64,000 nucleotides of DNA, from assembly GCF_023746535.1 (NCBI RefSeq), contig NZ_CP098747.1, positions 3,523,501 to 3,587,500 of the forward strand. The letters run 5' to 3'. The notes beneath the pieces are model-generated. The model did no database searches and was not told the DNA's origin. It was given only the letters and a program-made list of their open reading frames with translations. This stretch comes from Sneathiella marina. GTDB lineage: Bacteria > Pseudomonadota > Alphaproteobacteria > Sneathiellales > Sneathiellaceae. The position numbers and the translations under genes are program-made. Every line of letters starts with the position of its first letter. Positions within the stretch are counted from its first letter, which is position 1. Of the stretch, positions 1-64,000 are shown in pieces.

Positions 1-662
1 GCCAAATATCCTTCCAAATCCAGCAACTCGCCGGTCGGACTCTTTGCATCCCGAATACCAGGTATCAGCCGCCATCCGATGATGGCAACAAAAAGAATGC
101 CAACAATTGCACAGACAAGACCCACAGGGGCGAAATCAAACATTCCAAAAGGCTCGCCCAAAGCCTCTTCACGGTAAGAGGCGATAATGATATTGGGCGG
201 TGTGCCGATCAATGTAATCAAGCCGCCAAGAATAGTGGCGAAGGCGAGAGGCATAAGCGTCAGGCGCGGCGCCCGCTTTGCTTTGGCGGCCGCCTGCAAA
301 TCCACGGGCATCAACAACGCCAGCGCGGCAACATTATTCATAAAAGCAGAAAATATTGCGCCAAGTCCGCTCATGGCTGCAATATGACCGGACAGTTTTA
401 AATCAAGGGCCGTCAATTTTCGGGTGATAAGATCAACAGCACCGGAATTCACCAGCCCCCGGGAGACGATCAATACCAGTGCAATAATCACAGTGGCCGG
501 GTGCCCAAATCCCGAAAACGCCAGATTAGTCGGCACCAACCCGAGAACCAGCGCAATAATCAGGGCGACGAACGCTACCAAATCGTATCGCCAACGCCCC
601 CAGATCAACATTGCAAAGACGATACCGAAAAGCGAGAAGAGTAATATTTGATCCGTTGTCAT
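1..662 (-). CDS. SLC13/DASS-type permease, 5' part (runs off the window)
   Basis: The reading frame starts with ATG at 662 on the minus strand and stays open to base 1, so about 220 N-terminal residues are seen and the C-terminal part lies outside. The protein is very hydrophobic. It carries a membrane segment right after the start, the motif FMNNVAALALLMP near residue 115 and LIGTPPNIIIASY near residue 150. These two motifs are typical of the SLC13 / ArsB-NhaD ion transporter superfamily, inner-membrane symporters of anions such as sulfate or dicarboxylates; larger members carry TrkA-C domains, which cannot be checked here. The start overlaps the stop of the upstream NTF2-like gene by 4 bases (ATGA), so the two are probably co-translated. 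The substrate cannot be told. Confidence 0.85.
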   Translation of the reverse strand, partial: MTTDQILLFSLFGIVFAMLIWGRWRYDLVAFVALIIALVLGLVPTNLAFSGFGHPATVIIALVLIVSRGLVNSGAVDLITRKLTALDLKLSGHIAAMSGLGAIFSAFMNNVAALALLMPVDLQAAAKAKRAPRLTLMPLAFATILGGLITLIGTPPNIIIASYREEALGEPFGMFDFAPVGLVCAIVGILFVAIIGWRLIPGIRDAKSPTGELLDLEGYL

Positions 663-1048
663 GCAGGTTTCTTCAGCATAGCAGCCATCATCTGATGGAT
701 TAAATTGACCGCTTTCAAAGGCCTGACCATCACCTTGAATTCCGTAATTCTTCCGTCCTCACCCCAGGTGATTATATCAACGCCGTTCAATGTAATACCG
801 TCAATAACCGTCGTGAATTCGAGGACGGCTTCCCGCTCACCAACAACTTCACGAACATAGGAAAATTCATCCGAAAAAAGAACATGAAACGCTGCAGTCA
901 GATACATTTGTGTAATCTGCTTGCCCCGTTGCGGCGTATGGACGACAGGGGAATGAAAGACAACATCATCGTGAAGTAAGTCGTCCAGGCCCGCCGGATT
1001 ATGGGACCTGACCAGGTCGTGCCAGGTTTTAAGAGTATTTTCGATCAT
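659..1048 (-). CDS. NTF2/SnoaL-like small protein
   Basis: This 129-residue protein has the length and pattern of the nuclear transport factor 2 (SnoaL-like) fold: an N-terminal helix (TLKTWHDLVRSHNPAGLDDL), a DDVVFHSPV strand, then a long C-terminal sheet region ending in VDIITWGEDGRITEFKVMVRP. The family folds as an alpha/beta cone and includes ketosteroid-isomerase-like enzymes as well as non-enzymatic ligand binders. No catalytic residue can be assigned with confidence. It lies between an MscS channel gene and a permease gene, all leftward; its stop overlaps the permease start by 4 bases and it begins 20 bases after the channel stop, so the three probably form one operon. The function is unknown. 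Confidence 0.75.
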   Translation of the reverse strand: MIENTLKTWHDLVRSHNPAGLDDLLHDDVVFHSPVVHTPQRGKQITQMYLTAAFHVLFSDEFSYVREVVGEREAVLEFTTVIDGITLNGVDIITWGEDGRITEFKVMVRPLKAVNLIHQMMAAMLKKPA

Positions 1049-1068
1049 TTAGTATACTTTCGTCCCCG

Positions 1069-2400
1069 TTAAGAATGCGATGGATCTTGATTAACCATTT
1101 CCACCCGTACGTCACGCTGCGGAAAGGGTATACCCACACCGGCCTCTTTAAATGCTTGCCACAGTTTCACCAAAACTTCGCTGGAAACATTTCGGCAGCC
1201 AGATTCCGGGTCGGCAATCCAGAACCTTAATTCAAGATCAATAGCACTGTCTCCAAACCCACGCATCAAACATTTCGGAGCTGGATCTTTCAGCACTCTG
1301 GAAACCTCGGCGGCAGTCGCTTCAATAAGCGCAATGGTCTTGGGTATATCGGCGTCATAGGCGACCCCTATGGGAACCCGCAAACGTACATTCTTCGAGC
1401 TATAGGACCAGTTGATAACCTGTTGCGTAATTAAATCTTCATTGGGGATCAGGTATTCCATGGAATCCCGTGTGATTACGGACGCGTATCGTGCTCCCAT
1501 GGTATGAACACGACCATATGTGGCGCCAACTTCAATCACATCACCCGGTTTTATGCTGCGATCGAGCAACAAAATAATTCCGCTGATGATATTGGATACG
1601 ATTTTTTGCAGGCCAAAACCAATGCCGACACCAAGCGCACCACTAAAAACCGCAAAGGCCGTAATATTGATACCGGAATTGGATAATATGATCAGGATTG
1701 CAGCTGAAACCAATCCAACTCGGATTAATTTCGACGTCAGTACCTGAACCGAAGGTGTGAGCGCTTTGGATTTATTTACGCGTGCTTCCAAAAATCGGGA
1801 GAGGCCAAAGGTTATCCAGAAAACAACGATACCAGCAACAATTGCTTTTGCTATTCCAAGCATGGAAATTCTGGTTTCACCCAGATTGAAGGCAAGTCCA
1901 TTTAAGAAAACCAGAGTTGGTTCGAGGAGTTCAAGAATACTAAGAGCTGTGATTATCCAAATACAAATGGCAACTAACCTTGCCCAAACCTTATTCTCAG
2001 CAAGGCTGGTCACGATATTAATCAGGATCCAGGCGCTCAACAAAGAACAGGTAACACTCAGGATAACGGAAGGTGGTCCGACTCCTTGAAAAATCGCAAG
2101 AATGACAAATTCGATAATCAGCCAAAGAAGAGGCAGGGCGAGTCCCGACAGTATTTCAATGGCCCGGAAAAAAGGAGATTGAGGCTGGAAATTACCGGTT
2201 AATGATTTTAACCCTGCCTGAACACGCCCTTGTGCAAAATAGGCAATGCAAAAACCAATGAGGACAACCGCGACCTGCGCAAGTACATCAACATCGGTGC
2301 CATGCTCGACAACCCGATCCCACCCCGACAGTAAATAGTCTCGTATTTCCTGAAAATCCATCCCAGGAAGCTTAACTTGATCCGCTCGGGATTCAAACAC
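1069..2400 (-). CDS. MscS-family mechanosensitive channel
   Basis: This 443-residue membrane protein releases small solutes when the membrane is stretched, by family. About five to six hydrophobic segments occupy residues 40-265. The last one is the pore-lining TM3 with a glycine-rich run (GALGVGIGFGLQKIVSNIIS) followed by LLLDRSIKPGDVIEVG, the hallmark of the MscS beta domain. A cytosolic alpha/beta domain follows to the C terminus. It is longer than E. coli MscS (286) because of extra N-terminal helices, as in YnaI/MscK-like members. The start used is GTG at 2400; an internal ATG at 2361 is an alternative because no strong ribosome site precedes the GTG. It is the first gene of a leftward run with the NTF2-like and permease genes. 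Confidence 0.88.
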   Translation of the reverse strand: MFESRADQVKLPGMDFQEIRDYLLSGWDRVVEHGTDVDVLAQVAVVLIGFCIAYFAQGRVQAGLKSLTGNFQPQSPFFRAIEILSGLALPLLWLIIEFVILAIFQGVGPPSVILSVTCSLLSAWILINIVTSLAENKVWARLVAICIWIITALSILELLEPTLVFLNGLAFNLGETRISMLGIAKAIVAGIVVFWITFGLSRFLEARVNKSKALTPSVQVLTSKLIRVGLVSAAILIILSNSGINITAFAVFSGALGVGIGFGLQKIVSNIISGIILLLDRSIKPGDVIEVGATYGRVHTMGARYASVITRDSMEYLIPNEDLITQQVINWSYSSKNVRLRVPIGVAYDADIPKTIALIEATAAEVSRVLKDPAPKCLMRGFGDSAIDLELRFWIADPESGCRNVSSEVLVKLWQAFKEAGVGIPFPQRDVRVEMVNQDPSHS

Positions 2401-2430
2401 TTAAAGAGGGGTCTTTTTGCGGATTTGCAG

Positions 2431-3156
2431 TTAATTCCCGTCTGTTGTCGTTTCTGCAAGGCCGAGAAATGCGTCGAGAAGTTTTGGGTTCGCTTTGGCG
2501 TCCGCCGCTGACCCTTTCCAAACTGTCTTTCCTGATTCCAGCACACAGACATCTTCTGCAACTTCCAGGGCGCGCGCCGTATTTTGTTCAACAAACAGCA
2601 ACGTAATCCCCTCGCTTCTCAAACTGTCCAGCGCCGAATAGCACATATCAATCACCTTTGGCATCAAGCCAAGAGAGACTTCATCGATCATCAGAAGTCT
2701 GGGTTTCGCCATCAATGCCCGGCCAATTGCCAACATTTGCTGCTCGCCACCGGACATTTTCCCGGCGAACTGATCAGCTCTTTCGGCCAGCCGGGGGAAC
2801 AAGTCAAATACACGCTCCCGGTTTCCTTTTTCTTCCTCTTTGGGCCGTGAATATCCACCAATGGTCAAATTTTCAACAGTCGTCAAATCCGGAAAAAGCC
2901 GTCGGCCCTCCGGTGCGACGGCAATACCCATATGTACACGCTGCCGGGCTGGAAGATGGGTAATATCCTCACCGTCAAACAATACGGATCCTTGGCTGAC
3001 CTGCACATGACCCGCTATGGACATTATCGTTGATGATTTACCAGCTCCATTTGGCCCCATCAAGGCAAACACACTGCCTGCCTCAACAGTCAAATCGAGA
3101 TTATCCACCGCCGTAAATTCACCATATCCACAGGCAAAACCCTTAAGCTGCAGCAT
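2431..3156 (-). CDS. livF: Branched-chain amino acid type ABC transporter ATPase LivF
   Basis: One of the two ATPases that energise a Liv-type importer, acting at the cytoplasmic face of the inner membrane. Visible motifs are Walker A GPNGAGKSS, the signature MSGGEQQML and Walker B LLMIDEVSLGL; the last has Val where the family usually has Pro after the catalytic Glu. I chose ATG 3156 rather than the more upstream start at 3192, because GAGGAGGG sits just before it and the protein then begins with MLQLKG, as the family does. That gives 241 residues and a 14-base overlap with livG. It is the last gene of the livKHMGF cluster. The transported ligand may be an amino acid, amide or short-chain acid; the ATPase does not reveal it. 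Confidence 0.92.
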   Translation of the reverse strand: MLQLKGFACGYGEFTAVDNLDLTVEAGSVFALMGPNGAGKSSTIMSIAGHVQVSQGSVLFDGEDITHLPARQRVHMGIAVAPEGRRLFPDLTTVENLTIGGYSRPKEEEKGNRERVFDLFPRLAERADQFAGKMSGGEQQMLAIGRALMAKPRLLMIDEVSLGLMPKVIDMCYSALDSLRSEGITLLFVEQNTARALEVAEDVCVLESGKTVWKGSAADAKANPKLLDAFLGLAETTTDGN

Positions 3157-3907
3157 TGTCACCCTCCTCGCCCAGATAGGCGCGGCGTACAATGGGGTCT
3201 TTCATAACGACCTCCGGGGCGCCATCTCCAATTTTCCGACCATTATCCTGAACCACCAATCTTGTACAGATACGCATTACTTCGCCCAGATTATGCTCAA
3301 TTAGGATAATGGTCATATTATCGCTTTGCAGGTCCTGTATGGTATCCGCAAGTTTTTCAGCTTCCGCATGGTTCAAACCAGCCAGAGGTTCATCCAGTAG
3401 AACGACGTTTGGATCGAGTGCCAAAGCCCGGGCGACTTCCAGGCGCTTCAAATATCCGAGTGAAAGATTGGCGGGTTCGGCGTTTGCCGCGTCGGCTATG
3501 CCCACACGGTCCAATATTTTGAGCGCTGTTGCCCGCTCTGCCCGTCTATCAGTCTTGAAAAGGGCGGCAAGCGGATTAGCTGTTTTCCGGTAGCCGGCAG
3601 CCAGAGCTACATTATCGAGAACGGTGAGATTATGAAGTGGACGTACTAATTGTTGGGATAGCCCCATACCCTTTCGGATCCGTGCATGTATGGGCATGCC
3701 TATCAGCTCCTGGCCCATGAGCTGGATACTGCCTTCTTGCGGTGTCACGACGCCGGTTATGGCCCGCATCATGGTCGTTTTTCCGGCTCCATTCGGCCCG
3801 ATAAATCCAAGAAGCTCACCTTCGTCAAGATGGAAAGTAACATCGTCAATTGCCGTTACACCACCAAACCTTACAGTCACATTTTTAATGTCCAGTAATC
3901 TTGCCAT
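3143..3907 (-). CDS. livG: Branched-chain amino acid type ABC transporter ATPase LivG
   Basis: This 254-residue ATPase partners LivF and couples ATP hydrolysis to import through LivH/LivM. It shows Walker A GPNGAGKTT near residue 37, the LivG-type signature LSLGYLKRLEVARALA near 148, Walker B VVLLDEPLAGLN and a switch His in LIEHN. The long insert between Walker A and the signature (KTANPLAALFKTDRRAERA) is usual for LivG and distinguishes it from LivF. Its ATG overlaps the livM stop (TAATG at 3905-3909), consistent with translational coupling inside the operon. Confidence in the family is high; the ligand is not known. Confidence 0.93.
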   Translation of the reverse strand: MARLLDIKNVTVRFGGVTAIDDVTFHLDEGELLGFIGPNGAGKTTMMRAITGVVTPQEGSIQLMGQELIGMPIHARIRKGMGLSQQLVRPLHNLTVLDNVALAAGYRKTANPLAALFKTDRRAERATALKILDRVGIADAANAEPANLSLGYLKRLEVARALALDPNVVLLDEPLAGLNHAEAEKLADTIQDLQSDNMTIILIEHNLGEVMRICTRLVVQDNGRKIGDGAPEVVMKDPIVRRAYLGEEGDNAAA

Positions 3908-4794
3908 TATTGCACCCCTTCCATTTTAGAAGATTTTTCGGGCCGGAAGCGCGACCACAGTTTCTGCGCAATTTCAGCGATACCGCCTGGGCTAAATCGC
4001 ATAACGACAAATAACAGCCCGCCATATACCAGTAGTTTGTAGTCATCAATAAACTGGAACCATTGCGGCAACAAGCTAAGGACAATTGCCGCGAAAACAA
4101 CTCCCCAGACAGAACCAATACCACCGATTACCACCATGGACAGGATCGAAATGCTTTCAATAAAACCAAAGCTATCCGGATCGATAAACCGGATATGATG
4201 TGCATAAAACGCCCCGGCAACGCCAGCAAGCGCTGTTCCCATGGCAAACGCAACCAGTTTGTAGCGGGAGACGTTGAGACCGAGAACCCGTGCCGTATCC
4301 TCATCCGCCGCAACAGCGTCAAAAACGAAGCCAAGCCACGATCGCTTTAAGTAGAGGCTATAGATAATTGTGAGGCCGGCGATCAAGAGCGTCAGCGCCA
4401 TAAAGGCGGTTTTACCAAGCCCTATATCCGGGATACCGGCAATCCCCATCTCACCTCCAACGAAATCCCATTGCCCGACAACTCCCAAAAACAGAAATCC
4501 TGCGCCCATGGTTGTGATCGCGAGAAAGTCATCTCGTACCCGAAGCGACGCAAGACCCACAATAAGACCGAACACGGTGCTCAGGACAGCGCCAGAGACG
4601 ACAGCAAAAGCAAAAGGATAACCTGCTTTGGTCATCAAGGCTGCGCAATAGGCGCCAATCCCGTAGAACGCAGCGTGCCCCAGGCTAATTTGACCGCAAA
4701 AGCCAGTGATAAGGTTCAAGCTAAGCGCGACTGTCACTGCAATTCCAACAGTCGTTAGCAGTGTGATTTCATAAGCACCCAATCCGAACATCAC
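3907..4794 (-). CDS. livM: Branched-chain amino acid type ABC permease LivM
   Basis: A 295-residue integral inner-membrane permease forming half of the Liv channel. It has about eight hydrophobic stretches and the LivM hallmark LNLITGFCGQISLGHAAFYG near residue 25, followed by the GIGAYCAALM helix. A second conserved block, SILSMVVIGGIGSVWG, lies near residue 240. The start overlaps the livH stop by 4 bases (ATGA) and its stop overlaps the livG start. The length is at the short end of LivM proteins (290-430), lacking the N-terminal extension of E. coli LivM. Heterodimer formation with LivH is known for the family. Confidence 0.93.
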   Translation of the reverse strand: MMFGLGAYEITLLTTVGIAVTVALSLNLITGFCGQISLGHAAFYGIGAYCAALMTKAGYPFAFAVVSGAVLSTVFGLIVGLASLRVRDDFLAITTMGAGFLFLGVVGQWDFVGGEMGIAGIPDIGLGKTAFMALTLLIAGLTIIYSLYLKRSWLGFVFDAVAADEDTARVLGLNVSRYKLVAFAMGTALAGVAGAFYAHHIRFIDPDSFGFIESISILSMVVIGGIGSVWGVVFAAIVLSLLPQWFQFIDDYKLLVYGGLLFVVMRFSPGGIAEIAQKLWSRFRPEKSSKMEGVQ

Positions 4795-5654
4795 GCAGCC
4801 TTTCCGAACAGGCCCTGTGGGCGCACCATAAGAACAAGAATAAGAAACGCGAAAGCGATGGCGTCACGATCCAGATATTCCCCAAGGTAAATTGTGCCAA
4901 AAGCTTCGATCACACCGAGTGCAAGTGCTGCAATCAAGGTCCCGCGAACATCGCCCAGTCCGCCCAGAACAATAATCGCCAAAGCTTTGTAGCTGGGAAC
5001 GGACCCCATTGTCGGCTCTACCAGATTGTTGAGAAGCGCGACCATCACTCCGGCGGCGGCGGCCAAAGCCGATCCGATAAAGAAATTCACGTACCGGACC
5101 TTGATTGTATCAATACCAAAGGATTCGGCCATTTCCGGATCGGTTACGGTTGCTTTCCACGCGGTCCCAAACCTACTTTTACCGGCGATTATGGCTAATC
5201 CACCCAGCAGAAAAATAGCCCCAAAAAACATCAGGATCTCAGCTGCCTTAAAATTCATGGCTAGGACTGCGATATTTTCCTGCAAAGGCGGATTGTCAAA
5301 CGACAAACCAAAGGGTCCGAAGACTATTCGGAATATTTCCTCCATGGCGATAAAAAGCCCGATGGAGGCAATCAGGGCAACAAATGGCGGCTTATTTAAA
5401 ATCGGTTGATAGCAAAGCCGGTATATTGCCATTCCGATCAATCCGACAGACACCATTGAAACAGCAAGCGCCAGGGTAAAGCTTCCCATTTGGTTAGTGA
5501 TCAGCACACCAAAATATCCACCCAGTGTAAAAAGGCCTGCATGCGCAACATGCAGTATGCGCAGCAACCCGTATACAAGGGTCAGTCCGACCGCGATCAG
5601 GGCATAAATACTTCCCTGTATAAGGCCCTGCGATAACAGATCTACAAACAGCAT
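4791..5654 (-). CDS. livH: Branched-chain amino acid type ABC permease LivH
   Basis: A 287-residue permease, the second half of the membrane channel. It begins with the family pattern LLSQGLIQGSIYALIAVGLTLVYGLLRILHVAHAG (shown in shorter form: GLIQGSIYALIAVGLTLVYG near residues 10-29) and contains YKALAIIVLGGLGDVRG near residue 220, which resembles the ATPase-contacting loop. Seven or eight membrane segments are apparent. It is separated from livK by 88 bases that hold a strong hairpin (see terminator 5706-5734), so its expression is probably lower than that of livK. Downstream it overlaps livM by 4 bases. Confidence 0.93.
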   Translation of the reverse strand: MLFVDLLSQGLIQGSIYALIAVGLTLVYGLLRILHVAHAGLFTLGGYFGVLITNQMGSFTLALAVSMVSVGLIGMAIYRLCYQPILNKPPFVALIASIGLFIAMEEIFRIVFGPFGLSFDNPPLQENIAVLAMNFKAAEILMFFGAIFLLGGLAIIAGKSRFGTAWKATVTDPEMAESFGIDTIKVRYVNFFIGSALAAAAGVMVALLNNLVEPTMGSVPSYKALAIIVLGGLGDVRGTLIAALALGVIEAFGTIYLGEYLDRDAIAFAFLILVLMVRPQGLFGKAA

Positions 5655-5705
5655 CTACCCGCCCTCCGACAGCGTCGTAGTATCAAGTGAAAAGTCGGAA
5701 AAGAA

Positions 5706-5734
5706 AGAAGGAGAAGACGAAATCTTCTCCTTCT
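5706..5734 (-). terminator. Intercistronic hairpin terminator/attenuator between livK and livH
   Basis: A perfect 12-bp inverted repeat: AGAAGGAGAAGA at 5706-5717, a five-base loop CGAAA at 5718-5722, and TCTTCTCCTTCT at 5723-5734. Read on the minus strand it lies 8 bases after the livK stop, and its 3' side runs into a T-rich tract (TTTCTTTTCC). This is the form of a Rho-independent terminator. Because livH-M-G-F follow in the same direction without another obvious promoter, partial read-through would give more binding protein than channel. Confidence 0.8.
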
Positions 5735-5742
5735 GAAGGGGT

Positions 5743-6888
5743 CTAGTTGGTTGGCGGAGCCAGTAGTTTCTCATCGCTGATAATAGCGTAATGATGCCAG
5801 GCACCATCTTTCACGACTTGAACTTGAACATCTTTTTGAACCTCACCAAGATCGTTAAATGAGATAGTCCCCGTCGACGCAGTCAGGTTTGTCTGTGCAA
5901 TGGCGTCACGAAGAGCGGCGGCGTCACCAGTGCCGGCTTTCTTCAACGCATCGACTAAAACTTTAATGGCTGTATGACCAGAAGCCGCGACCATATCCGC
6001 GCTGTATCCGGCCTTCTCTTCAAAGGCCTTGATGAAATCCACAGTCTCGGCAGATTTGGAATCGCGATCCAGTGATGTCGTAATTATCACGCCTTCCGCG
6101 TCAGCTTTCGCAATCTTGATGAATTTTTCCGAGTCATAGCCTTCCTGGCCAATAATTGGGGCGGTTATTCCAGCCGACCTTAGTTGGCTCACCAGTGGTC
6201 CTGCTGTAAAGAAATAGCCCGATGCGTAAATAACATCTGGGTTGTCAGACTTCACCTTTGTGACAATCGGGCCGAACTGACGGTCCTTGATTGAGTATTC
6301 ATACTCGTTTACAACGTCAACGCCGAAATCACCTGCTTTTTCTTTAAACCCTGCCGCCAGCGATTTGCCAAAATCGTTTTTGAGAGTAATGACAACAGCT
6401 CGTTTCTTGCCCAGGATATCGCCCGCGAGTTTTGCGCCCGCACGCCCCTGAACTTCCCCAACGAACGATGTCCTAAACACATAATCACCAGATTTTGTTA
6501 TTTCAGGATGTACTGCATATGCAGCGATGTATGGGACACCCGCACTTTGGAAAATACCTGCAGCCGCCCGTGTCGCGCCAGAGTAACTTCCGGAAACCGC
6601 GGCAACGACTTCGTCTTTTTCAATAAGCTTTGTTGCTATGGGAACCGACTGTTTTGGAGAGGCTTGATCGTCATATACGACCAGTTCAATCATCTTGCCG
6701 TTAATTCCACCGGCGGCGTTTGCTTGCTCTACTGCCAACTCAGCGCCGACTAGAGCCGACAAGCCGTCCGCCGCGGCGAAACCAGTTTGTGGCACATTCA
6801 TTCCGATTTTCACAGTATCGGCCCATACTGCAGTTGCTGCTACGCTCATAATAAGGCCAAGAGCCAGCCCTTTAATTTTTGGTGTCAT
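5743..6888 (-). CDS. livK: Periplasmic binding protein of Liv-type ABC transporter
   Basis: A 381-residue type I periplasmic binding protein that captures the ligand for LivHMGF. Residues 1-23 form a signal peptide ending in VWA before DTVKIGMNVP. The mature part has the family layout: QTGFAAADG ligand loop, VELAVEQANAAGGINGKMIEL near residue 45, and AVSGSYSGATRAAAGIFQ near residue 95. The family binds branched-chain amino acids, other amino acids, amides, urea or short aromatic acids; the sequence does not decide among these. It is the promoter-proximal gene of the cluster. A promoter and two palindromic operators lie directly upstream, and a hairpin terminator directly downstream. Confidence 0.92.
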   Translation of the reverse strand: MTPKIKGLALGLIMSVAATAVWADTVKIGMNVPQTGFAAADGLSALVGAELAVEQANAAGGINGKMIELVVYDDQASPKQSVPIATKLIEKDEVVAAVSGSYSGATRAAAGIFQSAGVPYIAAYAVHPEITKSGDYVFRTSFVGEVQGRAGAKLAGDILGKKRAVVITLKNDFGKSLAAGFKEKAGDFGVDVVNEYEYSIKDRQFGPIVTKVKSDNPDVIYASGYFFTAGPLVSQLRSAGITAPIIGQEGYDSEKFIKIAKADAEGVIITTSLDRDSKSAETVDFIKAFEEKAGYSADMVAASGHTAIKVLVDALKKAGTGDAAALRDAIAQTNLTASTGTISFNDLGEVQKDVQVQVVKDGAWHHYAIISDEKLLAPPTN

Positions 6889-6910
6889 TGATTTTTACTC
6901 CCCGATTGCA

Positions 6911-6971
6911 TTTGTATATACACATTAGGAGAGGCACTAAAATGGAGTCAAGAAAAATTTGTATATACAAA
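6911..6971. promoter_or_regulatory. Pair of TTTGTATATACA palindromic operators at livK promoter
   Basis: TTTGTATATACAAA at 6958-6971 is a perfect 14-bp palindrome. A second copy, TTTGTATATACA, lies at 6911-6922 in the same orientation, 47 bases away. On the minus strand the first copy sits just upstream of the -35 element of the proposed livK promoter, and the other overlaps the -10 region and start of transcription. This bracketed arrangement is typical of repressor sites. A dimeric HTH repressor (GntR or TetR type) is a plausible ligand, but no such gene adjoins. The core GTATATACAAA recurs at 40876-40886. Confidence 0.6.
6922..6951 (-). promoter_or_regulatory. livK: Sigma-70 type promoter of livK
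   Basis: On the minus strand, TTGACT (6951-6946) is followed after 18 bases by TAATGT (6927-6922). The expected start of transcription falls near 6915, and GGGGAG (6904-6899) serves as ribosome site before the ATG at 6888. The match to the sigma-70 consensus is good; the 18-base spacer is within range. Confidence 0.55.
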
Positions 6972-7133
6972 TAATGATAAATAGCATTTAATCTTCGGCA
7001 ACCTACTTATTGTCCAACATAAATCGTATTAATTAGACAGGCTTCTTTTGAATACGTTATGCTGGTTTCATAAAAACGGTTTGATAACCTGATTGTCGAT
7101 CCGCCTCCCCTTTTACAAGGCTATCAAAAATAC

Positions 7134-8375
7134 ATGCAGTCTCCTTCCCTAGATACAGGCGCGCCTTTTTTGGATAGTAGCTATTCCTGGCTCCGCCTTT
7201 TTATGTCCGTTATGATTTCTATCGTTGGAAGTGCGGGAATGTGGATCGTGGTTGTTGTGCTACCGTCCGTACAAAGTGAATTTGGTGTCGACAGATCGGA
7301 CGCCTCACTTCCGTTTACAACCGTCATGGTCGGTTTTGCCATCGGTAATCTTGTGCTTGGGCGCTTGGTTGATCGATTTGGGATTGTAATCCCCATGGCT
7401 GTTGCGGCATTGATGCTAGCGGCCGGATTTGCATTGACCTCTCAGGCAAGCAACATTTGGTCATTTGCAGCTTATCAGGGGATATTCGTTGGGATCGGAT
7501 CCGCGGCAGCCTTCGGCCCGTTAATTGCGGACATATCCCATTGGTTTGCGAAAAGGCGCGGTATTGCTGTCGCTGCGGCGGCAAGTGGAAACTACATTGC
7601 CGGTGCGATTTGGCCATTTTTACTGAAAGATATTATTGCCGCCGACGGATGGCGGGATGCCTATCTTATCGCAAGCCTTGCGTCCCTTGTCATAATGCTA
7701 CCGATGGCTTTTTTGCTTCGCCGAAAGGTACCAAAGCAAAATGTTGATATCGGTGAAACCAGTGTCCAGCATTTGTCAGGATTAAAATTTATTCAACTAT
7801 CCCCACGCTCGCTCCAGATATTACTCGGCGTTGCAGGTGTTGGATGCTGTGTCGCCATGTCCATGCCTCAGGTCCATATTGTTGCTTATTGTGCTGATCT
7901 CGGATATGGCGTTGCCGCTGGGGCGGGAATGCTCTCAATCATGTTGATCGGGGGTATCCTCAGTAGATTGGCCTCAGGAATTCTCGCTGACTACATCGGG
8001 GGTATCCGGACAATTCTTTTGGGCTCGTTTCTGCAATGTCTGGCGCTGTTCCTTTATATTCCCTTTGATGGATTGATGTCTTTGTATGTGGTGTCTCTTA
8101 TATTTGGATTATCGCAAGGTGGACTCGTTCCAGGATACGCTCTTGTCGTTCGAGAATATCTCCCGGCAAAGGAAGCTGGCGAACGTGTTGGTCTGGTTAT
8201 CATGCTGACCGTCGTTGGCATGGCGCTTGGTGGTTGGATTTCAGGATGGATCTACGACCTTACGGGCTCCTATCAGGCAGCATTTGTTAATGGTATCGCC
8301 TGGAATATGTTAAACATGTTAATAATGGCATTCTTACTTTGGCGAACAAAAGAACCGGGCGCAGTTCCGGCATAA
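7134..8375 (+). CDS. MFS transporter (12 TM)
   Basis: A 413-residue major facilitator with about twelve hydrophobic segments. Between TM2 and TM3 it has GRLVDRFGIVIP, the MFS loop 2-3 motif, and the matching loop 8-9 motif SGILADYIGGIRTI near residue 283. It acts in the inner membrane as a secondary carrier; the fold resembles monocarboxylate/oxalate-formate type carriers (CynX/MCT style), but the substrate is not determinable. It is transcribed divergently from livK across a 245-base region containing the palindromes, and a cupin gene follows 17 bases downstream, probably in the same operon. The start is ATG 7134; the preceding AAGG is far off, so a slightly later start is possible. Confidence 0.85.
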   Translation: MQSPSLDTGAPFLDSSYSWLRLFMSVMISIVGSAGMWIVVVVLPSVQSEFGVDRSDASLPFTTVMVGFAIGNLVLGRLVDRFGIVIPMAVAALMLAAGFALTSQASNIWSFAAYQGIFVGIGSAAAFGPLIADISHWFAKRRGIAVAAAASGNYIAGAIWPFLLKDIIAADGWRDAYLIASLASLVIMLPMAFLLRRKVPKQNVDIGETSVQHLSGLKFIQLSPRSLQILLGVAGVGCCVAMSMPQVHIVAYCADLGYGVAAGAGMLSIMLIGGILSRLASGILADYIGGIRTILLGSFLQCLALFLYIPFDGLMSLYVVSLIFGLSQGGLVPGYALVVREYLPAKEAGERVGLVIMLTVVGMALGGWISGWIYDLTGSYQAAFVNGIAWNMLNMLIMAFLLWRTKEPGAVPA

Positions 8376-8392
8376 TAATTAGGATGAAGAAC

Positions 8393-8764
8393 ATGAAACT
8401 TTCAATCACCCATGAAGACGATACAGAATTTGCCGGAGATGGCTTGCGTGGCTTTTTTGAATACCGTGACCTTGGCATCAAAGACGCGACTAATGGCAAG
8501 TTTGGCGCCCATGTCATTCGAGCAGTTCCAGGAGCCCACGCAGTCGGCGACAAACACACTCATACCCTGGAATTTCAAATGGTTTATATTTTGAAAGGCT
8601 GGGTAAAATTTTGGTATGAAGGTGAAGGCGAAGTCCTCCTGAAACGCGGGTCTTGTGTCCACCAGGCTCCTGGAATCGTTCATAGAGAAATCGAACATTC
8701 AGACGATTTGGAATTGATCGAGATAACGCTACCCGCAGATTTTGAGACCGACGAAGCTTCTTGA
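8393..8764 (+). CDS. Cupin-domain protein
   Basis: A small protein of about 123 residues made of one cupin beta barrel. The first cupin motif is seen as GDKHTHTLEFQMVYILKGW: two His (HTH) and a Glu, typical metal ligands. The second appears as KRGSCVHQAPGIVHREIEH, with a third His. All four expected metal ligands seem to be present, so it can bind Fe, Mn, Ni or Zn. I start at ATG 8393 because AGGA lies 8 bases before it; the open frame extends further upstream into the MFS gene, and ATG 8384 is an alternative. Cupins this size are sensors, isomerases or dioxygenases; pairing with the MFS gene suggests a shared substrate. It is convergent with ppc, 4 bases away. Confidence 0.82.
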   Translation: MKLSITHEDDTEFAGDGLRGFFEYRDLGIKDATNGKFGAHVIRAVPGAHAVGDKHTHTLEFQMVYILKGWVKFWYEGEGEVLLKRGSCVHQAPGIVHREIEHSDDLELIEITLPADFETDEAS

Positions 8765-8768
8765 TAAG

Positions 8769-11537
8769 TCAGCCACTATTCCTCAATCCCGCAGCAATGC
8801 CATTGATTGCAATATGAATGCCTCTTAATACTTTAGGGTTGCTTTTTTCACGACGATTTTTCTTCAAAAGCTCAACCTGTATATGATTAAGCGGATCCAG
8901 ATACGCAAACCGATTTCGGATCGAGCGTTTTAAAAGTGGATTCTTTTGAAGCAATTGCTCCGACCCCGAAATCTTTAGCAAAGCATTTATCGTCGATTGC
9001 CATTCGTTGCAAATAGTCCCGAAAATATTATTTCTCAATTGAACATCCGGTACCAGCTCCGCATACCGGGAAGCAATGGCAATATTACTTTTCGCCAACA
9101 CCATGTCCATGTTTGACAATTGGGTATTAAAGAAGGGCCATTTCGCGTTCATTTCCTGAAGCGTCGCTAATCCGGTTTCTGGATTTTTCTGAAGCCAGGT
9201 GTCAACTGCGGTGCCAAAGCCATACCATCCCGGCAACATGAGCCGGCATTGCGCCCAGCTAAAAACCCAGGGAATTGCACGTAAATCCTGTACCCGCTTT
9301 GTTTTCTTTCGAGATGCAGGTCGGGAGCCAATATTCAAAGTCGCAATTTCATTGATGACGGTGGAAGCCCAGAAATAGTCTTCAAAGCCGTCTGTTTCAT
9401 ATACCAGTCCGCGGTAAGCTTTAAAAGCTTCTGCAGATAAATCTTCCATTACTTCCAGAAAATGAGGTGGTATGCTGTCGGTCACCTCTGGGGTCAATAA
9501 TGTTGCCTCAAAGGTCGCAGCAGCCAGGCTTTCCAAATTGCGACGACCAATTGCGGGAGAGGAATATTTAAATGAAATTGTCTCCCCTTGCTCCGTAACG
9601 CGAATTTGCCCCTGAACCGCACCCTTCGGCTGCGCTAATATGGCCTCATAACTTGGCCCTCCGCCACGTCCAACGGTACCGCCCCGGCCATGAAAGAGCC
9701 GCAAACCAATCTGATGGCGCGCAAACAGCTCTATCAGACCCGTTTCCGCCTTGTATAGCTCCCAGCCGGAAGTGACAAATCCGCCATCTTTGTTACTATC
9801 CGAATATCCTAACATTACCTCCTGAATACCGCCCCGGCTTGCCAGCAAGCGTTTATATTCGGGAATCGAAAGCAAGGTATCCATAATGGGTACGCAATTT
9901 CTTAAATCCGGAATTGTCTCAAACAAAGGGACAATGTTGATTTTACTGGTGCCTTCGGATGAAATCATTCCGACCTGCTTGAATAAAATAGCAAGCTCCA
10001 ATAAGTCCGAAACAGATTGTGTATTCGAAATGATGGCCGTTGTAATTGCTGCCTCGCCATACGTTTTCTGTGCAGAGGCCGCCGACTGAAGTATTGCAAT
10101 CTCTGAACTCGTCTCCTCGGAGTAAGACCAGTATTGCCGGAGTAACGGCCGCCCAGACGCCAGCTCGGATATCAAAAGTTTGACGCGTTCATCTTCGTCC
10201 ATATCTACGTATCGGGTGTCTGGATTGACGGCATCGAAAAGCTCACCAATTGACCGCTCATGCATATCTGAATTTTGGCGCAAATCCAGGGTGGCAAGGT
10301 GAAAACCGAAACATTCAACGGCCCGCCGAAGATGCTTTAGTCTGCCGTCTGCGATAAGTTTCGAGCCGTTTGCTATCAATGATTTTTGTATCACATCCAG
10401 GTCATCCAGGAACTCCCCGGCGGATCCATAAGCTGCAGCTTTACCGACTGGAGCTCGGGCTGGCGCGGGAGATCCAAACCCAATTAAGGTCGCGACTAAC
10501 CGCGCGTATATTCCGGAAATCGCCCGACGATATGGCTCTCCCTGCCGATGCGGCGAACGGTCTGGGGAATTTTCGGCAAGTTCCAACAAAGCATCCGTCA
10601 TATGAACAACATTTGTCGATAATGAAAGCTCGCTTCCCAAGCGATGTGTTTCTTCAAGATAATGGGTTAAAATATGAGCATTTTGACGCTGCAATGTGGT
10701 TTTTAAAACATCCGATGTTACAAAGGGATTTCCGTCTCGGTCACCACCTATCCAGCTCCCCATACGTAAAAAGGGAGAAATCGACTTTCCATCTACTTGT
10801 ATGCCAAGGTCGGCTAAGGATTTTTCCAAAGATGTATAAAATTTCGGAAGTTCCGTCAAAAATGTCTGATCGTAATAAGATAACCCGTTCTGAATTTCAT
10901 CGACAATCTGAAGCTTAGTCCGACGTAGCAAATCCGTTTGCCAAATAGTCAATACTTCACGACAAAGCTCATCATCAATACTCGAAACCTCCTGAGGGCT
11001 CCAGTTCCTGAACTCCCGTTTATCCAGTATTTCCACGATATTAGCTTCACGCCGCATCGTGCTTTTGCGGCGCACTTCCGTCGGGTGGGCGGTTAGCACC
11101 GGCACGACAAGCGCCGTTTTGAAAAAGGCCTTTAGCTCTGCATCAGATACACCCGACTTCTTTGCCTTCATTAAGGCGCTTGCCATGGACCCGTTCCGAG
11201 GTGCAGATCCCGCGATCTCATGAAATCTGGTTCTACGTACATGGTGCTGATCCTCGGCAATATTTGCGAATTGCAGAAAGTAGCTAAACGCGCGCAATAC
11301 CAGGACTGCTTGCTCCGTCGAAAGGCGGTTCAAGATATCTTCCAGATCCTGCTTGGCGCCCTCTGCATTTTCTTTATGGAATTGAATGGAGTTCTGGCGG
11401 ATGGCTTCGACCAGATCGAATATTTCTTCTCCTTCTTGGGCCCGTACAGTATCGCCAAGCAATCGACCCAACAATCGAATATCCTCTCGCAAGGGCGCAT
11501 CTTTTTCCTGAAGATCTGTAGGACTGTCTAGCAGCAT
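8769..11537 (-). CDS. ppc: Phosphoenolpyruvate carboxylase
   Basis: This 922-residue cytosolic enzyme converts PEP and bicarbonate to oxaloacetate and phosphate, refilling the TCA cycle. The catalytic His is in [13 protein letters not shown] (His151). The PEP-binding block [15 protein letters not shown] lies near residue 260, and the glycine-rich loop [14 protein letters not shown] near residue 613. [17 protein letters not shown] is the conserved stretch before it. The protein ends in LRNSG, a variant of the usual C-terminal QNTG, whose final Gly is needed in studied enzymes. Full length compared with the family (880-960). It appears monocistronic, on the minus strand, convergent with the cupin gene. 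Confidence 0.97.
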
Positions 11538-11710
11538 GATATATTTCGCTTATTACTTGAAAAAGGGTGTTTAGAATGCCGGACCTTATCAATTTATCTG
11601 CTTCTCGTCTTTAAAATACCGACAATCTTTGCCTCAAAGCTACTTGCTTCGACATCACTAACTTGTCGCATATTGATAACCCGAGACTAAGCCTCATAGC
11701 TCATATCATT

Positions 11711-11739
11711 TTGACAATGAAAGTGGGAATGGCTATGGT
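11711..11739 (+). promoter_or_regulatory. Sigma-70 type promoter of the tolC-adaptor-RND operon
   Basis: TTGACA (11711-11716), a perfect -35 match, is followed after exactly 17 bases by TATGGT (11734-11739). Transcription would start about 30 bases before the TolC-like ATG at 11779. It lies in the 241-base region between the divergent ppc and efflux genes; nothing else is recognisable there. Confidence 0.6.
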
Positions 11740-11778
11740 TTTTCCATAGATGCATATAACAATTTTGCGAAAGCCAGT

Positions 11779-13116
11779 ATGCCACGTCTTCTACGCATTC
11801 TATCATCGGCTGTTCTATCTTTGAGTCTGATAGCTCTACCTGTCCTTGCAGATGATGCTCCTCTTATGACGTTGGAACAGGCGCTGAATATCGTCCGGGC
11901 ACAAAATCTGCAGGTAAAAAACGCGAATATTCAAGTTGACGTGGTTGGCGATCAAACAGACGCAATGCGCGCCAATCGTTATCCAGAATTAAGTGCCGGC
12001 GTACGCGGATACCATAATTTCGAAGACAATGAATATACATTTGAACAAGGGTCCTTGGGAACTGTTGGCGGTGACCCCGTCCCCTCCAACAATGTGGAAA
12101 TTGGAACGACGGACGGGTTTAGCACCCATTATTCGATCACCGCGAAACAACCCCTTATCCAGCTTTATGAAATTAACCTGAATGTCGAAAAGCTTAAACT
12201 TGAGCAGGATATTGCCCGCCAGCAGCTGCGTGGAACCCGGCAAACTGTCTCCTGGCAGGTTAAGCAGCTTTATTATCAAATCCTGAGTTACGAGAGTTCC
12301 ATAGAGTCAACCAAGAGTTCGATCGCCTTTTATTCTGAGCTGGTAGATATTTTGGTTGATAAGGTTGCCCAAAAAACGGAACTTGAATATCAACTTCTCA
12401 ATGCCCAAGCCGAGCTCGCATCATCAAAGCATGATTTGGTTTCAGAGAAAAATGATATTGTTACCAGTAAACAACAACTTAATGCCCTCTTGGACCGGGA
12501 TATTTCGACAGCTTTCAGTGTAAGCATGGCATTTGCTGATCCGCTTGTGAGATATTCAGAACAGACCGCCGAAGAGCAGGCGTTGGCCAATAGTCCAGAA
12601 ACAGCAGAAGCCAGATTGCAGATAAAAGTGGCGGAAGCCAATGTGGAAATCCAGAAGACGGATTATTACCCTGATCTCGATCTGGTCGCCAGCTATGGAA
12701 AATCCCAACATACTGAATTTATTCCAGACGAGAGCCTCTATGTGGGACTGTTTGCCAAATGGGATTTTTTCACCTGGGGTAAAAACGACAGTAATTTATC
12801 AGGAAGCAAGCGAGCACTTAGTCAGGCTAAAAATTCCCTGCGTGACAATGAAGATCAAGTGCGGGCGCAAATCAGCGAAGATATACGGAACCTTAAAGTA
12901 GCCAAGGAACTGGTGCCCGTAACAAAGCTTGCACAAAAAGCCGCCGCTGAAAAATTACGGGTTAGTACTAATCAATATAAAGCAAACGCGATCCTGTTGG
13001 ATGACCTCCTAGATGCGAAATCTGAATTGTCCGTCGCTAACGACAATTTCCACAAAGCAGAGCTTGCCGTCTGGAATGCCAGCGCAGAACTAGAAAAAGA
13101 CTTGGGAGAGGAATAG
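11779..13116 (+). CDS. TolC-family outer membrane efflux channel
   Basis: A 445-residue outer membrane factor forming the exit duct of a tripartite pump. Residues 1-24 are a signal peptide ending in PVLADD. The first TolC repeat starts with LTLEQAL-like MTLEQALNIVRAQN; the second half begins near residue 265 (ANSPETAEARLQIKVAEANV). Long amphipathic helices rich in Ala, Gln and Lys, then a C-terminal coiled-coil segment (KAELAVWNASAELEKDLG), match the OEP fold. The stop TAG directly abuts the ATG of the adaptor gene, and the RND pump follows, so all three parts of the pump come from one operon. Confidence 0.9.
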   Translation: MPRLLRILSSAVLSLSLIALPVLADDAPLMTLEQALNIVRAQNLQVKNANIQVDVVGDQTDAMRANRYPELSAGVRGYHNFEDNEYTFEQGSLGTVGGDPVPSNNVEIGTTDGFSTHYSITAKQPLIQLYEINLNVEKLKLEQDIARQQLRGTRQTVSWQVKQLYYQILSYESSIESTKSSIAFYSELVDILVDKVAQKTELEYQLLNAQAELASSKHDLVSEKNDIVTSKQQLNALLDRDISTAFSVSMAFADPLVRYSEQTAEEQALANSPETAEARLQIKVAEANVEIQKTDYYPDLDLVASYGKSQHTEFIPDESLYVGLFAKWDFFTWGKNDSNLSGSKRALSQAKNSLRDNEDQVRAQISEDIRNLKVAKELVPVTKLAQKAAAEKLRVSTNQYKANAILLDDLLDAKSELSVANDNFHKAELAVWNASAELEKDLGEE

Positions 13117-14244
13117 ATGCTCGCCAATTTTCTAAAGGCAGCGGGTATATGTTGCTGCCTTTTCCTACTGTCGGCGTGCGACTCTGGTGACGAAGCACCG
13201 AAAAAGCCGATCACTCCTGTCAGAACCCAGGCCATAATCTCGCAAAATTTGACAAAGGATGTTCGATATACCGCGACGATAGAAGCGAATTCTCAAGTCA
13301 ATCTATCCTTTAAGGTAACCGGGTATGTAACGAGCCTGTTGCAGGAAAAAGACGCCAGCGGGAAAGACCGCCCTGTTCAGTCCGGCGATATTGTTGCTAA
13401 AAACACCGTTCTGGCCATTGTTGATGACAAGGATGCTGCAAATAATACGAAGCAAGCGGGTGCTCAAGTCGCCACAGCTCAGGCAAACCTGAACAAGGCG
13501 AATGAAGATTATAAACGCGCACAGGAACTGTACAAATCCAACAGTATGACAGCCCCCGACTATGATGCGGCCAAGCAAGAATACGAAACTGCTGTTGCCA
13601 GTCTTTCAAGCGCCAAAGCCGCTCAGAAAAGCGCAGAAAACGACCAAAAAGACTATAATCTTAAGGCGCCAATCCATGGTGTCATTATTCAGCGTAATGT
13701 GGATGTCGGTTCCCTTGTATCCCCAAGTGTTGTCGGGTTTGTTATTGCAGATACGGAAACCGTGAAAATTGCCTTTGGCGTTCCGGATACTATGGCAAGC
13801 ACCTTGAAATTGGGGCAAAATCAATCCTTCACAACGCAGTCTATTCCGGATCGAATTTTTTCAGGAACTATAACGGAAATTTCTGCTGCAGCAGATACAA
13901 ACACGCGCGTTTTCGACGTTGAAGTGACAGCAAAAAATGAAGATAGCTCCTTGAAAGTCGGCATGATCGCGGCGCTCAATGTCGCAAAATCCAGTGCAAC
14001 ACAAACAGCGGCACTCATCCCGCTTTCTGCCGTGGTCGCGGCTAAAGACAGCAAAGAAGGTTATGCAGTTTTCGTCACGACTTCCGATGGAAGCAAGACA
14101 ATCGCAAAACTTACCGATGTAGAATTAGGTCAGGTCTATGGAAACAATATTGCTGTCCTGAAAGGTGTAGAACCGTCAGATCAGATTATCGTCAGCGGGG
14201 CAACCCTTGTCACCGACGGCGAACAGGTTTCGATTATTCCGTGA
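13117..14244 (+). CDS. RND efflux periplasmic adaptor (lipoprotein)
   Basis: A 375-residue membrane fusion protein linking the RND pump with the TolC channel. The N terminus is a lipoprotein signal: hydrophobic ICCCLFLLSACDSG, with a lipobox LSAC whose Cys would be lipidated. Then come the beta-barrel/lipoyl half (ATIEANSQVNLSFKVTGYV), a coiled-coil hairpin (residues 105-180, rich in Ala, Gln, Lys) and the second lipoyl half with NLKAPIHGVIIQRNVDVG. The C-terminal membrane-proximal domain ends in GEQVSIIP. It starts without any gap after the TolC-like gene and is followed by the pump gene 34 bases on. Confidence 0.9.
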   Translation: MLANFLKAAGICCCLFLLSACDSGDEAPKKPITPVRTQAIISQNLTKDVRYTATIEANSQVNLSFKVTGYVTSLLQEKDASGKDRPVQSGDIVAKNTVLAIVDDKDAANNTKQAGAQVATAQANLNKANEDYKRAQELYKSNSMTAPDYDAAKQEYETAVASLSSAKAAQKSAENDQKDYNLKAPIHGVIIQRNVDVGSLVSPSVVGFVIADTETVKIAFGVPDTMASTLKLGQNQSFTTQSIPDRIFSGTITEISAAADTNTRVFDVEVTAKNEDSSLKVGMIAALNVAKSSATQTAALIPLSAVVAAKDSKEGYAVFVTTSDGSKTIAKLTDVELGQVYGNNIAVLKGVEPSDQIIVSGATLVTDGEQVSIIP

Positions 14245-14278
14245 CCCTACCTAATATCAGAGGGATGGAGAATTGCCT

Positions 14279-17200
14279 GTGACCGATATAACCGAAACAA
14301 AAAACACGGCACGCTACTTCACAGAAAATCGCCATATTTCTTGGATTTTGCTATTTGCTGTCCTGATCTGGGGAGCTTACGGCTATTTGTCGATGCCAAA
14401 GGCAAAAGACCCTGACATTCCTGTCCGCGTTGCGACGGCAATTACAAGTTGGCCCGGTGCGGACGCCACAAAAATTGAGCAGCTCATCACCCGGCAAGTG
14501 GAAGAAAATGTCGCAAAGAGCTCGAAGCTGCAAGAAACCAGTCCTTCGAAATTTGCCATTAAGTCGCTGACAATGCCGAACCTTTCCGTTGTCCAAATAC
14601 AACTTTCCGATTCATTAAGTAAGACGACGGCGGCGTTTAACGAAATAAACCTCAACCTGATTGCCCTGTCGGAAACATTGCCTGCAGGTGCTGGCACCAT
14701 CTCGTTCAATGACAATTTTGGAAATACTGCCGCTATTTTGCTCACCATAGCCAGCCCGACCGAACGCCCCGTGGAGATTTCGTTGCGTGCCCGGGATATA
14801 GAGGCGGCGATCAAATCCGCCCGACGAAATAAAGGAACGCCGGAAGAAGGCACTCGGCAATCCCTAATCGTCGTTATGCCACGTGACATCAATTTGGCGA
14901 CACCTGCCCGCCATATGAAATTACTAAAAGATTATCTTGAAGAAAATGATGTCATAAAAAATGCGCAATCATTGCAGGGGCCAGGCTTTTTAGGTCTGGA
15001 TTTCATCAGTTCCGCATCAAAAAACGAAATTAGCCGCCAATTTCATAGTTTTCTAGAAACAAAACTCGCACAATCAAATTTTCATGAAGACGCCTGGCCC
15101 ATAGTAATTATCGACGATCCAACCAAAACCAACTCATTGCTGCAAGCCAATCCCGGTGACAAATATAGTTATCGTGACCTGGACGACTTTTCGAATTTGA
15201 TAACAAGAACGTTGCAAACAATTCCATTGGTCACATCCGTAAATAGTTCCGGTGTTGTAGACGAGCGCATCTATCTCGAATATTCCCAAGACTTGCTTGC
15301 CTCCTATGGGTTGACACCAAATGATATTAATGGCGCCATTGCTGCTCGAAATAGTGATGTGTCAGGCGGCGAATTCCATGCAGGCGGCTCAAATATACTT
15401 GTCGAGCCAAGCGGTCAATATACAGACCCTGATCAAATTGGTGACACCGCATTTAGCCAATCCCCGGCTGGTGCACCCGTCTATCTACGAGATATTGGCA
15501 ATGTCGTTCCCGGATATGTGGATCCTCCTCAATTCTTGAATTTCTACAACTGGCGAGATGCGGATGGCCTATGGCATAGAGGAAAAGCCATTTCACTCGC
15601 CATTCAAATGAGAGACGGCGGCCAAATCGCAGATTTTGGCGACGCTGTAACTGCATCTCTGTCAACGGCCAAACAACACCTTCCGGAAGATCTGGTTATC
15701 GAGCGCATTTCCAATCAACCGGAGCAAGTTGCAGAGAATATCGACCTGTTTATGACAGCCTTGATTGAAGCTGTTGTATTAGTGGTCATAATCTCTTTAC
15801 TGGGTTTTTGGGAGTGGCGTTCTGCATTACTTATGATGCTCTGCATTCCGATAACTCTGGCAATGACATTCGGGGTTATTGATTTACTCGGAATTCAGCT
15901 ACAACAAGTATCAATTGCGACACTCATAATAGCACTCGGATTGCTTATTGACGATCCTGTCGTTGCCGGTGATTCTATTAAGAGGGGTTTAGCGGCCGGC
16001 CAACCGAGAAGCCTGGCATCGTGGCTCGGGCCAACCAAATTGGCGCAAGCAATTTTATTCGCTACAATTACCAATGTCGTTGCATATTTACCGTTCCTTC
16101 TATTATCCGGAAATACTGGGGAATTTCTCTATAGTTTACCGGTAGTGATGGCTGCTGCTTTAATATGCTCCCGCCTCGTCTCAATGAGCTTTCTTCCTTT
16201 TCTTGGGTATTATTTGCTGCGTCCTTTGAAGAAGCGCGAGCGGACAATGGAAGAGCGTCGGGAAAAGGGGTTTACAGGATTATATTTTCGGCTTGGTAGC
16301 TTCCTCATAAATCACCGCAAAAAAGCACTCGTCACTTCCTTTCTGTTTCTCGCCCTCATTATTCCGTTGAAGGACGTCCTAAAAACATCTTTCTTCCCCG
16401 ATGATGTGCAATATCTATTTTACGCTGACGTACGTTTGAGAAACGATGCCACAATTTCGGAGACGCGGGAGGTGGTGGTTAAAGTCGAAAAAATCATTCA
16501 GGAGGTTGCCGAGGAATTTGGTGTTCAACTTGGGCCAGATGGCGGTGGAGACCCCCTTGAATCCATAGCAACATTTCTAGGAGGCGGAGCTCCGCGGTTT
16601 TGGTTTTCCGTCACGCCGAAACTTCATCAACAAAACTACGCACAAGTGGTCATGCGCGTAAATGATAAGGATCTTACCGCAAAACTAATTGTTCCGCTTC
16701 AAAAAGCATTAAGCGAGCGGGTATCAGGCGCCATTATCGATGTCCGTCAGTTACAGACAAACCCGGTCCCATATCCAATTGAAGTCAGGCTTGCAGCGAA
16801 ATCCGCTATCCAGTCGGAAGGAGCGGAATCCGAACAGGAAATCAAAACATTGCGCCTGTTGGCGGCAGAACTTGTCAGCATCCTTGGGAGTGCACCAAAT
16901 GCAACAAGAGCCCGGGACGATTGGGGCCCGGAGTCTTTGCGTCTTAAACTCGAAATAGATTCAGATCGTGCTTTCCTGGCTGGTGTAACAAATCAGGACA
17001 TAGCGGCCTCCTCTTCAGGCGGGCTAAATGGCAATGAGGTAACGACACTACAACGAGGCGACAAGAACATTCCTGTTGTAACCATTTTACAGCCAGAAGA
17101 ACGGGCCCAGGTTTCAGACTTAGAAAATCTTTATGTATTTTCTTCCCAGAACAGCAATAAGATACCGCTCGAGCAAATTGCGCGTGTTCAGTATGATCTT

Positions 17201-17908
17201 CACACCGAAAGAGTTCGCCATCTTGAGCATTTCCGCAGCGTCAACGTTCGCGCATTTCCCCTTGCAGGTGTCCTCCCATCAGAAGTTATGGCATTGGTTG
17301 ATGAAGATTTAGCCGCTTTTGAAGATAGATTACCACCGGGATTTGAAATGGAAATCTCAGGCGAGCAGGCAAATGCCCAGCATGGTTTTAAACAACTAAC
17401 AAAAGTTATGGGTATTTCGACAGGCCTTATATTCCTCGCGCTAGTTTTCCAGTTTCGTAACGCTGTCAAGCCGTTGATTGTTTTGGCTTCGGTACCCTAT
17501 GGCATTATTGGTGCTTTGATAGCTCTGGCGGTCACAAAGAGCCCATTCGGGTTTATGGCTTTCCTTGGGATTGTGGCTCTGATTGGCGTCATTGTCAGCC
17601 ATGTTATTGTGCTTTTCGATTTTATTGAGGAAATGCGGGAAAAAGGGGAACCCCTCGAACTTGCTTTGCTTGATGCTGGGATTGTTCGTCTTAGACCGGT
17701 TTTGATTACCGTCGGAGCGACCGTATTTGCATTAGGCCCGCTGGCTCTACATGGCGGTCCATTGTGGCAGCCATTATGCTTTGCGCAAATTGGCGGGCTA
17801 ACTGTCGCGACATTTACAACCCTCCTATTGGTACCGATTATTTATTCGATATTTGTTCTAGACTTGAAAATTGTTTCATGGACAAGCTCCGAAACCTCTG
17901 CTGCATAA
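14279..17908 (+). CDS. RND efflux pump with about 135-residue porter-domain insertion
   Basis: The inner-membrane proton-driven pump of the operon. I start at GTG 14279, 9 bases after GGAG, instead of TTG 14273; this gives 1209 residues. TM1 is in HISWILLFAVLIWGAYGYLS, the proton-relay aspartates are in GLLIDDPVVAGDS (Asp558 and Asp559), and the second half repeats the pattern (FLGIVALIGVIVSHVIVLFD). Typical AcrB-family pumps have 1030-1060 residues; most of the excess is one hydrophilic insertion at about residues 158-295, between the FNDNFGNTAAILLTI strand and KYSYRDLDDFSNLI, which in ordinary pumps are only about ten residues apart. The inserted part lies in the periplasmic porter domain. 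The drug or lipid substrate is unknown. Confidence 0.9.
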   Translation: MTDITETKNTARYFTENRHISWILLFAVLIWGAYGYLSMPKAKDPDIPVRVATAITSWPGADATKIEQLITRQVEENVAKSSKLQETSPSKFAIKSLTMPNLSVVQIQLSDSLSKTTAAFNEINLNLIALSETLPAGAGTISFNDNFGNTAAILLTIASPTERPVEISLRARDIEAAIKSARRNKGTPEEGTRQSLIVVMPRDINLATPARHMKLLKDYLEENDVIKNAQSLQGPGFLGLDFISSASKNEISRQFHSFLETKLAQSNFHEDAWPIVIIDDPTKTNSLLQANPGDKYSYRDLDDFSNLITRTLQTIPLVTSVNSSGVVDERIYLEYSQDLLASYGLTPNDINGAIAARNSDVSGGEFHAGGSNILVEPSGQYTDPDQIGDTAFSQSPAGAPVYLRDIGNVVPGYVDPPQFLNFYNWRDADGLWHRGKAISLAIQMRDGGQIADFGDAVTASLSTAKQHLPEDLVIERISNQPEQVAENIDLFMTALIEAVVLVVIISLLGFWEWRSALLMMLCIPITLAMTFGVIDLLGIQLQQVSIATLIIALGLLIDDPVVAGDSIKRGLAAGQPRSLASWLGPTKLAQAILFATITNVVAYLPFLLLSGNTGEFLYSLPVVMAAALICSRLVSMSFLPFLGYYLLRPLKKRERTMEERREKGFTGLYFRLGSFLINHRKKALVTSFLFLALIIPLKDVLKTSFFPDDVQYLFYADVRLRNDATISETREVVVKVEKIIQEVAEEFGVQLGPDGGGDPLESIATFLGGGAPRFWFSVTPKLHQQNYAQVVMRVNDKDLTAKLIVPLQKALSERVSGAIIDVRQLQTNPVPYPIEVRLAAKSAIQSEGAESEQEIKTLRLLAAELVSILGSAPNATRARDDWGPESLRLKLEIDSDRAFLAGVTNQDIAASSSGGLNGNEVTTLQRGDKNIPVVTILQPEERAQVSDLENLYVFSSQNSNKIPLEQIARVQYDLHTERVRHLEHFRSVNVRAFPLAGVLPSEVMALVDEDLAAFEDRLPPGFEMEISGEQANAQHGFKQLTKVMGISTGLIFLALVFQFRNAVKPLIVLASVPYGIIGALIALAVTKSPFGFMAFLGIVALIGVIVSHVIVLFDFIEEMREKGEPLELALLDAGIVRLRPVLITVGATVFALGPLALHGGPLWQPLCFAQIGGLTVATFTTLLLVPIIYSIFVLDLKIVSWTSSETSAA

Positions 17909-18065
17909 TTAAGTTATCGCAGTAAAATTCTTGTGTAATCTTCTAGAATAGTGGTTTAAAAAGGGCTATGTTCGCCTAGGAAACCGTGCATTTGTATTAG
18001 AATTCTCACGTTTTTCCTGTTTTGCATTACTCCCCAGAGTTTGAGATTTTGACGGAAATTATTAG

Positions 18066-19079
18066 ATGAGGACCACAAAGACGAAAAAGCTCCGTTTGCT
18101 TTTCCTCAGCATATTATTAAGTCAAGCCTTCGCAACCAGCATGTCTTTCGCCGATGTGCCCAATGTCATGAAATGCAGCCATCAGCTGCCTCCTGAGCAT
18201 CATATTTCGAAGGTCATCGACCAATGGGCGGCCGAGATCGAAGCATTGTCCGGAGAAGAAATTGACGTTCAGGTATTTGGTGGGAGTAGTTTGGAAACGC
18301 CCGAAAAAAATGCGAGCGCTGTTGCGACGGGTGGTTTCCAGTGCGGATTTACGCTAAACAGGCAGTGGGGCAATAAACTTCCATTAATGGACGTAACACT
18401 GGCTCCTTTTACCTTTGACCACCTAGATAAGCTAAAAAAATGGAATAGGTCTGAAACCGCTGCGGTTTTGGAGCGCAAACTTCTTTCCAAAGGGCTAAAA
18501 AATGTCATTTGGCTTTTCTCAAGCTGGCAAACGGTGCTTACTTCTGACGGAAAAGCGCTATCAAAACCCTCAGATTTCGAAGGAGCCAAAATCCAAGGAA
18601 TTAACCCCATAGCAGATGCCAGTCTACGCGCATTAGGAGCCATTCCCATAGATGTTCCTAATGGAAAAATGTTTGAAGCGCTAAAAGAAAAAGAAATTGA
18701 TATTGGGTTAGCCAGTTTCTCGTCGACTATCACTAACAAATACTTCTCTTTGCGAGATCAGGCTACCGTTCTGCCTCTTTATAGCCAAATATTCCATGGC
18801 TATGTCAATGCCGGCTGGTATGCAGACTTATCCGAAAAAAGTAAAAACGCGATTGTTGAGGCTGGGAATTCTGCAGCACTTTGGGCCATAGATGCTTCTG
18901 AAATTTCAGCTGCAGCAGCACCACAAATACTTAAAGAGAATGGTATGAAGGTTCACGCGGCTACAGATAGTGAAATAGCAAACCTAAAGATAAAAATGAA
19001 GCCAGCGTTTGCCACCTCATTTGAGGATGCAACAGGTGTTGAAGGTGTATCCCTTCTTAAGCTAATAAAAGACTTATAA
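18066..19079 (+). CDS. TRAP transporter solute-binding protein (DctP type), orphan
   Basis: A 337-residue periplasmic protein with a signal peptide ending near SMSFADV (about residue 30). The mature part starts with MKCSHQLPPEHHISKVIDQW and continues with the DctP pattern LSGEEIDVQVFGGSSLETPEKNASAVATGGFQ (only the outline given: LSGEEIDVQVFGGSSL). Further on, GAKIQGINP and LKEKEIDIGLASFS fit the DctP ligand-binding core with its conserved Arg replaced or shifted; the usual Arg in the R-x-P-x motif appears as GAKIQGINP, so carboxylate binding may be altered. No DctQ or DctM membrane gene is present in the window. It is convergent with the large SAM-cyclase-like protein gene, 38 bases apart. 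It may serve a distant TRAP channel or a signalling role. Confidence 0.82.
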   Translation: MRTTKTKKLRLLFLSILLSQAFATSMSFADVPNVMKCSHQLPPEHHISKVIDQWAAEIEALSGEEIDVQVFGGSSLETPEKNASAVATGGFQCGFTLNRQWGNKLPLMDVTLAPFTFDHLDKLKKWNRSETAAVLERKLLSKGLKNVIWLFSSWQTVLTSDGKALSKPSDFEGAKIQGINPIADASLRALGAIPIDVPNGKMFEALKEKEIDIGLASFSSTITNKYFSLRDQATVLPLYSQIFHGYVNAGWYADLSEKSKNAIVEAGNSAALWAIDASEISAAAAPQILKENGMKVHAATDSEIANLKIKMKPAFATSFEDATGVEGVSLLKLIKDL

Positions 19080-19117
19080 GCGTTTGTCTCCTGATATGTT
19101 ATTTTATTGCTAACCTG

Positions 19118-22100
19118 TTATGTCGCAAGCACATTGGACAGAAGGGCCGACATCGCCAACTGCCCGCAATCATCTGCATCAGCTTTTATTTCCTCGAGTC
19201 TTTGTACGTTCTTTGCATTTTTCCCGTTTACGCCGATATCAGCCAAAGAGCGTCCGACTTCAATGTAAAAATTTGACCATCCCAATGGTTCGCGAGCCGT
19301 GATTTTCTCCAATGCGTCAGCATAGCGGATAACCTCATGCCACTCCCCCTGCAGTGCACAGCTTTCTATGGCAAAAGCATAAAAGAAAAAGTAATTGTGA
19401 CTGATCACACTGGATTGTAAAATCCGGTTACCTTCATCCAGTGCCCAGCGGCGGTCCTTTTGCTCCGTTGCAATCTGAGCTGCAGCTCCGAGCGTCCAAG
19501 GACCCATAAAACCTTCACCCGTTTCACGGCAAATCTTGAAAGCCGTACGGCATGTCTCCATGGCCGCAGCTGGATCATTTTCAATATGGAATTGGTATCT
19601 TGCGTGACAGATCATCGAAGCGGGCTGGAAAAGAGCAGAGTCCATTTTCAATGTTGCCTCGCGGCTCTGTTCACCTTGAAGCTTCATCCCTTCAAAATCT
19701 CGCTGGCAAAACATAATCTCAAGCAAACACATATGGCCGATCAAGCCGGCGCGCTTATCGGAAGTCGCAACAGCCTTTTCAATTGCGTCCTTTGCCACCT
19801 TTACTGCTAAGTCAAGGTTATTCAAAAACAAAGCTGTCCAGGCGATCATCGGCATGTTGGCAACCGCGATACGTGTAAACTCGTGTTTTTCTGCTAATTC
19901 AACACATTGTTTGAAATACTGATGTGCGGTTTGCATGCGACCTGCACCATAGGACGCATCGCCTAATCCGCCTAAAGCCCGCGCCTCTCCCTCGAAGGAT
20001 CCAACTTCCTTCGCATATTGCAAAGAAATCTTGTGCTCTTCCATGCATTCTTTAATCATGCTTCTGGGAAAAAATATGTTCCCCCGCAAGAAGTGAATTT
20101 CAGCTAAAATCTCAATGAACCGATTTTTAAGTGCAATATTCTGAATTTTAGTAAGGCAGGTCAAGGCATCATCAGAACGATCGACAATTCTCAATGCTGT
20201 AGCCAAACCAACATGTGCTCGACAAAATTGCTCCTCGGTATCATATAACTCCAGTGCTTTTTCAAATGATTTTATCGATTTATCGATTTCACTCAGATGA
20301 CGACATAAATCGCCCTGCAGGTATCGAAGCTCAAATTTGATTGTATCATCAACCGACAATGCTAGTCCGCGTTCAACCAAGGATAAGGCCACGTCCGGCC
20401 GGAAAGCGCTCAGTTGCAGTTTGGCCGCTTCCAGATAGGCGTAAGCAGCTGTCGTATCTTCGGCTTTTTCAAGATGCTCCGCCCTTAGAACAGGATCTGC
20501 GTCCTGATAGAATGCGGCAGCTCTCTTATGAAACGCCAACTTTCTGGTTTCAATCAACGATGCATAAACACCTTCCCGGATTAAGGCATGGGAAAATTGA
20601 TATCCGGCAGGTGCAGGTTTTATCAATGCATTCTTTAGTAAATTTTCCGGATCGAAATCTGCAGCCTCAATTAGGGCTTCAATTGCGTCTATGGAGAACC
20701 GCTGCCCGAGAATTGATGCCGCCTGTAATGCTTCTCGATCTGGGGTTGTTAAGGTGTCCAATCGTGCCTGAACAATGCCCTGTATCGTCCCAGGTATTTG
20801 ATCTTTTTCGAGTTCATGGGCGTTACGCAGCAATTGATCAAGGTAAAGCGGATTTCCTTCAGCGCGTGCAATACAGGTTTGAATTAGTTGGTTGTTGAGA
20901 TTAGGAAATGCCTTTGCTATGCCTGCGGCTTCCTCTGGATTTAGCGGGGAAAGTTCAACTGTTGTAAATGATATTCCCTCGAGTTCCCTCGCTCGTGGTT
21001 TAGTGAAAGGATCCCCACTATTACGCGTCGTTAGAACCAGCAATACCGGACAATCCGCCAACACTTGGTAGATCTGCGCGACATGCGATAAAATTACTGG
21101 ATCAGCCCAATGAATATCCTCGATCTTCAGCATAAGAGGTTTCTTTTGTCCAATCGCCGCTATCATTTGAGCGACAGCTTCTTGCTTACCCAAATTGCGC
21201 GCTTCATTGTCCATCGCATCATAAGTACCTCCCAAATCTGCAGGCTGCGGCAAATTAAGGAGATCATTTAGGAAAACGCGCTGGGATTCATTGAGAATTC
21301 CTTGAGAAATTACACGCTCCAGCGCCTCTCGCCGCTCTTTCTTCCGACCGCCAGGAATAATCTCCAGTATGTTTCTAAGCAATGAGCGAATTGCGTCTTG
21401 CCCTTTTGCTGTCCCAAAATCAAGAACCAGGCCAGAATGGCAAGCAAATCCTTTTGTCTTTGCTAGTTTTCCAAATTCATCCGACAATCTTGTCTTGCCA
21501 ATGCCCGCTTCCCCTCGGATAAGAAATATCTGGCCAGACCTGTCTTCCGCGCATTGTTCCAGTGCAAGTGAAAATTGATGTAAGTAACGTCGACGCCCAA
21601 CAAAAGCGTACGGACTTGCGCCACGTAAGCTGGAAACGCGCCCCAATCGCCATACAGAAACCGAGCTCTTCAACCCGTTATGTATCTTTTCGCCGAGTAG
21701 CTCTCCGTGAAAACGGTCACCTAATGCGTTCTTGACGGCGGCTGATACAAGTGTCTGTTGAAACGTAGCGAGATCCGTCAGTCTTACAGCCAGATTCACG
21801 CTATCCCCTGTCACTGTATATGAAGCTTCCTTCTCATGCCCTGCAACGACCTGTCCCGAGGCAACTCCGATTTTGACTTTAAAGGCGGCTTTAAAAGCTG
21901 TCGCCCTACGGTGAATTTCAAGAGCGGCACGTAACGCTCTTTCAGGATCATCTGTATGCGCAACCGGTGCTCCGAAAACGATCATGGCAGCATTTCCAGC
22001 TCGGCTCTCGATTGTCCCCCCAAACTCTGCACCAATAGTTTCGACGCATTCGAAACAACTGTCGAGCATTTGAGAGGGCAGTTTTTCCGGACCTTGAGTG

Positions 22101-22381
22101 AGCGATAAATTGGCGTCGTCAATCTGCGTGTATAAAATTGTAACCTGTCGGTGAATGAGTTGCAGATCTGAAGGTCGCCCATTCCCCTCTTGCTGGAATG
22201 CAACATATTGGGCAATGGATGACATCATTTTTCGCCTGCTACCCAATGGCACGCCAAGCTCGGATAAATCACTATCCGTCAAGAATGGAAGTGCCGCCAT
22301 ATCAACCTCATTTTCCAAAAAGGCATCGATATGCTTTTCAAATCCTTCTTCATGCAGCCATCTGCGGATGTCGTCTGCCAT
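19118..22381 (-). CDS. SAM domain - degenerate class III cyclase - ATPase - TPR signalling protein
   Basis: This 1087-residue cytosolic protein has four parts. Residues 3-60 are a sterile alpha motif (WLHEEGFEKHIDAFLENEVD, then LGVPLGSRRKMM). Residues 77-235 resemble a class III nucleotide cyclase domain (HRQVTILYTQI, GGTIESRAGNAAMIVFGAP, VTGDSVNLAVRL). Residues 255-600 form an AAA/STAND-like ATPase with Walker A GEAGIGKTR near 290-298 and Walker B LMLKIEDIHWAD. The rest holds helical TPR-like repeats. In the cyclase domain both metal-binding Asp are replaced: Gln86 stands where VTVLFAD has Asp, and Asn130 where AGDG has Asp. Catalytic cyclase activity is therefore unlikely, although Asn196 and Arg200 (GDSVNLAVR) remain. 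It may be a nucleotide sensor or scaffold. Confidence 0.88.
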   Translation of the reverse strand: MADDIRRWLHEEGFEKHIDAFLENEVDMAALPFLTDSDLSELGVPLGSRRKMMSSIAQYVAFQQEGNGRPSDLQLIHRQVTILYTQIDDANLSLTQGPEKLPSQMLDSCFECVETIGAEFGGTIESRAGNAAMIVFGAPVAHTDDPERALRAALEIHRRATAFKAAFKVKIGVASGQVVAGHEKEASYTVTGDSVNLAVRLTDLATFQQTLVSAAVKNALGDRFHGELLGEKIHNGLKSSVSVWRLGRVSSLRGASPYAFVGRRRYLHQFSLALEQCAEDRSGQIFLIRGEAGIGKTRLSDEFGKLAKTKGFACHSGLVLDFGTAKGQDAIRSLLRNILEIIPGGRKKERREALERVISQGILNESQRVFLNDLLNLPQPADLGGTYDAMDNEARNLGKQEAVAQMIAAIGQKKPLMLKIEDIHWADPVILSHVAQIYQVLADCPVLLVLTTRNSGDPFTKPRARELEGISFTTVELSPLNPEEAAGIAKAFPNLNNQLIQTCIARAEGNPLYLDQLLRNAHELEKDQIPGTIQGIVQARLDTLTTPDREALQAASILGQRFSIDAIEALIEAADFDPENLLKNALIKPAPAGYQFSHALIREGVYASLIETRKLAFHKRAAAFYQDADPVLRAEHLEKAEDTTAAYAYLEAAKLQLSAFRPDVALSLVERGLALSVDDTIKFELRYLQGDLCRHLSEIDKSIKSFEKALELYDTEEQFCRAHVGLATALRIVDRSDDALTCLTKIQNIALKNRFIEILAEIHFLRGNIFFPRSMIKECMEEHKISLQYAKEVGSFEGEARALGGLGDASYGAGRMQTAHQYFKQCVELAEKHEFTRIAVANMPMIAWTALFLNNLDLAVKVAKDAIEKAVATSDKRAGLIGHMCLLEIMFCQRDFEGMKLQGEQSREATLKMDSALFQPASMICHARYQFHIENDPAAAMETCRTAFKICRETGEGFMGPWTLGAAAQIATEQKDRRWALDEGNRILQSSVISHNYFFFYAFAIESCALQGEWHEVIRYADALEKITAREPLGWSNFYIEVGRSLADIGVNGKNAKNVQRLEEIKADADDCGQLAMSALLSNVLAT

Positions 22382-22528
22382 TTATTTTATACTTTGCAAA
22401 AATTTCTCTCCAATACACATGATTTTCTGAAGAGCTAAATTCAATTACTATCGTGTTTCAACTATGTCCCAATTGTTTCAAGTAACCTCCCAATTGCTTA
22501 TAGGGCACACTTCCAGATCATATTCGCA

Positions 22529-23356
22529 TTACTTAGATGGCGCACTAGCCGTAAAGTTGGGATCACGGATATCACGTTTTTCCGCATCCATATCAGCCAT
22601 TTCCAACAGGGCGCGAGGATCGACCATCAGATCGCAAAACAACGTTCTCTCCTCCGCCAAACCCTCAGCTCTTGAATTGCTGGCAGCGCCCCGGACCAGT
22701 TTTTTGATATGTGAAAATGCACGTGGAGACCTGCTGGCGAGAGCCTGTGCAATTTCCATCGCTTTCGCAACAACATCGCCTTCCACACAATAGGCAGCTA
22801 AGCCAATGTCCTTCGCTTCACGAGGGCTCATAGTGCGCCCAAGAAGCGTTAATGCCAAGGCTCTGGATTCACCGATCAATCGAGGAAGTCGTTGTGTCCC
22901 ACCTGCTCCGGGTAGAATACCCAGGTTTATTTCAGGCAATCCGAGATCATAGGCACCCTCTTTTACAAGCCGGATATCACAAGCTAGCGCGAGCTCAAAA
23001 CCACCCCCCATGGCACTCCCGTTTATTGCCGCAATAAACGCCTTCGGCATTTCTTCCATACGGCGAAAACATCTATGTAAAATGGCTTCTGGTACGGGTC
23101 GGGCAGGATCAAAAGTCATGCCTTTTTCCGTCATGGATTGACTCCGCTTATACAATAAGGACACATCATAATGGCGAATGAATACATCTACCAAACCGCC
23201 GGTGAATACGACAGATCGGATATCGTCATTTTCTTCGACTTCATCAAGAAAAGCTTCGAGTTCAATTTCCGTCTGTCCGTCCATATATCCATGCGGCGGA
23301 TTATTAAACCTCACCAAAGCAACAAACCCATTTTTTTCAACAGACAATTGCACCAT
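22529..23356 (-). CDS. Enoyl-CoA hydratase/isomerase family protein
   Basis: A 275-residue crotonase. The oxyanion hole and first catalytic Glu are in AMGGGFELALACDI (Glu121) and the second Glu is in LGLPEINLGILPGAGGTQRL (Glu142). Both catalytic acids of the true hydratases are thus present, so it probably hydrates 2-enoyl-CoA in fatty-acid or amino-acid breakdown. The oddity is the first half: the usual G-x-G-D-xx oxyanion segment near residue 60 reads FTGGLVDVFIRHYDVSLLY, unlike the common AFCAGADL. The start ATG 23356 follows AGGAGAG. It appears monocistronic and no acyl-CoA dehydrogenase or thiolase lies nearby. Confidence 0.88.
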   Translation of the reverse strand: MVQLSVEKNGFVALVRFNNPPHGYMDGQTEIELEAFLDEVEENDDIRSVVFTGGLVDVFIRHYDVSLLYKRSQSMTEKGMTFDPARPVPEAILHRCFRRMEEMPKAFIAAINGSAMGGGFELALACDIRLVKEGAYDLGLPEINLGILPGAGGTQRLPRLIGESRALALTLLGRTMSPREAKDIGLAAYCVEGDVVAKAMEIAQALASRSPRAFSHIKKLVRGAASNSRAEGLAEERTLFCDLMVDPRALLEMADMDAEKRDIRDPNFTASAPSK

Positions 23357-23889
23357 TACTTTACTCTCCTGTTATGACGTCATGTACGTCCGCTAACCAA
23401 ACAAGCGGCCAAGAGAAGCTGGCATATTTGTGAGCGAAGTCATTTTTCGCCATATTAATCCCCTTCTTTTTCGATTAGGTCCAAATACACTCGGAAGAGA
23501 TCTGCAATCCGGCAGGCGATACCTGAGAGGCTATACTTACCAGGCGGTTATTCGCACCCGATATGACGTTTATCAGAATCTGAAGTACCTTTGGGAACCG
23601 TTCCGATTTCATCCCCTTTCATGAGAGTATATTTGTTGCCGCGTTTTGCAAATCTAAGGGTTGACGCCTCGTTTTAGTCTACCACGATCCGGTTACCCTG
23701 CATTGTTATTGCCTGATTTTAATTTGCCTAACGAATATTCACTATATTCCCTCGCCGATATTTGGCAACAGCCTTGAGATTTCATTAACCATGTCTGGGA
23801 TAAAATATGAGTAAGATATATAATCGCAATATATTGGATGATTGATAGGTATCGTCAAAAGACATGACGAATATAGGAGATCATAGTAA
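23357..23889. other. Gene-free stretch between echA-like gene and pgi
   Basis: 533 bases with no convincing gene. A 64-residue open frame on the plus strand (GTG 23430 to 23624) has no good ribosome site and resembles nothing I know. A 10-bp palindrome ATGACGTCAT lies at 23374-23383, just upstream of the leftward hydratase gene. The pgi ribosome site AGGAG lies at about 23875. The stretch must contain two divergent promoters, but no clear -35/-10 pair stands out. Confidence 0.4.
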
Positions 23890-25509
23890 ATGAACGAGAA
23901 ATGGGCTGCATTGGAGGTCTATCACGAACGAACAAAATCTTCGGGTATATCCGACTTGTTCGATCGGGATCCAATGCGCTTTGATGCCTTTTCGGTCACA
24001 TTCGGGGACATGCTATTGGATTTCTCGAAGACCTCGATTGACCCAACTTCACGCAATCTTCTGGTTGATCTTGCGTACGCTGCCAAGATAGAGCAGAAAA
24101 GGGATGATATGTTCGCTGGTCTGGCAATAAACCAGTCCGAAGGCCGTGCTGTATTGCATACAGCGCTTCGCAATTTAGAGGGTGAACCCGTTTATGTGGA
24201 TGGCATTGATATCATGCCTGGCATCCTATCAAATTTCGAGTCAGCAAAAATGTTCACCCGCGCTGTCAGAAATGGGGAAATTTCAGCATCCGACGGTGCT
24301 CCCTTCACCGATATCGTGAATATAGGCATCGGTGGTTCTGATTTGGGCCCGGCAATGGTAACACGCGCTTTGACGCCCTATCATGATGGTCCCCGCTGTC
24401 ACTTTGTATCCAATGTTGATGGCGCGCAAATCAGCGATATCCTGGACCTTCTAGACCCAGAACGAACACTTTTTATTATTGCATCGAAAACATTCACGAC
24501 AATCGAAACCATGACCAACGCTCAAACAGCAAAAGATTGGGCACAGGCGGCGCTTGGTGAGAAAGTTAAACATCATTTTGCTGCTGTTTCCACATCGCTC
24601 GAAAAAACAGCTGCTTTTGGAATTAATTCAGAATATGTCTTTGGCTTTGAAGATTGGGTTGGCGGTCGTTATTCCGTCTGGGGCCCAATTGGCCTGAGTG
24701 TCATGCTTGCCATTGGTCCAGAAGCCTTCACCGAATTTCTTCTGGGCGCACAGGATATGGATACCCATTTTCAAACAGCCGCTCTTCACCAAAATATGCC
24801 AGTCATGCTCGCTTTGGTCGGGATATGGCATAATAACATTTGTGGATATGGCAGTCGGGCAATTTTACCCTATGATCAACGACTAGCGAGACTACCGGCC
24901 TATCTGCAACAGCTTGAGATGGAAAGTAACGGCAAACGTGTTGATGTAGATGGTAATTTAATTTCCAGAAACACTAGCCCTATTATTTGGGGCGAACCCG
25001 GCACAAATGGTCAGCATGCCTTCCATCAGTTACTGCATCAGGGATCACGGATAGTTCCGTGCGAGTTTTTAATAGCGGCACGATCTCACGAGGCCGATCT
25101 CGATAAACATCATCAACTACTTCTTGCGAACTGTCTGGCACAATCAGAAGCTCTGATGAGGGGGCGAAGTCACGAAGAAGTAATATCCATCCTTTGTGAA
25201 AAAGGTGTCACAGAGAATTTAGACAGTGCAGCAGCTCATAGAACTTTTCCCGGGAATCGACCTTCTGTCACATTACTATACAAAAAACTTTCACCTCGAA
25301 CACTGGGCCGGATCATTGCATTATATGAGCATAGAGTTTTCGTGGAAGGGGCCGTCTGGGGCCTCAATTCCTTTGACCAATGGGGGGTAGAGCTTGGTAA
25401 GGAACTTGCCTCAGATCTGCTTCCTCTGATTGGATCGGAAGAAGATTTAGATGAACGAAACGGCTCTACCGGCGGGCTTCTACGAACGGTTGCGAAATTA
25501 CGGCAGTAA
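23890..25509 (+). CDS. pgi: Glucose-6-phosphate isomerase
   Basis: A 539-residue cytosolic enzyme that interconverts glucose 6-phosphate and fructose 6-phosphate in glycolysis, gluconeogenesis or the Entner-Doudoroff cycle. The sugar-phosphate SIS domain begins at NIGIGGSDLGPAMV near residue 142. Both family signatures are visible: WVGGRYSVWGPIGLSVM near residue 258 and SFDQWGVELGKEL near residue 495. The general base Glu lies in MESNGKRVD. Full length for the bacterial type (about 545). The gene stands alone, divergent from the hydratase gene and convergent with the dpp cluster 10 bases away. Confidence 0.97.
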   Translation: MNEKWAALEVYHERTKSSGISDLFDRDPMRFDAFSVTFGDMLLDFSKTSIDPTSRNLLVDLAYAAKIEQKRDDMFAGLAINQSEGRAVLHTALRNLEGEPVYVDGIDIMPGILSNFESAKMFTRAVRNGEISASDGAPFTDIVNIGIGGSDLGPAMVTRALTPYHDGPRCHFVSNVDGAQISDILDLLDPERTLFIIASKTFTTIETMTNAQTAKDWAQAALGEKVKHHFAAVSTSLEKTAAFGINSEYVFGFEDWVGGRYSVWGPIGLSVMLAIGPEAFTEFLLGAQDMDTHFQTAALHQNMPVMLALVGIWHNNICGYGSRAILPYDQRLARLPAYLQQLEMESNGKRVDVDGNLISRNTSPIIWGEPGTNGQHAFHQLLHQGSRIVPCEFLIAARSHEADLDKHHQLLLANCLAQSEALMRGRSHEEVISILCEKGVTENLDSAAAHRTFPGNRPSVTLLYKKLSPRTLGRIIALYEHRVFVEGAVWGLNSFDQWGVELGKELASDLLPLIGSEEDLDERNGSTGGLLRTVAKLRQ

Positions 25510-25519
25510 CGATCATTTG

Positions 25520-26488
25520 TTAGTCAAGTAAATGACAAGAAGCTAAGTGCCCATCCCCACGATCAACAAGCGGTGGTTCTTCACTGTGACATTTATCCAA
25601 GGCAACAGGACATCTTCCAGCAAACCGGCATCCCTTGGGAAGATTAATCGGACTTGGCGGATCGCCCCTGAGCCTGATACGCTCTTCGCTGCCATCTCGT
25701 GCCCGGGCTTTTGGAACAGCAGATAGCAACGCTTTAGTATAAGGGTGCTGCGGATTTTTAAAGAGCGAAATTCGGTCTGCTTGTTCTACAATTTGCCCCA
25801 GATACATCACCGCGACATGATCACATAAATGCTGTACGACACCCAAATCATGACTGATGAATAGATAGGTGAGGCCAAGGTCCTCTTGTAATTTTCGCAT
25901 CAGATTGAGAATTTGGGCCTGCACAGCAACGTCAAGAGCGGAAACCGGTTCATCACAGACTATCAGGTCCGGCTTGGTGGACAATGCCCTTGCCAAACCA
26001 ACACGCTGCCGCTGGCCGCCAGAAAATTGATGTGGAAAAAGGTTTGTAAGTTCCGGACGCAAGCCTACTTGCACAAATAAGTCACGGACCATTTGATCCC
26101 GTTCAGATTCTTCGCCGATATCCATCAGGTCAAGGGGTTCACGAACAATCTCGCCAACACGCTGGCGCGGATCCAACGAAGAATAAGGATCCTGAAAAAT
26201 CATCTGGAAGCGTCGGCGGGACTTTCTGAGATCGTCTTTCTCAAGTGAGCTAACTTCCATGTCATCAAGCCGGACATTGCCCGCTGTGATAGGAACCAAT
26301 CGTAATACCGCAAGCGCCGTTGTAGTTTTACCAGACCCGCTCTCACCAACGATACCCAGCGTTTTTCCCTTCGGAACTGAAAAACTAACGCCATCAACCG
26401 CGTGAACGATCATACTTTTCTTGAACAGTTTTTTTCCGCCAAAATGGACTTTCAAATCCTGGACTTCAAGAAGGGCTTCTTCACTCAT
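25520..26488 (-). CDS. dppF: Oligo/dipeptide ABC transporter ATPase (DppF/OppF type)
   Basis: A 322-residue ATPase powering the Dpp-type importer together with the DppD-like protein. It has Walker A GESGSGKTT near residue 49, the signature [15 protein letters not shown] near 160, and Walker B LIVCDEPVSALD. The C terminus carries the oligopeptide-type cysteine motif CRFAGRCPVALDKC, a likely iron-sulfur ligand set in this family. Its start overlaps the dppD stop by 4 bases. It is the last gene of the leftward five-gene transporter operon and is convergent with pgi. Confidence 0.93.
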   Translation of the reverse strand: MSEEALLEVQDLKVHFGGKKLFKKSMIVHAVDGVSFSVPKGKTLGIVGESGSGKTTTALAVLRLVPITAGNVRLDDMEVSSLEKDDLRKSRRRFQMIFQDPYSSLDPRQRVGEIVREPLDLMDIGEESERDQMVRDLFVQVGLRPELTNLFPHQFSGGQRQRVGLARALSTKPDLIVCDEPVSALDVAVQAQILNLMRKLQEDLGLTYLFISHDLGVVQHLCDHVAVMYLGQIVEQADRISLFKNPQHPYTKALLSAVPKARARDGSEERIRLRGDPPSPINLPKGCRFAGRCPVALDKCHSEEPPLVDRGDGHLASCHLLD

Positions 26489-27480
26489 ACCGCCACCACA
26501 TATTTGACATTATAACAGGCAACAGAATGCCCCTCAGCCACTGCTTCTATGAGCGGCTGTTCCTTTTCGCATTCAGGTGTTTTATAGGCGCATCTGTCTG
26601 CGAAGGCGCAGCCCTTCCCCAAATCTGTCAAAGAGGGAACGACGCCCTTAATCTCGCTCAGATATGGTCGAAGCTCACTGGGATCTTCTTCAAGATGTGG
26701 AACACAAGCAATCAAGCCGCGGGTATAGGGGTGTTGAGGATTTGTTAGAATTTCATTAGTGGGACCGGATTCAATTATATGCCCCGCATACATGACAGCA
26801 ACGCGATCCGCCAGCTCTGCAATGGCACCCATGTCATGGGTTATCATGATGATCGCCGTGCCTGTTTCCTTCTGCAGATCTTTAAGAAGGTCAAAAATCT
26901 GAGCTTGCACGGTTACGTCCAAAGCTGTCGTCGGCTCATCTGCTATTAATACTCGTGGATGGCAAGATAAGGCCATGGCAATCATTACCCGTTGCCGCAT
27001 CCCGCCGGACAGTTCATGGGGATACGCGTTTGCCCTCATCGCCGGTTCAGGAATGCCAACTTTCGTCAGCATCTCAACAGCCCGCTGCCAGGCTTCCGCT
27101 TTCGTCACATCCTCATGGAGCAAAACACATTCTGCAATCTGATCCCCAACTTTGAAAACAGGGTTCAGGGATGTCATAGGCTCCTGAAAGATCATGGAAA
27201 TGATACCGCCTCGGATTTCACGCATCCGTTTATTGGAAGCCGATGTCAGCTCTTCCCCTTCCAGAGATATCGAACCGCCAGTGACATTGCCTGGCGGACT
27301 GGGGACCAGCCCCATTACAGACAAGGCCGTCATGCTTTTACCGCAGCCGGACTCGCCAACAATGCCAAGTATTTCACCGTTCATCAGTTCAAGGGATACG
27401 TGATTGAGGACCCGTGCGTTCCCTGCACGTGTCTTGAAATCAACCACCAGATCTTTAACTGTCAACATCGCCGTCATCAT
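26485..27480 (-). CDS. dppD: Oligo/dipeptide ABC transporter ATPase (DppD/OppD type)
   Basis: A 331-residue ATPase with Walker A GESGCGKSM near residue 42, the signature LSGGMRQRVMIAMAL near residue 153, Walker B VLIADEPTTALDVT and the C-terminal cysteine motif CAFADRCAYKTPEC. These are the usual traits of DppD/OppD. Start ATG 27480 overlaps the dppC stop by 4 bases; a third ATG at 27468 (MLTVKDLVVDF) is an alternative start. It forms the nucleotide-binding heterodimer with DppF. Confidence 0.93.
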   Translation of the reverse strand: MMTAMLTVKDLVVDFKTRAGNARVLNHVSLELMNGEILGIVGESGCGKSMTALSVMGLVPSPPGNVTGGSISLEGEELTSASNKRMREIRGGIISMIFQEPMTSLNPVFKVGDQIAECVLLHEDVTKAEAWQRAVEMLTKVGIPEPAMRANAYPHELSGGMRQRVMIAMALSCHPRVLIADEPTTALDVTVQAQIFDLLKDLQKETGTAIIMITHDMGAIAELADRVAVMYAGHIIESGPTNEILTNPQHPYTRGLIACVPHLEEDPSELRPYLSEIKGVVPSLTDLGKGCAFADRCAYKTPECEKEQPLIEAVAEGHSVACYNVKYVVAV

Positions 27481-28355
27481 CGTTCCCTCAGTTTCGGATT
27501 GAAGGCGTCATTCAATCCGTCGCCGACCAGACTGAAACTAAGCACGGTCAGGAATATCATGAAACCTGGGAAAGTCACAGACCACCAAGCATCCAGAATG
27601 TATTCACGGCCTGCGCCGATCATTAGCCCCCAGCTGAAAACATTTGGATCCCCCAGTCCCAGAAAGCTCAATCCGGCTTCGAACAAAATAGCAATACCAA
27701 TGGTGAGGGTGGCCGAAACAATCAAGGGCGCCAGCGCGTTTGGTAAAATAACCCGCCACATGATACGACTATTCTTGGCACCGACGGATCGGGCGGCATT
27801 GACATATTCGAGGCTTCGTATACGAAAAAACTCCGCTCGTGTCAGGCGGGCAGTGGTCGGCCAACTGACAATACCAATGGCAAAGGAGACCACATATATT
27901 GTCGGAGTGAATAGCGTGACCAACACCATGGCAAACAGTAGGGCTGGCAGAACCTGGAAAAATTCCGTGACGCGCATCAGCGCTTCATCTACCGCGCCGC
28001 GATAAAATCCTGCAAATGCACCAACCAATATTCCAATGGTTACCGTAATAAATCCAGCGGCCAATCCGACAAACAATGTTGCTGATCCACCGTGGATAAG
28101 GCCTGCCAACATGTCACGTCCCAAATAATCTGTACCTAAGGGGGCCACCTCGGTTTGTCCCGGTGCGGTCAAGGGCGCCCAGACAATTTCAAACGGATCA
28201 ACTGGATATAAGAAAGGTCCGACATAAGTGAATAAAATAACGATAATGAGAAGAAAAATCCCCAGCATGCCAGCCCAGCTTTGCCGGAACGCACGAATGG
28301 CTTCCCGAAGAGGGCTCTGTGCCTGAACCACATTAGATGTTTCAACAGTGGTCAC
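27477..28355 (-). CDS. dppC: Oligo/dipeptide ABC permease (DppC type)
   Basis: A permease of 292 residues. I start at GTG 28355, one base after the dppB stop and preceded by AGGAGGG, instead of a TTG 11 codons upstream. An N-terminal cytosolic stretch leads into TM1 (AGMLGIFLLIIVILFTYVG). The EAA-type loop that docks the ATPases lies near RSLEYVNAARSVGAKNSRIM. A short extracytosolic segment contains APLGTDYLGRDMLAGLIHG, characteristic of DppC/OppC. It pairs with DppB in the inner membrane. Confidence 0.92.
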   Translation of the reverse strand: MTTVETSNVVQAQSPLREAIRAFRQSWAGMLGIFLLIIVILFTYVGPFLYPVDPFEIVWAPLTAPGQTEVAPLGTDYLGRDMLAGLIHGGSATLFVGLAAGFITVTIGILVGAFAGFYRGAVDEALMRVTEFFQVLPALLFAMVLVTLFTPTIYVVSFAIGIVSWPTTARLTRAEFFRIRSLEYVNAARSVGAKNSRIMWRVILPNALAPLIVSATLTIGIAILFEAGLSFLGLGDPNVFSWGLMIGAGREYILDAWWSVTFPGFMIFLTVLSFSLVGDGLNDAFNPKLRER

Positions 28356-28356
28356 A

Positions 28357-29334
28357 TTACCCTCCTGTCCGGATGCGTGGATCGACAAGGCGATACACGA
28401 AATCCGTCAAAAGATTGGCCAAAATCACCAGAACAGACGAGAAGAATAAAATCCCTAATACGGTCGGATAATCTCGAGCCAGAATTGAATCAAATGCCAG
28501 GGTGCCAAGGCCCGGCCAACTAAATACGGTTTCAACCAGAACAGCGCCTGAAATAATACTGCCAAATTGCAATCCGGCGATGGTCACAACTGGTAATATA
28601 GCGTTCCTAAGTGCGTGATGACCATAAACCTTGGTTTCCGCGACCCCTTTAGCCCTGGCAGTGCGAATATAATCAGAGCTTAGGATTTCCAGCATACTGG
28701 CACGTGTTAATCGCGCATATTGGGCGAGATAGACTATTCCAAGCGTTAAGGACGGCAGAACCAAATGATGGGCGACGTCCAGAATATAGCCAAAAAATCC
28801 GGTATCCTTGGTTATATCAAACATATTTGATATCGGGAAAATCGGGTAAACCCAGGCAAACAGAATAACCAGCATCAGGCCCGTCCAGAAAATCGGCGCA
28901 GAATAGCCAATAACTGAAATTAGGGTGACCAACCCGCTGACTATTCCTTTTGGCTTGTGAGAAGCCAGTACGCCAAGCATGGTCCCAATAAATATTGCAA
29001 AGAGCAATGCTGTTGTTACCAGCAAAATGGTGGCGCCGGCACGCCCTAAAACAAGGTCAAGAACAGGAGCATTGTAAAAAAATGATTGCCCCAAATCCCC
29101 TTGCAAGGCACGTCCCAAATAAACACCGAGCTGGACATAAATTGGTTTGTCCAAGCCATAGGTCTTGCGGATATCCTCCATCATTTCCTCTGTTGCACCG
29201 CCCATCTCCCCAGCGATTACGTCGGCTGGGTCTCCGGGAGCTGCATGAATCAGAAGGAAATTAAGGACAAGAACCGCGAGGATCAAAAGAAATGCGTGTA
29301 AAAGCCGGCGAGCAACCAACATGACTGTATTCAT
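28357..29334 (-). CDS. dppB: Oligo/dipeptide ABC permease (DppB type)
   Basis: A 325-residue permease with TM1 at the N terminus (LLHAFLLILAVLVLNFLLIH), then a periplasmic loop beginning APGDPADVI and containing YGLDKPIYVQ, both typical of DppB. The ATPase-docking loop reads SSDYIRTARAKGVAETKVYG near residue 222. Five or six membrane helices are seen. It starts 42 bases after the dppA stop and nothing there looks like a terminator, so it is in the same transcript. Confidence 0.93.
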   Translation of the reverse strand: MNTVMLVARRLLHAFLLILAVLVLNFLLIHAAPGDPADVIAGEMGGATEEMMEDIRKTYGLDKPIYVQLGVYLGRALQGDLGQSFFYNAPVLDLVLGRAGATILLVTTALLFAIFIGTMLGVLASHKPKGIVSGLVTLISVIGYSAPIFWTGLMLVILFAWVYPIFPISNMFDITKDTGFFGYILDVAHHLVLPSLTLGIVYLAQYARLTRASMLEILSSDYIRTARAKGVAETKVYGHHALRNAILPVVTIAGLQFGSIISGAVLVETVFSWPGLGTLAFDSILARDYPTVLGILFFSSVLVILANLLTDFVYRLVDPRIRTGG

Positions 29335-29376
29335 GATGAGAAATCCCGCCGACTAGTTAAGAAAACTGAAGTCATC

Positions 29377-30957
29377 TTATTTCAGGAAGACCTCGTCCAT
29401 CGGTGCCATGGCGCCCCAAATTGTCATTGGAGGATTGCCAACTTTTTTGTTGTAGGCCGTATGATAAGGCAAGATATTCATGTAAGCGATTGGCGCCTCA
29501 TCGACAATAATTTCCTGTGCCTGATTATACAACGCGATCCGCTTGGCTTGATCCAGCTCAGAACCTGCTTGCTGCAGCAGAGCATCCACTTCTTCATTAC
29601 AGTAGCTTTGGGTATTCGACCAGATCACACCTTTTTTGATGTTGTCACACAGATATGTACGGTGCACACCTATTACCGGATCGCCCCAGTTAAAGACGAT
29701 ATCCATGCTCATATCAAAATCATGCCCGCTGACGCGTTTCGCCCAAGTTGGAAAATCAGGAGAGGCGCGCAAGTCAACATCAATACCTGCTTTCTTAAGC
29801 TGTGGTTTCAGATACTCAGCAACGCCTTTTTGAAGCTCTGACGCATTCGGAATATAATCGACAGTCAGCTTGAATCGCATATCATCTGCCCCGCGCGGAA
29901 ATCCGGCTTCGTCTAGCAATGCGTTTGCCTTGTCCAGATCGAGATCATATTTTTCTGCATTCGCCGCATAAAAGGGGCTGCCTGGTACCACTGGCCCAGT
30001 TGCAGCCTTTGACTGGCCACCAAGCAAAGCATTAACGACAAAATTACGGTCGATTGCATAAGCAATCGCCTGGCGAACTTTCTTGTTCTTCAAATACTCG
30101 TTCTTCGTATTGAATTCCAACCAGTTGACAGGCCCAACCGCTTCATACCCCTTATCCGTAACAACCAAGCTGTCGCTTTTCTTCAGACGCGCGATATCCT
30201 TCGTTGTCGCGAGGAACGGATACATTGTCACTTCGCCTTTATCAGTGGCGAGCGCCAAACTTGTGGGGTCTTTGTAGTTCTTGATGATAATCTTATCGAG
30301 ATACGGACGGCCTTCGATAAAGTAATCTGGGTTCTTTTCCAGAATAATATATTCACCAGGCTTGAACTCGGAGAATTTGAACGGTCCGGAACCTACAGGC
30401 GCGCTATTGGCTGGATGAGTTTTAGCGTCCTGACCATCTCCATATACATGCTTTGGTATAATCGGCAACAAGGCACTCGACATCGCCAAGAACGCCGCCG
30501 GATGTGGCTTATCAAAATTGATCACCGCCGTATTCGCATCGGGTGTGTCAACACTGGTTACTGGCGCAAACATGGATTTAAAGGGGTGGTTATCTTTCAC
30601 CGTTTGTAAAGAAAAGGCGACATCTTCAGATGTTACAGGTTTACCATCATGAAATTTCGCATTTTTTCGAAGATTTAGCGTAATGCTTTTGCCATCATCG
30701 GAAACAGACCAGCTTTCCGCCAAATAAGGTTGCGCCTCCCAATTTTCGTCGAACCGTAGCGGTGTCGCAAATATTTGCGTTCCGGGAACCGCTGTCGCAA
30801 TACCAGACTGAACCGCGGGGTTCAGATGTCGTGCCTTCTGCGTCGTTCCGATTACGAGGGTTCCGCCATTTTTTCCGTCTTCGGCCTGGGCTAGCGTTCC
30901 GCTACCAACCGTTGCGATCATGGCTGCCGCAGCCGCCATAATTCCAAACTTCTTCAT
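29377..30957 (-). CDS. dppA: Periplasmic binding protein of Dpp/Opp-type transporter
   Basis: A 526-residue class-5 solute-binding protein. The signal peptide ends in GTLAQAED (about residue 26). The mature part has GGTLVIGTTQKARHLNP, then LAESWSVSDDGKSITLNLRK and the family signature AKFHDGKPVTSEDVAFSLQT near residue 100. It captures peptides, amides, opines, nickel complexes or glutathione depending on the member; the pocket cannot be read here. It has a strong ribosome site AGGAGG and a good promoter upstream, and it heads the operon. A LysR gene ends 111 bases upstream in the same direction, and an amidohydrolase operon lies beyond; that context points to an amide or modified peptide as ligand. 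Confidence 0.9.
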   Translation of the reverse strand: MKKFGIMAAAAAMIATVGSGTLAQAEDGKNGGTLVIGTTQKARHLNPAVQSGIATAVPGTQIFATPLRFDENWEAQPYLAESWSVSDDGKSITLNLRKNAKFHDGKPVTSEDVAFSLQTVKDNHPFKSMFAPVTSVDTPDANTAVINFDKPHPAAFLAMSSALLPIIPKHVYGDGQDAKTHPANSAPVGSGPFKFSEFKPGEYIILEKNPDYFIEGRPYLDKIIIKNYKDPTSLALATDKGEVTMYPFLATTKDIARLKKSDSLVVTDKGYEAVGPVNWLEFNTKNEYLKNKKVRQAIAYAIDRNFVVNALLGGQSKAATGPVVPGSPFYAANAEKYDLDLDKANALLDEAGFPRGADDMRFKLTVDYIPNASELQKGVAEYLKPQLKKAGIDVDLRASPDFPTWAKRVSGHDFDMSMDIVFNWGDPVIGVHRTYLCDNIKKGVIWSNTQSYCNEEVDALLQQAGSELDQAKRIALYNQAQEIIVDEAPIAYMNILPYHTAYNKKVGNPPMTIWGAMAPMDEVFLK

Positions 30958-30976
30958 CCCTGCCTCCTGTTACATT

Positions 30977-31005
30977 GTATTATTTTTTGTATTTCGTTTT
31001 GTAAA
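30977..31005 (-). promoter_or_regulatory. dppA: Sigma-70 type promoter of dppA
   Basis: On the minus strand TTTACA (31005-31000) is followed after exactly 17 bases by TAATAC (30982-30977). The -35 element overlaps the perfect 10-bp palindrome GTAAATTTAC (31001-31010). AGGAGG at 30968-30963 is the ribosome site for the ATG at 30957. This promoter allows dpp expression separate from the LysR gene upstream. Confidence 0.55.
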
Positions 31006-31031
31006 TTTACGCTAAATGAAGAGGTATCTTT

Positions 31032-31050
31032 CGTAAAATATATTTTTACG
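31032..31050. promoter_or_regulatory. Inverted repeat, candidate regulator site upstream of dppA promoter
   Basis: CGTAAAATATATTTTTACG: perfect 7-base arms CGTAAAA and TTTTACG around TATAT. It lies about 27 bases upstream of the dppA -35 element, the usual place for an activator. The smaller palindrome GTAAATTTAC (31001-31010) shares its GTAAA/TTTAC arms. The neighbouring LysR protein is the obvious candidate binder, as LysR sites are AT-rich dyads. The site lies just after the LysR stop, so a terminator role was considered, but the loop and AT-only stem make that unlikely. Confidence 0.45.
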
Positions 31051-31068
31051 GTTTTATTAATACATTTT

Positions 31069-32016
31069 TTAGAGGATTGGCCCATTTTTACCTTGCGGTA
31101 AAGTTGCCATATTAAAAGCGCCGCTTTCACGCAGCTGAATGCAAGTGTCGATGACAACCTGATCAACACTGCTTAAATAGGCATCCGTACGATGCAAAAT
31201 TCCATACTCCACGCCCTGGTAACCTGACGTCAGGGGGATTCGAACGATGTCACCTACGGTATATTGCTGTTTTTGCAAAGGGCGCAGATTAAAAACGGAA
31301 AACCCCATTCCCGCCGCGACCATACTGCGGACCATTTCCGATGTCTGGGAAGAATATGCAACTTTAGGCGTTAAATTATCCTGATTGAACAGACCAAACA
31401 TGTACTCTCGCGTCTGGTCCAGGTCCAATAGAACCATCGGGTCATTGCTCACATCTTTCAGAGTTAGCGAACTTTGATTCGCGAGCGGATGATCATGTGG
31501 CAGAACTATATGCGGAGGAGCGGTAAATAGCGGAATAAAGGAAATGCTAGCATCCAGGTTGGTATTTGCTCCGATAACCAAGTCAATTTCGCTATCGATA
31601 ACCTGACGCATGTTTTTTACGGTATCTCCTTCTGTAAGATGGATGGAGATACCCGGATGATTGTCCGCAACGAATTTTGTTATGAGCGGCAGCAGAATAG
31701 GCGCCGCCGGGGTGAAGCAGCCCAACCGGATTGCGCCGTTGATAGCTTTTGCCTGTTCATCAACAGCTTCTTCAAAGGTGACATGGGCTTTGAGAAGCTG
31801 ACGCGCATTTGACAGAAAACCATGACCGAACTGTGTGATAGAAATACCTTTTGACGGTAAACGGGAGAATATTTTTTTCCGGCTCTGCTCTTCAATCGCG
31901 TCGATGGCCGAGGAAATGGAAGACGGTGAAATATTCAGCGATTTTGCCGCGCCGGTAATGGATTTATGGCGAGCCGCAATATCTATGTATTTTAATTGTT
32001 TAAGCGTATACCGCAT
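31069..32016 (-). CDS. LysR-family transcriptional regulator
   Basis: A 315-residue regulator. The N-terminal winged helix-turn-helix is RYTLKQLKYIDIAARHKSIT followed by GAAKSLNISPSSISSAIDAI (about residues 1-60), matching LysR proteins, and residues 90-300 form the periplasmic-binding-like effector domain (AINGAIRLGCFTPAAPILLP onward). It lies between the leftward dpp operon and the rightward amidohydrolase-CobW operon, whose start is 108 bases away. That is the usual arrangement of a LysR protein controlling a divergent target and likely also the transporter. The intergenic stretch holds CCTCTG and CAGAGG arms 36 bases apart, a weak candidate only. Confidence 0.9.
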   Translation of the reverse strand: MRYTLKQLKYIDIAARHKSITGAAKSLNISPSSISSAIDAIEEQSRKKIFSRLPSKGISITQFGHGFLSNARQLLKAHVTFEEAVDEQAKAINGAIRLGCFTPAAPILLPLITKFVADNHPGISIHLTEGDTVKNMRQVIDSEIDLVIGANTNLDASISFIPLFTAPPHIVLPHDHPLANQSSLTLKDVSNDPMVLLDLDQTREYMFGLFNQDNLTPKVAYSSQTSEMVRSMVAAGMGFSVFNLRPLQKQQYTVGDIVRIPLTSGYQGVEYGILHRTDAYLSSVDQVVIDTCIQLRESGAFNMATLPQGKNGPIL

Positions 32017-32124
32017 TCATTCCTCTGTTTTTTGTAAGAATAACCGCAGAATAAACTATTTTTCAGAGGTTAATGCGCCACTTAAACTCTGTCCAACAAA
32101 AAAAATCCAAATAGGGAAGATCTC

Positions 32125-33756
32125 GTGTCGAAACTTACCGTTTTCAAAGCAAAAAAAATCATCACCATGAATCCAGCCAATCCGGTTGCAACACATGTTG
32201 CAGTACAAGACGGAAAAGTCCTCGCTACGGGGACGGAAGCTGAAATCGCCGGTTGGGGAGAACATATTCTCAATGAGACCTTTGCTGAAAAGGTAATTAT
32301 GCCGGGCTTTATTGAAGGGCACTGTCATTTGATGGCCGGCGGGATTTGGCAATTTATCTACCTGGGCTATCAGGATCGCATCGATCCAGACGGCAAGCAT
32401 TGGCCAGGTGTAAAAACCCTGGAGGATGTTCTGGCGCGGCTGAAAGAGGCCGAAGCAAAGCTCAATGAAGATGAGCCCCTAATCGCCTGGGGGTTTGATC
32501 CTATTTTTCTTATGGATCGCAGGCTCGACAAGAGTGATTTGGATGCAGTAAGTAACACCCGTTCTGTCGCTGTCGTTCATTCAAACTTCCATTTGATGAC
32601 TGTAAATTCCACTGCCCTGAAACTTGCCAATTATGTGGCGGATATGGGTGTCGACGGCATTGCGCTTGGCGACGACGGCACACCAAATGGCGAGCTTCAG
32701 GAAATGGCCGCTATGTTTCCGATTATGCGGCGGCTAAATATAAATTTACGGGAACTCGGCCGGTCACCGGATAGTATCACGGATTTCGGAAAGGTCTGTA
32801 ATCGTGTCGGCGTCACTACAGCGGCAGATTTAATCAACGACCTCCCCGATGAAGATGTGGCCGTAATGACCGATCTTACAACAGCGAACGATTACCCCAT
32901 TCGACTTCTGTCCATGCTCAATGGTTTGGCACAGACCGCAGAAGAGACGCGTAAAAGAGCCCTGGAATTGGCAACAAAGAGTACAGACAAACTGCGCCTG
33001 GGAGGTGTCAAAATTGTCACCGATGGATCTATCCAGGGATTCACTGCACGCGTCCGATGGCCGGGTCATTATAATGGGGCCCCAAATGGTATCTGGAACA
33101 TCGTGCCGGAACAATTGAACGAATTGGTCACTGTTCTCAATGATGCGGGTGTGCAAATGCACATCCACACTAACGGCGATGAAGCGATCGAAGCCGCACT
33201 GGATGCCCTGGAAATCGCGAAAATAAAGAACAACAGGCCTGATTTACGGCATGTATTGCAGCATTGTCAAATGGCGGACAGAGCTCAATTTCGTAAGATG
33301 AACAGGCTTGGTGTTTGTGCCAATCTCTTTGCTAACCATTTATATTATTTTGGCGACAAGCATTATGAGTTGACTATGGGTCCTGAGCGAGCCATGCGCA
33401 TGGATGCTTGTCAGTCGGCCATCGACTATGATGTTACTTTCACCATACATTCCGATGCACCGGTAACCCCTATGGGGCCCCTGTTCACTGCCTGGTGTGC
33501 TGTGAACAGATTAACGGAGAATGGTCGGGTTCTTGGTGAATATGAAAAAATTACTGTCGAAGAAGCTCTTGAAGCCATCACCCTTGGCGCTGCCAGCACT
33601 TTACAAATGGATCACGAAGTTGGTTCAATTGAAGTCGGAAAATGGGCTGATTTTGCGGTCCTCGAAGACGATCCGTTAACCATTGGTCCAGAAAATCTCA
33701 AAGATGTTCGCGTTTGGGGAACTGTCCTCTCCGGGGACATTTTCAAGACACCATGA
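32125..33756 (+). CDS. YtcJ-type metal-dependent amidohydrolase
   Basis: A 543-residue member of the amidohydrolase superfamily, YtcJ/NfdA branch (N-substituted formamide deformylase-like). Metal ligands are seen as HxH in MPGFIEGHCHL (near residue 66), His in HIHTNGDEAIEAAL (near 347) and Asp in IHSDAPVTPMG (near 447). The composite beta sandwich is formed by the N-terminal strand region and the C-terminal KWADFAVLEDDPL. There is no signal peptide, so it acts in the cytosol, on a substrate probably imported by the adjacent Dpp system. Its TGA overlaps the ATG of the CobW-like gene (ATGA), so the two are translated together. The exact amide substrate is unknown. Confidence 0.9.
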   Translation: MSKLTVFKAKKIITMNPANPVATHVAVQDGKVLATGTEAEIAGWGEHILNETFAEKVIMPGFIEGHCHLMAGGIWQFIYLGYQDRIDPDGKHWPGVKTLEDVLARLKEAEAKLNEDEPLIAWGFDPIFLMDRRLDKSDLDAVSNTRSVAVVHSNFHLMTVNSTALKLANYVADMGVDGIALGDDGTPNGELQEMAAMFPIMRRLNINLRELGRSPDSITDFGKVCNRVGVTTAADLINDLPDEDVAVMTDLTTANDYPIRLLSMLNGLAQTAEETRKRALELATKSTDKLRLGGVKIVTDGSIQGFTARVRWPGHYNGAPNGIWNIVPEQLNELVTVLNDAGVQMHIHTNGDEAIEAALDALEIAKIKNNRPDLRHVLQHCQMADRAQFRKMNRLGVCANLFANHLYYFGDKHYELTMGPERAMRMDACQSAIDYDVTFTIHSDAPVTPMGPLFTAWCAVNRLTENGRVLGEYEKITVEEALEAITLGAASTLQMDHEVGSIEVGKWADFAVLEDDPLTIGPENLKDVRVWGTVLSGDIFKTP

Positions 33757-34691
33757 CCGTCCGTGAGACCCCTCTGCCTCTAACCGTTCTTTCTGGCTTT
33801 CTGGGAGCGGGTAAAACAACGCTGGTGAATCACGTGCTACGGAATGCCAATGGCCAAAAGATACTGGTTCTGGTGAATGATTTCGGCACTCTTCCCATAG
33901 ATAGGGACCTGATTGAAGCCGAGAATGGTAATTTGCTAACGTTGGCGAACGGATGTGCCTGCTGCAGCATGGGAGGTGACCTGTTTGAGGCCTTTGTCAC
34001 AGCTTTGGATTTTCAACCTGCACCGGACCAGCTTCTAATTGAAGCCAGCGGCGTCGCGGAACCTGCCCGCATCGCGAATTATGCAAGAGCGGAGCCGGAT
34101 CTGCGTCTCAATGCGATTGTGACGATTGTTGACGGCGAGAATTTTTTATCTTCGGATCAGGATCATCGAGTGGTGCATGTGATCCAGGAGCAGATATCAG
34201 CCGCCCATCTCCTTCTCCTTAACAAATGCGACAGGATAACAGGCTCTCAAAAGGTGAAAGTACTAAAACAGCTGCAACAGCTTAACCCGTCTACCGCCGT
34301 CATTGAAGTGGTTAAAGGACAGATCCCTACTGATCTTATTTTTGACAGGGGGGGTAAATCCAACCCGTCAGATGATGTGGGCGTTGATCCACACGATCAT
34401 GGCGACATTTTTGAAAGTTGGTCCTATCAAACGGACGAAGCCTTCAAACCGGACGAAATGCGGAAAATACTCGAAAATCTTCCGTCATCTGTGTTGCGTT
34501 TCAAAGGGATTTTTTTGGCAAAGCCAAACCTTGAAGCCTGGACCGCCCATAAAGTTGGAGCCCATATCGATATCTCCTGCTACTCGGGAGCCGCGTCACT
34601 ACCGCGCCGAACAGATCTGGTCGCGATTGGCGTTTATGGCTCGGGAATTGCCACTTCGCTTGATAGCGCGTTTTCTCAGCGCGCGGCTTGA
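33753..34691 (+). CDS. CobW/COG0523-type G3E GTPase metallochaperone
   Basis: A GTPase of 312 residues from ATG 33753, which overlaps the amidohydrolase stop by 4 bases; the open frame extends upstream but that start would intrude 43 bases into the amidohydrolase. Walker A is GFLGAGKTT (residues 15-23), the metal-binding CxCC motif is CACC (68-71), the switch region is ASGVAEPARI and the G4 motif is NKCD. A short His/Asp cluster DPHDHGD follows near residue 212. COG0523 proteins deliver zinc, cobalt or another metal to particular enzymes at the cost of GTP. Strict linkage to one amidohydrolase suggests that this enzyme is the client. The protein ends with the usual CobW C-terminal domain. Confidence 0.9.
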   Translation: MTVRETPLPLTVLSGFLGAGKTTLVNHVLRNANGQKILVLVNDFGTLPIDRDLIEAENGNLLTLANGCACCSMGGDLFEAFVTALDFQPAPDQLLIEASGVAEPARIANYARAEPDLRLNAIVTIVDGENFLSSDQDHRVVHVIQEQISAAHLLLLNKCDRITGSQKVKVLKQLQQLNPSTAVIEVVKGQIPTDLIFDRGGKSNPSDDVGVDPHDHGDIFESWSYQTDEAFKPDEMRKILENLPSSVLRFKGIFLAKPNLEAWTAHKVGAHIDISCYSGAASLPRRTDLVAIGVYGSGIATSLDSAFSQRAA

Positions 34692-34711
34692 GATTATTCC
34701 TGCTTGAAAGC

Positions 34712-35545
34712 TTACTTGGATTTTTTCCTGGATGTCAGGGAAAATACTTTATTGATAAAATCGCTATATCTGGTTGGCATGAGCCGCTGCAACCGATCCA
34801 GAAGCCGCGCGTCACTTCCAATGAGAATTCGGCGTCTATTCTTAACGATACCTTCAAGAATAGCATCAGCTGCCTGTTCCGGCGATGTTCGCGCCATTGC
34901 GTCAAAGGTTTTGGAAAATTCTTCAGCTGTCTGACTTCCCGAAAAAGACCTCTTAAATCGAGCGTTCCTGGCAATGTCTGTCAGTATTCCGCCTGGATGA
35001 ACGCAAGATACCCCAATGCCTTTACCGCGCACCTCTTGTCCCAGGGCTTCCGTAAACCCACGCACGGCAAACTTACTGGCATTGTAAGCACTTTGTCCGG
35101 GAACTGTTATCAAACCGAAGAGACTTGAAATATTGATAAGATGTCCTTGCCTGCGCCCCAAAAAATGAGGCAGGAACGCCTTGCTGCCATGCACAACTCC
35201 CCAAAAATTTATATTCATGACCCAGTAGAAATCATCATATGCAATGGAATTGACGTTATCGACCACCGTGACACCGGCATTATTGAATACCAGGTCAATG
35301 CCACCAAACTCTTCGACAGAAGCCGCTGCCCAGTTTTCAACGGCTTCGCGATTACTCACGTCTAATTTCGTTATGACACATTTGACAGGCTGATTTCCAA
35401 TCAGAGCCGCTGTTTCTGCCAAACCGTCGTCTGAAATATCGCTTAAGGCAAGGTTACACCCCTTGCTTGCCAACTTACACGCCAACGCACGGCCAATTCC
35501 TGATCCGGCACCGGTAATGGCAGCCGTTTTCCCTGAAAAATCCAT
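34712..35545 (-). CDS. Short-chain dehydrogenase/reductase
   Basis: A 277-residue classical SDR. The nucleotide site is TGAGSGIGRALA (residues 11-22) with DISDDG after strand 2, favouring NAD(H) because of the Asp. NNAGVT, the catalytic Ser in ISSLFGL, and YNASK give the complete triad. The C-terminal tail has DRLQRLMPTRYSDFINKVF, seen in SDRs acting on hydrophobic substrates. It is the last of a leftward group: GPH carrier, TetR, hydrolase, SDR, with 25 bases between hydrolase and SDR. It is convergent with the CobW-like gene. Confidence 0.9.
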   Translation of the reverse strand: MDFSGKTAAITGAGSGIGRALACKLASKGCNLALSDISDDGLAETAALIGNQPVKCVITKLDVSNREAVENWAAASVEEFGGIDLVFNNAGVTVVDNVNSIAYDDFYWVMNINFWGVVHGSKAFLPHFLGRRQGHLINISSLFGLITVPGQSAYNASKFAVRGFTEALGQEVRGKGIGVSCVHPGGILTDIARNARFKRSFSGSQTAEEFSKTFDAMARTSPEQAADAILEGIVKNRRRILIGSDARLLDRLQRLMPTRYSDFINKVFSLTSRKKSK

Positions 35546-35570
35546 AAATTCTTCCTGCTAAAAGATTGCT

Positions 35571-36668
35571 CTATTCCGCTGCTATTTCCTTTTGGTCTCC
35601 TGACCTCTGAAACCGGCGCTTAAAAAATCCGGCCAAATCGTCAATCATGATACCAACCTGAGGAAAGACACCCGACATGGTTATGAAGCCGTGGTACAGG
35701 TCTTTATATTCTTGGAGGGACACCTCGGCATCAAGGTTACCTAGTATTTCCGCAATCTCGTATCCGTCATCCCGCAAGGGGTCGAATCCGCATGTCAAAA
35801 TCCAGGTCGGCGGCATTCTACCTTTTTCCGCTGCTTGCATAAATCCAAATCCTGGGTGACTGTAGTCTGTACCATCTGGAAGAAAGTGATCCTTGAACCA
35901 ATCCAACAATTCGTTGGTAAGAACAATTTTTTCGCCTCCCAATAGTTTACGTGAGTTTGTTTTCACCTCCGAGGCCAACGGGGGATAAATAAGGCCCATG
36001 GCAACAGGTATGTTTACGTCGGGATTATGTGACGCTTCCGCGGATACCACCAACGCCAAGCCTGCGCCAGCACTATCCCCCGCTATCGACATGTTCGCGG
36101 GATCAATTTCTAGATCATTATGATGCAGCTGTAGCCATTTCCAACTGTCGACAGCATCCTCCAATGCAGCAGGATACTTGTCCTCTGGCGCTAAGCGGTA
36201 GTCAATCGACAATACATCGCATTGACATTGGACAGCTAGTTTTCGGCAAAATTTGTCATAGCTTTCGATGCCGCCAATTACAAATCCGCCGCCATGATAA
36301 TATATAATACAAGGACGCTTTTCCTTTGTTGTATCGTGAGAATATTGACGCGCTCGGATTGTTCGGCCAGCTAAATCCATATCAATATCAACAACTCTGG
36401 CAACGGGCGTTACAGCGCCATCAAACAGTTCAACTGACTTGTCAAAAGCCCCACGTACCAGCTTAGGCGTCCAATATTTTTGTGGCACAGTAAGGCTATC
36501 TGTTAGTGCTATTAAGGCCTGGGCACGCGGGTTTAAAGCTTGCCCACCGACGATCAGCGAACGGTCACCAATCTTCCGGTGCCAATATGCGTCGCTCGCA
36601 GTCATCAGCTTATTTCTTGTGGAAAAAAAAGTCGCATATGCGACTGCCATTTTAAAGAAATTTCGCAT
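35571..36668 (-). CDS. Alpha/beta hydrolase, HSL-family esterase
   Basis: An esterase of 365 residues from ATG 36668, preceded at 7 bases by AAAGGAG; an upstream start at 36716 has no such site. It has the hormone-sensitive lipase oxyanion motif YYHGGGFVIGG, the nucleophile Ser in GDSAGAGLAL, Asp in GFDPLRDDG and His in LYHGF: a complete catalytic triad. The N terminus has a short hydrophobic stretch (FKMAVAYATFF), perhaps a membrane anchor. Members hydrolyse short- to medium-chain esters. The neighbours SDR, TetR and GPH carrier suggest a small catabolic operon for an esterified compound. Confidence 0.9.
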   Translation of the reverse strand: MRNFFKMAVAYATFFSTRNKLMTASDAYWHRKIGDRSLIVGGQALNPRAQALIALTDSLTVPQKYWTPKLVRGAFDKSVELFDGAVTPVARVVDIDMDLAGRTIRARQYSHDTTKEKRPCIIYYHGGGFVIGGIESYDKFCRKLAVQCQCDVLSIDYRLAPEDKYPAALEDAVDSWKWLQLHHNDLEIDPANMSIAGDSAGAGLALVVSAEASHNPDVNIPVAMGLIYPPLASEVKTNSRKLLGGEKIVLTNELLDWFKDHFLPDGTDYSHPGFGFMQAAEKGRMPPTWILTCGFDPLRDDGYEIAEILGNLDAEVSLQEYKDLYHGFITMSGVFPQVGIMIDDLAGFFKRRFQRSGDQKEIAAE

Positions 36669-36907
36669 TTTCAGACTCCTTTCACTCATTTTTTTTAACC
36701 GCTCCCGTAGCAGCATTTGATGCGTTGTTGAAATCCACTTTACGGAGCCGACGGTTGTCCCGTTTAAAACGACATACCATATTCAGTCAAAGGGTTTCGG
36801 TACGACCAGCTGCATTCTTAATTCCAGCAATTACAGCTTGCCACTCGGGGAGACCCGCTGCCTTCTGCCAGAGGCCTTCATTGATCCATTGTTTCTTTTT
36901 CTATAAA

Positions 36908-37540
36908 TCACTCTAAATCTGTGGGTCCGAGCAGTAAATTCTCGGCAGTTTTCAGAAGCTCTTTCATCATACCGTCATCCTTCCAAAGAGGTGTTTCGGG
37001 TCCAGCCACAGATTTTGCCCTTTCGCGAGCGGCCAGCGCATTGAAAACATAATGCTGCAAGAGATAAATTCGGCGCTTCATTGTCGCTTCTTCTATGTGG
37101 GACATCATTTTCTTTAGATGACCTAGACACCGAAAATAGCCAATGTCCCCGGAATCTGCGACCGTTTTTTGAACAAATTCGGCATCACTTTGAAACGTCT
37201 GCAGAAACAACCTGATATTACTGTTTGAGCGTGGATCATTATTTGGCAAAACTGCGCTAGCGACAAAAATTTCCAACACTTCTTGAACGCTTTTCGGGCC
37301 GCCTGCTGCCTCAGCGGCGTCCATTAGCCGGACCCGTTCAGCATCGATGACTTCGGCTGCATCGAGCAAAAGAACGCGGGCCAAGTCTTCTTTAGTGCGA
37401 AAGTAGTAATGCAGGGAAGCCATATTCTTCTGGCCCGCCGCCGCAACTATTTCACGAACGCTAACCCCATCCATCCCTTTTTCAGCAAATAGCTTTTGAG
37501 CCGCTATTTTTATTTTATTCTGCGTCAAAGTTTTTGCCAT
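36908..37540 (-). CDS. TetR-family transcriptional repressor
   Basis: A 210-residue regulator. The N-terminal helix-turn-helix reads IAAQKLFAEKGMDGVSVREI with AAGQKNMASLHYYFRTKEDL, which is the TetR motif (residues 10-60). The rest is an all-helical effector-binding domain ending in LLKTAENLLLGPTDLE. It lies between the GPH carrier gene and the esterase gene, all leftward, so it probably controls this operon. The inter-gene stretches on both sides (145 and 239 bases) show no strong palindrome. A TetR-type dyad lies 3.3 kb away before the second RND operon, but a link is unproved. Confidence 0.9.
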   Translation of the reverse strand: MAKTLTQNKIKIAAQKLFAEKGMDGVSVREIVAAAGQKNMASLHYYFRTKEDLARVLLLDAAEVIDAERVRLMDAAEAAGGPKSVQEVLEIFVASAVLPNNDPRSNSNIRLFLQTFQSDAEFVQKTVADSGDIGYFRCLGHLKKMMSHIEEATMKRRIYLLQHYVFNALAARERAKSVAGPETPLWKDDGMMKELLKTAENLLLGPTDLE

Positions 37541-37685
37541 TGGGGACTACTTCTGCAATCGCGTTATGTTTTTTATGCGAGGATTTTAGCCATTCTCTGC
37601 CAAGAAGCAACTTCGAAAGCGTCCGACATCAAATAACTCAAAAATTAGAAGAGCGGCCATACAATAAGTATTATTTATAGGAGAG

Positions 37686-39092
37686 TTATGTCAAAATTTT
37701 CAACGTAGACAAGTTCTCTTCATGCATTTGGCGGGTCAGTCTATATCTCCCGCAATAAACAAATGTCAGAAAATAGAGCAGCATAACAAAAGGGATATAA
37801 ACTAGACTTACGTCAATCATCACTGTTTGCGTTATGGGCTCACCATCCGAATTGGCCGTACTGAGAAAAATACCCGATGCGAAAATTCCCAATCCAGAAA
37901 CAAGCTTCTTGGAGAAAGAAATCGCAGCAAAATAGAGCCCTTCTATGCGATACCCCGTTACCCGCTCCGTATCCTCGACCAAATCCGCCGTCATTGATCC
38001 GAAAACCGTTTGCAAAGCAACAAGGAACCCGGTGGATATCAAAATATGAACAAGTAAAATGGGAAGCAATAAAGGATGACCGTTCTCTGGCAGCCAACCG
38101 AGCAACCTTAAAATCAAAGCGATATTTGTTATCAGGAGGCAGCCAAGAGCCAAAAAACGAATGACACTGCGTTTCTCGTAACCGCGAGCTAATCTCGGGG
38201 TCAGCCAAAGCGCCATCAATGCCGCTAGAATCATACATAAGGGGAAGAGGGAAATCTGGTTGTTATTCAGACCAAACAAAAAGGTGGCAAAATAAATCTG
38301 CAAGGTGATGATGACGCCAAACGCCATCATTGAGAATGAGGCGGCGATAAATAAAGCGCGAAATGAGGGGTTTTTAAAAACGACTTTCAGATTATTCTTA
38401 AATGACGGCTGTGCCTTCCCGCTTTGTTCCTTTGGTTGCGGTAAAAACGGGATCAATTTGTGGGTACCCAGAGCTGAAATCAACATAGTAACAACCATGA
38501 CAATGGCCGCAAGCAAGCCGAAGGATTGATATCCTTGCATATTCAAAACGCCGGTTTCAATTGTATCCGTCGGCACTAAGAAAAAGACATATGCGATGAT
38601 AGCCATTACCACACCGCCCAGCCAACCCATGGTATTTCGCAAACTCATTAATGCCGTTCGATCATCGTATCCGCGACTAAGTTCAGCCAGCATCGCAGCA
38701 TTGGGAATTTCAAAAAAAGTAATGAACAACCGTACGGCTACAGCAATTATAATCAGAAACACAAGCAGACCCATTCCAGATAAATCTGCCGGTGGATTCC
38801 AAAGATAAAAATAGCTGAGTAAAATAGGAATGATAGCCACATACATAAACGGATGGCGCCGTCCCAAGCGCGATCGCCAATTGTCAGACAGATGGCCGAT
38901 ATACGGATCAGAAACGGCATCAAAGGCAAGGGCAATTAGAATTGCCAGTCCCGTATAAAAAAGGGACAGACCCAAAACCTGATTATAGTAAATCATGAGA
39001 AAGGTCGTAAAACCGCTATCCTTGACGCCGTAGGCGACTGCACCGATCCCATAACAAAATCTTGTGCTCCTGCCTAGCTTGAAATTGGCCAT
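37686..39092 (-). CDS. GPH-family cation symporter (MelB-like MFS)
   Basis: A 468-residue carrier from ATG 39092, preceded by GGGGAGGG; a start 9 codons upstream is less likely. It has twelve hydrophobic segments and the glycoside-pentoside-hexuronide pattern: FCYGIGAVAYGVKDSGFTTF at the N terminus, DAVSDPYIGHLSDNWRSRLG near residue 58 (cation-site Asp, then the MelB-like loop), and IPNAAMLAEL near residue 120. It takes up sugars, glycosides or other polar compounds with Na+ or H+. It starts the leftward MFS-TetR-esterase-SDR group, divergent from the glutathione transferase gene. Confidence 0.88.
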   Translation of the reverse strand: MANFKLGRSTRFCYGIGAVAYGVKDSGFTTFLMIYYNQVLGLSLFYTGLAILIALAFDAVSDPYIGHLSDNWRSRLGRRHPFMYVAIIPILLSYFYLWNPPADLSGMGLLVFLIIIAVAVRLFITFFEIPNAAMLAELSRGYDDRTALMSLRNTMGWLGGVVMAIIAYVFFLVPTDTIETGVLNMQGYQSFGLLAAIVMVVTMLISALGTHKLIPFLPQPKEQSGKAQPSFKNNLKVVFKNPSFRALFIAASFSMMAFGVIITLQIYFATFLFGLNNNQISLFPLCMILAALMALWLTPRLARGYEKRSVIRFLALGCLLITNIALILRLLGWLPENGHPLLLPILLVHILISTGFLVALQTVFGSMTADLVEDTERVTGYRIEGLYFAAISFSKKLVSGLGIFASGIFLSTANSDGEPITQTVMIDVSLVYIPFVMLLYFLTFVYCGRYRLTRQMHEENLSTLKILT

Positions 39093-39142
39093 TGCACCCT
39101 CCCCGGAATACAATTGCATGCGGATTTTCTATACATATCCGA

Positions 39143-39172
39143 CTGGTCCAGAAGGACAATTCTTCGGACCGG
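39143..39172. repeat. Imperfect inverted repeat between GPH and GST genes
   Basis: GGTCC-A-GAAG (39145-39154), then GACAATT, then CTTC-GGACC (39162-39170): a nine-pair dyad with one bulged base, extendable by C-G and a T-G wobble pair. It lies in the 263-base region between the two divergent genes, about 50 bases from the GPH start. It could be an operator or a 5' leader hairpin of the leftward transcript. No T-tract follows, so it is not a standard terminator. Confidence 0.4.
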
Positions 39173-39355
39173 CAGTTTGTGTAGAGTAACGCTGAAACAT
39201 GTTAAGGCAACCGCTTTGAATTAATATGCGCTAATCTTTGTTGCATCAGACCAAAATAGTAGGCTTAATATACACCCAATCGTTATCCCAACCGGAGTTG
39301 AATGCTCCGTAATAATAAAGACCAAAGTAAGGTCATCCAATCAGGGAGAATTCAA

Positions 39356-39967
39356 ATGACATTAGAAATAATTGGTTTTCCACGGTCAAACTTTGTCAGG
39401 ACCGTTCGCATGGCGGCTCATGAAAAAGGCGTGGCCTATGAGTATATTCAGGCGTTACCTCACTCAGATGAAGTGAAAGCCATTCATCCGCTCGGCCAAA
39501 TACCAGTTATGCGGCATGATGGACTTGAACTCGCAGAATCTCAGGCAATTACCCGCTATCTGGATTCGGCATTCGACGGACCAAAGTTGATTCCGGAAGA
39601 TCCCAGGAAAGCGGCTATTATCAACCAGTGGGTTTCAATGACGGCAACCAGTATTGATCAACTTCTTATTCGACGATATGTGGTTGAGTTTTTGTTCAAC
39701 AAAGACTCTGACGGTAACGTCAACCGGAGCGAAATTGATAAAAGCATTAAACGTTTTCCAAAGATCTTTGGAATGTTGAACGGCGCCGTTGCAGACGGTT
39801 TCTTTGGCAATGACAGTTTTTCTCTGGCCGACTGCTTTTTGATGCCGATGGTTACGGGCGCTAGAAACTTCCCCGAAGCCAAGGATGAGATTGAGAAAAA
39901 TACTGCGTTATCAGACTATATAGATCGCGTGTCCGAACGGCCCTGCTTTGTTGAAACGGCGAGTTGA
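39356..39967 (+). CDS. Glutathione S-transferase
   Basis: A cytosolic transferase of 203 residues from ATG 39356 (GGGAG 8 bases upstream). The thioredoxin-like N-terminal domain shows FPRSNFVRTVRM, with a Ser that may activate glutathione, then the cis-Pro in GQIPVM near residue 52 and the glutathione-binding ES in LAESQAITRYLD. The C-terminal half is helical with the ADCFLMP hydrophobic-staple region. It conjugates, isomerises or dehalogenates substrates. Its stop overlaps the crotonase start (TGATG), so the two are coupled. Confidence 0.9.
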   Translation: MTLEIIGFPRSNFVRTVRMAAHEKGVAYEYIQALPHSDEVKAIHPLGQIPVMRHDGLELAESQAITRYLDSAFDGPKLIPEDPRKAAIINQWVSMTATSIDQLLIRRYVVEFLFNKDSDGNVNRSEIDKSIKRFPKIFGMLNGAVADGFFGNDSFSLADCFLMPMVTGARNFPEAKDEIEKNTALSDYIDRVSERPCFVETAS

Positions 39968-40794
39968 TGACGATGCCTGCACAAACCGTTGATACCGGCA
40001 CCGATCAGCTTTTATGCGAAATTGCGGACCGGGTTGCGACCATCACGCTCAATCGGCCGGATGCCCGAAATGCTTTGTCCGATGACTTAACACCGGCCTT
40101 GCGCCGGATGATAAAGGAATGCGGGTCATCTGACGACGTAGGGGCCCTCCTGATCACCGGGACGGGAACCGCCTTCTGCGCCGGTGGCGATGTGAAAGGC
40201 ATGGGCGGAAGAAGTAGCAAACCGGAAATGACGCAGGACGAGAAAGTCAACCAGCTGAAAGTCCGTCAGCGCACCCTGACCGGAGCGCTTAAAGCTGTCC
40301 GCAAACCCACTATCGCCGCCTTGCCTGGTCCGGCTGCGGGCGCCGGCCTTTCCATCGCCCTTGCCTGTGATATCCGGTTTGCGTCCCAATCGGCCTTTAT
40401 CAGTACCGGATACGCGCGGGTCGGCCTAAGCGGAGATTATGGAATTGCTTGGCTGCTAACCCAGGTTGTTGGAACTGCGAAAGCCCGGGAACTGCTATTT
40501 TCTGCAGCGAAAGTCGGATCGGAGGAATGCTTGCGCCTTGGCCTTGTCAACCAACTTTTCCCTGACGATATCCTGATGTCCGAAAGCAGAGCGTTCTGCA
40601 AATCACTGGCCAATGGACCGGCAATTACACTCCAGAACATGAAAGACAATCTCGACGACGCCCTGGATTTAGATTTTCTAACCTGCCTCGATTCCGAAGC
40701 CGAACGTCTGGTAAAAACCGCTCAAACCGAGGACCATAAAGAAGCGGTTCGGGCATTCATCGAGAAAAGAACACCGAATTTTAAAGGCCGTTAA
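39967..40794 (+). CDS. Crotonase-family protein lacking both hydratase glutamates
   Basis: A crotonase of 275 residues. I start at ATG 39967, which overlaps the GST stop; TTG 39964 and ATG 39973 are alternatives. It has the first oxyanion segment AFCAGGDVKGM and the second AAGAGLSIALACDI. At the first catalytic Glu position of rat enoyl-CoA hydratase it has Ser129, and at the second it has Tyr149 (STGYARVGLSGD). It should therefore not be a simple hydratase; isomerase, dehalogenase, hydrolase or decarboxylase activity are options. Coupling with a glutathione transferase is notable. The gene is followed by 123 non-coding bases and the second RND operon. Confidence 0.85.
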   Translation: MTMPAQTVDTGTDQLLCEIADRVATITLNRPDARNALSDDLTPALRRMIKECGSSDDVGALLITGTGTAFCAGGDVKGMGGRSSKPEMTQDEKVNQLKVRQRTLTGALKAVRKPTIAALPGPAAGAGLSIALACDIRFASQSAFISTGYARVGLSGDYGIAWLLTQVVGTAKARELLFSAAKVGSEECLRLGLVNQLFPDDILMSESRAFCKSLANGPAITLQNMKDNLDDALDLDFLTCLDSEAERLVKTAQTEDHKEAVRAFIEKRTPNFKGR

Positions 40795-40850
40795 ATAATC
40801 AAATACAAAGGGCAGGATGTCTGCTTTCAATCCGGTTCCTTTTTCTTCTA

Positions 40851-40870
40851 TTTACTCATGTGTGTGTAAA
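40851..40870. promoter_or_regulatory. TetR-type operator upstream of second RND operon
   Basis: TTTACTCATGTGTGTGTAAA is a 20-base dyad in which TTTAC-x-CA and TG-x-GTAAA pair, 14 of 20 positions symmetric. It lies 48 bases before the adaptor ATG. TetR/AcrR repressors of RND pumps typically bind such sites. No TetR gene adjoins the operon; the nearest in the window is at 36908-37540. Confidence 0.45.
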
Positions 40871-40875
40871 TGTGA

Positions 40876-40886
40876 GTATATACAAA
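40876..40886. promoter_or_regulatory. GTATATACAAA element shared with livK operators
   Basis: GTATATACAAA with 5' flank TGA matches 12 of 14 positions of the perfect palindrome at 6958-6971, and the following bases (ATAATAAATA versus TAATGATAAATA) are also similar. It overlaps the presumed promoter region of the second RND operon, just after the TTTAC/GTAAA dyad. This may be a site for the same regulator as at livK, or chance in AT-rich DNA. Confidence 0.3.
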
Positions 40887-40917
40887 ATAATAAATATCAA
40901 AATTTCTTGGAGATACT

Positions 40918-42045
40918 ATGACACGGGCAATTTTCGGATATTTTGTCGGAACTATGGCAATAGCAACTATTTTGCTGAGCCAGACTCCGTCCTACTCCCA
41001 ATCTGCGACCAGTAAAGCCACGCCTCCTGCAGTACTCGTTGCAAAAGTACGGATGCAGGAGATAGGGGAAAGATTCTCGTATTTTGGACGTGTTGAAGCA
41101 ACGGACCGTGTACAGATCAGAGCCCGCATTGATGGATATCTAGGCCCCCTCGCCTTTGAACAAGGGTCGTTCGTTCAAAAAGGAGATCTGCTGTTCGAAA
41201 TCGAAAAAGAAATTTATGAGGCGGATGTTGCACTGGCCAAAGCCAACCTTGCCAATTCCCGGGCAGCCGCAAAACTGGCGAAAGTTGACCTGGAGAGATC
41301 TAAAGAGCTCCGGGGCCGCAATGTGGTTTCTCAAGCCCAGCTTGATGAAAATGCAGCAAAATATGATGAGGCCCTCGCTGACGTCGAGGCGAACAAGGCA
41401 AATCTGAATCTCGCTGAAATAAATCTGGGATACACGAATATCAAGGCGCCAATTTCCGGTAGGATAGGTAAAGCCGCGGAAACCGAAGGGTCGCTTGTTG
41501 GACCATCCGGTGATCCTCTGGCCTTGCTTGTTTCCCAAGACCCGATGCAGGTTGCCTGGCCTGTACCGGACCGGCATTTTACCCATCTCACGTCCGAGGG
41601 GAGGGGGGCAGATAGTGTCGTCGTCAAGCTCCGTCTTGCCGATGATACTTTATACAGCCTGCCCGGCAAAATCATCTATGCAGAACCCAGTGCCAACAGC
41701 GCAACCAACACGGTGACAGTGCGGGCCGAATTTGAAAACCCGAAATTTCGGCTTGTCGACCAGATGCTGGTGACTGTTTTAATCGAGAAAAAGCAAAAGG
41801 AAGAACGCATGGTGATGCCGCAGGATGCCCTCTTGCTCGACCAGCAGGGACCTTACGTTTACGCCGTAGATGGACAGGATAAAGTGGAAGTCCGGCGCAT
41901 TAAGACAGGAGAGCAGCGGGGATTGAACATCATTATCAAAGAAGGCCTGAAAGTGGGAGATCGTGTCATCGTTACCGGCCTTCAAAAAGTGCGGAGTGGT
42001 ATACAGGTCACACCGAAGCTCGCTGACAGCGCCGAGGGCAACTAA
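40918..42045 (+). CDS. RND efflux periplasmic adaptor
   Basis: A 375-residue membrane fusion protein. Residues 1-29 form a signal peptide (TMAIATILLSQTPSYSQS) with no lipobox Cys, unlike the first adaptor in the window. The lipoyl half starts FSYFGRVEATDRVQIRARID, followed by a coiled-coil hairpin (residues 95-165) and the return strand NIKAPISGRIGKAAETEGSL. The C-terminal part ends with GLQKVRSGIQVTPKL. The gene for the pump follows with overlapping TAATG, and no TolC-like gene is present, so a channel from elsewhere must be shared. Confidence 0.92.
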   Translation: MTRAIFGYFVGTMAIATILLSQTPSYSQSATSKATPPAVLVAKVRMQEIGERFSYFGRVEATDRVQIRARIDGYLGPLAFEQGSFVQKGDLLFEIEKEIYEADVALAKANLANSRAAAKLAKVDLERSKELRGRNVVSQAQLDENAAKYDEALADVEANKANLNLAEINLGYTNIKAPISGRIGKAAETEGSLVGPSGDPLALLVSQDPMQVAWPVPDRHFTHLTSEGRGADSVVVKLRLADDTLYSLPGKIIYAEPSANSATNTVTVRAEFENPKFRLVDQMLVTVLIEKKQKEERMVMPQDALLLDQQGPYVYAVDGQDKVEVRRIKTGEQRGLNIIIKEGLKVGDRVIVTGLQKVRSGIQVTPKLADSAEGN

Positions 42046-45000
42046 TGCTTTTCGACTTTTTTATCCGTCGGCCGAAATTCGCCATCGTCATCTCGCTTGT
42101 CATTACATTGGCCGGCCTGCTGTCCATGACCGTCATTCCGGTATCACAATATCCTGAAATAACGCCGCCAACCATACAGGTATCCGCGACATATCCAGGC
42201 GCGAGCGCAGAGGTTGTTGCGGCAACTGTCGGGCAGCCCATCGAAAGCGCCATAAACGGCGTTGAAGACATGATTTATATGAACTCAGTTTCTGGAGCTG
42301 ATGGGTCGTACTTGTTGACAGTGTCTTTTGCGGTTGGCGCTGACGCAGATTTCGCGGCCGTCAATACTCAAAACCGGGTAAGCCAGGCATTGTCTGATTT
42401 ACCGGATGCCGTACAGGAGACAGGCATCACGGTGCAGAAACAGTCGAGTTCCGTCTTGCAGATATTTGGCTTCTTTTCTCCCGATGACAGTTTGAGCCAG
42501 ATATTTGTCAGCAACTATATTACGATCAATATTCTCGATGAGATAAAGCGGATTCCAGGCGTCGGAAGCGCGGAAATTATCGGCGCTTCCGACTATTCCA
42601 TGCGGATCTGGGTCAACCATCCAACCTTGCTGGCAAATCTGGGATTAACCAACCAGGATATTATTACCGCTATTCAGAACCAGAATGTACAGGCGCCTGC
42701 GGGTCGTATCGGCGCCTCCCCTATTTCCGATGACCAGAGCCTTCAACTTACCGTGCGGACAGAGGGCCGTCTTTCGACTGTCGAGGAATTTGAGAATATC
42801 ATCCTGCGGGCGCAGGAAGATGGATCAATCGTCCGCATAGGTGATGTGGCCAGAATTGAACTGGGCGCCGAATCCTTTGAACAAAAAATTGACCTTGGCG
42901 TCGCTCCGGCGGCCGGTCTGGCCATTTATCTGGCACCTGGTGCCAATGCTGTTTTCACCGCGAGATCCGTCGAAGAAAAAATCGCAGAGTTATCAAAACA
43001 ATTTCCGGCGGGATTTACCTATCATAAATTCGTCGATAGTGCGGAATTTGTTGATGATATGATCAATAAGGTCATTGAGACCTTGCTCGAAGCCTTCGTT
43101 CTGGTCGCTATTGTGGTGTTCGTCTTTTTGGGCCGAATTCGGGCAACGCTTATCCCCCTCATCGCCGTCCCCGTTGCGATCATCGGATCCATCGCCATCA
43201 TTTATTTCCTGGGCTACACCGCGAATATCATATCTTTGCTGGCCCTTGTCCTTGCCATCGGGATTGTTGTGGATGACGCCATAATTGTCGTTGAGAATGT
43301 GGAACGGGTTATGGAACAAGAGCCGGATCTAACCCCGGCACAGGCAGCGCATAAAGCAATGACGGAAATCTCCGGTTCCATCATCGCGATCACCTTTGTG
43401 CTCCTCGCCGTCTTTATTCCGGTTGCCGTCTTACCGGGATCATCCGGTGTATTATTTCGTCAATTCGCGATTGCCGTCTCTGCGGCAATGGTGATTTCTG
43501 CTCTGAATGCCCTCACATTATCACCAGCATTATGCGCCTTGTTCCTAAGGCCGGGAAAACCGATCATTTTCATGCGTCCGGTAACCGGGTTTATCAACAA
43601 GATCGGGGATGGATATTCCTATGTCGTCCGGCGGCTGGTTCGGGTGGCGGCCATCTCCCTTGTCGTCGCAATCGGGATCGGCGGTGCAGCAGGTTATGGC
43701 ATGCTGTCAACGCCCGCAGGATTTGTCCCGGAGGAAGACAAAGGCTATGTCATGATTGTCTTCCAACTGCCTGCCGGGGCCTCTTTGAACCGAACTGTTG
43801 CGTTGGGCAAGAAAATGTCCAAGCTGCTACAGGGAGATCCCGCAGTGCTCATGACCGGGCGGATCGCAGGAATGGATTTATTCAGCAATACGGCATCAGC
43901 CAATGCAGGTGTGATGTTCCTTAATCTTAAACCTTATGCTGAACGCAAGACCAAAGATTTATGGGCACCCGCTGTTCTGGAGCGTGCCATGGAAAAATTG
44001 GCCCCCGTTGCAGATGCCGTTTTCATTCCGCTCAATCCGCCAACCATTGACGGGCTCGGAAATGCAGGTGGTTTTGATTATGTTCTTGAAGCTGTAGAAG
44101 GACAAAGCTCCAGCGATATGGCAGCTGTTCTTCGATCAGTAGAGGTTCAGGCGAACCAGTCGCCGAAGATTACTGCGGCCTTCTCCACTTTTGAATCTGA
44201 TACGCCACAGGTTCAATTGGATATAGACAGGGATAAGGCAAAAGCACTGGGTGTTGAAATATCTGATATTTTCACCGCCCTTCAAAGCCAGCTGGGCGGA
44301 TACTATGTCAATGATTTTAACCTGTTCGGCCGTACCTGGACTGTTTATGTCCAGGGGTCTCAGGAGTTTCGCTCGAGAATTGATGACATCTATTCCATAC
44401 AGGTTCGAAATGCCGATCAGAAGATGGTACCGATCTCCAGCTTCGCAACGGCCAAGCTATCCAGCGGACCCCATCAGATAACACGTTACAACAACTATCG
44501 GGCCGCCTCCATAAACGGAACGCCAGCTGCGACCAGTGGCCTGGGTGCTTCCATGGAGGTAATGGAGAGTATTTCTGAAGCAAGCCTGCCAGATGGCTAC
44601 ACCTATGAATGGACGGGCCTTGCTCTGCAGCAGGTTGAATCCGCCGGTAAAGTCCCCTTGGTCATTGGGTTGGCTTTTGTCTTCGCCTACTTATTCCTGG
44701 TTGCGCTCTATGAAAGCTGGAGCATCCCGCTTGCCATTCTTACATCTGTCGTTGTCGCCGTTCTGGGCGCCATTACCGGCATTAAAATTGCCGGTTTGAG
44801 CTTTGATTTATATACGCAGATCGGGATTGTTGTCTTGATTGCGCTGGCGGCCAAAAACGCCATACTTGTAAACACATTTGCGCTTGAACAACGAAATGCG
44901 GGACATTCACTCATCGACTCTGCTTCTTTAGGCGCGCGGCTTCGTTTTCGTCCCGTTATGATGACCAGTTTCGCCTTTATCATGGGACTTGTCCCCCTCG

Positions 45001-45167
45001 TCATTTCAACCGGTGCAGGCTCCGGCGCGATGGTCGCCCTGGGGGTTCCTGTGTTTTCCGGGATGTTGGCAGCGTCAACCGTTGGCATGTTGCTCATCCC
45101 CATGCTATATGTCTCCTTCCAATGGCTTCGGGAAAAAACAGGCTGGCAGCCAATATCCGAAGGCTAG
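42045..45167 (+). CDS. RND multidrug efflux pump (HAE1 type)
   Basis: A 1040-residue pump of usual AcrB/MexB length. TM1 is in FAIVISLVITLAGLLSM, and the porter domain starts with PEITPPTIQVSATYPGASAE. The proton-relay Asp pair is in GIVVDDAIIVVENV (Asp410 and Asp411) and TM regions are mirrored in the C-terminal half (IGIVVLIALAAKNAILVNTF, with the conserved Lys). These fit hydrophobe/amphiphile export from the periplasm. It is coupled to the adaptor by TAATG. A Cu-type P-ATPase gene follows 45 bases later with its own ribosome site, so co-transcription is probable. CusA-type methionines for metals were not evident, so I favour drug rather than copper export. Confidence 0.93.
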   Translation: MLFDFFIRRPKFAIVISLVITLAGLLSMTVIPVSQYPEITPPTIQVSATYPGASAEVVAATVGQPIESAINGVEDMIYMNSVSGADGSYLLTVSFAVGADADFAAVNTQNRVSQALSDLPDAVQETGITVQKQSSSVLQIFGFFSPDDSLSQIFVSNYITINILDEIKRIPGVGSAEIIGASDYSMRIWVNHPTLLANLGLTNQDIITAIQNQNVQAPAGRIGASPISDDQSLQLTVRTEGRLSTVEEFENIILRAQEDGSIVRIGDVARIELGAESFEQKIDLGVAPAAGLAIYLAPGANAVFTARSVEEKIAELSKQFPAGFTYHKFVDSAEFVDDMINKVIETLLEAFVLVAIVVFVFLGRIRATLIPLIAVPVAIIGSIAIIYFLGYTANIISLLALVLAIGIVVDDAIIVVENVERVMEQEPDLTPAQAAHKAMTEISGSIIAITFVLLAVFIPVAVLPGSSGVLFRQFAIAVSAAMVISALNALTLSPALCALFLRPGKPIIFMRPVTGFINKIGDGYSYVVRRLVRVAAISLVVAIGIGGAAGYGMLSTPAGFVPEEDKGYVMIVFQLPAGASLNRTVALGKKMSKLLQGDPAVLMTGRIAGMDLFSNTASANAGVMFLNLKPYAERKTKDLWAPAVLERAMEKLAPVADAVFIPLNPPTIDGLGNAGGFDYVLEAVEGQSSSDMAAVLRSVEVQANQSPKITAAFSTFESDTPQVQLDIDRDKAKALGVEISDIFTALQSQLGGYYVNDFNLFGRTWTVYVQGSQEFRSRIDDIYSIQVRNADQKMVPISSFATAKLSSGPHQITRYNNYRAASINGTPAATSGLGASMEVMESISEASLPDGYTYEWTGLALQQVESAGKVPLVIGLAFVFAYLFLVALYESWSIPLAILTSVVVAVLGAITGIKIAGLSFDLYTQIGIVVLIALAAKNAILVNTFALEQRNAGHSLIDSASLGARLRFRPVMMTSFAFIMGLVPLVISTGAGSGAMVALGVPVFSGMLAASTVGMLLIPMLYVSFQWLREKTGWQPISEG

Positions 45168-45212
45168 AATTAACCAGTATTCGTAGATTTAGATCAACAT
45201 GAGGAGCGTGCG

Positions 45213-47567
45213 GTGAGCACAGATAATCATGCCAATCCGACACCACCTTCTGAGGCGCCAGCTGCGGCCATGGAAAGCGACCCGGTATGTGGCATGGATA
45301 TTACCCCTGGAGCTGACAGCTTTTCCGCCGATTATGATAAAAGCACATTTCATTTCTGTTCACAAAAATGCGCGGATAAATTTGTCCAGGATCCCGTCTT
45401 CTACGTGAACGGCGGTCCGGCACGTCGAAACACCGCACCGGTTCAGGGCGCGCAATATACCTGTCCCATGCATCCGGAGATCGTTCAGGATGTCCCCGGT
45501 GATTGCCCGAAATGTGGCATGGCTTTGGAACTCATGGGAGTGCCGGATGGAACGCAAGAACCCAATCCCGAGCTCGTGGATTTTACCCGGCGTTTCTGGA
45601 TCAGCGCTTTCATGGCCATTCCCCTGCTCATCCTGACCATGGGGCCACTTGTCGGCTTGCCAATCCGCGAGTGGTTGGGAGAGCGTGTTTCAATCTGGTG
45701 CGAGCTTGCCTTGTCGACACCGGTGGTTCTGTGGGCTGCCATTCCGTTTTTTAAGCGCGGTTGGTCCTCGATCATCAATAGAAGCCCGAACATGTGGACC
45801 CTGATCATGCTTGGTGTCGGCGCCGCCTATGGGTACAGCCTCGTCGCCACGTTAATCCCTGGGTCCTTTCCGCCCTCTTTCCAGACCAGCCCGAACGTTG
45901 TCCCGGTGTATTTTGAGGCTGCTGCTGTCATTATCGCACTGGTATTTCTCGGGCAGATACTGGAGTTACGCGCCCGCGAACGCACGGGTTCCGCCATTCA
46001 GGCCTTGTTGGACCTGGCGCCGAAAACGGCCCGTCGTGTCAATCCGGATGGAACGGAACTTGATGTCCCCATTGAGAATATCCTGACCGGCGATAAATTA
46101 CGTGTAAGACCAGGCGACAGTATTCCCGTTGATGGTTCCGTACTGGAGGGACGGTCTTCTGTTGATGAAAGCATGATCAGCGGAGAGCCCGTCCCCGTCG
46201 AGAAAAGTGAAGGGGATGCCCTTACTGGCGGAACGCTCAACGGGAATGGATCGCTGATCATGATGGCCGAGCATGTTGGTACCGATACCATGCTGTCTAA
46301 GATTGTCGGAATGGTGGCATCGGCGCAGCGATCGCGCGCGCCTATTCAGGGTCTTGTGGACAAGGTTGCGAGCTGGTTTGTGCCCATCGTTGTTGTCATT
46401 GCGTTGCTGGCCTTCGCGATTTGGGCTGTCTTTGGGCCCTCTCCTGCTATGATCCATGCAATCGTTGCTGCTGTTTCCGTCCTGATCATCGCCTGTCCCT
46501 GCGCGCTTGGGTTGGCAACCCCCATGTCCATCATGACGGCCACGGGTCGGGGGGCGCTCGCCGGTGTTTTAATCCGGGATGCAGAAGCAATGGAGCGTTT
46601 CGCCAAGGTTGATGTGCTGGTTGTTGATAAGACCGGTACGCTCACGGAGGGCAAACCAAAGCTCACCGATGTAATCGGCATTGATCCGGTAACGGAAACA
46701 GATCTGCTCAGCGCCGCGGCCTCCCTTGAAAAAGGATCGGAGCATCCGCTTGCCGAGGCAATCATCAGCGGGGCCGCTGCCCGCCAAGTGACAATGGTCA
46801 AACCGGTAAATTTTGAAGCCATAACCGGGAAAGGGGTTCGCGGTGACATTGGCGGGATCATCGTTGCCCTCGGTAATAAAGCGATGATGCAGGACCTCAA
46901 CATTGATATCTCCGCGCTTGAACAGCAAAGCATCGCTTTGCAGCGGGATGGAAAGACCGTGATGTTTGTGGCGATGGGGACCCGTTTTGCCGGGCTCATC
47001 GGTGTCGCCGATCCCATAAAGGAAACCACTAAGGAAGCCATTCAGGCGCTTCACCAGACGGGTATCAAGGTGATCATGGCAACCGGGGACAATGAACGAA
47101 CCGCCCTGGCCGTCGCGGCCAAGCTTGGCATTGACGAAGTCCGCGCGGATGTCATGCCTGAAGACAAAAAGGCATTGATCGATGATCTTCACGATAGCGG
47201 GCATAAAACGGCCATGGCCGGTGACGGGGTGAATGATGCGCCGGCGCTGGCGGCGGCCGGGGTCGGTATCGCCATGGGAACCGGCGCTGATGTGGCGGTG
47301 GAAAGTGCCGGTATCACTTTGGTGAAGGGGGATTTAACAGGCATTGTTCGGGCTCGAAAGCTATCCAACGCCACTTTATCGAACATCAAACAGAACCTGT
47401 TTTTCGCCTTTGGATATAACGCGATCGGCATTCCGATTGCCGCCGGTGTTCTATATCCCATCACCGGAATGCTGCTCTCGCCGATGATTGCCGCGGCGGC
47501 CATGAGCTTATCGTCCGTGTCGGTTATTTCCAATGCCCTGCGACTGCGCCGGGTAAAGCTGGATTAG
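45213..47567 (+). CDS. copA: P1B-type copper/heavy-metal ATPase with YHS and HMBD N-terminal domains
   Basis: A 784-residue cation pump. Instead of an HMA ferredoxin-like domain it begins with a YHS domain ([11 protein letters not shown] to [12 protein letters not shown], residues 22-66) and a heavy-metal-binding zinc-ribbon-like domain (YTCPMHPEI to CPKCGMALE, 82-106). Next comes the P1B core: the A-domain motif [12 protein letters not shown], the membrane metal motif [11 protein letters not shown] near residue 430, phosphorylation site [11 protein letters not shown] (Asp472) and hinge [10 protein letters not shown] near residue 670. CPC and the MxxSS-like C-terminal [18 protein letters not shown] are those of Cu(I) exporters. 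Translation starts at GTG 45213, after GAGGAGCG. It probably exports Cu(I) or Ag(I) from the cytosol. Confidence 0.93.
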
Positions 47568-47670
47568 GCGAGCCCACAGCTTTAAGTCGAAACAGTTTTA
47601 ACCTTTTGCTTAAAAGGCCGAAGTCTTTTATATTTTCCCTTCGTGATTAAAAGCTGTTGAGGAGAAGAGC

Positions 47671-48255
47671 ATGAGCGAGAATACCCCCCCGGACCTGGAA
47701 GCCCTTCAACAGAAAATGTCTGAGGAACTGGCCAAGCATTGGAAGATGTTCCTGTTTCAGGGCATTCTTATGTGTATTCTGGGATTTGTCGCCGTGGGCG
47801 CCCCGCAGCTTGCCACACTGGCCGTTGAGATCTTTATTGGCTGGCTCTTGCTGGTCGGCGGGATCATCCGCATCTTCACCCTGTTCAGGGCTCCGAAACT
47901 GCCCGGATCCTTCTGGTCCATCGTCACCGCCATTCTGCTGATTGCCGTCGGCCTTATCCTGGTCTTGCAGCCCTTGAAGGGAACACTCACCCTGACCATG
48001 GTGCTGATCGCGCTGTTTATTTTCCAGGGCCTTGCCTCGGTCATCATTGCCTTCCAGTTCCGCGAGCATCTTAAAAGCTGGGGCTGGACCCTGTTCAGCG
48101 GCGTTGTCGACCTGGTCCTGGCTTACATGATCTGGAAAGGCTGGCCCGATAGCGCCGCCTGGGCCATCGGTTTGCTGGTTGGCATTAACCTGCTGTTCGC
48201 CGGCATCACGCTTGTTTTTACGGCTCTGGCCGCGCGTCCCGCCAACCCGGACTAA
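47671..48255 (+). CDS. HdeD-like membrane protein
   Basis: A 194-residue integral membrane protein with about six hydrophobic segments: FLFQGILMCILGFVAVGAP, then LAVEIFIGWLLLVGGIIRI and further helices. This spacing and the conserved FIGWLLLVGGIIRIF turn are those of the HdeD (DUF308) family, linked with acid stress in E. coli; the biochemical role is not known. It follows the copper ATPase by 103 bases, with GAGGAGAAG as ribosome site. No regulator adjoins. It is convergent with the HAD gene, 12 bases away. Confidence 0.85.
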   Translation: MSENTPPDLEALQQKMSEELAKHWKMFLFQGILMCILGFVAVGAPQLATLAVEIFIGWLLLVGGIIRIFTLFRAPKLPGSFWSIVTAILLIAVGLILVLQPLKGTLTLTMVLIALFIFQGLASVIIAFQFREHLKSWGWTLFSGVVDLVLAYMIWKGWPDSAAWAIGLLVGINLLFAGITLVFTALAARPANPD

Positions 48256-48267
48256 CGGGCGGTATCG

Positions 48268-49182
48268 TCAGGTTGTTCTGGAAATAAAATCCGGGACAAT
48301 ACCCGACGAGGCGATCAGCTCGGGGATATTTTCATCCTTCAATAATCCATGATCGGTGATCAGGACCGTGCGGATACCGGCCGCGGCGCCGCCCAGAATA
48401 TCCGTATGCAAGGTATCACCAACCATGGCGACGCGATGTTTGGGGATTTCTTTCAATGCGGGCTGGGCCAATCCATAGGTAAAAATACTGGCGAAAGGCT
48501 TGCCAAAAAACTGCGGGTTGATACCTGTTTCATCCGCCAGCTCATGGGCATAATATCCCGGCTCGAGGGACAGGCCATATTCTCTCGGCGCCACCAGGTC
48601 CGGGTTGCCGACAAGCACCGGGCGCGGTTTCTTCTGCAGCGACCGGGTCAGCAGGATCTGACGGGCCGGCGTCCATTCGGCGCTGCTGAGAAACAGCACG
48701 CCGTCAACCTCGTCATAGGTTTCCGGATCATCCAGCAGCAGCACGGTTTTTGCGTCGATCTCGTCCAGCCCGGCGGTGGGCATGGCGACAACTCCCCAGA
48801 TCATTTGGGAGGCAAAGGTCATCAGCGCCGCCCGCGCCGTATTGCGGCTTGAAATCACCTGATGCGGTGCGAAATCAAAGCCAAAAGACCGGTATTTCTC
48901 CAGCACATTGGCCGCCCCGTAAGACGCCCCGTTAGTAATGACGAAAATCTGCTTGCCCAGGTCCGTCAGCGCCCGCAGCCGTTCCACGGCCCCCGGAACC
49001 GGGCTGTCACCCACATTCAGGACACCGAACGCATCGAGGAAAAATACATCAATCTCGTCGGCCAGATCCTCCAGATGTTCAATGCTGTGCGAGCGGGTCG
49101 GAAAGTCAGCCCTCGGCAGCCGATGCCGGATATCTTCGTAGCGCCGGAAAATCTCCGCTGCCCGTGCTGTCGGTTGTCGCAT
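48268..49182 (-). CDS. HAD-IIA family phosphatase-like protein
   Basis: A 304-residue HAD superfamily protein. Motif I is VFFLDAFGVLNVG near residue 50: the nucleophile Asp is present but the position of the second Asp (general acid, DxD) is Phe, as in the NagD-like hyp4 branch with LDxWGVLH. Motif II is FVITNGAS and motif IV MVGDTLHTDILGGA with its two Asp. The cap between them (residues 110-220) is of type IIA. It follows the second PhnE-type permease gene by 13 bases in the phosphonate-transporter operon, which points to a phosphoester released from the imported compound. Reduced or altered catalysis is possible. Confidence 0.85.
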   Translation of the reverse strand: MRQPTARAAEIFRRYEDIRHRLPRADFPTRSHSIEHLEDLADEIDVFFLDAFGVLNVGDSPVPGAVERLRALTDLGKQIFVITNGASYGAANVLEKYRSFGFDFAPHQVISSRNTARAALMTFASQMIWGVVAMPTAGLDEIDAKTVLLLDDPETYDEVDGVLFLSSAEWTPARQILLTRSLQKKPRPVLVGNPDLVAPREYGLSLEPGYYAHELADETGINPQFFGKPFASIFTYGLAQPALKEIPKHRVAMVGDTLHTDILGGAAAGIRTVLITDHGLLKDENIPELIASSGIVPDFISRTT

Positions 49183-49195
49183 TCATTGAACCTAT

Positions 49196-50008
49196 CTAGA
49201 TGATTGCTGCGCGGATTTTGGCGGATACCCATTCACTGACCAGAACCGTCGCCAGGATCACCAGCAGGATAACCGAGACCTGGGTCCAGGCCAGCGTCGA
49301 AATGGACGCATCCAGCTGGATGCCGATACCGCCGGCACCGACCAGTCCCAGCACCGTGGATTCGCGAATATTGATATCCCAGCGGAACACGGAAATACCG
49401 GCAAAAGACGGCATGATCTGCGGAAAGATACCGTAACTCAGTTGCTGCGAGCGGGCCGCCCCGGTTGCCGTGATCGCCTCCACCTGCTTGGTGTCGATTT
49501 CCTCGATGGATTCATAAAGAAGCTTGGCACAGAAGCCGATAGACCTCAGGGCAATGGCTATCACCCCGGCAAACACGCCCGGCCCGATAATTGACACCAG
49601 CATCAACGCCCAGATCAGGGAATTGATCGACCGCGAGGAGACGATAATCAGCAAGGCAGCCGCCCGCACCGTTGGATGCGGTGTCGTGTTATGAGCGGCA
49701 AGGAAGGCGATGGGCACGGCAAAGACAAGAGCAATGCCCGTGCCCAGGGTGGCGATATTGATGGTATCCCAGACCGGTTTCCACAGAACATCCATATAGC
49801 TCCATTTGGGCGGCACCATACGGGTCGCCATATCCGCGGCCTGCGTGCCCGCATCCTGCACAAAGAACCAGATTGTCCGCTCGGAAATCAGCTCCCAGCA
49901 ATAAACAACAATGGCCACACCGATCAGATAACAAAACCAGGTTGCCAGACTGGCAAAGGTGGTGCGGCGTCTCCAGACGGGGCCTTTATCGGTTTCAAGT
50001 ACCGGCAT
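49196..50008 (-). CDS. phnE: Phosphonate-type ABC permease PhnE (second)
   Basis: A permease of 270 residues from ATG 50008, whose start overlaps the preceding permease stop (TAATG); a GTG 12 bases upstream is possible. It has five or six membrane helices. Its conserved loop EEIDTKQVEAITATGAARSQ near residue 165 and the FRWDINIRESTVLGLVGAGG segment near 215 are hallmarks of PhnE/PtxC-type permeases. It forms a heterodimer with the other PhnE-like protein. The preceding loop GVIAIALRSIGFCAKLLYES is also conserved in the family. Confidence 0.92.
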   Translation of the reverse strand: MPVLETDKGPVWRRRTTFASLATWFCYLIGVAIVVYCWELISERTIWFFVQDAGTQAADMATRMVPPKWSYMDVLWKPVWDTINIATLGTGIALVFAVPIAFLAAHNTTPHPTVRAAALLIIVSSRSINSLIWALMLVSIIGPGVFAGVIAIALRSIGFCAKLLYESIEEIDTKQVEAITATGAARSQQLSYGIFPQIMPSFAGISVFRWDINIRESTVLGLVGAGGIGIQLDASISTLAWTQVSVILLVILATVLVSEWVSAKIRAAII

Positions 50009-50823
50009 TACTGCACCCACTTTCTGAGATATCCCGACAGATATTCAAGCCCCATGACAATCACGATAATGATGATCAGAATGGCTGCCGCACTGTCAAA
50101 CTCATAACGGTCAAAGGAGGTCAGCAAGGTCGCCCCGATACCGCCGCCGCCAACAATACCGACCACCGCGGATTCGCGGAAATTAATATCCAGCCGATAC
50201 ATGGACAGCCCGATCATGCGCGGCATGACTTGCGGCTGCACCGCGTAATTGATCCATTGCAGCCAACTGGCCCCGGTCGAGCGAATGGCTTCCGCCTGCA
50301 CCGGATCCATATTCTCGATATCTTCCGCCAGCAATTTGGCAAAGAACCCGACGGTGGCGATGGTCAGCGCCAGGAACCCGGCAAAGGGCCCAAACCCGAA
50401 CAGCTTCACGGCGAAGATTGCCAGAATTATTTCCGGGAAGGTCCGGCTGATAGCAACGATGCCGCGGCACACCAGATAAACCGGCAGCGGGGCCAGATTG
50501 CGGGCCGCGCCCAGGCCAACCGGGACCGACAGGGCGATACCGGCAACGGTGGCGATAACCGTCATCCAGATGCTTTCCAGGATGCCATCAAGAATGGACT
50601 CCCAGCGACTGGTGAAATCCGGCGGGAAAAACGCCGACAGGAATTTCTGGCCGCGCGGAATGCCCTCGGCAACCCGTCCCCAGTTAACTTCCATGGTGCC
50701 AAAGGCCAGCGCCAGATAAATGGCGGCGCCAAACCATAACAAATAGCGCAGCCACGCACGTTTGATCAGCGGCGGTTTTTTCCAGCTGCTGGGATAGGAT
50801 GTTTTTTCGGAAAGATCGGTCAT
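50008..50823 (-). CDS. phnE: Phosphonate-type ABC permease PhnE (first)
   Basis: A 271-residue permease with an N-terminal cytosolic stretch and TM1 at [17 protein letters not shown]. The conserved ATPase-docking region is [20 protein letters not shown] near residue 175 and the family block [20 protein letters not shown] is near 215. It overlaps the ATPase gene by 4 bases (ATGA at 50820-50823) upstream and the second permease downstream, so the operon is tightly coupled. Two separate PhnE proteins, rather than one, are common in alphaproteobacterial phosphonate and phosphite transporters. Confidence 0.92.
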
Positions 50824-51635
50824 GCGGATGCCACCGGCTCCGGTGCCTCCTCATCGTTCTCGTCCTCATCCTCGACCTTGCTGATGGTCGCTTCCCAGTC
50901 TTCCTCGCCGTAAATCTGGGTCAGGACATCCGGGCCCAGTCCATCGGGCGGACCATCATAAACTATCTCTCCCAGCTGCAGGCCAACAACCCGTTTTGCA
51001 AACATCTGGGCCAGTAGAACATCATGAATATTGATAATGGCGGACAGATGCCGCTCCTCGCACAGCTCGCAAATCAGGCGCATGATCTGGCGGGAGGTCT
51101 TGGGATCCAGACTGGCCGTCGGCTCATCAACCAACAGCAGCGCCGGATCCTGAATAAGAGCCCGGGCAATCCCCACCCTTTGGCGCTGCCCACCCGAGAG
51201 TTCATCGGCGCGCTTGTCGGCCATATGTTTCAGGCCCACACGATCCAGCAGCCGAAAGGCTTCCTGAACATCAGCCGCAGGATATTTACGAAACCAGCTG
51301 CGCCAGAACCCCACATAACCCAACCGGCCCGACAGCACATTTTCCATAACCGTCAGACGCTCAACCAGTGCGTATTCCTGAAAGATCATGCCCATGCGGC
51401 GACGGGCTTTGCGCAAACCCCGGGCCGACAGCGAGGAGATCACCTCGCCGTCCAGGGTGATCACGCCCTCTGTTGGATCAACCAGTCGGTTGATGCAGCG
51501 GATCAGGGTGGATTTACCGGCGCCGCTGGGCCCAATAAGGGCCATCACTTGCCCTTCCGGGATTTCCAGGGTGACTTCTTTAAGGGCCAGATCTCCCGTC
51601 TTGTAACGCTTTGATACTGATTTCAAGCTGAGCAT
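50820..51635 (-). CDS. phnC: Phosphonate-type ABC transporter ATPase
   Basis: A 271-residue ATPase: Walker [12 protein letters not shown] near residue 35, a PhnC-type region [20 protein letters not shown] near 83, the signature [15 protein letters not shown] near 144 and Walker [14 protein letters not shown]. The C-terminal tail is acidic ([14 protein letters not shown]), which is unusual. It energises uptake of phosphonates, phosphite or related phosphorus compounds through the PhnE pair. It lies 79 bases after the phnD stop, and a hairpin terminator sits in that gap, so it is expressed at lower level than phnD. Confidence 0.92.
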
Positions 51636-51654
51636 AAAGGGTTCCCATACAATC

Positions 51655-51693
51655 CAAAAAAAACGACCGGGCTCTTCTTTTTGAAAAGCCCGG
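51655..51693 (-). terminator. Intercistronic hairpin terminator between phnD and phnC
   Basis: CCGGGCT at 51667-51673 pairs with AGCCCGG at 51687-51693 around a 13-base loop. On the minus strand, this hairpin is followed after CGT by a run of T residues (plus-strand A-run 51655-51663). It is a textbook Rho-independent terminator placed just after the binding-protein gene and before phnC, which is read in the same direction. Partial termination would raise the binding protein relative to the membrane complex. Confidence 0.85.
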
Positions 51694-51714
51694 CGTTTCT
51701 ACTTCAAACGATGC

Positions 51715-52686
51715 TTATTTGCAATCGTATGTGACGCCGTTCGCCGCATCGATTTTGCGGATCACATTCCAGTCGGATTTATGATGGATCCCGATAAAGG
51801 AACCTTCCTTTTTGAATTCTTCCTGCAACGCGGAACCTTCCCAGTCAAAGGTAAAAAACGCCTGCTTGATTTTCGCGACAACTTCCGGATGCAAATCATG
51901 GGCATGGCCATAACCGGTTGTCGGGAAGGTTTGTGATTTATAGATTGTCCGGATGGAAGCTGGATCAATAACCCCGCGATCGATCATGCGTTTCATCACA
52001 GAATTGGCAATGGCTGCAGCTTCATAATCCTTGTTGGTAACGCCGAGAACAGAATTGTCATGCTTGCCACTGAAGGCGGTTTTGAAATCTTTATCGGCAA
52101 CCAGACCGAAATCACTCTTCAAGATAGCGGAAGGTGCCTTAAAGCCGGAATTCGAAGTTGGCGAGGTGAAGGCCAATGTCTTGCCTTTCAAATCATTAGG
52201 GGATTTGATCGGGCTGTCCGCAGGCACGATAATTTCCATTTCATAGCCAAAGCTGCCGTCCTTGGACGCCATCATGGCAAAGGGCACCATACCTGCGCAG
52301 GAAACGGCCACCGGGTTACCACCGGTGTTCACACCAGCCACATGCAAACGGCCGGAGCGCATGGCTTCATATTGTGCGGCATAGGACTGAACCGGAAAAA
52401 ACACCACTTTCTTGCCGGTTGTCTCGGCCATATGGTTGATAAAACCGTCCCAGACTTTCGCGTAAACAGCCGGATCTTCAACCGGGGTATAAGAAAAAAT
52501 GATTGTGTCCGGATCAACCCATTTGCTGTCATCCAGCGGCAAATCGGCCGTCTGGTTATAATCGCGATCGCAATAACGCGCATCCAACGTCCCGCGGTGG
52601 CAATCCTCTGCCTGCGCAGGTGCGCCGCCGGCCAGCATTGAAACGGCAAAGACCGCAGCAGCCATCATGCTTAGTAATTTTCCCAT
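51715..52686 (-). CDS. phnD: Phosphonate-type periplasmic binding protein
   Basis: A 323-residue protein with a signal peptide ending in GGAPAQAED (about residue 27). The core shows IIFSYTPVEDPAVYAKVWDG and FFPVQSYAAQYEAMRSGRL (residues 60-115), then the ligand loop FTSPTSNSGFKAP near residue 173, corresponding to the phosphonate-binding SxTSG loop of PhnD. The part between residues 30 and 55 has three Cys (EDCHRGTLDARYCDRDYNQ has two), which could form a disulfide. It binds phosphonate, phosphite or possibly another oxyanion. It starts its operon with GAGGGAG as ribosome site, and diverges from an SDR gene across 180 bases. Confidence 0.9.
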   Translation of the reverse strand: MGKLLSMMAAAVFAVSMLAGGAPAQAEDCHRGTLDARYCDRDYNQTADLPLDDSKWVDPDTIIFSYTPVEDPAVYAKVWDGFINHMAETTGKKVVFFPVQSYAAQYEAMRSGRLHVAGVNTGGNPVAVSCAGMVPFAMMASKDGSFGYEMEIIVPADSPIKSPNDLKGKTLAFTSPTSNSGFKAPSAILKSDFGLVADKDFKTAFSGKHDNSVLGVTNKDYEAAAIANSVMKRMIDRGVIDPASIRTIYKSQTFPTTGYGHAHDLHPEVVAKIKQAFFTFDWEGSALQEEFKKEGSFIGIHHKSDWNVIRKIDAANGVTYDCK

Positions 52687-52866
52687 GTTCGTCTCCCTCT
52701 ATTATTCTTTTCTTCCAAGCAACGCCCGAAATGTTCGAGCCCGAATAACTTGAAAGTATTTATCGCCTAAAACGAACTTTATACGAAAGTAAAAGTTTAT
52801 CTAGGTTTTTATCTGCTGCAACGGTCCGATGGCGTGATATACCTAAAAGAAAAAAGGAATTATACG

Positions 52867-53601
52867 ATGACTGATCTAGATTTCTCCGGCCAGACGGCCC
52901 TCATTGTTGGCGGATCCAGTGGGATAGGCAATGGTATCGCCCAAAGCCTGCGGGCCCGCGGGGCCGAGGTTCATATCTGGGGGACACGGGCCAGCGCCGC
53001 CGATTATGAAGGTGAGGACGGCTCTGATCTGACTGGATTATCCTATCAGCAAATGGATATCTCTGATTTTGACGCCGTCGCAAATGCCGACGCCGCCTTT
53101 GCCAAACTTGATATTCTTGTGCTCTGTCAGGGCACGGTTGTCTATAATCGCGGAGAATTTGAAATGCCGGGCTGGATGAAGGTGATAGATGTCAATCTCA
53201 ACAGCCTGATGGCCTGTGCGGCGAAATTTCATGACATGCTGCAGCAGACACAGGGCAACATGATTGTCATCAGCTCGACCGCCGGTTACCACGCGACCAA
53301 GGGGAATCCGGCTTATAATGCGTCGAAAACCGGAGCGCTGGGCTTCACCCGCACCATGGGACAGGCCTGGGCCAAGGATGGTATCCGGGTCAATGGCGTT
53401 GCACCGGGGCTGGTCGATACAAAGCTGACCAAGGTAACGACGGAAAATCCGGACCGCCTGAAAGCCACCACCCAGAGCATTCCCATGCGGCGGCTGGGGA
53501 CGCCCGACGATATCGCCGGGGCGGTGCTGTACCTGGCCTCGCCGCTGGCCGGTTATGTCACCGGGCAAACCATCGTTGTCGATGGCGGTTTGATCCTGTA
53601 A
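52867..53601 (+). CDS. Short-chain dehydrogenase/reductase
   Basis: A 244-residue SDR starting at ATG 52867 (AAGGA 10 bases upstream); an ATG at 52834 has no such site. Cofactor motif GGSSGIGNGIA (a GGSSGxG variant of TGxxxGxG), catalytic Ser in VISSTAGYH and YNASK near residue 150, and VNGVAPGLVDTKLT are seen. After strand 2 stands WGTRASAADY, with Arg near the position favouring NADP(H). It is the first gene of the rightward catabolic cluster and lies divergent to phnD; the next SDR follows 30 bases on. Confidence 0.9.
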   Translation: MTDLDFSGQTALIVGGSSGIGNGIAQSLRARGAEVHIWGTRASAADYEGEDGSDLTGLSYQQMDISDFDAVANADAAFAKLDILVLCQGTVVYNRGEFEMPGWMKVIDVNLNSLMACAAKFHDMLQQTQGNMIVISSTAGYHATKGNPAYNASKTGALGFTRTMGQAWAKDGIRVNGVAPGLVDTKLTKVTTENPDRLKATTQSIPMRRLGTPDDIAGAVLYLASPLAGYVTGQTIVVDGGLIL

Positions 53602-53631
53602 CTCCCTGAAATCAAGAAGAAGGAAAATTCC

Positions 53632-54411
53632 ATGGCACGACTTTCAACACTCAGCCGCTCCATTGCCGGAAAAACCGCGCTTGTTACCGGTGCCGCCAGT
53701 GGCATGGGCCGGGCGACGGCGCATCTGTTTGCCGATGAAGGCGCCCATGTCGCCGTTGCCGACATAAATGAAGACGGCGTTCAGGCTGTTGTCGAAGAAA
53801 TCAAGGCGGCCGGGGGCTCGGCCGCGGGCTGGTGCTTTGATGTGGCTGACCTGGGCGAAATAAATACCGCCGTCGACGGTGCTGCCAAGACTTTCGGCGG
53901 TCTCGATATTCTGATCAATAACGCCGGTTTTTCCCATCATATGTCCGTGGAAGACGACGCGTTCGAGGAAAACTGGCAGCGGCATATGGATGTTTTGCTC
54001 ACGGCCCATGTTCGTCTGGTGCGGGCCGCGTTGCCCTATTTAAAAGTCGCCGGTGGTGGCCGCATCGTCAATATTGCCTCGACCGAGGGTCTCGGCGCGA
54101 CGCCGGAAATAGCCCCTTATACATCGGCCAAACACGGGGTGATCGGCCTGACCCGGTCGCTGGCGGTGGAACTGCCGAAATACGGCATCACGGTCAATTG
54201 CATTTGCCCCGGCGCTATTCATACCGGCATCACCTCGCGTATCAAGGATGAGCATAAGGAAATCTTTTCGCGCCGGCGAATCCCCTTGAAACGCTATGGT
54301 AATCCCGAAGAAGTCGCCCACGCCACCCTGTCCCTGGTCCTGCCCGCCGCCTCCTATATCAACGGCGTCGCCCTGCCCGTCGATGCCGGCCTGACCATCA
54401 AGAACGCGTGA
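53632..54411 (+). CDS. Short-chain dehydrogenase/reductase
   Basis: A 259-residue classical SDR: TGAASGMGRATAHLF near residue 20, ADINEDG after strand 2 (Asp, so NAD(H) is likely), INNAGF, catalytic Ser in NIASTEG, and YTSAK as the Tyr/Lys pair. The C-terminal region contains ICPGAIHTGITSRI and YINGVALPVDAGLTI. It belongs to the glucose/3-oxoacyl reductase-like branch and may oxidise a secondary alcohol of the cluster's substrate. It follows the first SDR by 30 bases and is convergent with the LysR gene, 6 bases apart. Confidence 0.92.
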   Translation: MARLSTLSRSIAGKTALVTGAASGMGRATAHLFADEGAHVAVADINEDGVQAVVEEIKAAGGSAAGWCFDVADLGEINTAVDGAAKTFGGLDILINNAGFSHHMSVEDDAFEENWQRHMDVLLTAHVRLVRAALPYLKVAGGGRIVNIASTEGLGATPEIAPYTSAKHGVIGLTRSLAVELPKYGITVNCICPGAIHTGITSRIKDEHKEIFSRRRIPLKRYGNPEEVAHATLSLVLPAASYINGVALPVDAGLTIKNA

Positions 54412-54417
54412 GCCTCC

Positions 54418-55320
54418 TCAATCCATCCAGTCGGGGAATTTTGCCAGTTCAGTGACGACGCGAATTCTCATTTCCTCGGCGGCGGGGGAGAGCACCCTGT
54501 CCGGGCGGGTGATGAGGCCGACGGGGCGGCGGATCGTTGGCTCGATCAGCGGCAGGGTGACAATATTGCTGGTATCGATAACCGGCAAGTAAGAGGACAG
54601 GATAACCCCGAGACCGGCGCCAGCAGCGACCAGCGCCGCAGCCGTGGGCACCAGCGCCGGTTCCAGGATGGTATTGACCGTAATGCCATGATCCGCAAGG
54701 TCGCGATCAATGCGCTGGCGGGTGCCGGTGTCGCTGGACAACATGACGATTTCCTCATCGCCAATGTCCAGCCAGCGGACAACCTCGTGGCGGGCGAAGC
54801 GGTGATCCTTTGCCGCGATCAGCAGGATCTCGTCATCATAGAGCTGCTCGAATTTCAGACCCTGCAGCTCGTCCTGGGACGAGGCGATGGCAAAATCCGC
54901 GGCCCCCTCCCGCACTTTATCGATAATCGATTCAAAGATACCATCGTGGATTTGCACGGTGATATCCGGAAATTCACGACGATAGTCGACAATGATCCGT
55001 GGCAACTGATTAGCCGCAACGGAGGGAAAAGTGGCAACGGTCACCTTGCCTTTTTTCAGGCTGGCCAGATCGCGCATATGCGCCATGGTCCGGTCCAGAT
55101 CGACGACTATCTTGCGGGCCCGCGGCAAAAACTCCGCCCCCATTTCAGTGAGCGACACTTCCCGCGTACTGCGGACAAGTAATTTCACACCGACGCTGTC
55201 TTCCAGTTGCTGGATCAAAAGGGACAATGTGGGCTGGGTGATGCGCTGTTCCTGCGCCGCCTTGGTGAAATGCAGGTGGCGGGCAACAGCGTCGAAAGCC
55301 TTTAAATGCTTGAGGTCCAT
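54418..55320 (-). CDS. LysR-family transcriptional regulator
   Basis: A 300-residue LysR protein: wHTH in KHLKAFDAVARHLHFTKAAQ and RITQPTLSLLIQQLEDSVGV (residues 1-60), then the effector domain with KVTVATFPSVAANQLPRIIV near residue 95. It is transcribed away from the aldehyde dehydrogenase gene across a 130-base AT-rich region (palindrome-like TATTAATA near 55343). By the usual LysR arrangement it activates that operon in the presence of a pathway intermediate. It lies between the SDR pair and the ALDH-HIBADH-FAD-TauD run, so it is the best candidate for pathway-specific control. Confidence 0.92.
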   Translation of the reverse strand: MDLKHLKAFDAVARHLHFTKAAQEQRITQPTLSLLIQQLEDSVGVKLLVRSTREVSLTEMGAEFLPRARKIVVDLDRTMAHMRDLASLKKGKVTVATFPSVAANQLPRIIVDYRREFPDITVQIHDGIFESIIDKVREGAADFAIASSQDELQGLKFEQLYDDEILLIAAKDHRFARHEVVRWLDIGDEEIVMLSSDTGTRQRIDRDLADHGITVNTILEPALVPTAAALVAAGAGLGVILSSYLPVIDTSNIVTLPLIEPTIRRPVGLITRPDRVLSPAAEEMRIRVVTELAKFPDWMD

Positions 55321-55450
55321 GATTATTTATACCATTTCTCTATTAATAAGCTCTATTATTCTATTTTACATATGAATTGCCCCTGAGTAAATTATTTTCC
55401 ACCCATTCAAGAAATCGACATAAGCTGATCACAAATGGGGGAGAGCCGAC

Positions 55451-56911
55451 GTGACCTTTAAACTTGATGATAATCTGCTGCTGCCATTGGGGGGAAATTG
55501 GATCCTCGGTGAGGGTGCCGACATGCCCTTGTTCAACCCCGCCGACGGCACGCAGATGGGAAGCTTGAAAACCGCCTCACTGGCGCAAGTCGAGACAACC
55601 ATCAACGCAGCGAATGAGGCGTTTGTAAATTCCGGCTGGGCGACCCTGAACCCGCATCTTCGCGCCGGTTATCTTTTTGATGCCGCCAATCTGATCCGGC
55701 AGCGGGCCGAAAGCCTCGCGTTGCTGCAAACCAAGGAAAACGGCAAGACCCTGACAGAATCCAACGGCCAGGTGACCAGCGCCGCCGGGATCGTCCGCTA
55801 TTTTGCGGCGGTTTGTGAAAGCCTGACCGACGACATCAATCCGGCGCGCGGGGACTACCTGAGCGCCACACTGCATGAGCCTTACGGTGTGGTCGCCGCC
55901 ATCACCCCGTGGAATTCGCCGCTGACCATGGCCGCACAGAAAATCGCACCGGCCCTTGCCGCCGGCAACGCGGTGATTTTGAAACCCTCGGAGCTGACAT
56001 CCGTTGTCTCCCTTGAACTGGCCCGCTGCTTTACGGATGCGGGACTTCCCGACGGGCTGTTGAGTGTGCTGCCCGGCGGCCCCGATGTGGGCAATGCCCT
56101 GACAAATCATGCGGATATCCATATGATTTCCTTCACCGGCGGCACCGAAACCGGCCGCCGGATCGCCAAGGCGGTAGCCCCGCGTTTTATCCCGACAATT
56201 TTCGAGCTGGGCGGAAAATCCCCCAATATCGTGTTCGCCGACGCGGATCTGGAGGCTGCGGCCAAAGGCGTCACCGCGGCGATTTTCGGATCCGGTGGAC
56301 AGTCCTGTGTGGCTGGATCACGGCTGTTTGTCGAGGCGGCGATTTACGATGAGTTTATGGACCGGGTCAGAAAGGAAACCGCAAAAATCAATGTCGGTGA
56401 TCCCATGGACAGCACCAGCAATATTGGCCCCATGGCGTCCTTCGCGCAGCGCGAACGGGTGGAAGAGTACGTCCGGATCGGCCGCGAGGATGGCGGCAAG
56501 GTGACCATTGGCGGCGCCCGGCCCGAAGGACCCGAATATGAACACGGGGCCTATTACCTGCCGACCATTATTGAAAACCTGTCCCATAATTCGCGCGTCT
56601 GTCAGGAAGAAATATTCGGCAGTGTCCTCTGTGCCCTGCCCTTTGACGATCTGGAGCAGGTGGCCGGAATGGCCGATGAGACCGCCTTTGGCCTGGCCTG
56701 CGGTATCTGGTCGAAGGATATAACCATGGCCTGGAATCTCGGTCGCCGCTTACAGGCGGGCAGCGTCTGGATCAACACCTATAAACAACTCAGCATCGCC
56801 GCCCCCTTCGGCGGCTACAAGGAAAGCGGCCTCGGCCGGGAAAAGGGCCTGCAGGGCCTGCGCGCCTACCAACAATCAAAAAGCATCTATCTCGGCGGAT
56901 TTACAAGCTGA
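55451..56911 (+). CDS. Aldehyde dehydrogenase (NAD(P)+)
   Basis: A 486-residue enzyme oxidising an aldehyde to an acid. It has the Rossmann-binding ITPWNSPLTMAAQKIAPALA near residue 150, the general base Glu in FELGGKSPNIVF near residue 253, the nucleophile Cys in FGSGGQSCVAGSRL near residue 284 and PFGGYKESGLGREKG near the C terminus. All catalytic residues are present. The start is GTG 55451, with GGGGGAGAG upstream. It is the first gene of the run ALDH, HIBADH-like, TcuA-like, TauD-like, crotonase. Physiological substrate unknown. Confidence 0.94.
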   Translation: MTFKLDDNLLLPLGGNWILGEGADMPLFNPADGTQMGSLKTASLAQVETTINAANEAFVNSGWATLNPHLRAGYLFDAANLIRQRAESLALLQTKENGKTLTESNGQVTSAAGIVRYFAAVCESLTDDINPARGDYLSATLHEPYGVVAAITPWNSPLTMAAQKIAPALAAGNAVILKPSELTSVVSLELARCFTDAGLPDGLLSVLPGGPDVGNALTNHADIHMISFTGGTETGRRIAKAVAPRFIPTIFELGGKSPNIVFADADLEAAAKGVTAAIFGSGGQSCVAGSRLFVEAAIYDEFMDRVRKETAKINVGDPMDSTSNIGPMASFAQRERVEEYVRIGREDGGKVTIGGARPEGPEYEHGAYYLPTIIENLSHNSRVCQEEIFGSVLCALPFDDLEQVAGMADETAFGLACGIWSKDITMAWNLGRRLQAGSVWINTYKQLSIAAPFGGYKESGLGREKGLQGLRAYQQSKSIYLGGFTS

Positions 56912-56934
56912 CGGGATCAAGGAGAAACGACGGA

Positions 56935-57858
56935 ATGGCAAAGATAACCATGGGCTTCATCGGCCTCGGCGTCATGGGAGAACCCATTTGCGCCAATATG
57001 ACAAAAGCCGGCTTCGGCCCCATGCAGGTTCTGGACCTTAACCCTGAGCCGGTCGCCCGGATGATCGCACTCGGGGCTCATGCAGCCCGGAGTCTTGCCG
57101 ATCTGGCGAAAGCCTGCGACATTATTTTTCTGTCCCTGCCCGGCGGACCTGAAGTCGAGAAAATAGTCCTCGGAGAGGGCGGGTTGCTGGCAGGCAGCCA
57201 TGCAGGGCAGGTCATCGTCGATCTGAGCACCTGCCCGGTCACCCTGACCCGCGAGATCCATAAGGCGGCGCAGGAAAAAGGCGTCGAGTTTGCCGACGCG
57301 CCGGTCGCCCGCACCCGTCAGGCCGCCATTGACGGCACCCTGAGCATCATGGTTGGCGGTACGCCGCAATTGTTCAAGCGGCTGCAGCCCTATCTGGACG
57401 CCGCGGCGGAGGAAATTACCCATTGTGGCGGCATCGGCACCGGCCAGGTCATGAAACTGATGAACAACATGGTGCTGATCCAGTCTGTTGTTGCCCTGTC
57501 GGAAGCCTTTGTCACCGCAGAGCGCGCAGGGGTTGATCGCAGCGCACTTGTGGATGTGCTGTCACTGGGCTCCGCCGATAGTTTTGCCCTGCGCAATCAC
57601 GGAAAAAAGGCCATGGTGCCCAATATATTCCCGGTAAATGCCTTTGCCACGGATTATGCCATCAAGGATATTTCCTATGCGCTGGAGCTGGCGGCGGATA
57701 TGGGCGTTGACGCCCCGTCGGCAACGCTGGCAAAATCACGGCTGGAGCAATCAAGCCAGAATGGCTTTGGTCAGGAATATTTCCCCGCCGTCATCAATAC
57801 GGTTTCAGGCACTAGCAAACAGGATTATGACCAACAACTGGAAAAAGAGAATGACTGA
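56935..57858 (+). CDS. 3-hydroxyisobutyrate dehydrogenase-family oxidoreductase
   Basis: A 307-residue beta-hydroxyacid dehydrogenase. Cofactor motif GFIGLGVMGEPICANM at the N terminus, followed by DLNPEPV (Asp-Leu-Asn, NAD or NADP). The second signature, FADAPVARTRQAAIDGTLSI, has Ala-Arg-Thr where the family generally has SGG; the catalytic Lys is in GTGQVMKLMNNMV. It belongs to the tartronate semialdehyde reductase/HIBADH superfamily but with a changed substrate loop. The next gene begins within its last 8 bases, so the two are coupled. Confidence 0.9.
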   Translation: MAKITMGFIGLGVMGEPICANMTKAGFGPMQVLDLNPEPVARMIALGAHAARSLADLAKACDIIFLSLPGGPEVEKIVLGEGGLLAGSHAGQVIVDLSTCPVTLTREIHKAAQEKGVEFADAPVARTRQAAIDGTLSIMVGGTPQLFKRLQPYLDAAAEEITHCGGIGTGQVMKLMNNMVLIQSVVALSEAFVTAERAGVDRSALVDVLSLGSADSFALRNHGKKAMVPNIFPVNAFATDYAIKDISYALELAADMGVDAPSATLAKSRLEQSSQNGFGQEYFPAVINTVSGTSKQDYDQQLEKEND

Positions 57859-59338
57859 CATGGAGTATGACGTCATCGTCGTTGGCGCCGGCAATGCCGC
57901 ATTTTGCGCGGCGTTGAGTGCAGAGGAAAAAGGCGCCCATGTCCTGGTTCTGGAATGTGCCCCGAAAGAGCTAAACGGAGGAAATTCCCGGTTTACGGCG
58001 GGGGCGATCCGTTTTGCCTATAATGGGGTGGAAGACTTGAAAAAAGTCATGCCCGACCTGTCGCCGTCGGAAATCGAAAACACCGATTTCGGCACCTATA
58101 CGGAAGATGAATTTTTCGATGACATGTTCCGCGTCACCCAGTATCGCAGCGATCCGGATTTATGTGAAATTCTGGTCCGGCGCAGTTTCGAAACCATCAA
58201 CTGGATGCGGGAAAAGGGCGTCCGCTTCGTGCCCATCTATGGCCGCCAGGCCTTTAAGGTCGATGGCAAATTCAAGTTCTGGGGCGGCCTGACGGTTGAA
58301 TCTGTCGGCGGCGGACCCGGCCTTGTGGATAGCCTGACCGATATCGCCACAGCAAAAGGTATCGATGTCTGGTATAAAGCCCGGGCGTTGGAGCTGATGT
58401 TCGATGGCACCAAAATCACCGGTGTGAAAATCCGTAAAAACGGCGAGATGATGGATATCACGGCAAAATCCGTCGTCCTTGCCAGTGGCGGCTTTCAATC
58501 GAGCCCGGAAAAACGCACCCGGTATCTGGGCCCCACTTGGGATCTGGCAAAAGTCCGCGGTACCGCATTCAACACGGGCGATGGGGCCGAAATGGCTATT
58601 AATATCGGGGCCAGTACCGCCGGTAACTGGTCCGGCTGCCATGCGGTCGGTTGGGACCGGAATGCCCCGGAATTTGGCGATCTTGACGTGGGGGACGGAT
58701 TCCAGAAGCATTCCTATCCATTTGGCATTCTGGTCAATGCCGAGGGCAACCGCTTTGTCGATGAAGGGGCGGATTTTCGCAACTATACCTATGCCAAATA
58801 CGGCCGGGAAATCCTTGCGCAGACGGGAAATTTCGCCTGGCAGGTTTTCGATTCCAAAGTCACCCATTTGCTGCGTGACGAATATCGTATCAAGCAGGTC
58901 ACCAAAGTATCCGCCGATACATTGGAAGAGCTCGCCCAGAAGCTGGAGGGCGTCAATCCCGATCAGTTCCTGAAAACCGTGGTGGAGTATAATAAATCGG
59001 TTCAGTCCAACATGCCGTTCAATCCGAATATCAAGGACGGGCGTGGCACCACCGGATTGACGGTTCCCAAATCCAACTGGGCCAACCTTCTGGATGAAGG
59101 ACCGTTCGAAGCCTATGCGGTGACCTGCGGCATCACCTTCACCTTTGGTGGTTTACGCATCGACACATCGGCCGCCGTTCAAGGCAAGGATTTGTCGTCC
59201 ATACCGGGATTATTTGCTGCCGGCGAGATTGTTGGCGGTATCTTCTACCATAACTATCCCGGTGGTACGGGCCTGATCAATGGGGCCGTCTTCGGCAAAC
59301 TTGCCGGGGCGTCAGCTGCCGACTATTGCACTTCGTGA
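57851..59338 (+). CDS. FAD-dependent dehydrogenase, TcuA-like
   Basis: A flavoprotein of 495 residues from ATG 57851 (ATG 57860 is an alternative). N-terminal FAD-binding VIVVGAGNAAFCAALSAEEK; a C-terminal Gly-rich motif LFAAGEIVGGIFYHNYPGGT completes it. The closest known family, by pattern, is tricarballylate dehydrogenase (TcuA) within the fumarate reductase/succinate dehydrogenase flavoprotein family, including GGNSRFTAGAIRFAY near residue 42. TcuA works with the iron-sulfur/heme protein TcuB; no TcuB-like gene is in the cluster, so the electron acceptor is open. The substrate may be a tricarboxylate, a 2-enoate-forming acid or a ketosteroid-like compound. Confidence 0.88.
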   Translation: MTDMEYDVIVVGAGNAAFCAALSAEEKGAHVLVLECAPKELNGGNSRFTAGAIRFAYNGVEDLKKVMPDLSPSEIENTDFGTYTEDEFFDDMFRVTQYRSDPDLCEILVRRSFETINWMREKGVRFVPIYGRQAFKVDGKFKFWGGLTVESVGGGPGLVDSLTDIATAKGIDVWYKARALELMFDGTKITGVKIRKNGEMMDITAKSVVLASGGFQSSPEKRTRYLGPTWDLAKVRGTAFNTGDGAEMAINIGASTAGNWSGCHAVGWDRNAPEFGDLDVGDGFQKHSYPFGILVNAEGNRFVDEGADFRNYTYAKYGREILAQTGNFAWQVFDSKVTHLLRDEYRIKQVTKVSADTLEELAQKLEGVNPDQFLKTVVEYNKSVQSNMPFNPNIKDGRGTTGLTVPKSNWANLLDEGPFEAYAVTCGITFTFGGLRIDTSAAVQGKDLSSIPGLFAAGEIVGGIFYHNYPGGTGLINGAVFGKLAGASAADYCTS

Positions 59339-59363
59339 TATAATAAAAACAAGGAAATACCTC

Positions 59364-60356
59364 ATGGCCTTTCGCTCCTTCGTCGATCAAAGCATGTTCT
59401 ATTTTGATCGACCACATACAAATATTCCAGCGCGCAAGATTGGCTGTCTGGCCGATTGGCGGGGTCCTGCGCTGCGGCCGCGACCGGAAGACTGGACCAA
59501 TATCCTGACGCCATCTGATATCGCGGAGATCGAACAGGCGGTTGATCAGGTCTCTGCTGCCGGATTGGACATTTCCGAAGTGAGCCGCGACAGCTTTTTA
59601 CTGCCGACATTGTCGACCAAAATTCAGGGCTGGAAATCACAAATCAAGGACGGTCTCGGGTTCGTTCTGGTCAAGGGCCTGCCTGTCGAAGAATGGGGGT
59701 TCGAGAAAAGCTCTCTCGCCTATTGGGGTCTGGGTCATCACCTTGGCGTCCCGGGCGCGCAAAACCCCGATAACGAACTGCTTGGTCATGTGATCGATTA
59801 TTCGGAAGAACGCACCAATCCGCTTGTTCGGCGCTACCGGACCAGCGGCAATATTGATTTTCACTGCGATGCCGCCGATGTGGTAGGTCTGCTTTGTATC
59901 AACGCGGCGCGCGCTGGCGGTCAAAGCCGTATTGCCAGTTCCGTTGCCATTTTCAACGCGCTGTTTGATGAAAATCCGGACCTTATTCCCCTATTATTCG
60001 AGCCTTTCTTTATAGATCGCCGCGGCGAGGAAAAGCCTGGCGAGAAAGGATATTTCCGGCGGCCGGCCTGCCGCTATGCCGATGGCGAGCTCCGGACCTT
60101 TTATCACAGTGAGTATATGCGCTCTGCGGCCCGTTTTATGGACGGCGAGACCCTTGATTCAGGGGTCTCACAGATACTGGATTTTTATGATGATGCCGCG
60201 GCCTCGCCGGATTTTCATCTGGATATGTATCTGGAACCGGGCGATATGCAGTTTATCTCCAACCACTCGATCATCCATGCCCGCACAGAGTATCAGGATT
60301 ACGCGGAGGTGGCGCGCAAAAGACATCTCTTGCGATTGTGGCTCTCTCTCAGTTAA
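59364..60356 (+). CDS. TauD/TfdA-like Fe(II)/2-oxoglutarate dioxygenase
   Basis: A 330-residue protein from ATG 59364 (AAGGAAA upstream). The iron ligands appear as HxD in IDFHCDAADVVGLLC near residue 167 and the distal His in SNHSIIHARTEY near residue 304, followed by Arg in the position that binds 2-oxoglutarate. It begins with a long N-terminal stretch and WRGPALRPRPEDW. Such enzymes hydroxylate their substrates, often to break C-S, C-N, C-O or C-P bonds (TauD, TfdA, PhnY). It begins 25 bases after the flavoprotein stop and is in the same operon. Substrate unknown; no proximal-Fe residue is missing. Confidence 0.88.
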   Translation: MAFRSFVDQSMFYFDRPHTNIPARKIGCLADWRGPALRPRPEDWTNILTPSDIAEIEQAVDQVSAAGLDISEVSRDSFLLPTLSTKIQGWKSQIKDGLGFVLVKGLPVEEWGFEKSSLAYWGLGHHLGVPGAQNPDNELLGHVIDYSEERTNPLVRRYRTSGNIDFHCDAADVVGLLCINAARAGGQSRIASSVAIFNALFDENPDLIPLLFEPFFIDRRGEEKPGEKGYFRRPACRYADGELRTFYHSEYMRSAARFMDGETLDSGVSQILDFYDDAAASPDFHLDMYLEPGDMQFISNHSIIHARTEYQDYAEVARKRHLLRLWLSLS

Positions 60357-60409
60357 ACTCAACCGCGCTCGTCTAGGTTCAGGACCCTAAATAACAAGAA
60401 AGAAAAACG

Positions 60410-61186
60410 ATGCGTGACTATGCAAACGGAAAGGTCCGGTCCACGACCGACAATCAGGTGACAACTGTAGTAATCAACCGCGCCGATGTGAAAAACGCCT
60501 GCGATGTGGAAACGGTCAAGGGGCTTTATGACGCGTTTCAGGATTTTGAGCAGGATGATGACGCCAAAGCCGCCGTCCTGACAGGGGCTGGAAACAGTTT
60601 CTGTGCCGGGGCGGATCTGGCGGAGCTGGCATCGGGCGCCTCCATCGGGTTCAGTTGGGCCGGCACCGACAAAGGCGTCACCCGGCGGCGGTTGAGCAAG
60701 CCCGTTATTGCCGCAGTCGAAGGCCATGCCGTGGCGGCCGGGCTGGCGCTGGCTGTCTGGTGTGATATGCGCGTGGCGAGCGACACGGCGGTATTTGGTG
60801 TTTTTTGCCGGCGTTTCGGCGGTCCCATGCCCAATGGCTGTACTGTCCGCTTGCCCCGCATCATTGGCGAAAGCCGGGCGCTGGATATGCTGATGACGGG
60901 ACGCCCGGTTGCCGCCGACGAAGCCCTGCTGTTTGGTTTGGCGGATCGACGGGTGGCAGCAGGAACTGCCCTTGAGGAAGCTCAGGCACTGGCGCAGCAG
61001 TTGGCCCGCTTCCCCCAGCTCGCCCTGCTGTCTGATCGGGCATCATCGATCAGTCAATGGGATTTTACGGAAGTTGACGCCATTGATCGTGAAATCGAGG
61101 GCAGCAAGCCCGCGTTCGAGCAGCAATTTCAGTCTGGTGCCGGGCGTTTTGTCGGCGGTCAGGGACGCCATGGAGATTTCTCCTGA
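60410..61186 (+). CDS. Crotonase-family protein lacking both hydratase glutamates
   Basis: A 258-residue crotonase. The first oxyanion segment is SFCAGADLAEL; the second is HAVAAGLALAVWCDM, with Ala113 instead of the first catalytic Glu, and FGVFCRRFGGPMPNGCTVRL has Cys133 at the second. The FCRRFG-type segment marks a distinct, widely occurring subfamily with no defined reaction to my knowledge. CoA-binding features remain (IIGESRALDMLMTG). It lies 53 bases after the dioxygenase gene at the end of the rightward operon and faces the leftward MFS gene. Confidence 0.86.
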   Translation: MRDYANGKVRSTTDNQVTTVVINRADVKNACDVETVKGLYDAFQDFEQDDDAKAAVLTGAGNSFCAGADLAELASGASIGFSWAGTDKGVTRRRLSKPVIAAVEGHAVAAGLALAVWCDMRVASDTAVFGVFCRRFGGPMPNGCTVRLPRIIGESRALDMLMTGRPVAADEALLFGLADRRVAAGTALEEAQALAQQLARFPQLALLSDRASSISQWDFTEVDAIDREIEGSKPAFEQQFQSGAGRFVGGQGRHGDFS

Positions 61187-61198
61187 TCGCCTGAGGAG

Positions 61199-62620
61199 CT
61201 AACTCTCGTCTTCTTTTTCCCTGCGAAAAAAGGCGGCAATGCGCGCAGCCGTAATCGGTCCGTCAACAAGGGTCAGGCAAATAACCACACCGACGGCCCC
61301 CAAAACCGCATCCATGATAAAGGCCCGGCGGATGCCCTCAACCAGGGTCGGGGCACTGACGACGACCGCCGTATTCAGGCCCAGGCCAATGGCGCCGCCG
61401 GCATTCTGGAACATATAGAGTATGGCGCCTGCCAGGCTGGATTGGGACGGATCAACGGAAGTGATGCCCACCGTGGTAATTGACGAGAAGAAAAACCCCA
61501 GGCCGACCCCCAGGATCATCATACCCGGAACCAGCCCAACATAGGTTGTTGAGGCATCGAGAAAGGCCAAGATCAATATGCCAAGCGACAGGCAAGCAGA
61601 GCCGATGGTCACCATCAGTTTCGGACCAAGCCGGCCATATAACGGGCCAGCGATAAAGGATGTCACAGCGAACATCGCCAATATGGGGAGGAGCCCGACC
61701 CCTGCCTGTGCCGCTGAAAACTTCAGGACCTTGACCATGAATTGCGGCAAATAGAAGAGCGAGGCAAAATAGATGACATTAATGGTCAGGATGACCGCAA
61801 TGGAGGTTTTGAACGCGGAATTCTCCCGGATGGCCTTGGGCACCAGCGCGCCCGGACCGGCACGCCTTTCGACCATAAAGAATGAGCAGATCGCGACCAC
61901 GGACAGTCCCAGAAGCCCAAAAATAGCCGGGCTGAACCAGCCAAGACCGGCACCGACATCCAACACCAGCAACAGGGCGAACAGGCCGAGCGAGAGGGTA
62001 ATAATTCCCGGATAGTCAACGGTTTTCTCGATATCTTCCGTCTGGTCTTTCGGCACAACGGACAAGGTGACCAGGATCGCGATAATCGCCACCGGTACAT
62101 TGATATAGAATATCCAGCGCCAGCTCAGATACTCTGTAAAGACGCCGCCCAGCATCGGGCCCATGGCATTGCCGATGCCGGCAAATCCCAAAATCAGGCC
62201 ACCGGCCAATGCGGCCTTGTCTTCGGGTACCAGAGAAAAGGTAATACCCAGCATCGCCGGCCAGACCATGGCCCCGCCAATCCCCATGACGCCGCGCGCG
62301 ACGAGCAACACCCAGACATCCGTCGCCATGGCCCCGATCAGGGAGAACAGCGCGAATATGGTCATGCCGATAAAAAAGATCCGGCGGCGGCCGAACATAT
62401 CCGCCAACCGGCCTGCGGTGACAACGGAAACGCCAAAAACCAGCACATATCCGGTGATCACCCATTGCGCCGTGGTCACATCAACATGAAAGGTTTTCTC
62501 GATTGCCGGCAGGGCGACATTGAGCGCAGTGAAATCATTGCAGATGACCAGCGTCCCCAGCATCATGGCGGCAAGGCCGCTTATCTGGGCTGCTGTCATC
62601 TTTTGCGGAACCTTGTCCAT
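61199..62620 (-). CDS. MFS exporter/carrier (DHA2, 14-TM type)
   Basis: A 473-residue carrier with about fourteen hydrophobic segments. The N terminus shows NDFTALNVALPAIEKTFHVD, then TAQWVITGYVLVFG and RLADMFGRRRIFFIGM, the classical start of the EmrB/QacA family. Motif C appears as GLILGFAGIGNAMGPMLGGV. Such proteins export drugs or metabolites by proton antiport; a few import. It is leftward, behind MaoC (112 bases apart), and convergent with the crotonase gene. It may export a pathway intermediate or toxic analogue. Confidence 0.9.
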   Translation of the reverse strand: MDKVPQKMTAAQISGLAAMMLGTLVICNDFTALNVALPAIEKTFHVDVTTAQWVITGYVLVFGVSVVTAGRLADMFGRRRIFFIGMTIFALFSLIGAMATDVWVLLVARGVMGIGGAMVWPAMLGITFSLVPEDKAALAGGLILGFAGIGNAMGPMLGGVFTEYLSWRWIFYINVPVAIIAILVTLSVVPKDQTEDIEKTVDYPGIITLSLGLFALLLVLDVGAGLGWFSPAIFGLLGLSVVAICSFFMVERRAGPGALVPKAIRENSAFKTSIAVILTINVIYFASLFYLPQFMVKVLKFSAAQAGVGLLPILAMFAVTSFIAGPLYGRLGPKLMVTIGSACLSLGILILAFLDASTTYVGLVPGMMILGVGLGFFFSSITTVGITSVDPSQSSLAGAILYMFQNAGGAIGLGLNTAVVVSAPTLVEGIRRAFIMDAVLGAVGVVICLTLVDGPITAARIAAFFRREKEDES

Positions 62621-62732
62621 GTGATCTCCCTGCCTGGTTGGTGCCAGCCTTAGCTCGGTATCCGGCGACAGATTATCATTCTATTTTTTAATAGGAAAAT
62701 CCAGAAACAATTTCGCGAGCGGGCAGCCGGGA

Positions 62733-63194
62733 TCAGGCATTTTCCCGGCAGGCGATCATGCGCAGCGGCGTATATTCCACAACAACCTCGCCCTTTTGAT
62801 TGACGATCTTGTTGCGTGTTCTCACCAGTCCGCGGGTCTTTTTCGACGTCAGGCGGCTTTCGATCACTTCACATTCCACATGGATTGTATCGCCGGCAAA
62901 AACCGGGCCCTTGATATCCAGCTCCATATTGAGAAAGGCGAGCCCCGTATGCTGCATGGTGGACTGGACCAGCAGCCCTTCGGCAAAGGTATAAGCCAGC
63001 GCGCCAGGCGCCACCCGACCCTTGATATCCGAATGATGCTTCACATATTCCTGATCCGTGAACAGCACTTCCGTCATGCCTGTGCAATTTATGAAATTGA
63101 CGATATCCGGTTCCGTAACTGTCCGGCCGATGGTCTGAAATTTCCGCCCCAACGGCAGGTCCTCAAAAAAGAACCCTAATCCGATCATTTCCAT
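62733..63194 (-). CDS. MaoC-like hydratase/dehydratase (hot-dog fold)
   Basis: A 153-residue hot-dog protein. The hydratase-2 motif would be near residues 40-75 (LFTDQEYVKHHSDIKGRVAP): the Asp, His and RVAPG follow the MaoC order, where Asp and His form the active pair. The rest (GDTIHVECEVIESRLTSKKT) is the typical GDTL-x-x-E strand. It would hydrate or dehydrate a CoA-bound or free enoyl acid. The start ATG 63194 has AAAAAAGGA upstream. It lies 13 bases after the end of the MFS gene at 63208, and upstream of the DHA2 carrier. Confidence 0.88.
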   Translation of the reverse strand: MEMIGLGFFFEDLPLGRKFQTIGRTVTEPDIVNFINCTGMTEVLFTDQEYVKHHSDIKGRVAPGALAYTFAEGLLVQSTMQHTGLAFLNMELDIKGPVFAGDTIHVECEVIESRLTSKKTRGLVRTRNKIVNQKGEVVVEYTPLRMIACRENA

Positions 63195-63207
63195 TTTTTT
63201 TCCTTTT

Positions 63208-64000
63208 TTATTTTTTTTCCATAATACCCGCAGCCGGTATTTTTGCCAACAAAAGCATTACGCCACTTAACGACGCGATGACGGCAAGAATACCATAGGA
63301 CAGCCAGTAGTGATCAAGATGGCCGACAAGCAGGCCAAAAACCGTCGGAAGGATAAGCACGCCGGAAAACATGGCGCTGGATCCCAGTGCCGTTGCTTCC
63401 GTTCGGTATTGTCCGCCATAAACAGCAAATGCCCCATAGGCAATTCCGGTGAACCCGCTGGCCGTGCCCCCTGCAACCGCACTGACAATCAGAATAGCCC
63501 AGATGGGCCAGCTGAGTGAAAACTGTCCCGCAGCCAGGGCGGCGCCTGCCATCAGAAAGCCGAGTATGGCCAGCAATTTGATAGCCGATATATATTTGTC
63601 GGCGAGCCAGCCCCAAAGAGGGCGGCTTGTCACACCGGCTATTTGATACAAAGCAAGCACCTGTCCGGCGGCAACCAGATCAAGTCCGGTTTCATCGGTT
63701 AGATGCAGCGCCATAAAGCCAATAAAACACAGCTGGATCCCGGCATAGCAAAAACAGGCGATGGCCAGCAGCCGAATAACAGGATTATCCCGCAACAGAA
63801 ACAGCGGTCTTAAGCCCTCCGCCTTGAGAAGTTTATGGGTCGGCGTGCGATCGGCATCCCAGGTGGTGCGATAGTACTGGTACCAGACTATCAGGATAAT
63901 TGACGGAATGACTTGCACATAGAACGCCATGCGCCAGCCAAATGAAACGGCGAGAACTGGGAGCAACAGCGCTCCCAGCACCCCGCCCAGCGGGACACCG
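63208..64000 (-). CDS. MFS transporter, C-terminal part (runs off the window)
   Basis: The frame is open to base 64000 without a plausible start, so about 264 C-terminal residues are in view. A local GTG at 63981 is internal: the frame continues upstream with GVPLGGVLGALLLP, a motif of TM5 in MFS carriers. Eight hydrophobic segments follow, with LWGWLADKYISAIKLLA as the loop 8-9 motif. It begins a leftward group with MaoC and probably the DHA2 carrier. Substrate unknown; by context it takes up the growth substrate of the cluster. Confidence 0.85.
   Translation of the reverse strand, partial: GVPLGGVLGALLLPVLAVSFGWRMAFYVQVIPSIILIVWYQYYRTTWDADRTPTHKLLKAEGLRPLFLLRDNPVIRLLAIACFCYAGIQLCFIGFMALHLTDETGLDLVAAGQVLALYQIAGVTSRPLWGWLADKYISAIKLLAILGFLMAGAALAAGQFSLSWPIWAILIVSAVAGGTASGFTGIAYGAFAVYGGQYRTEATALGSSAMFSGVLILPTVFGLLVGHLDHYWLSYGILAVIASLSGVMLLLAKIPAAGIMEKK

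Follow-up and report, generated by a model that had tools for sequence, protein, structure and literature searches.

A Sneathiella marina protein joining SAM, STAND ATPase and TPR regions to a class III cyclase-fold domain that lacks both metal aspartates

Domain architecture and genomic setting

The window, by which we mean the entire stretch of 64,000 nucleotides from Sneathiella marina that was analysed, contains an open reading frame with an ATG start and no internal stops, the product of which combines a class III cyclase-fold domain with a P-loop ATPase and flanking SAM and TPR regions (Table 1). Pfam profiles for SAM_1 (residues 3-58), Guanylate_cyc (77-231), AAA_16 (260-447) and TPR repeats all matched above their gathering scores, and Pfam detected no second cyclase domain within the 1087-residue protein. 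The SAM, cyclase, ATPase, winged-helix-like and TPR regions are likewise visible in a full-length AlphaFold2 model with a mean pLDDT of 84.9 and a pTM of 0.71.

Table 1. Positions, within the window, of the gene, its domains and individual residues, and of the segment that contains it
Feature	Coordinates	Strand	Basis
Whole gene, SAM - class III pseudo-cyclase - STAND ATPase - TPR, 1087 aa	19118..22381	-	Pfam, AlphaFold2
SAM domain, residues 3-58	22208..22375	-	Pfam SAM_1 E 2.8e-11; modelled helices 2-65
Class III cyclase-fold domain, residues 75-250, catalytic metal site lost	21632..22159	-	Guanylate_cyc E 2.9e-11; AlphaFold2
Gln86 (CAG) at first metal Asp position	22124..22126	-	Alignment to orthologues and PDB 2w01
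Ser126 (AGC) at conserved Lys of DKH.GD	22004..22006	-	Lys in 21/23 orthologues
Asn130 (AAT) at second metal Asp position	21992..21994	-	Alignment to orthologues and PDB 2w01
Asn196, transition-state Asn, kept	21794..21796	-	Orthologue alignment
Arg200, transition-state Arg, kept	21782..21784	-	Orthologue alignment
P-loop ATPase core, residues 259-460 (AAA_16)	21002..21607	-	Pfam E 2e-12
Walker A GEAGIGKT, residues 290-297, intact	21491..21514	-	Homologue alignments
Walker B LKIEDIHWAD, residues 418-427, intact	21101..21130	-	Homologue alignments
Helical / winged-helix-like part, residues 461-640; GNP (STAND GxP) 509-511	20462..21001	-	Alignment, model
TPR array, residues 641-1087	19121..20461	-	Pfam TPR models; full-length model
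DctP gene and pseudo-cyclase gene segment	17909..22528	.	Absent between same neighbours in sister species G021

The ATPase part carries both the Walker A and the Walker B motif expected of a STAND module. Across 35 sequences residues G290, G293, I294, G295, K296 and D422 are invariant, and the same holds for G509 and P511, which we take to be the STAND GxP motif, and for R453, presumably the sensor arginine. By sequence, the nearest solved relatives of the SAM domain in the PDB are the SAM domains of ANKS3, ANKS6, BICC1 and SHANK2, a likeness that may serve only as a hint of SAM-mediated polymerisation.

The immediate neighbours of the gene are an orphan TRAP substrate-binding gene, DctP (18066-19079), with which it lies tail to tail, and an enoyl-CoA hydratase gene. 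Together with DctP it makes up a segment of ~4.6 kb that is flanked in the window by the genes for an RND permease and the enoyl-CoA hydratase. In the sister species G021 these two flanking genes (80-82% and 78% identity, respectively) stand ~22 bp apart, with neither DctP nor the cyclase-fold gene between them. Relatives of the gene have no conserved neighbourhood that we could see, their neighbours being assorted metabolic genes (FAD oxidase, gamma-glutamyltranspeptidase, 2OG oxygenase, hydantoinase, glutamine synthetase, GST, SDR and MFS).

Erosion of the cyclase active site

In class III cyclases two aspartates hold the catalytic metals. The earlier note on this DNA had placed Gln86 and Asn130 at these two positions and had observed that the GDSVNLAVR region is kept; both readings are confirmed, the former by the agreement of homologue alignments with the solved cyclase Cya2 (PDB 2w01), a match that rules out misalignment, and the latter extends to the transition-state residues Asn196 and Arg200. 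Thr189 is also retained. Beyond what was described there, most of two conserved motifs has been lost, with F-A-D..T reading Y-T-Q..A and D-K-H.G-D reading ESRAGN, whereby Lys126 becomes Ser, and the hairpin preceding YTVTG is shorter by ~3 residues. At the codon level D86Q and K126S require at least two base changes each and the losses extend over 12 positions, which rules out sequencing error.

The domain retains the class III fold and the transition-state Asn and Arg of an active cyclase, and lacks its two metal aspartates and its substrate-specifying Lys. From what is established of class III chemistry, a homodimer of the domain would be unable to hold the two catalytic metals in the usual way and should not make cAMP or cGMP, and the alignments strongly support a loss of autonomous catalysis. 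Rv0386 offers no precedent for Gln and Asn at the metal sites, since its own Gln/Asn pair presumably occupies the substrate-specifying positions; E. coli CyaA, being a class I cyclase, is a poor comparator here.

Comparison with 23 orthologues indicates how far the changes are confined to this domain: near-invariant columns are altered at 12 of 46 positions in the cyclase and at 1 of 29 in the ATPase core, while the helical region that follows has 5 of 40 altered and the TPR array 5 of 39 (Fisher p 0.013). The conserved glycines and hydrophobic positions of the domain are retained along with the VNLA.R motif. In a leave-one-out control nearly all orthologues deviate at 0-3 of ~42 cyclase columns, the exceptions being L051 with 6 and L058 with 14. 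The latter (3955-4506) keeps both metal aspartates, yet 14 of 45 conserved cyclase columns are changed in it (with GD to KD, K to R and N to H); it is another eroded cyclase domain, reached by a different route.

Despite the loss of its site the domain is predicted with confidence to adopt the class III fold. A model of residues 68-248, built with AlphaFold2 from a 50-sequence alignment, has a mean pLDDT of 89.4, and VIA-align superposes it on Pseudomonas aeruginosa CyaB (3r5g) with a Z of 24.6 and an rmsd of 2.3 over 175 residues. The modelled strand 1 passes through Gln86 and ends at Asp88, just beyond which comes one of the least certain stretches of the model. The presence of Asp88 and Asp89 at the end of this strand, next to Gln86, together with the intact C-terminal half of the site, could be taken to mean that the protein is still a cyclase or some other nucleotide enzyme that works through displaced acidic residues or by a different chemistry. 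We hold this to be very improbable: there is no new acidic residue near Asn130, Glu125 occupies a position that usually bears Asp, the losses extend to Lys126 and to most of the F-A-D..T motif, and cyclases with the normal Asp, L055 and L013 among them, can also bear an Asp at +3.

Recurrent loss among relatives and origin of the gene

Orthologues with 33-46% identity are scattered among families of the same class and are also carried by plasmids or secondary replicons in Paraburkholderia, Caballeronia, Sinorhizobium and Rhizobium, the annotated replicon copies being mostly named adenylate/guanylate cyclase domain-containing proteins. The nearest full-length members, 42-46% identical over nearly all residues and alike in domain order, place the window protein in the SAM-cyclase-AAA_16-TPR family. 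Each of the 46 near-subfamily members keeps both metal aspartates, and so do the nearest among them, L084 and L053; this set was drawn up before L119 and L123 were added, both of which fall among the near subfamily on the tree. The nearest relatives have D/K/D where the window protein has Q/S/N, and a loss common to them is ruled out.

The wider family gives a different picture. On a tree inferred from residues 259-640 of 61 homologues, from which L052 (N/T) was excluded for gaps, six tips lack one or both aspartates: the window protein (Q/N), L035 (A/E), L036 (T/N), L119 (A/D), L120 (T/N) and L123 (A/N), the exact letters being uncertain for L119 and L120, which are very divergent in the cyclase region. 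Fitch parsimony requires six changes to explain these tips; as the homologues were collected by similarity to the window protein, 6 of 61 is no survey rate. A search for relatives with the same changes had been proposed as a check on the earlier reading, in which the loss was presented as a feature of one protein. Among the nearest relatives the metal-site loss is confined to this gene, but in the wider family losses of this kind have recurred independently. Walker A is intact in all six tips, and from this it appears that the ATPase part is kept without catalysis; the repeated loss also suggests that the synthesis of cyclic nucleotides is not the sole job of these proteins. Two of the tips, L123 on the Skermanella mucosa plasmid pSM-2 and L120 on a plasmid of Ruegeria sp. 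YS9, are annotated as BTAD proteins and have a degenerate cyclase-like region followed by an intact P-loop ATPase.

Among 40 orthologues placed on a fixed tree, the window protein has the longest terminal branch for the cyclase part (1.08) and ranks 10th for the ATPase part (0.44). Its cyclase branch amounts to 0.57 of that for the rest of the protein, the median being 0.23 (z = 2.6); the cyclase part evolved unusually fast on this one branch. The other 23 genomes of the genus, some of which are incomplete, yielded no orthologue, and the genomes searched no close one; on the trees the window sequence is nested among proteins of another family (f67). This absence from the genus, the grouping with another family and the missing segment in G021 together make horizontal acquisition probable. 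In the simplest account the segment was gained horizontally and the cyclase site eroded along the same long branch, be it before or after the transfer; deletion of the segment in the other species instead of a gain in the window lineage would be less economical.

An acquired gene whose cyclase output was useless in its new host might be expected to drift, and the domain could be at an early stage of decay under relaxed selection. The restriction of the gene to one of 24 genomes of the genus, the lack of the segment in the sister species and the acceleration of the cyclase branch are consistent with such a history, as is the sequence before the ATG, where a GGAGAG lies ~26 nt upstream and no well-placed ribosome-binding site was seen. 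Against it, the frame is intact across 1087 codons, the conserved glycine and hydrophobic positions and the VNLA.R motif have survived, the ATPase core is almost unchanged, and the independent losses elsewhere in the family likewise sit within long open frames. We regard decay as unlikely.

Probable function and comparison with known systems

The changes within the domain are unevenly distributed, affecting 10 of 22 near-invariant columns in residues 77-139, with the metal and Lys positions, and 2 of 24 in residues 140-235, with VNLA.R (Fisher p 0.005, for a split picked post hoc after inspection of the data). Of the two cyclase halves, C1 provides the metal aspartates and C2 the substrate- and transition-state residues (PMC4174876). 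A possibility absent from the earlier note is that the domain is a half-site comparable to mammalian C2, which would pair with a metal-bearing class III cyclase and supply Asn196 and Arg200 (and Thr189) to the one active site of the heterodimer. The C2 half of human soluble adenylyl cyclase, ADCY10, likewise has a cyclase fold without metal aspartates and with the Thr/Asn/Arg half-site kept; both comparisons with ADCY10 favor this half, phmmer aligning C2 (342-419) better than C1 and VIA-align selecting the C2 range 279-464. Metal-bearing partners do in principle exist, as both aspartates are kept in 18 of 18 other class III genes of this genome with a readable site; the genome has 21 matches to PF00211 in all. 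ADCY10, however, has its catalytic C1 partner in the same chain, whereas the window protein has no second cyclase domain, its gene has no cyclase neighbour, and the genome contains no paralogue from the SAM-cyclase-AAA_16-TPR family. Moreover, the base-contacting Lys that normally comes from the C2-type half is itself lost (Ser126), and the independently degenerate homologues share no single pattern, since L035 keeps Asn and Arg and L036 has lost the Asn. We consider it decidedly unlikely that the domain acts as such a half-site.

Two further class III loci of this genome may be recorded here. At G000:C1:899456-899984 (L011, L019) a cyclase gene is apparently split by a frameshift into open stretches of 172 and 137 aa, and at G000:C1:753151-754798 (L012, L014) adjacent genes carry two class III cyclase domains.

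The reading that we consider the most probable, and to which we give fair though not full confidence, is that of a STAND-type sensor in which a cyclase-fold pseudoenzyme has been kept for dimerisation or nucleotide-responsive coupling, with sensing by the TPRs, switching by the ATPase and association through the SAM domain. The union of the cyclase domain with a STAND-type ATPase (Walker A, Walker B and GxP intact), TPR repeats and an N-terminal SAM domain, as proposed in the earlier note, holds good. Of the allosteric or nucleotide-binding pseudo-cyclase proposed along with it the pseudo-cyclase part stands, with both metal aspartates and the base-contacting Lys gone and the fold kept in the model; the role in dimerisation or nucleotide-responsive coupling is one that we infer. 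The protein would be cytosolic, its TPR array sensing a ligand or partner, and its STAND module would change state with ADP/ATP. SAM contacts might assist self-association, the cyclase-fold domain would act as the dimerisation or coupling element, and output would occur via assembly or partner binding and not through a cyclic nucleotide.

It is conceivable, though we advance this only tentatively, that in SAM- or BTAD-cyclase-STAND-TPR proteins at large the cyclase fold also works, apart from catalysis, as a nucleotide-responsive dimer switch gating the ATPase, and that lineages repeatedly discard catalysis but retain this second function. If so, the window protein would be a clean example able to separate the two functions. 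Many bacterial proteins are annotated as adenylate/guanylate cyclases fused to STAND-type ATPases, and if catalysis has been lost repeatedly without loss of the ATPase, the cyclase annotation would mislead for such members; set beside relatives that are catalytically complete (such as L084, at 46% identity), the window protein would then offer a natural experiment on the non-catalytic role of the cyclase fold.

The SAM-cyclase-AAA_16-TPR architecture is widespread, alphaproteobacterial, Sinorhizobium, Rhizobium, Paraburkholderia and Caballeronia proteins matching the window protein in domain order and over their full length at 33-46% identity, and inactive cyclase domains are already known from bacteria. 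The closest analogue that we found in print is provided by the cNMP cyclase domains of vWA-MoxR conflict systems, which are described as catalytically inactive and for which a nucleotide-binding or dominant-negative role has been suggested (Kaur et al. 2020, PMC7159879); their architecture and genomic setting differ, the window protein having neither vWA nor MoxR. The mycobacterial Mclx proteins Rv0386, Rv1358 and Rv2488c have the order cyclase - AAA/NB-ARC - LuxR (PMC4452763), and so share the junction of a cyclase domain with an ATPase but end in a LuxR DNA-binding domain and have no SAM domain. Skermanella mucosa WP_202683271.1 and Ruegeria WP_171676462.1 resemble the window protein in having a cyclase-like region without metal aspartates ahead of an ATPase with intact Walker A; they differ in being annotated as BTAD-type putative transcriptional regulators rather than SAM proteins, and their losses are independent on the tree. 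Searches of an open-access library yielded no description of the exact architecture as a pseudo-cyclase. What is new here is the clean, domain-specific loss beside an intact ATPase, together with the evidence of its recurrence in the family.

Other assignments were considered and set aside. The TOMM_kin_cyc model (TIGR03903) scores 159.1 bits against a curated cut-off of 705.75, which places the protein outside that family. The match of the cyclase domain to Pycsar PycC is weak (34.4 bits), and the neighbours are DctP and enoyl-CoA hydratase and not an effector; PADLOC gave no convincing match to an anti-phage system. Among the 50 matches listed by VIA-align for the full-length model, almost all were to cyclase and TPR structures. 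At the level of fold only, the modelled TPR array superposes on the Rap/NprR peptide-pheromone sensors with Z of 23-28 at ~10% identity, as for Phi3T Rap (Z 27.6, rmsd 4.7 over 342 residues, 10% identity).
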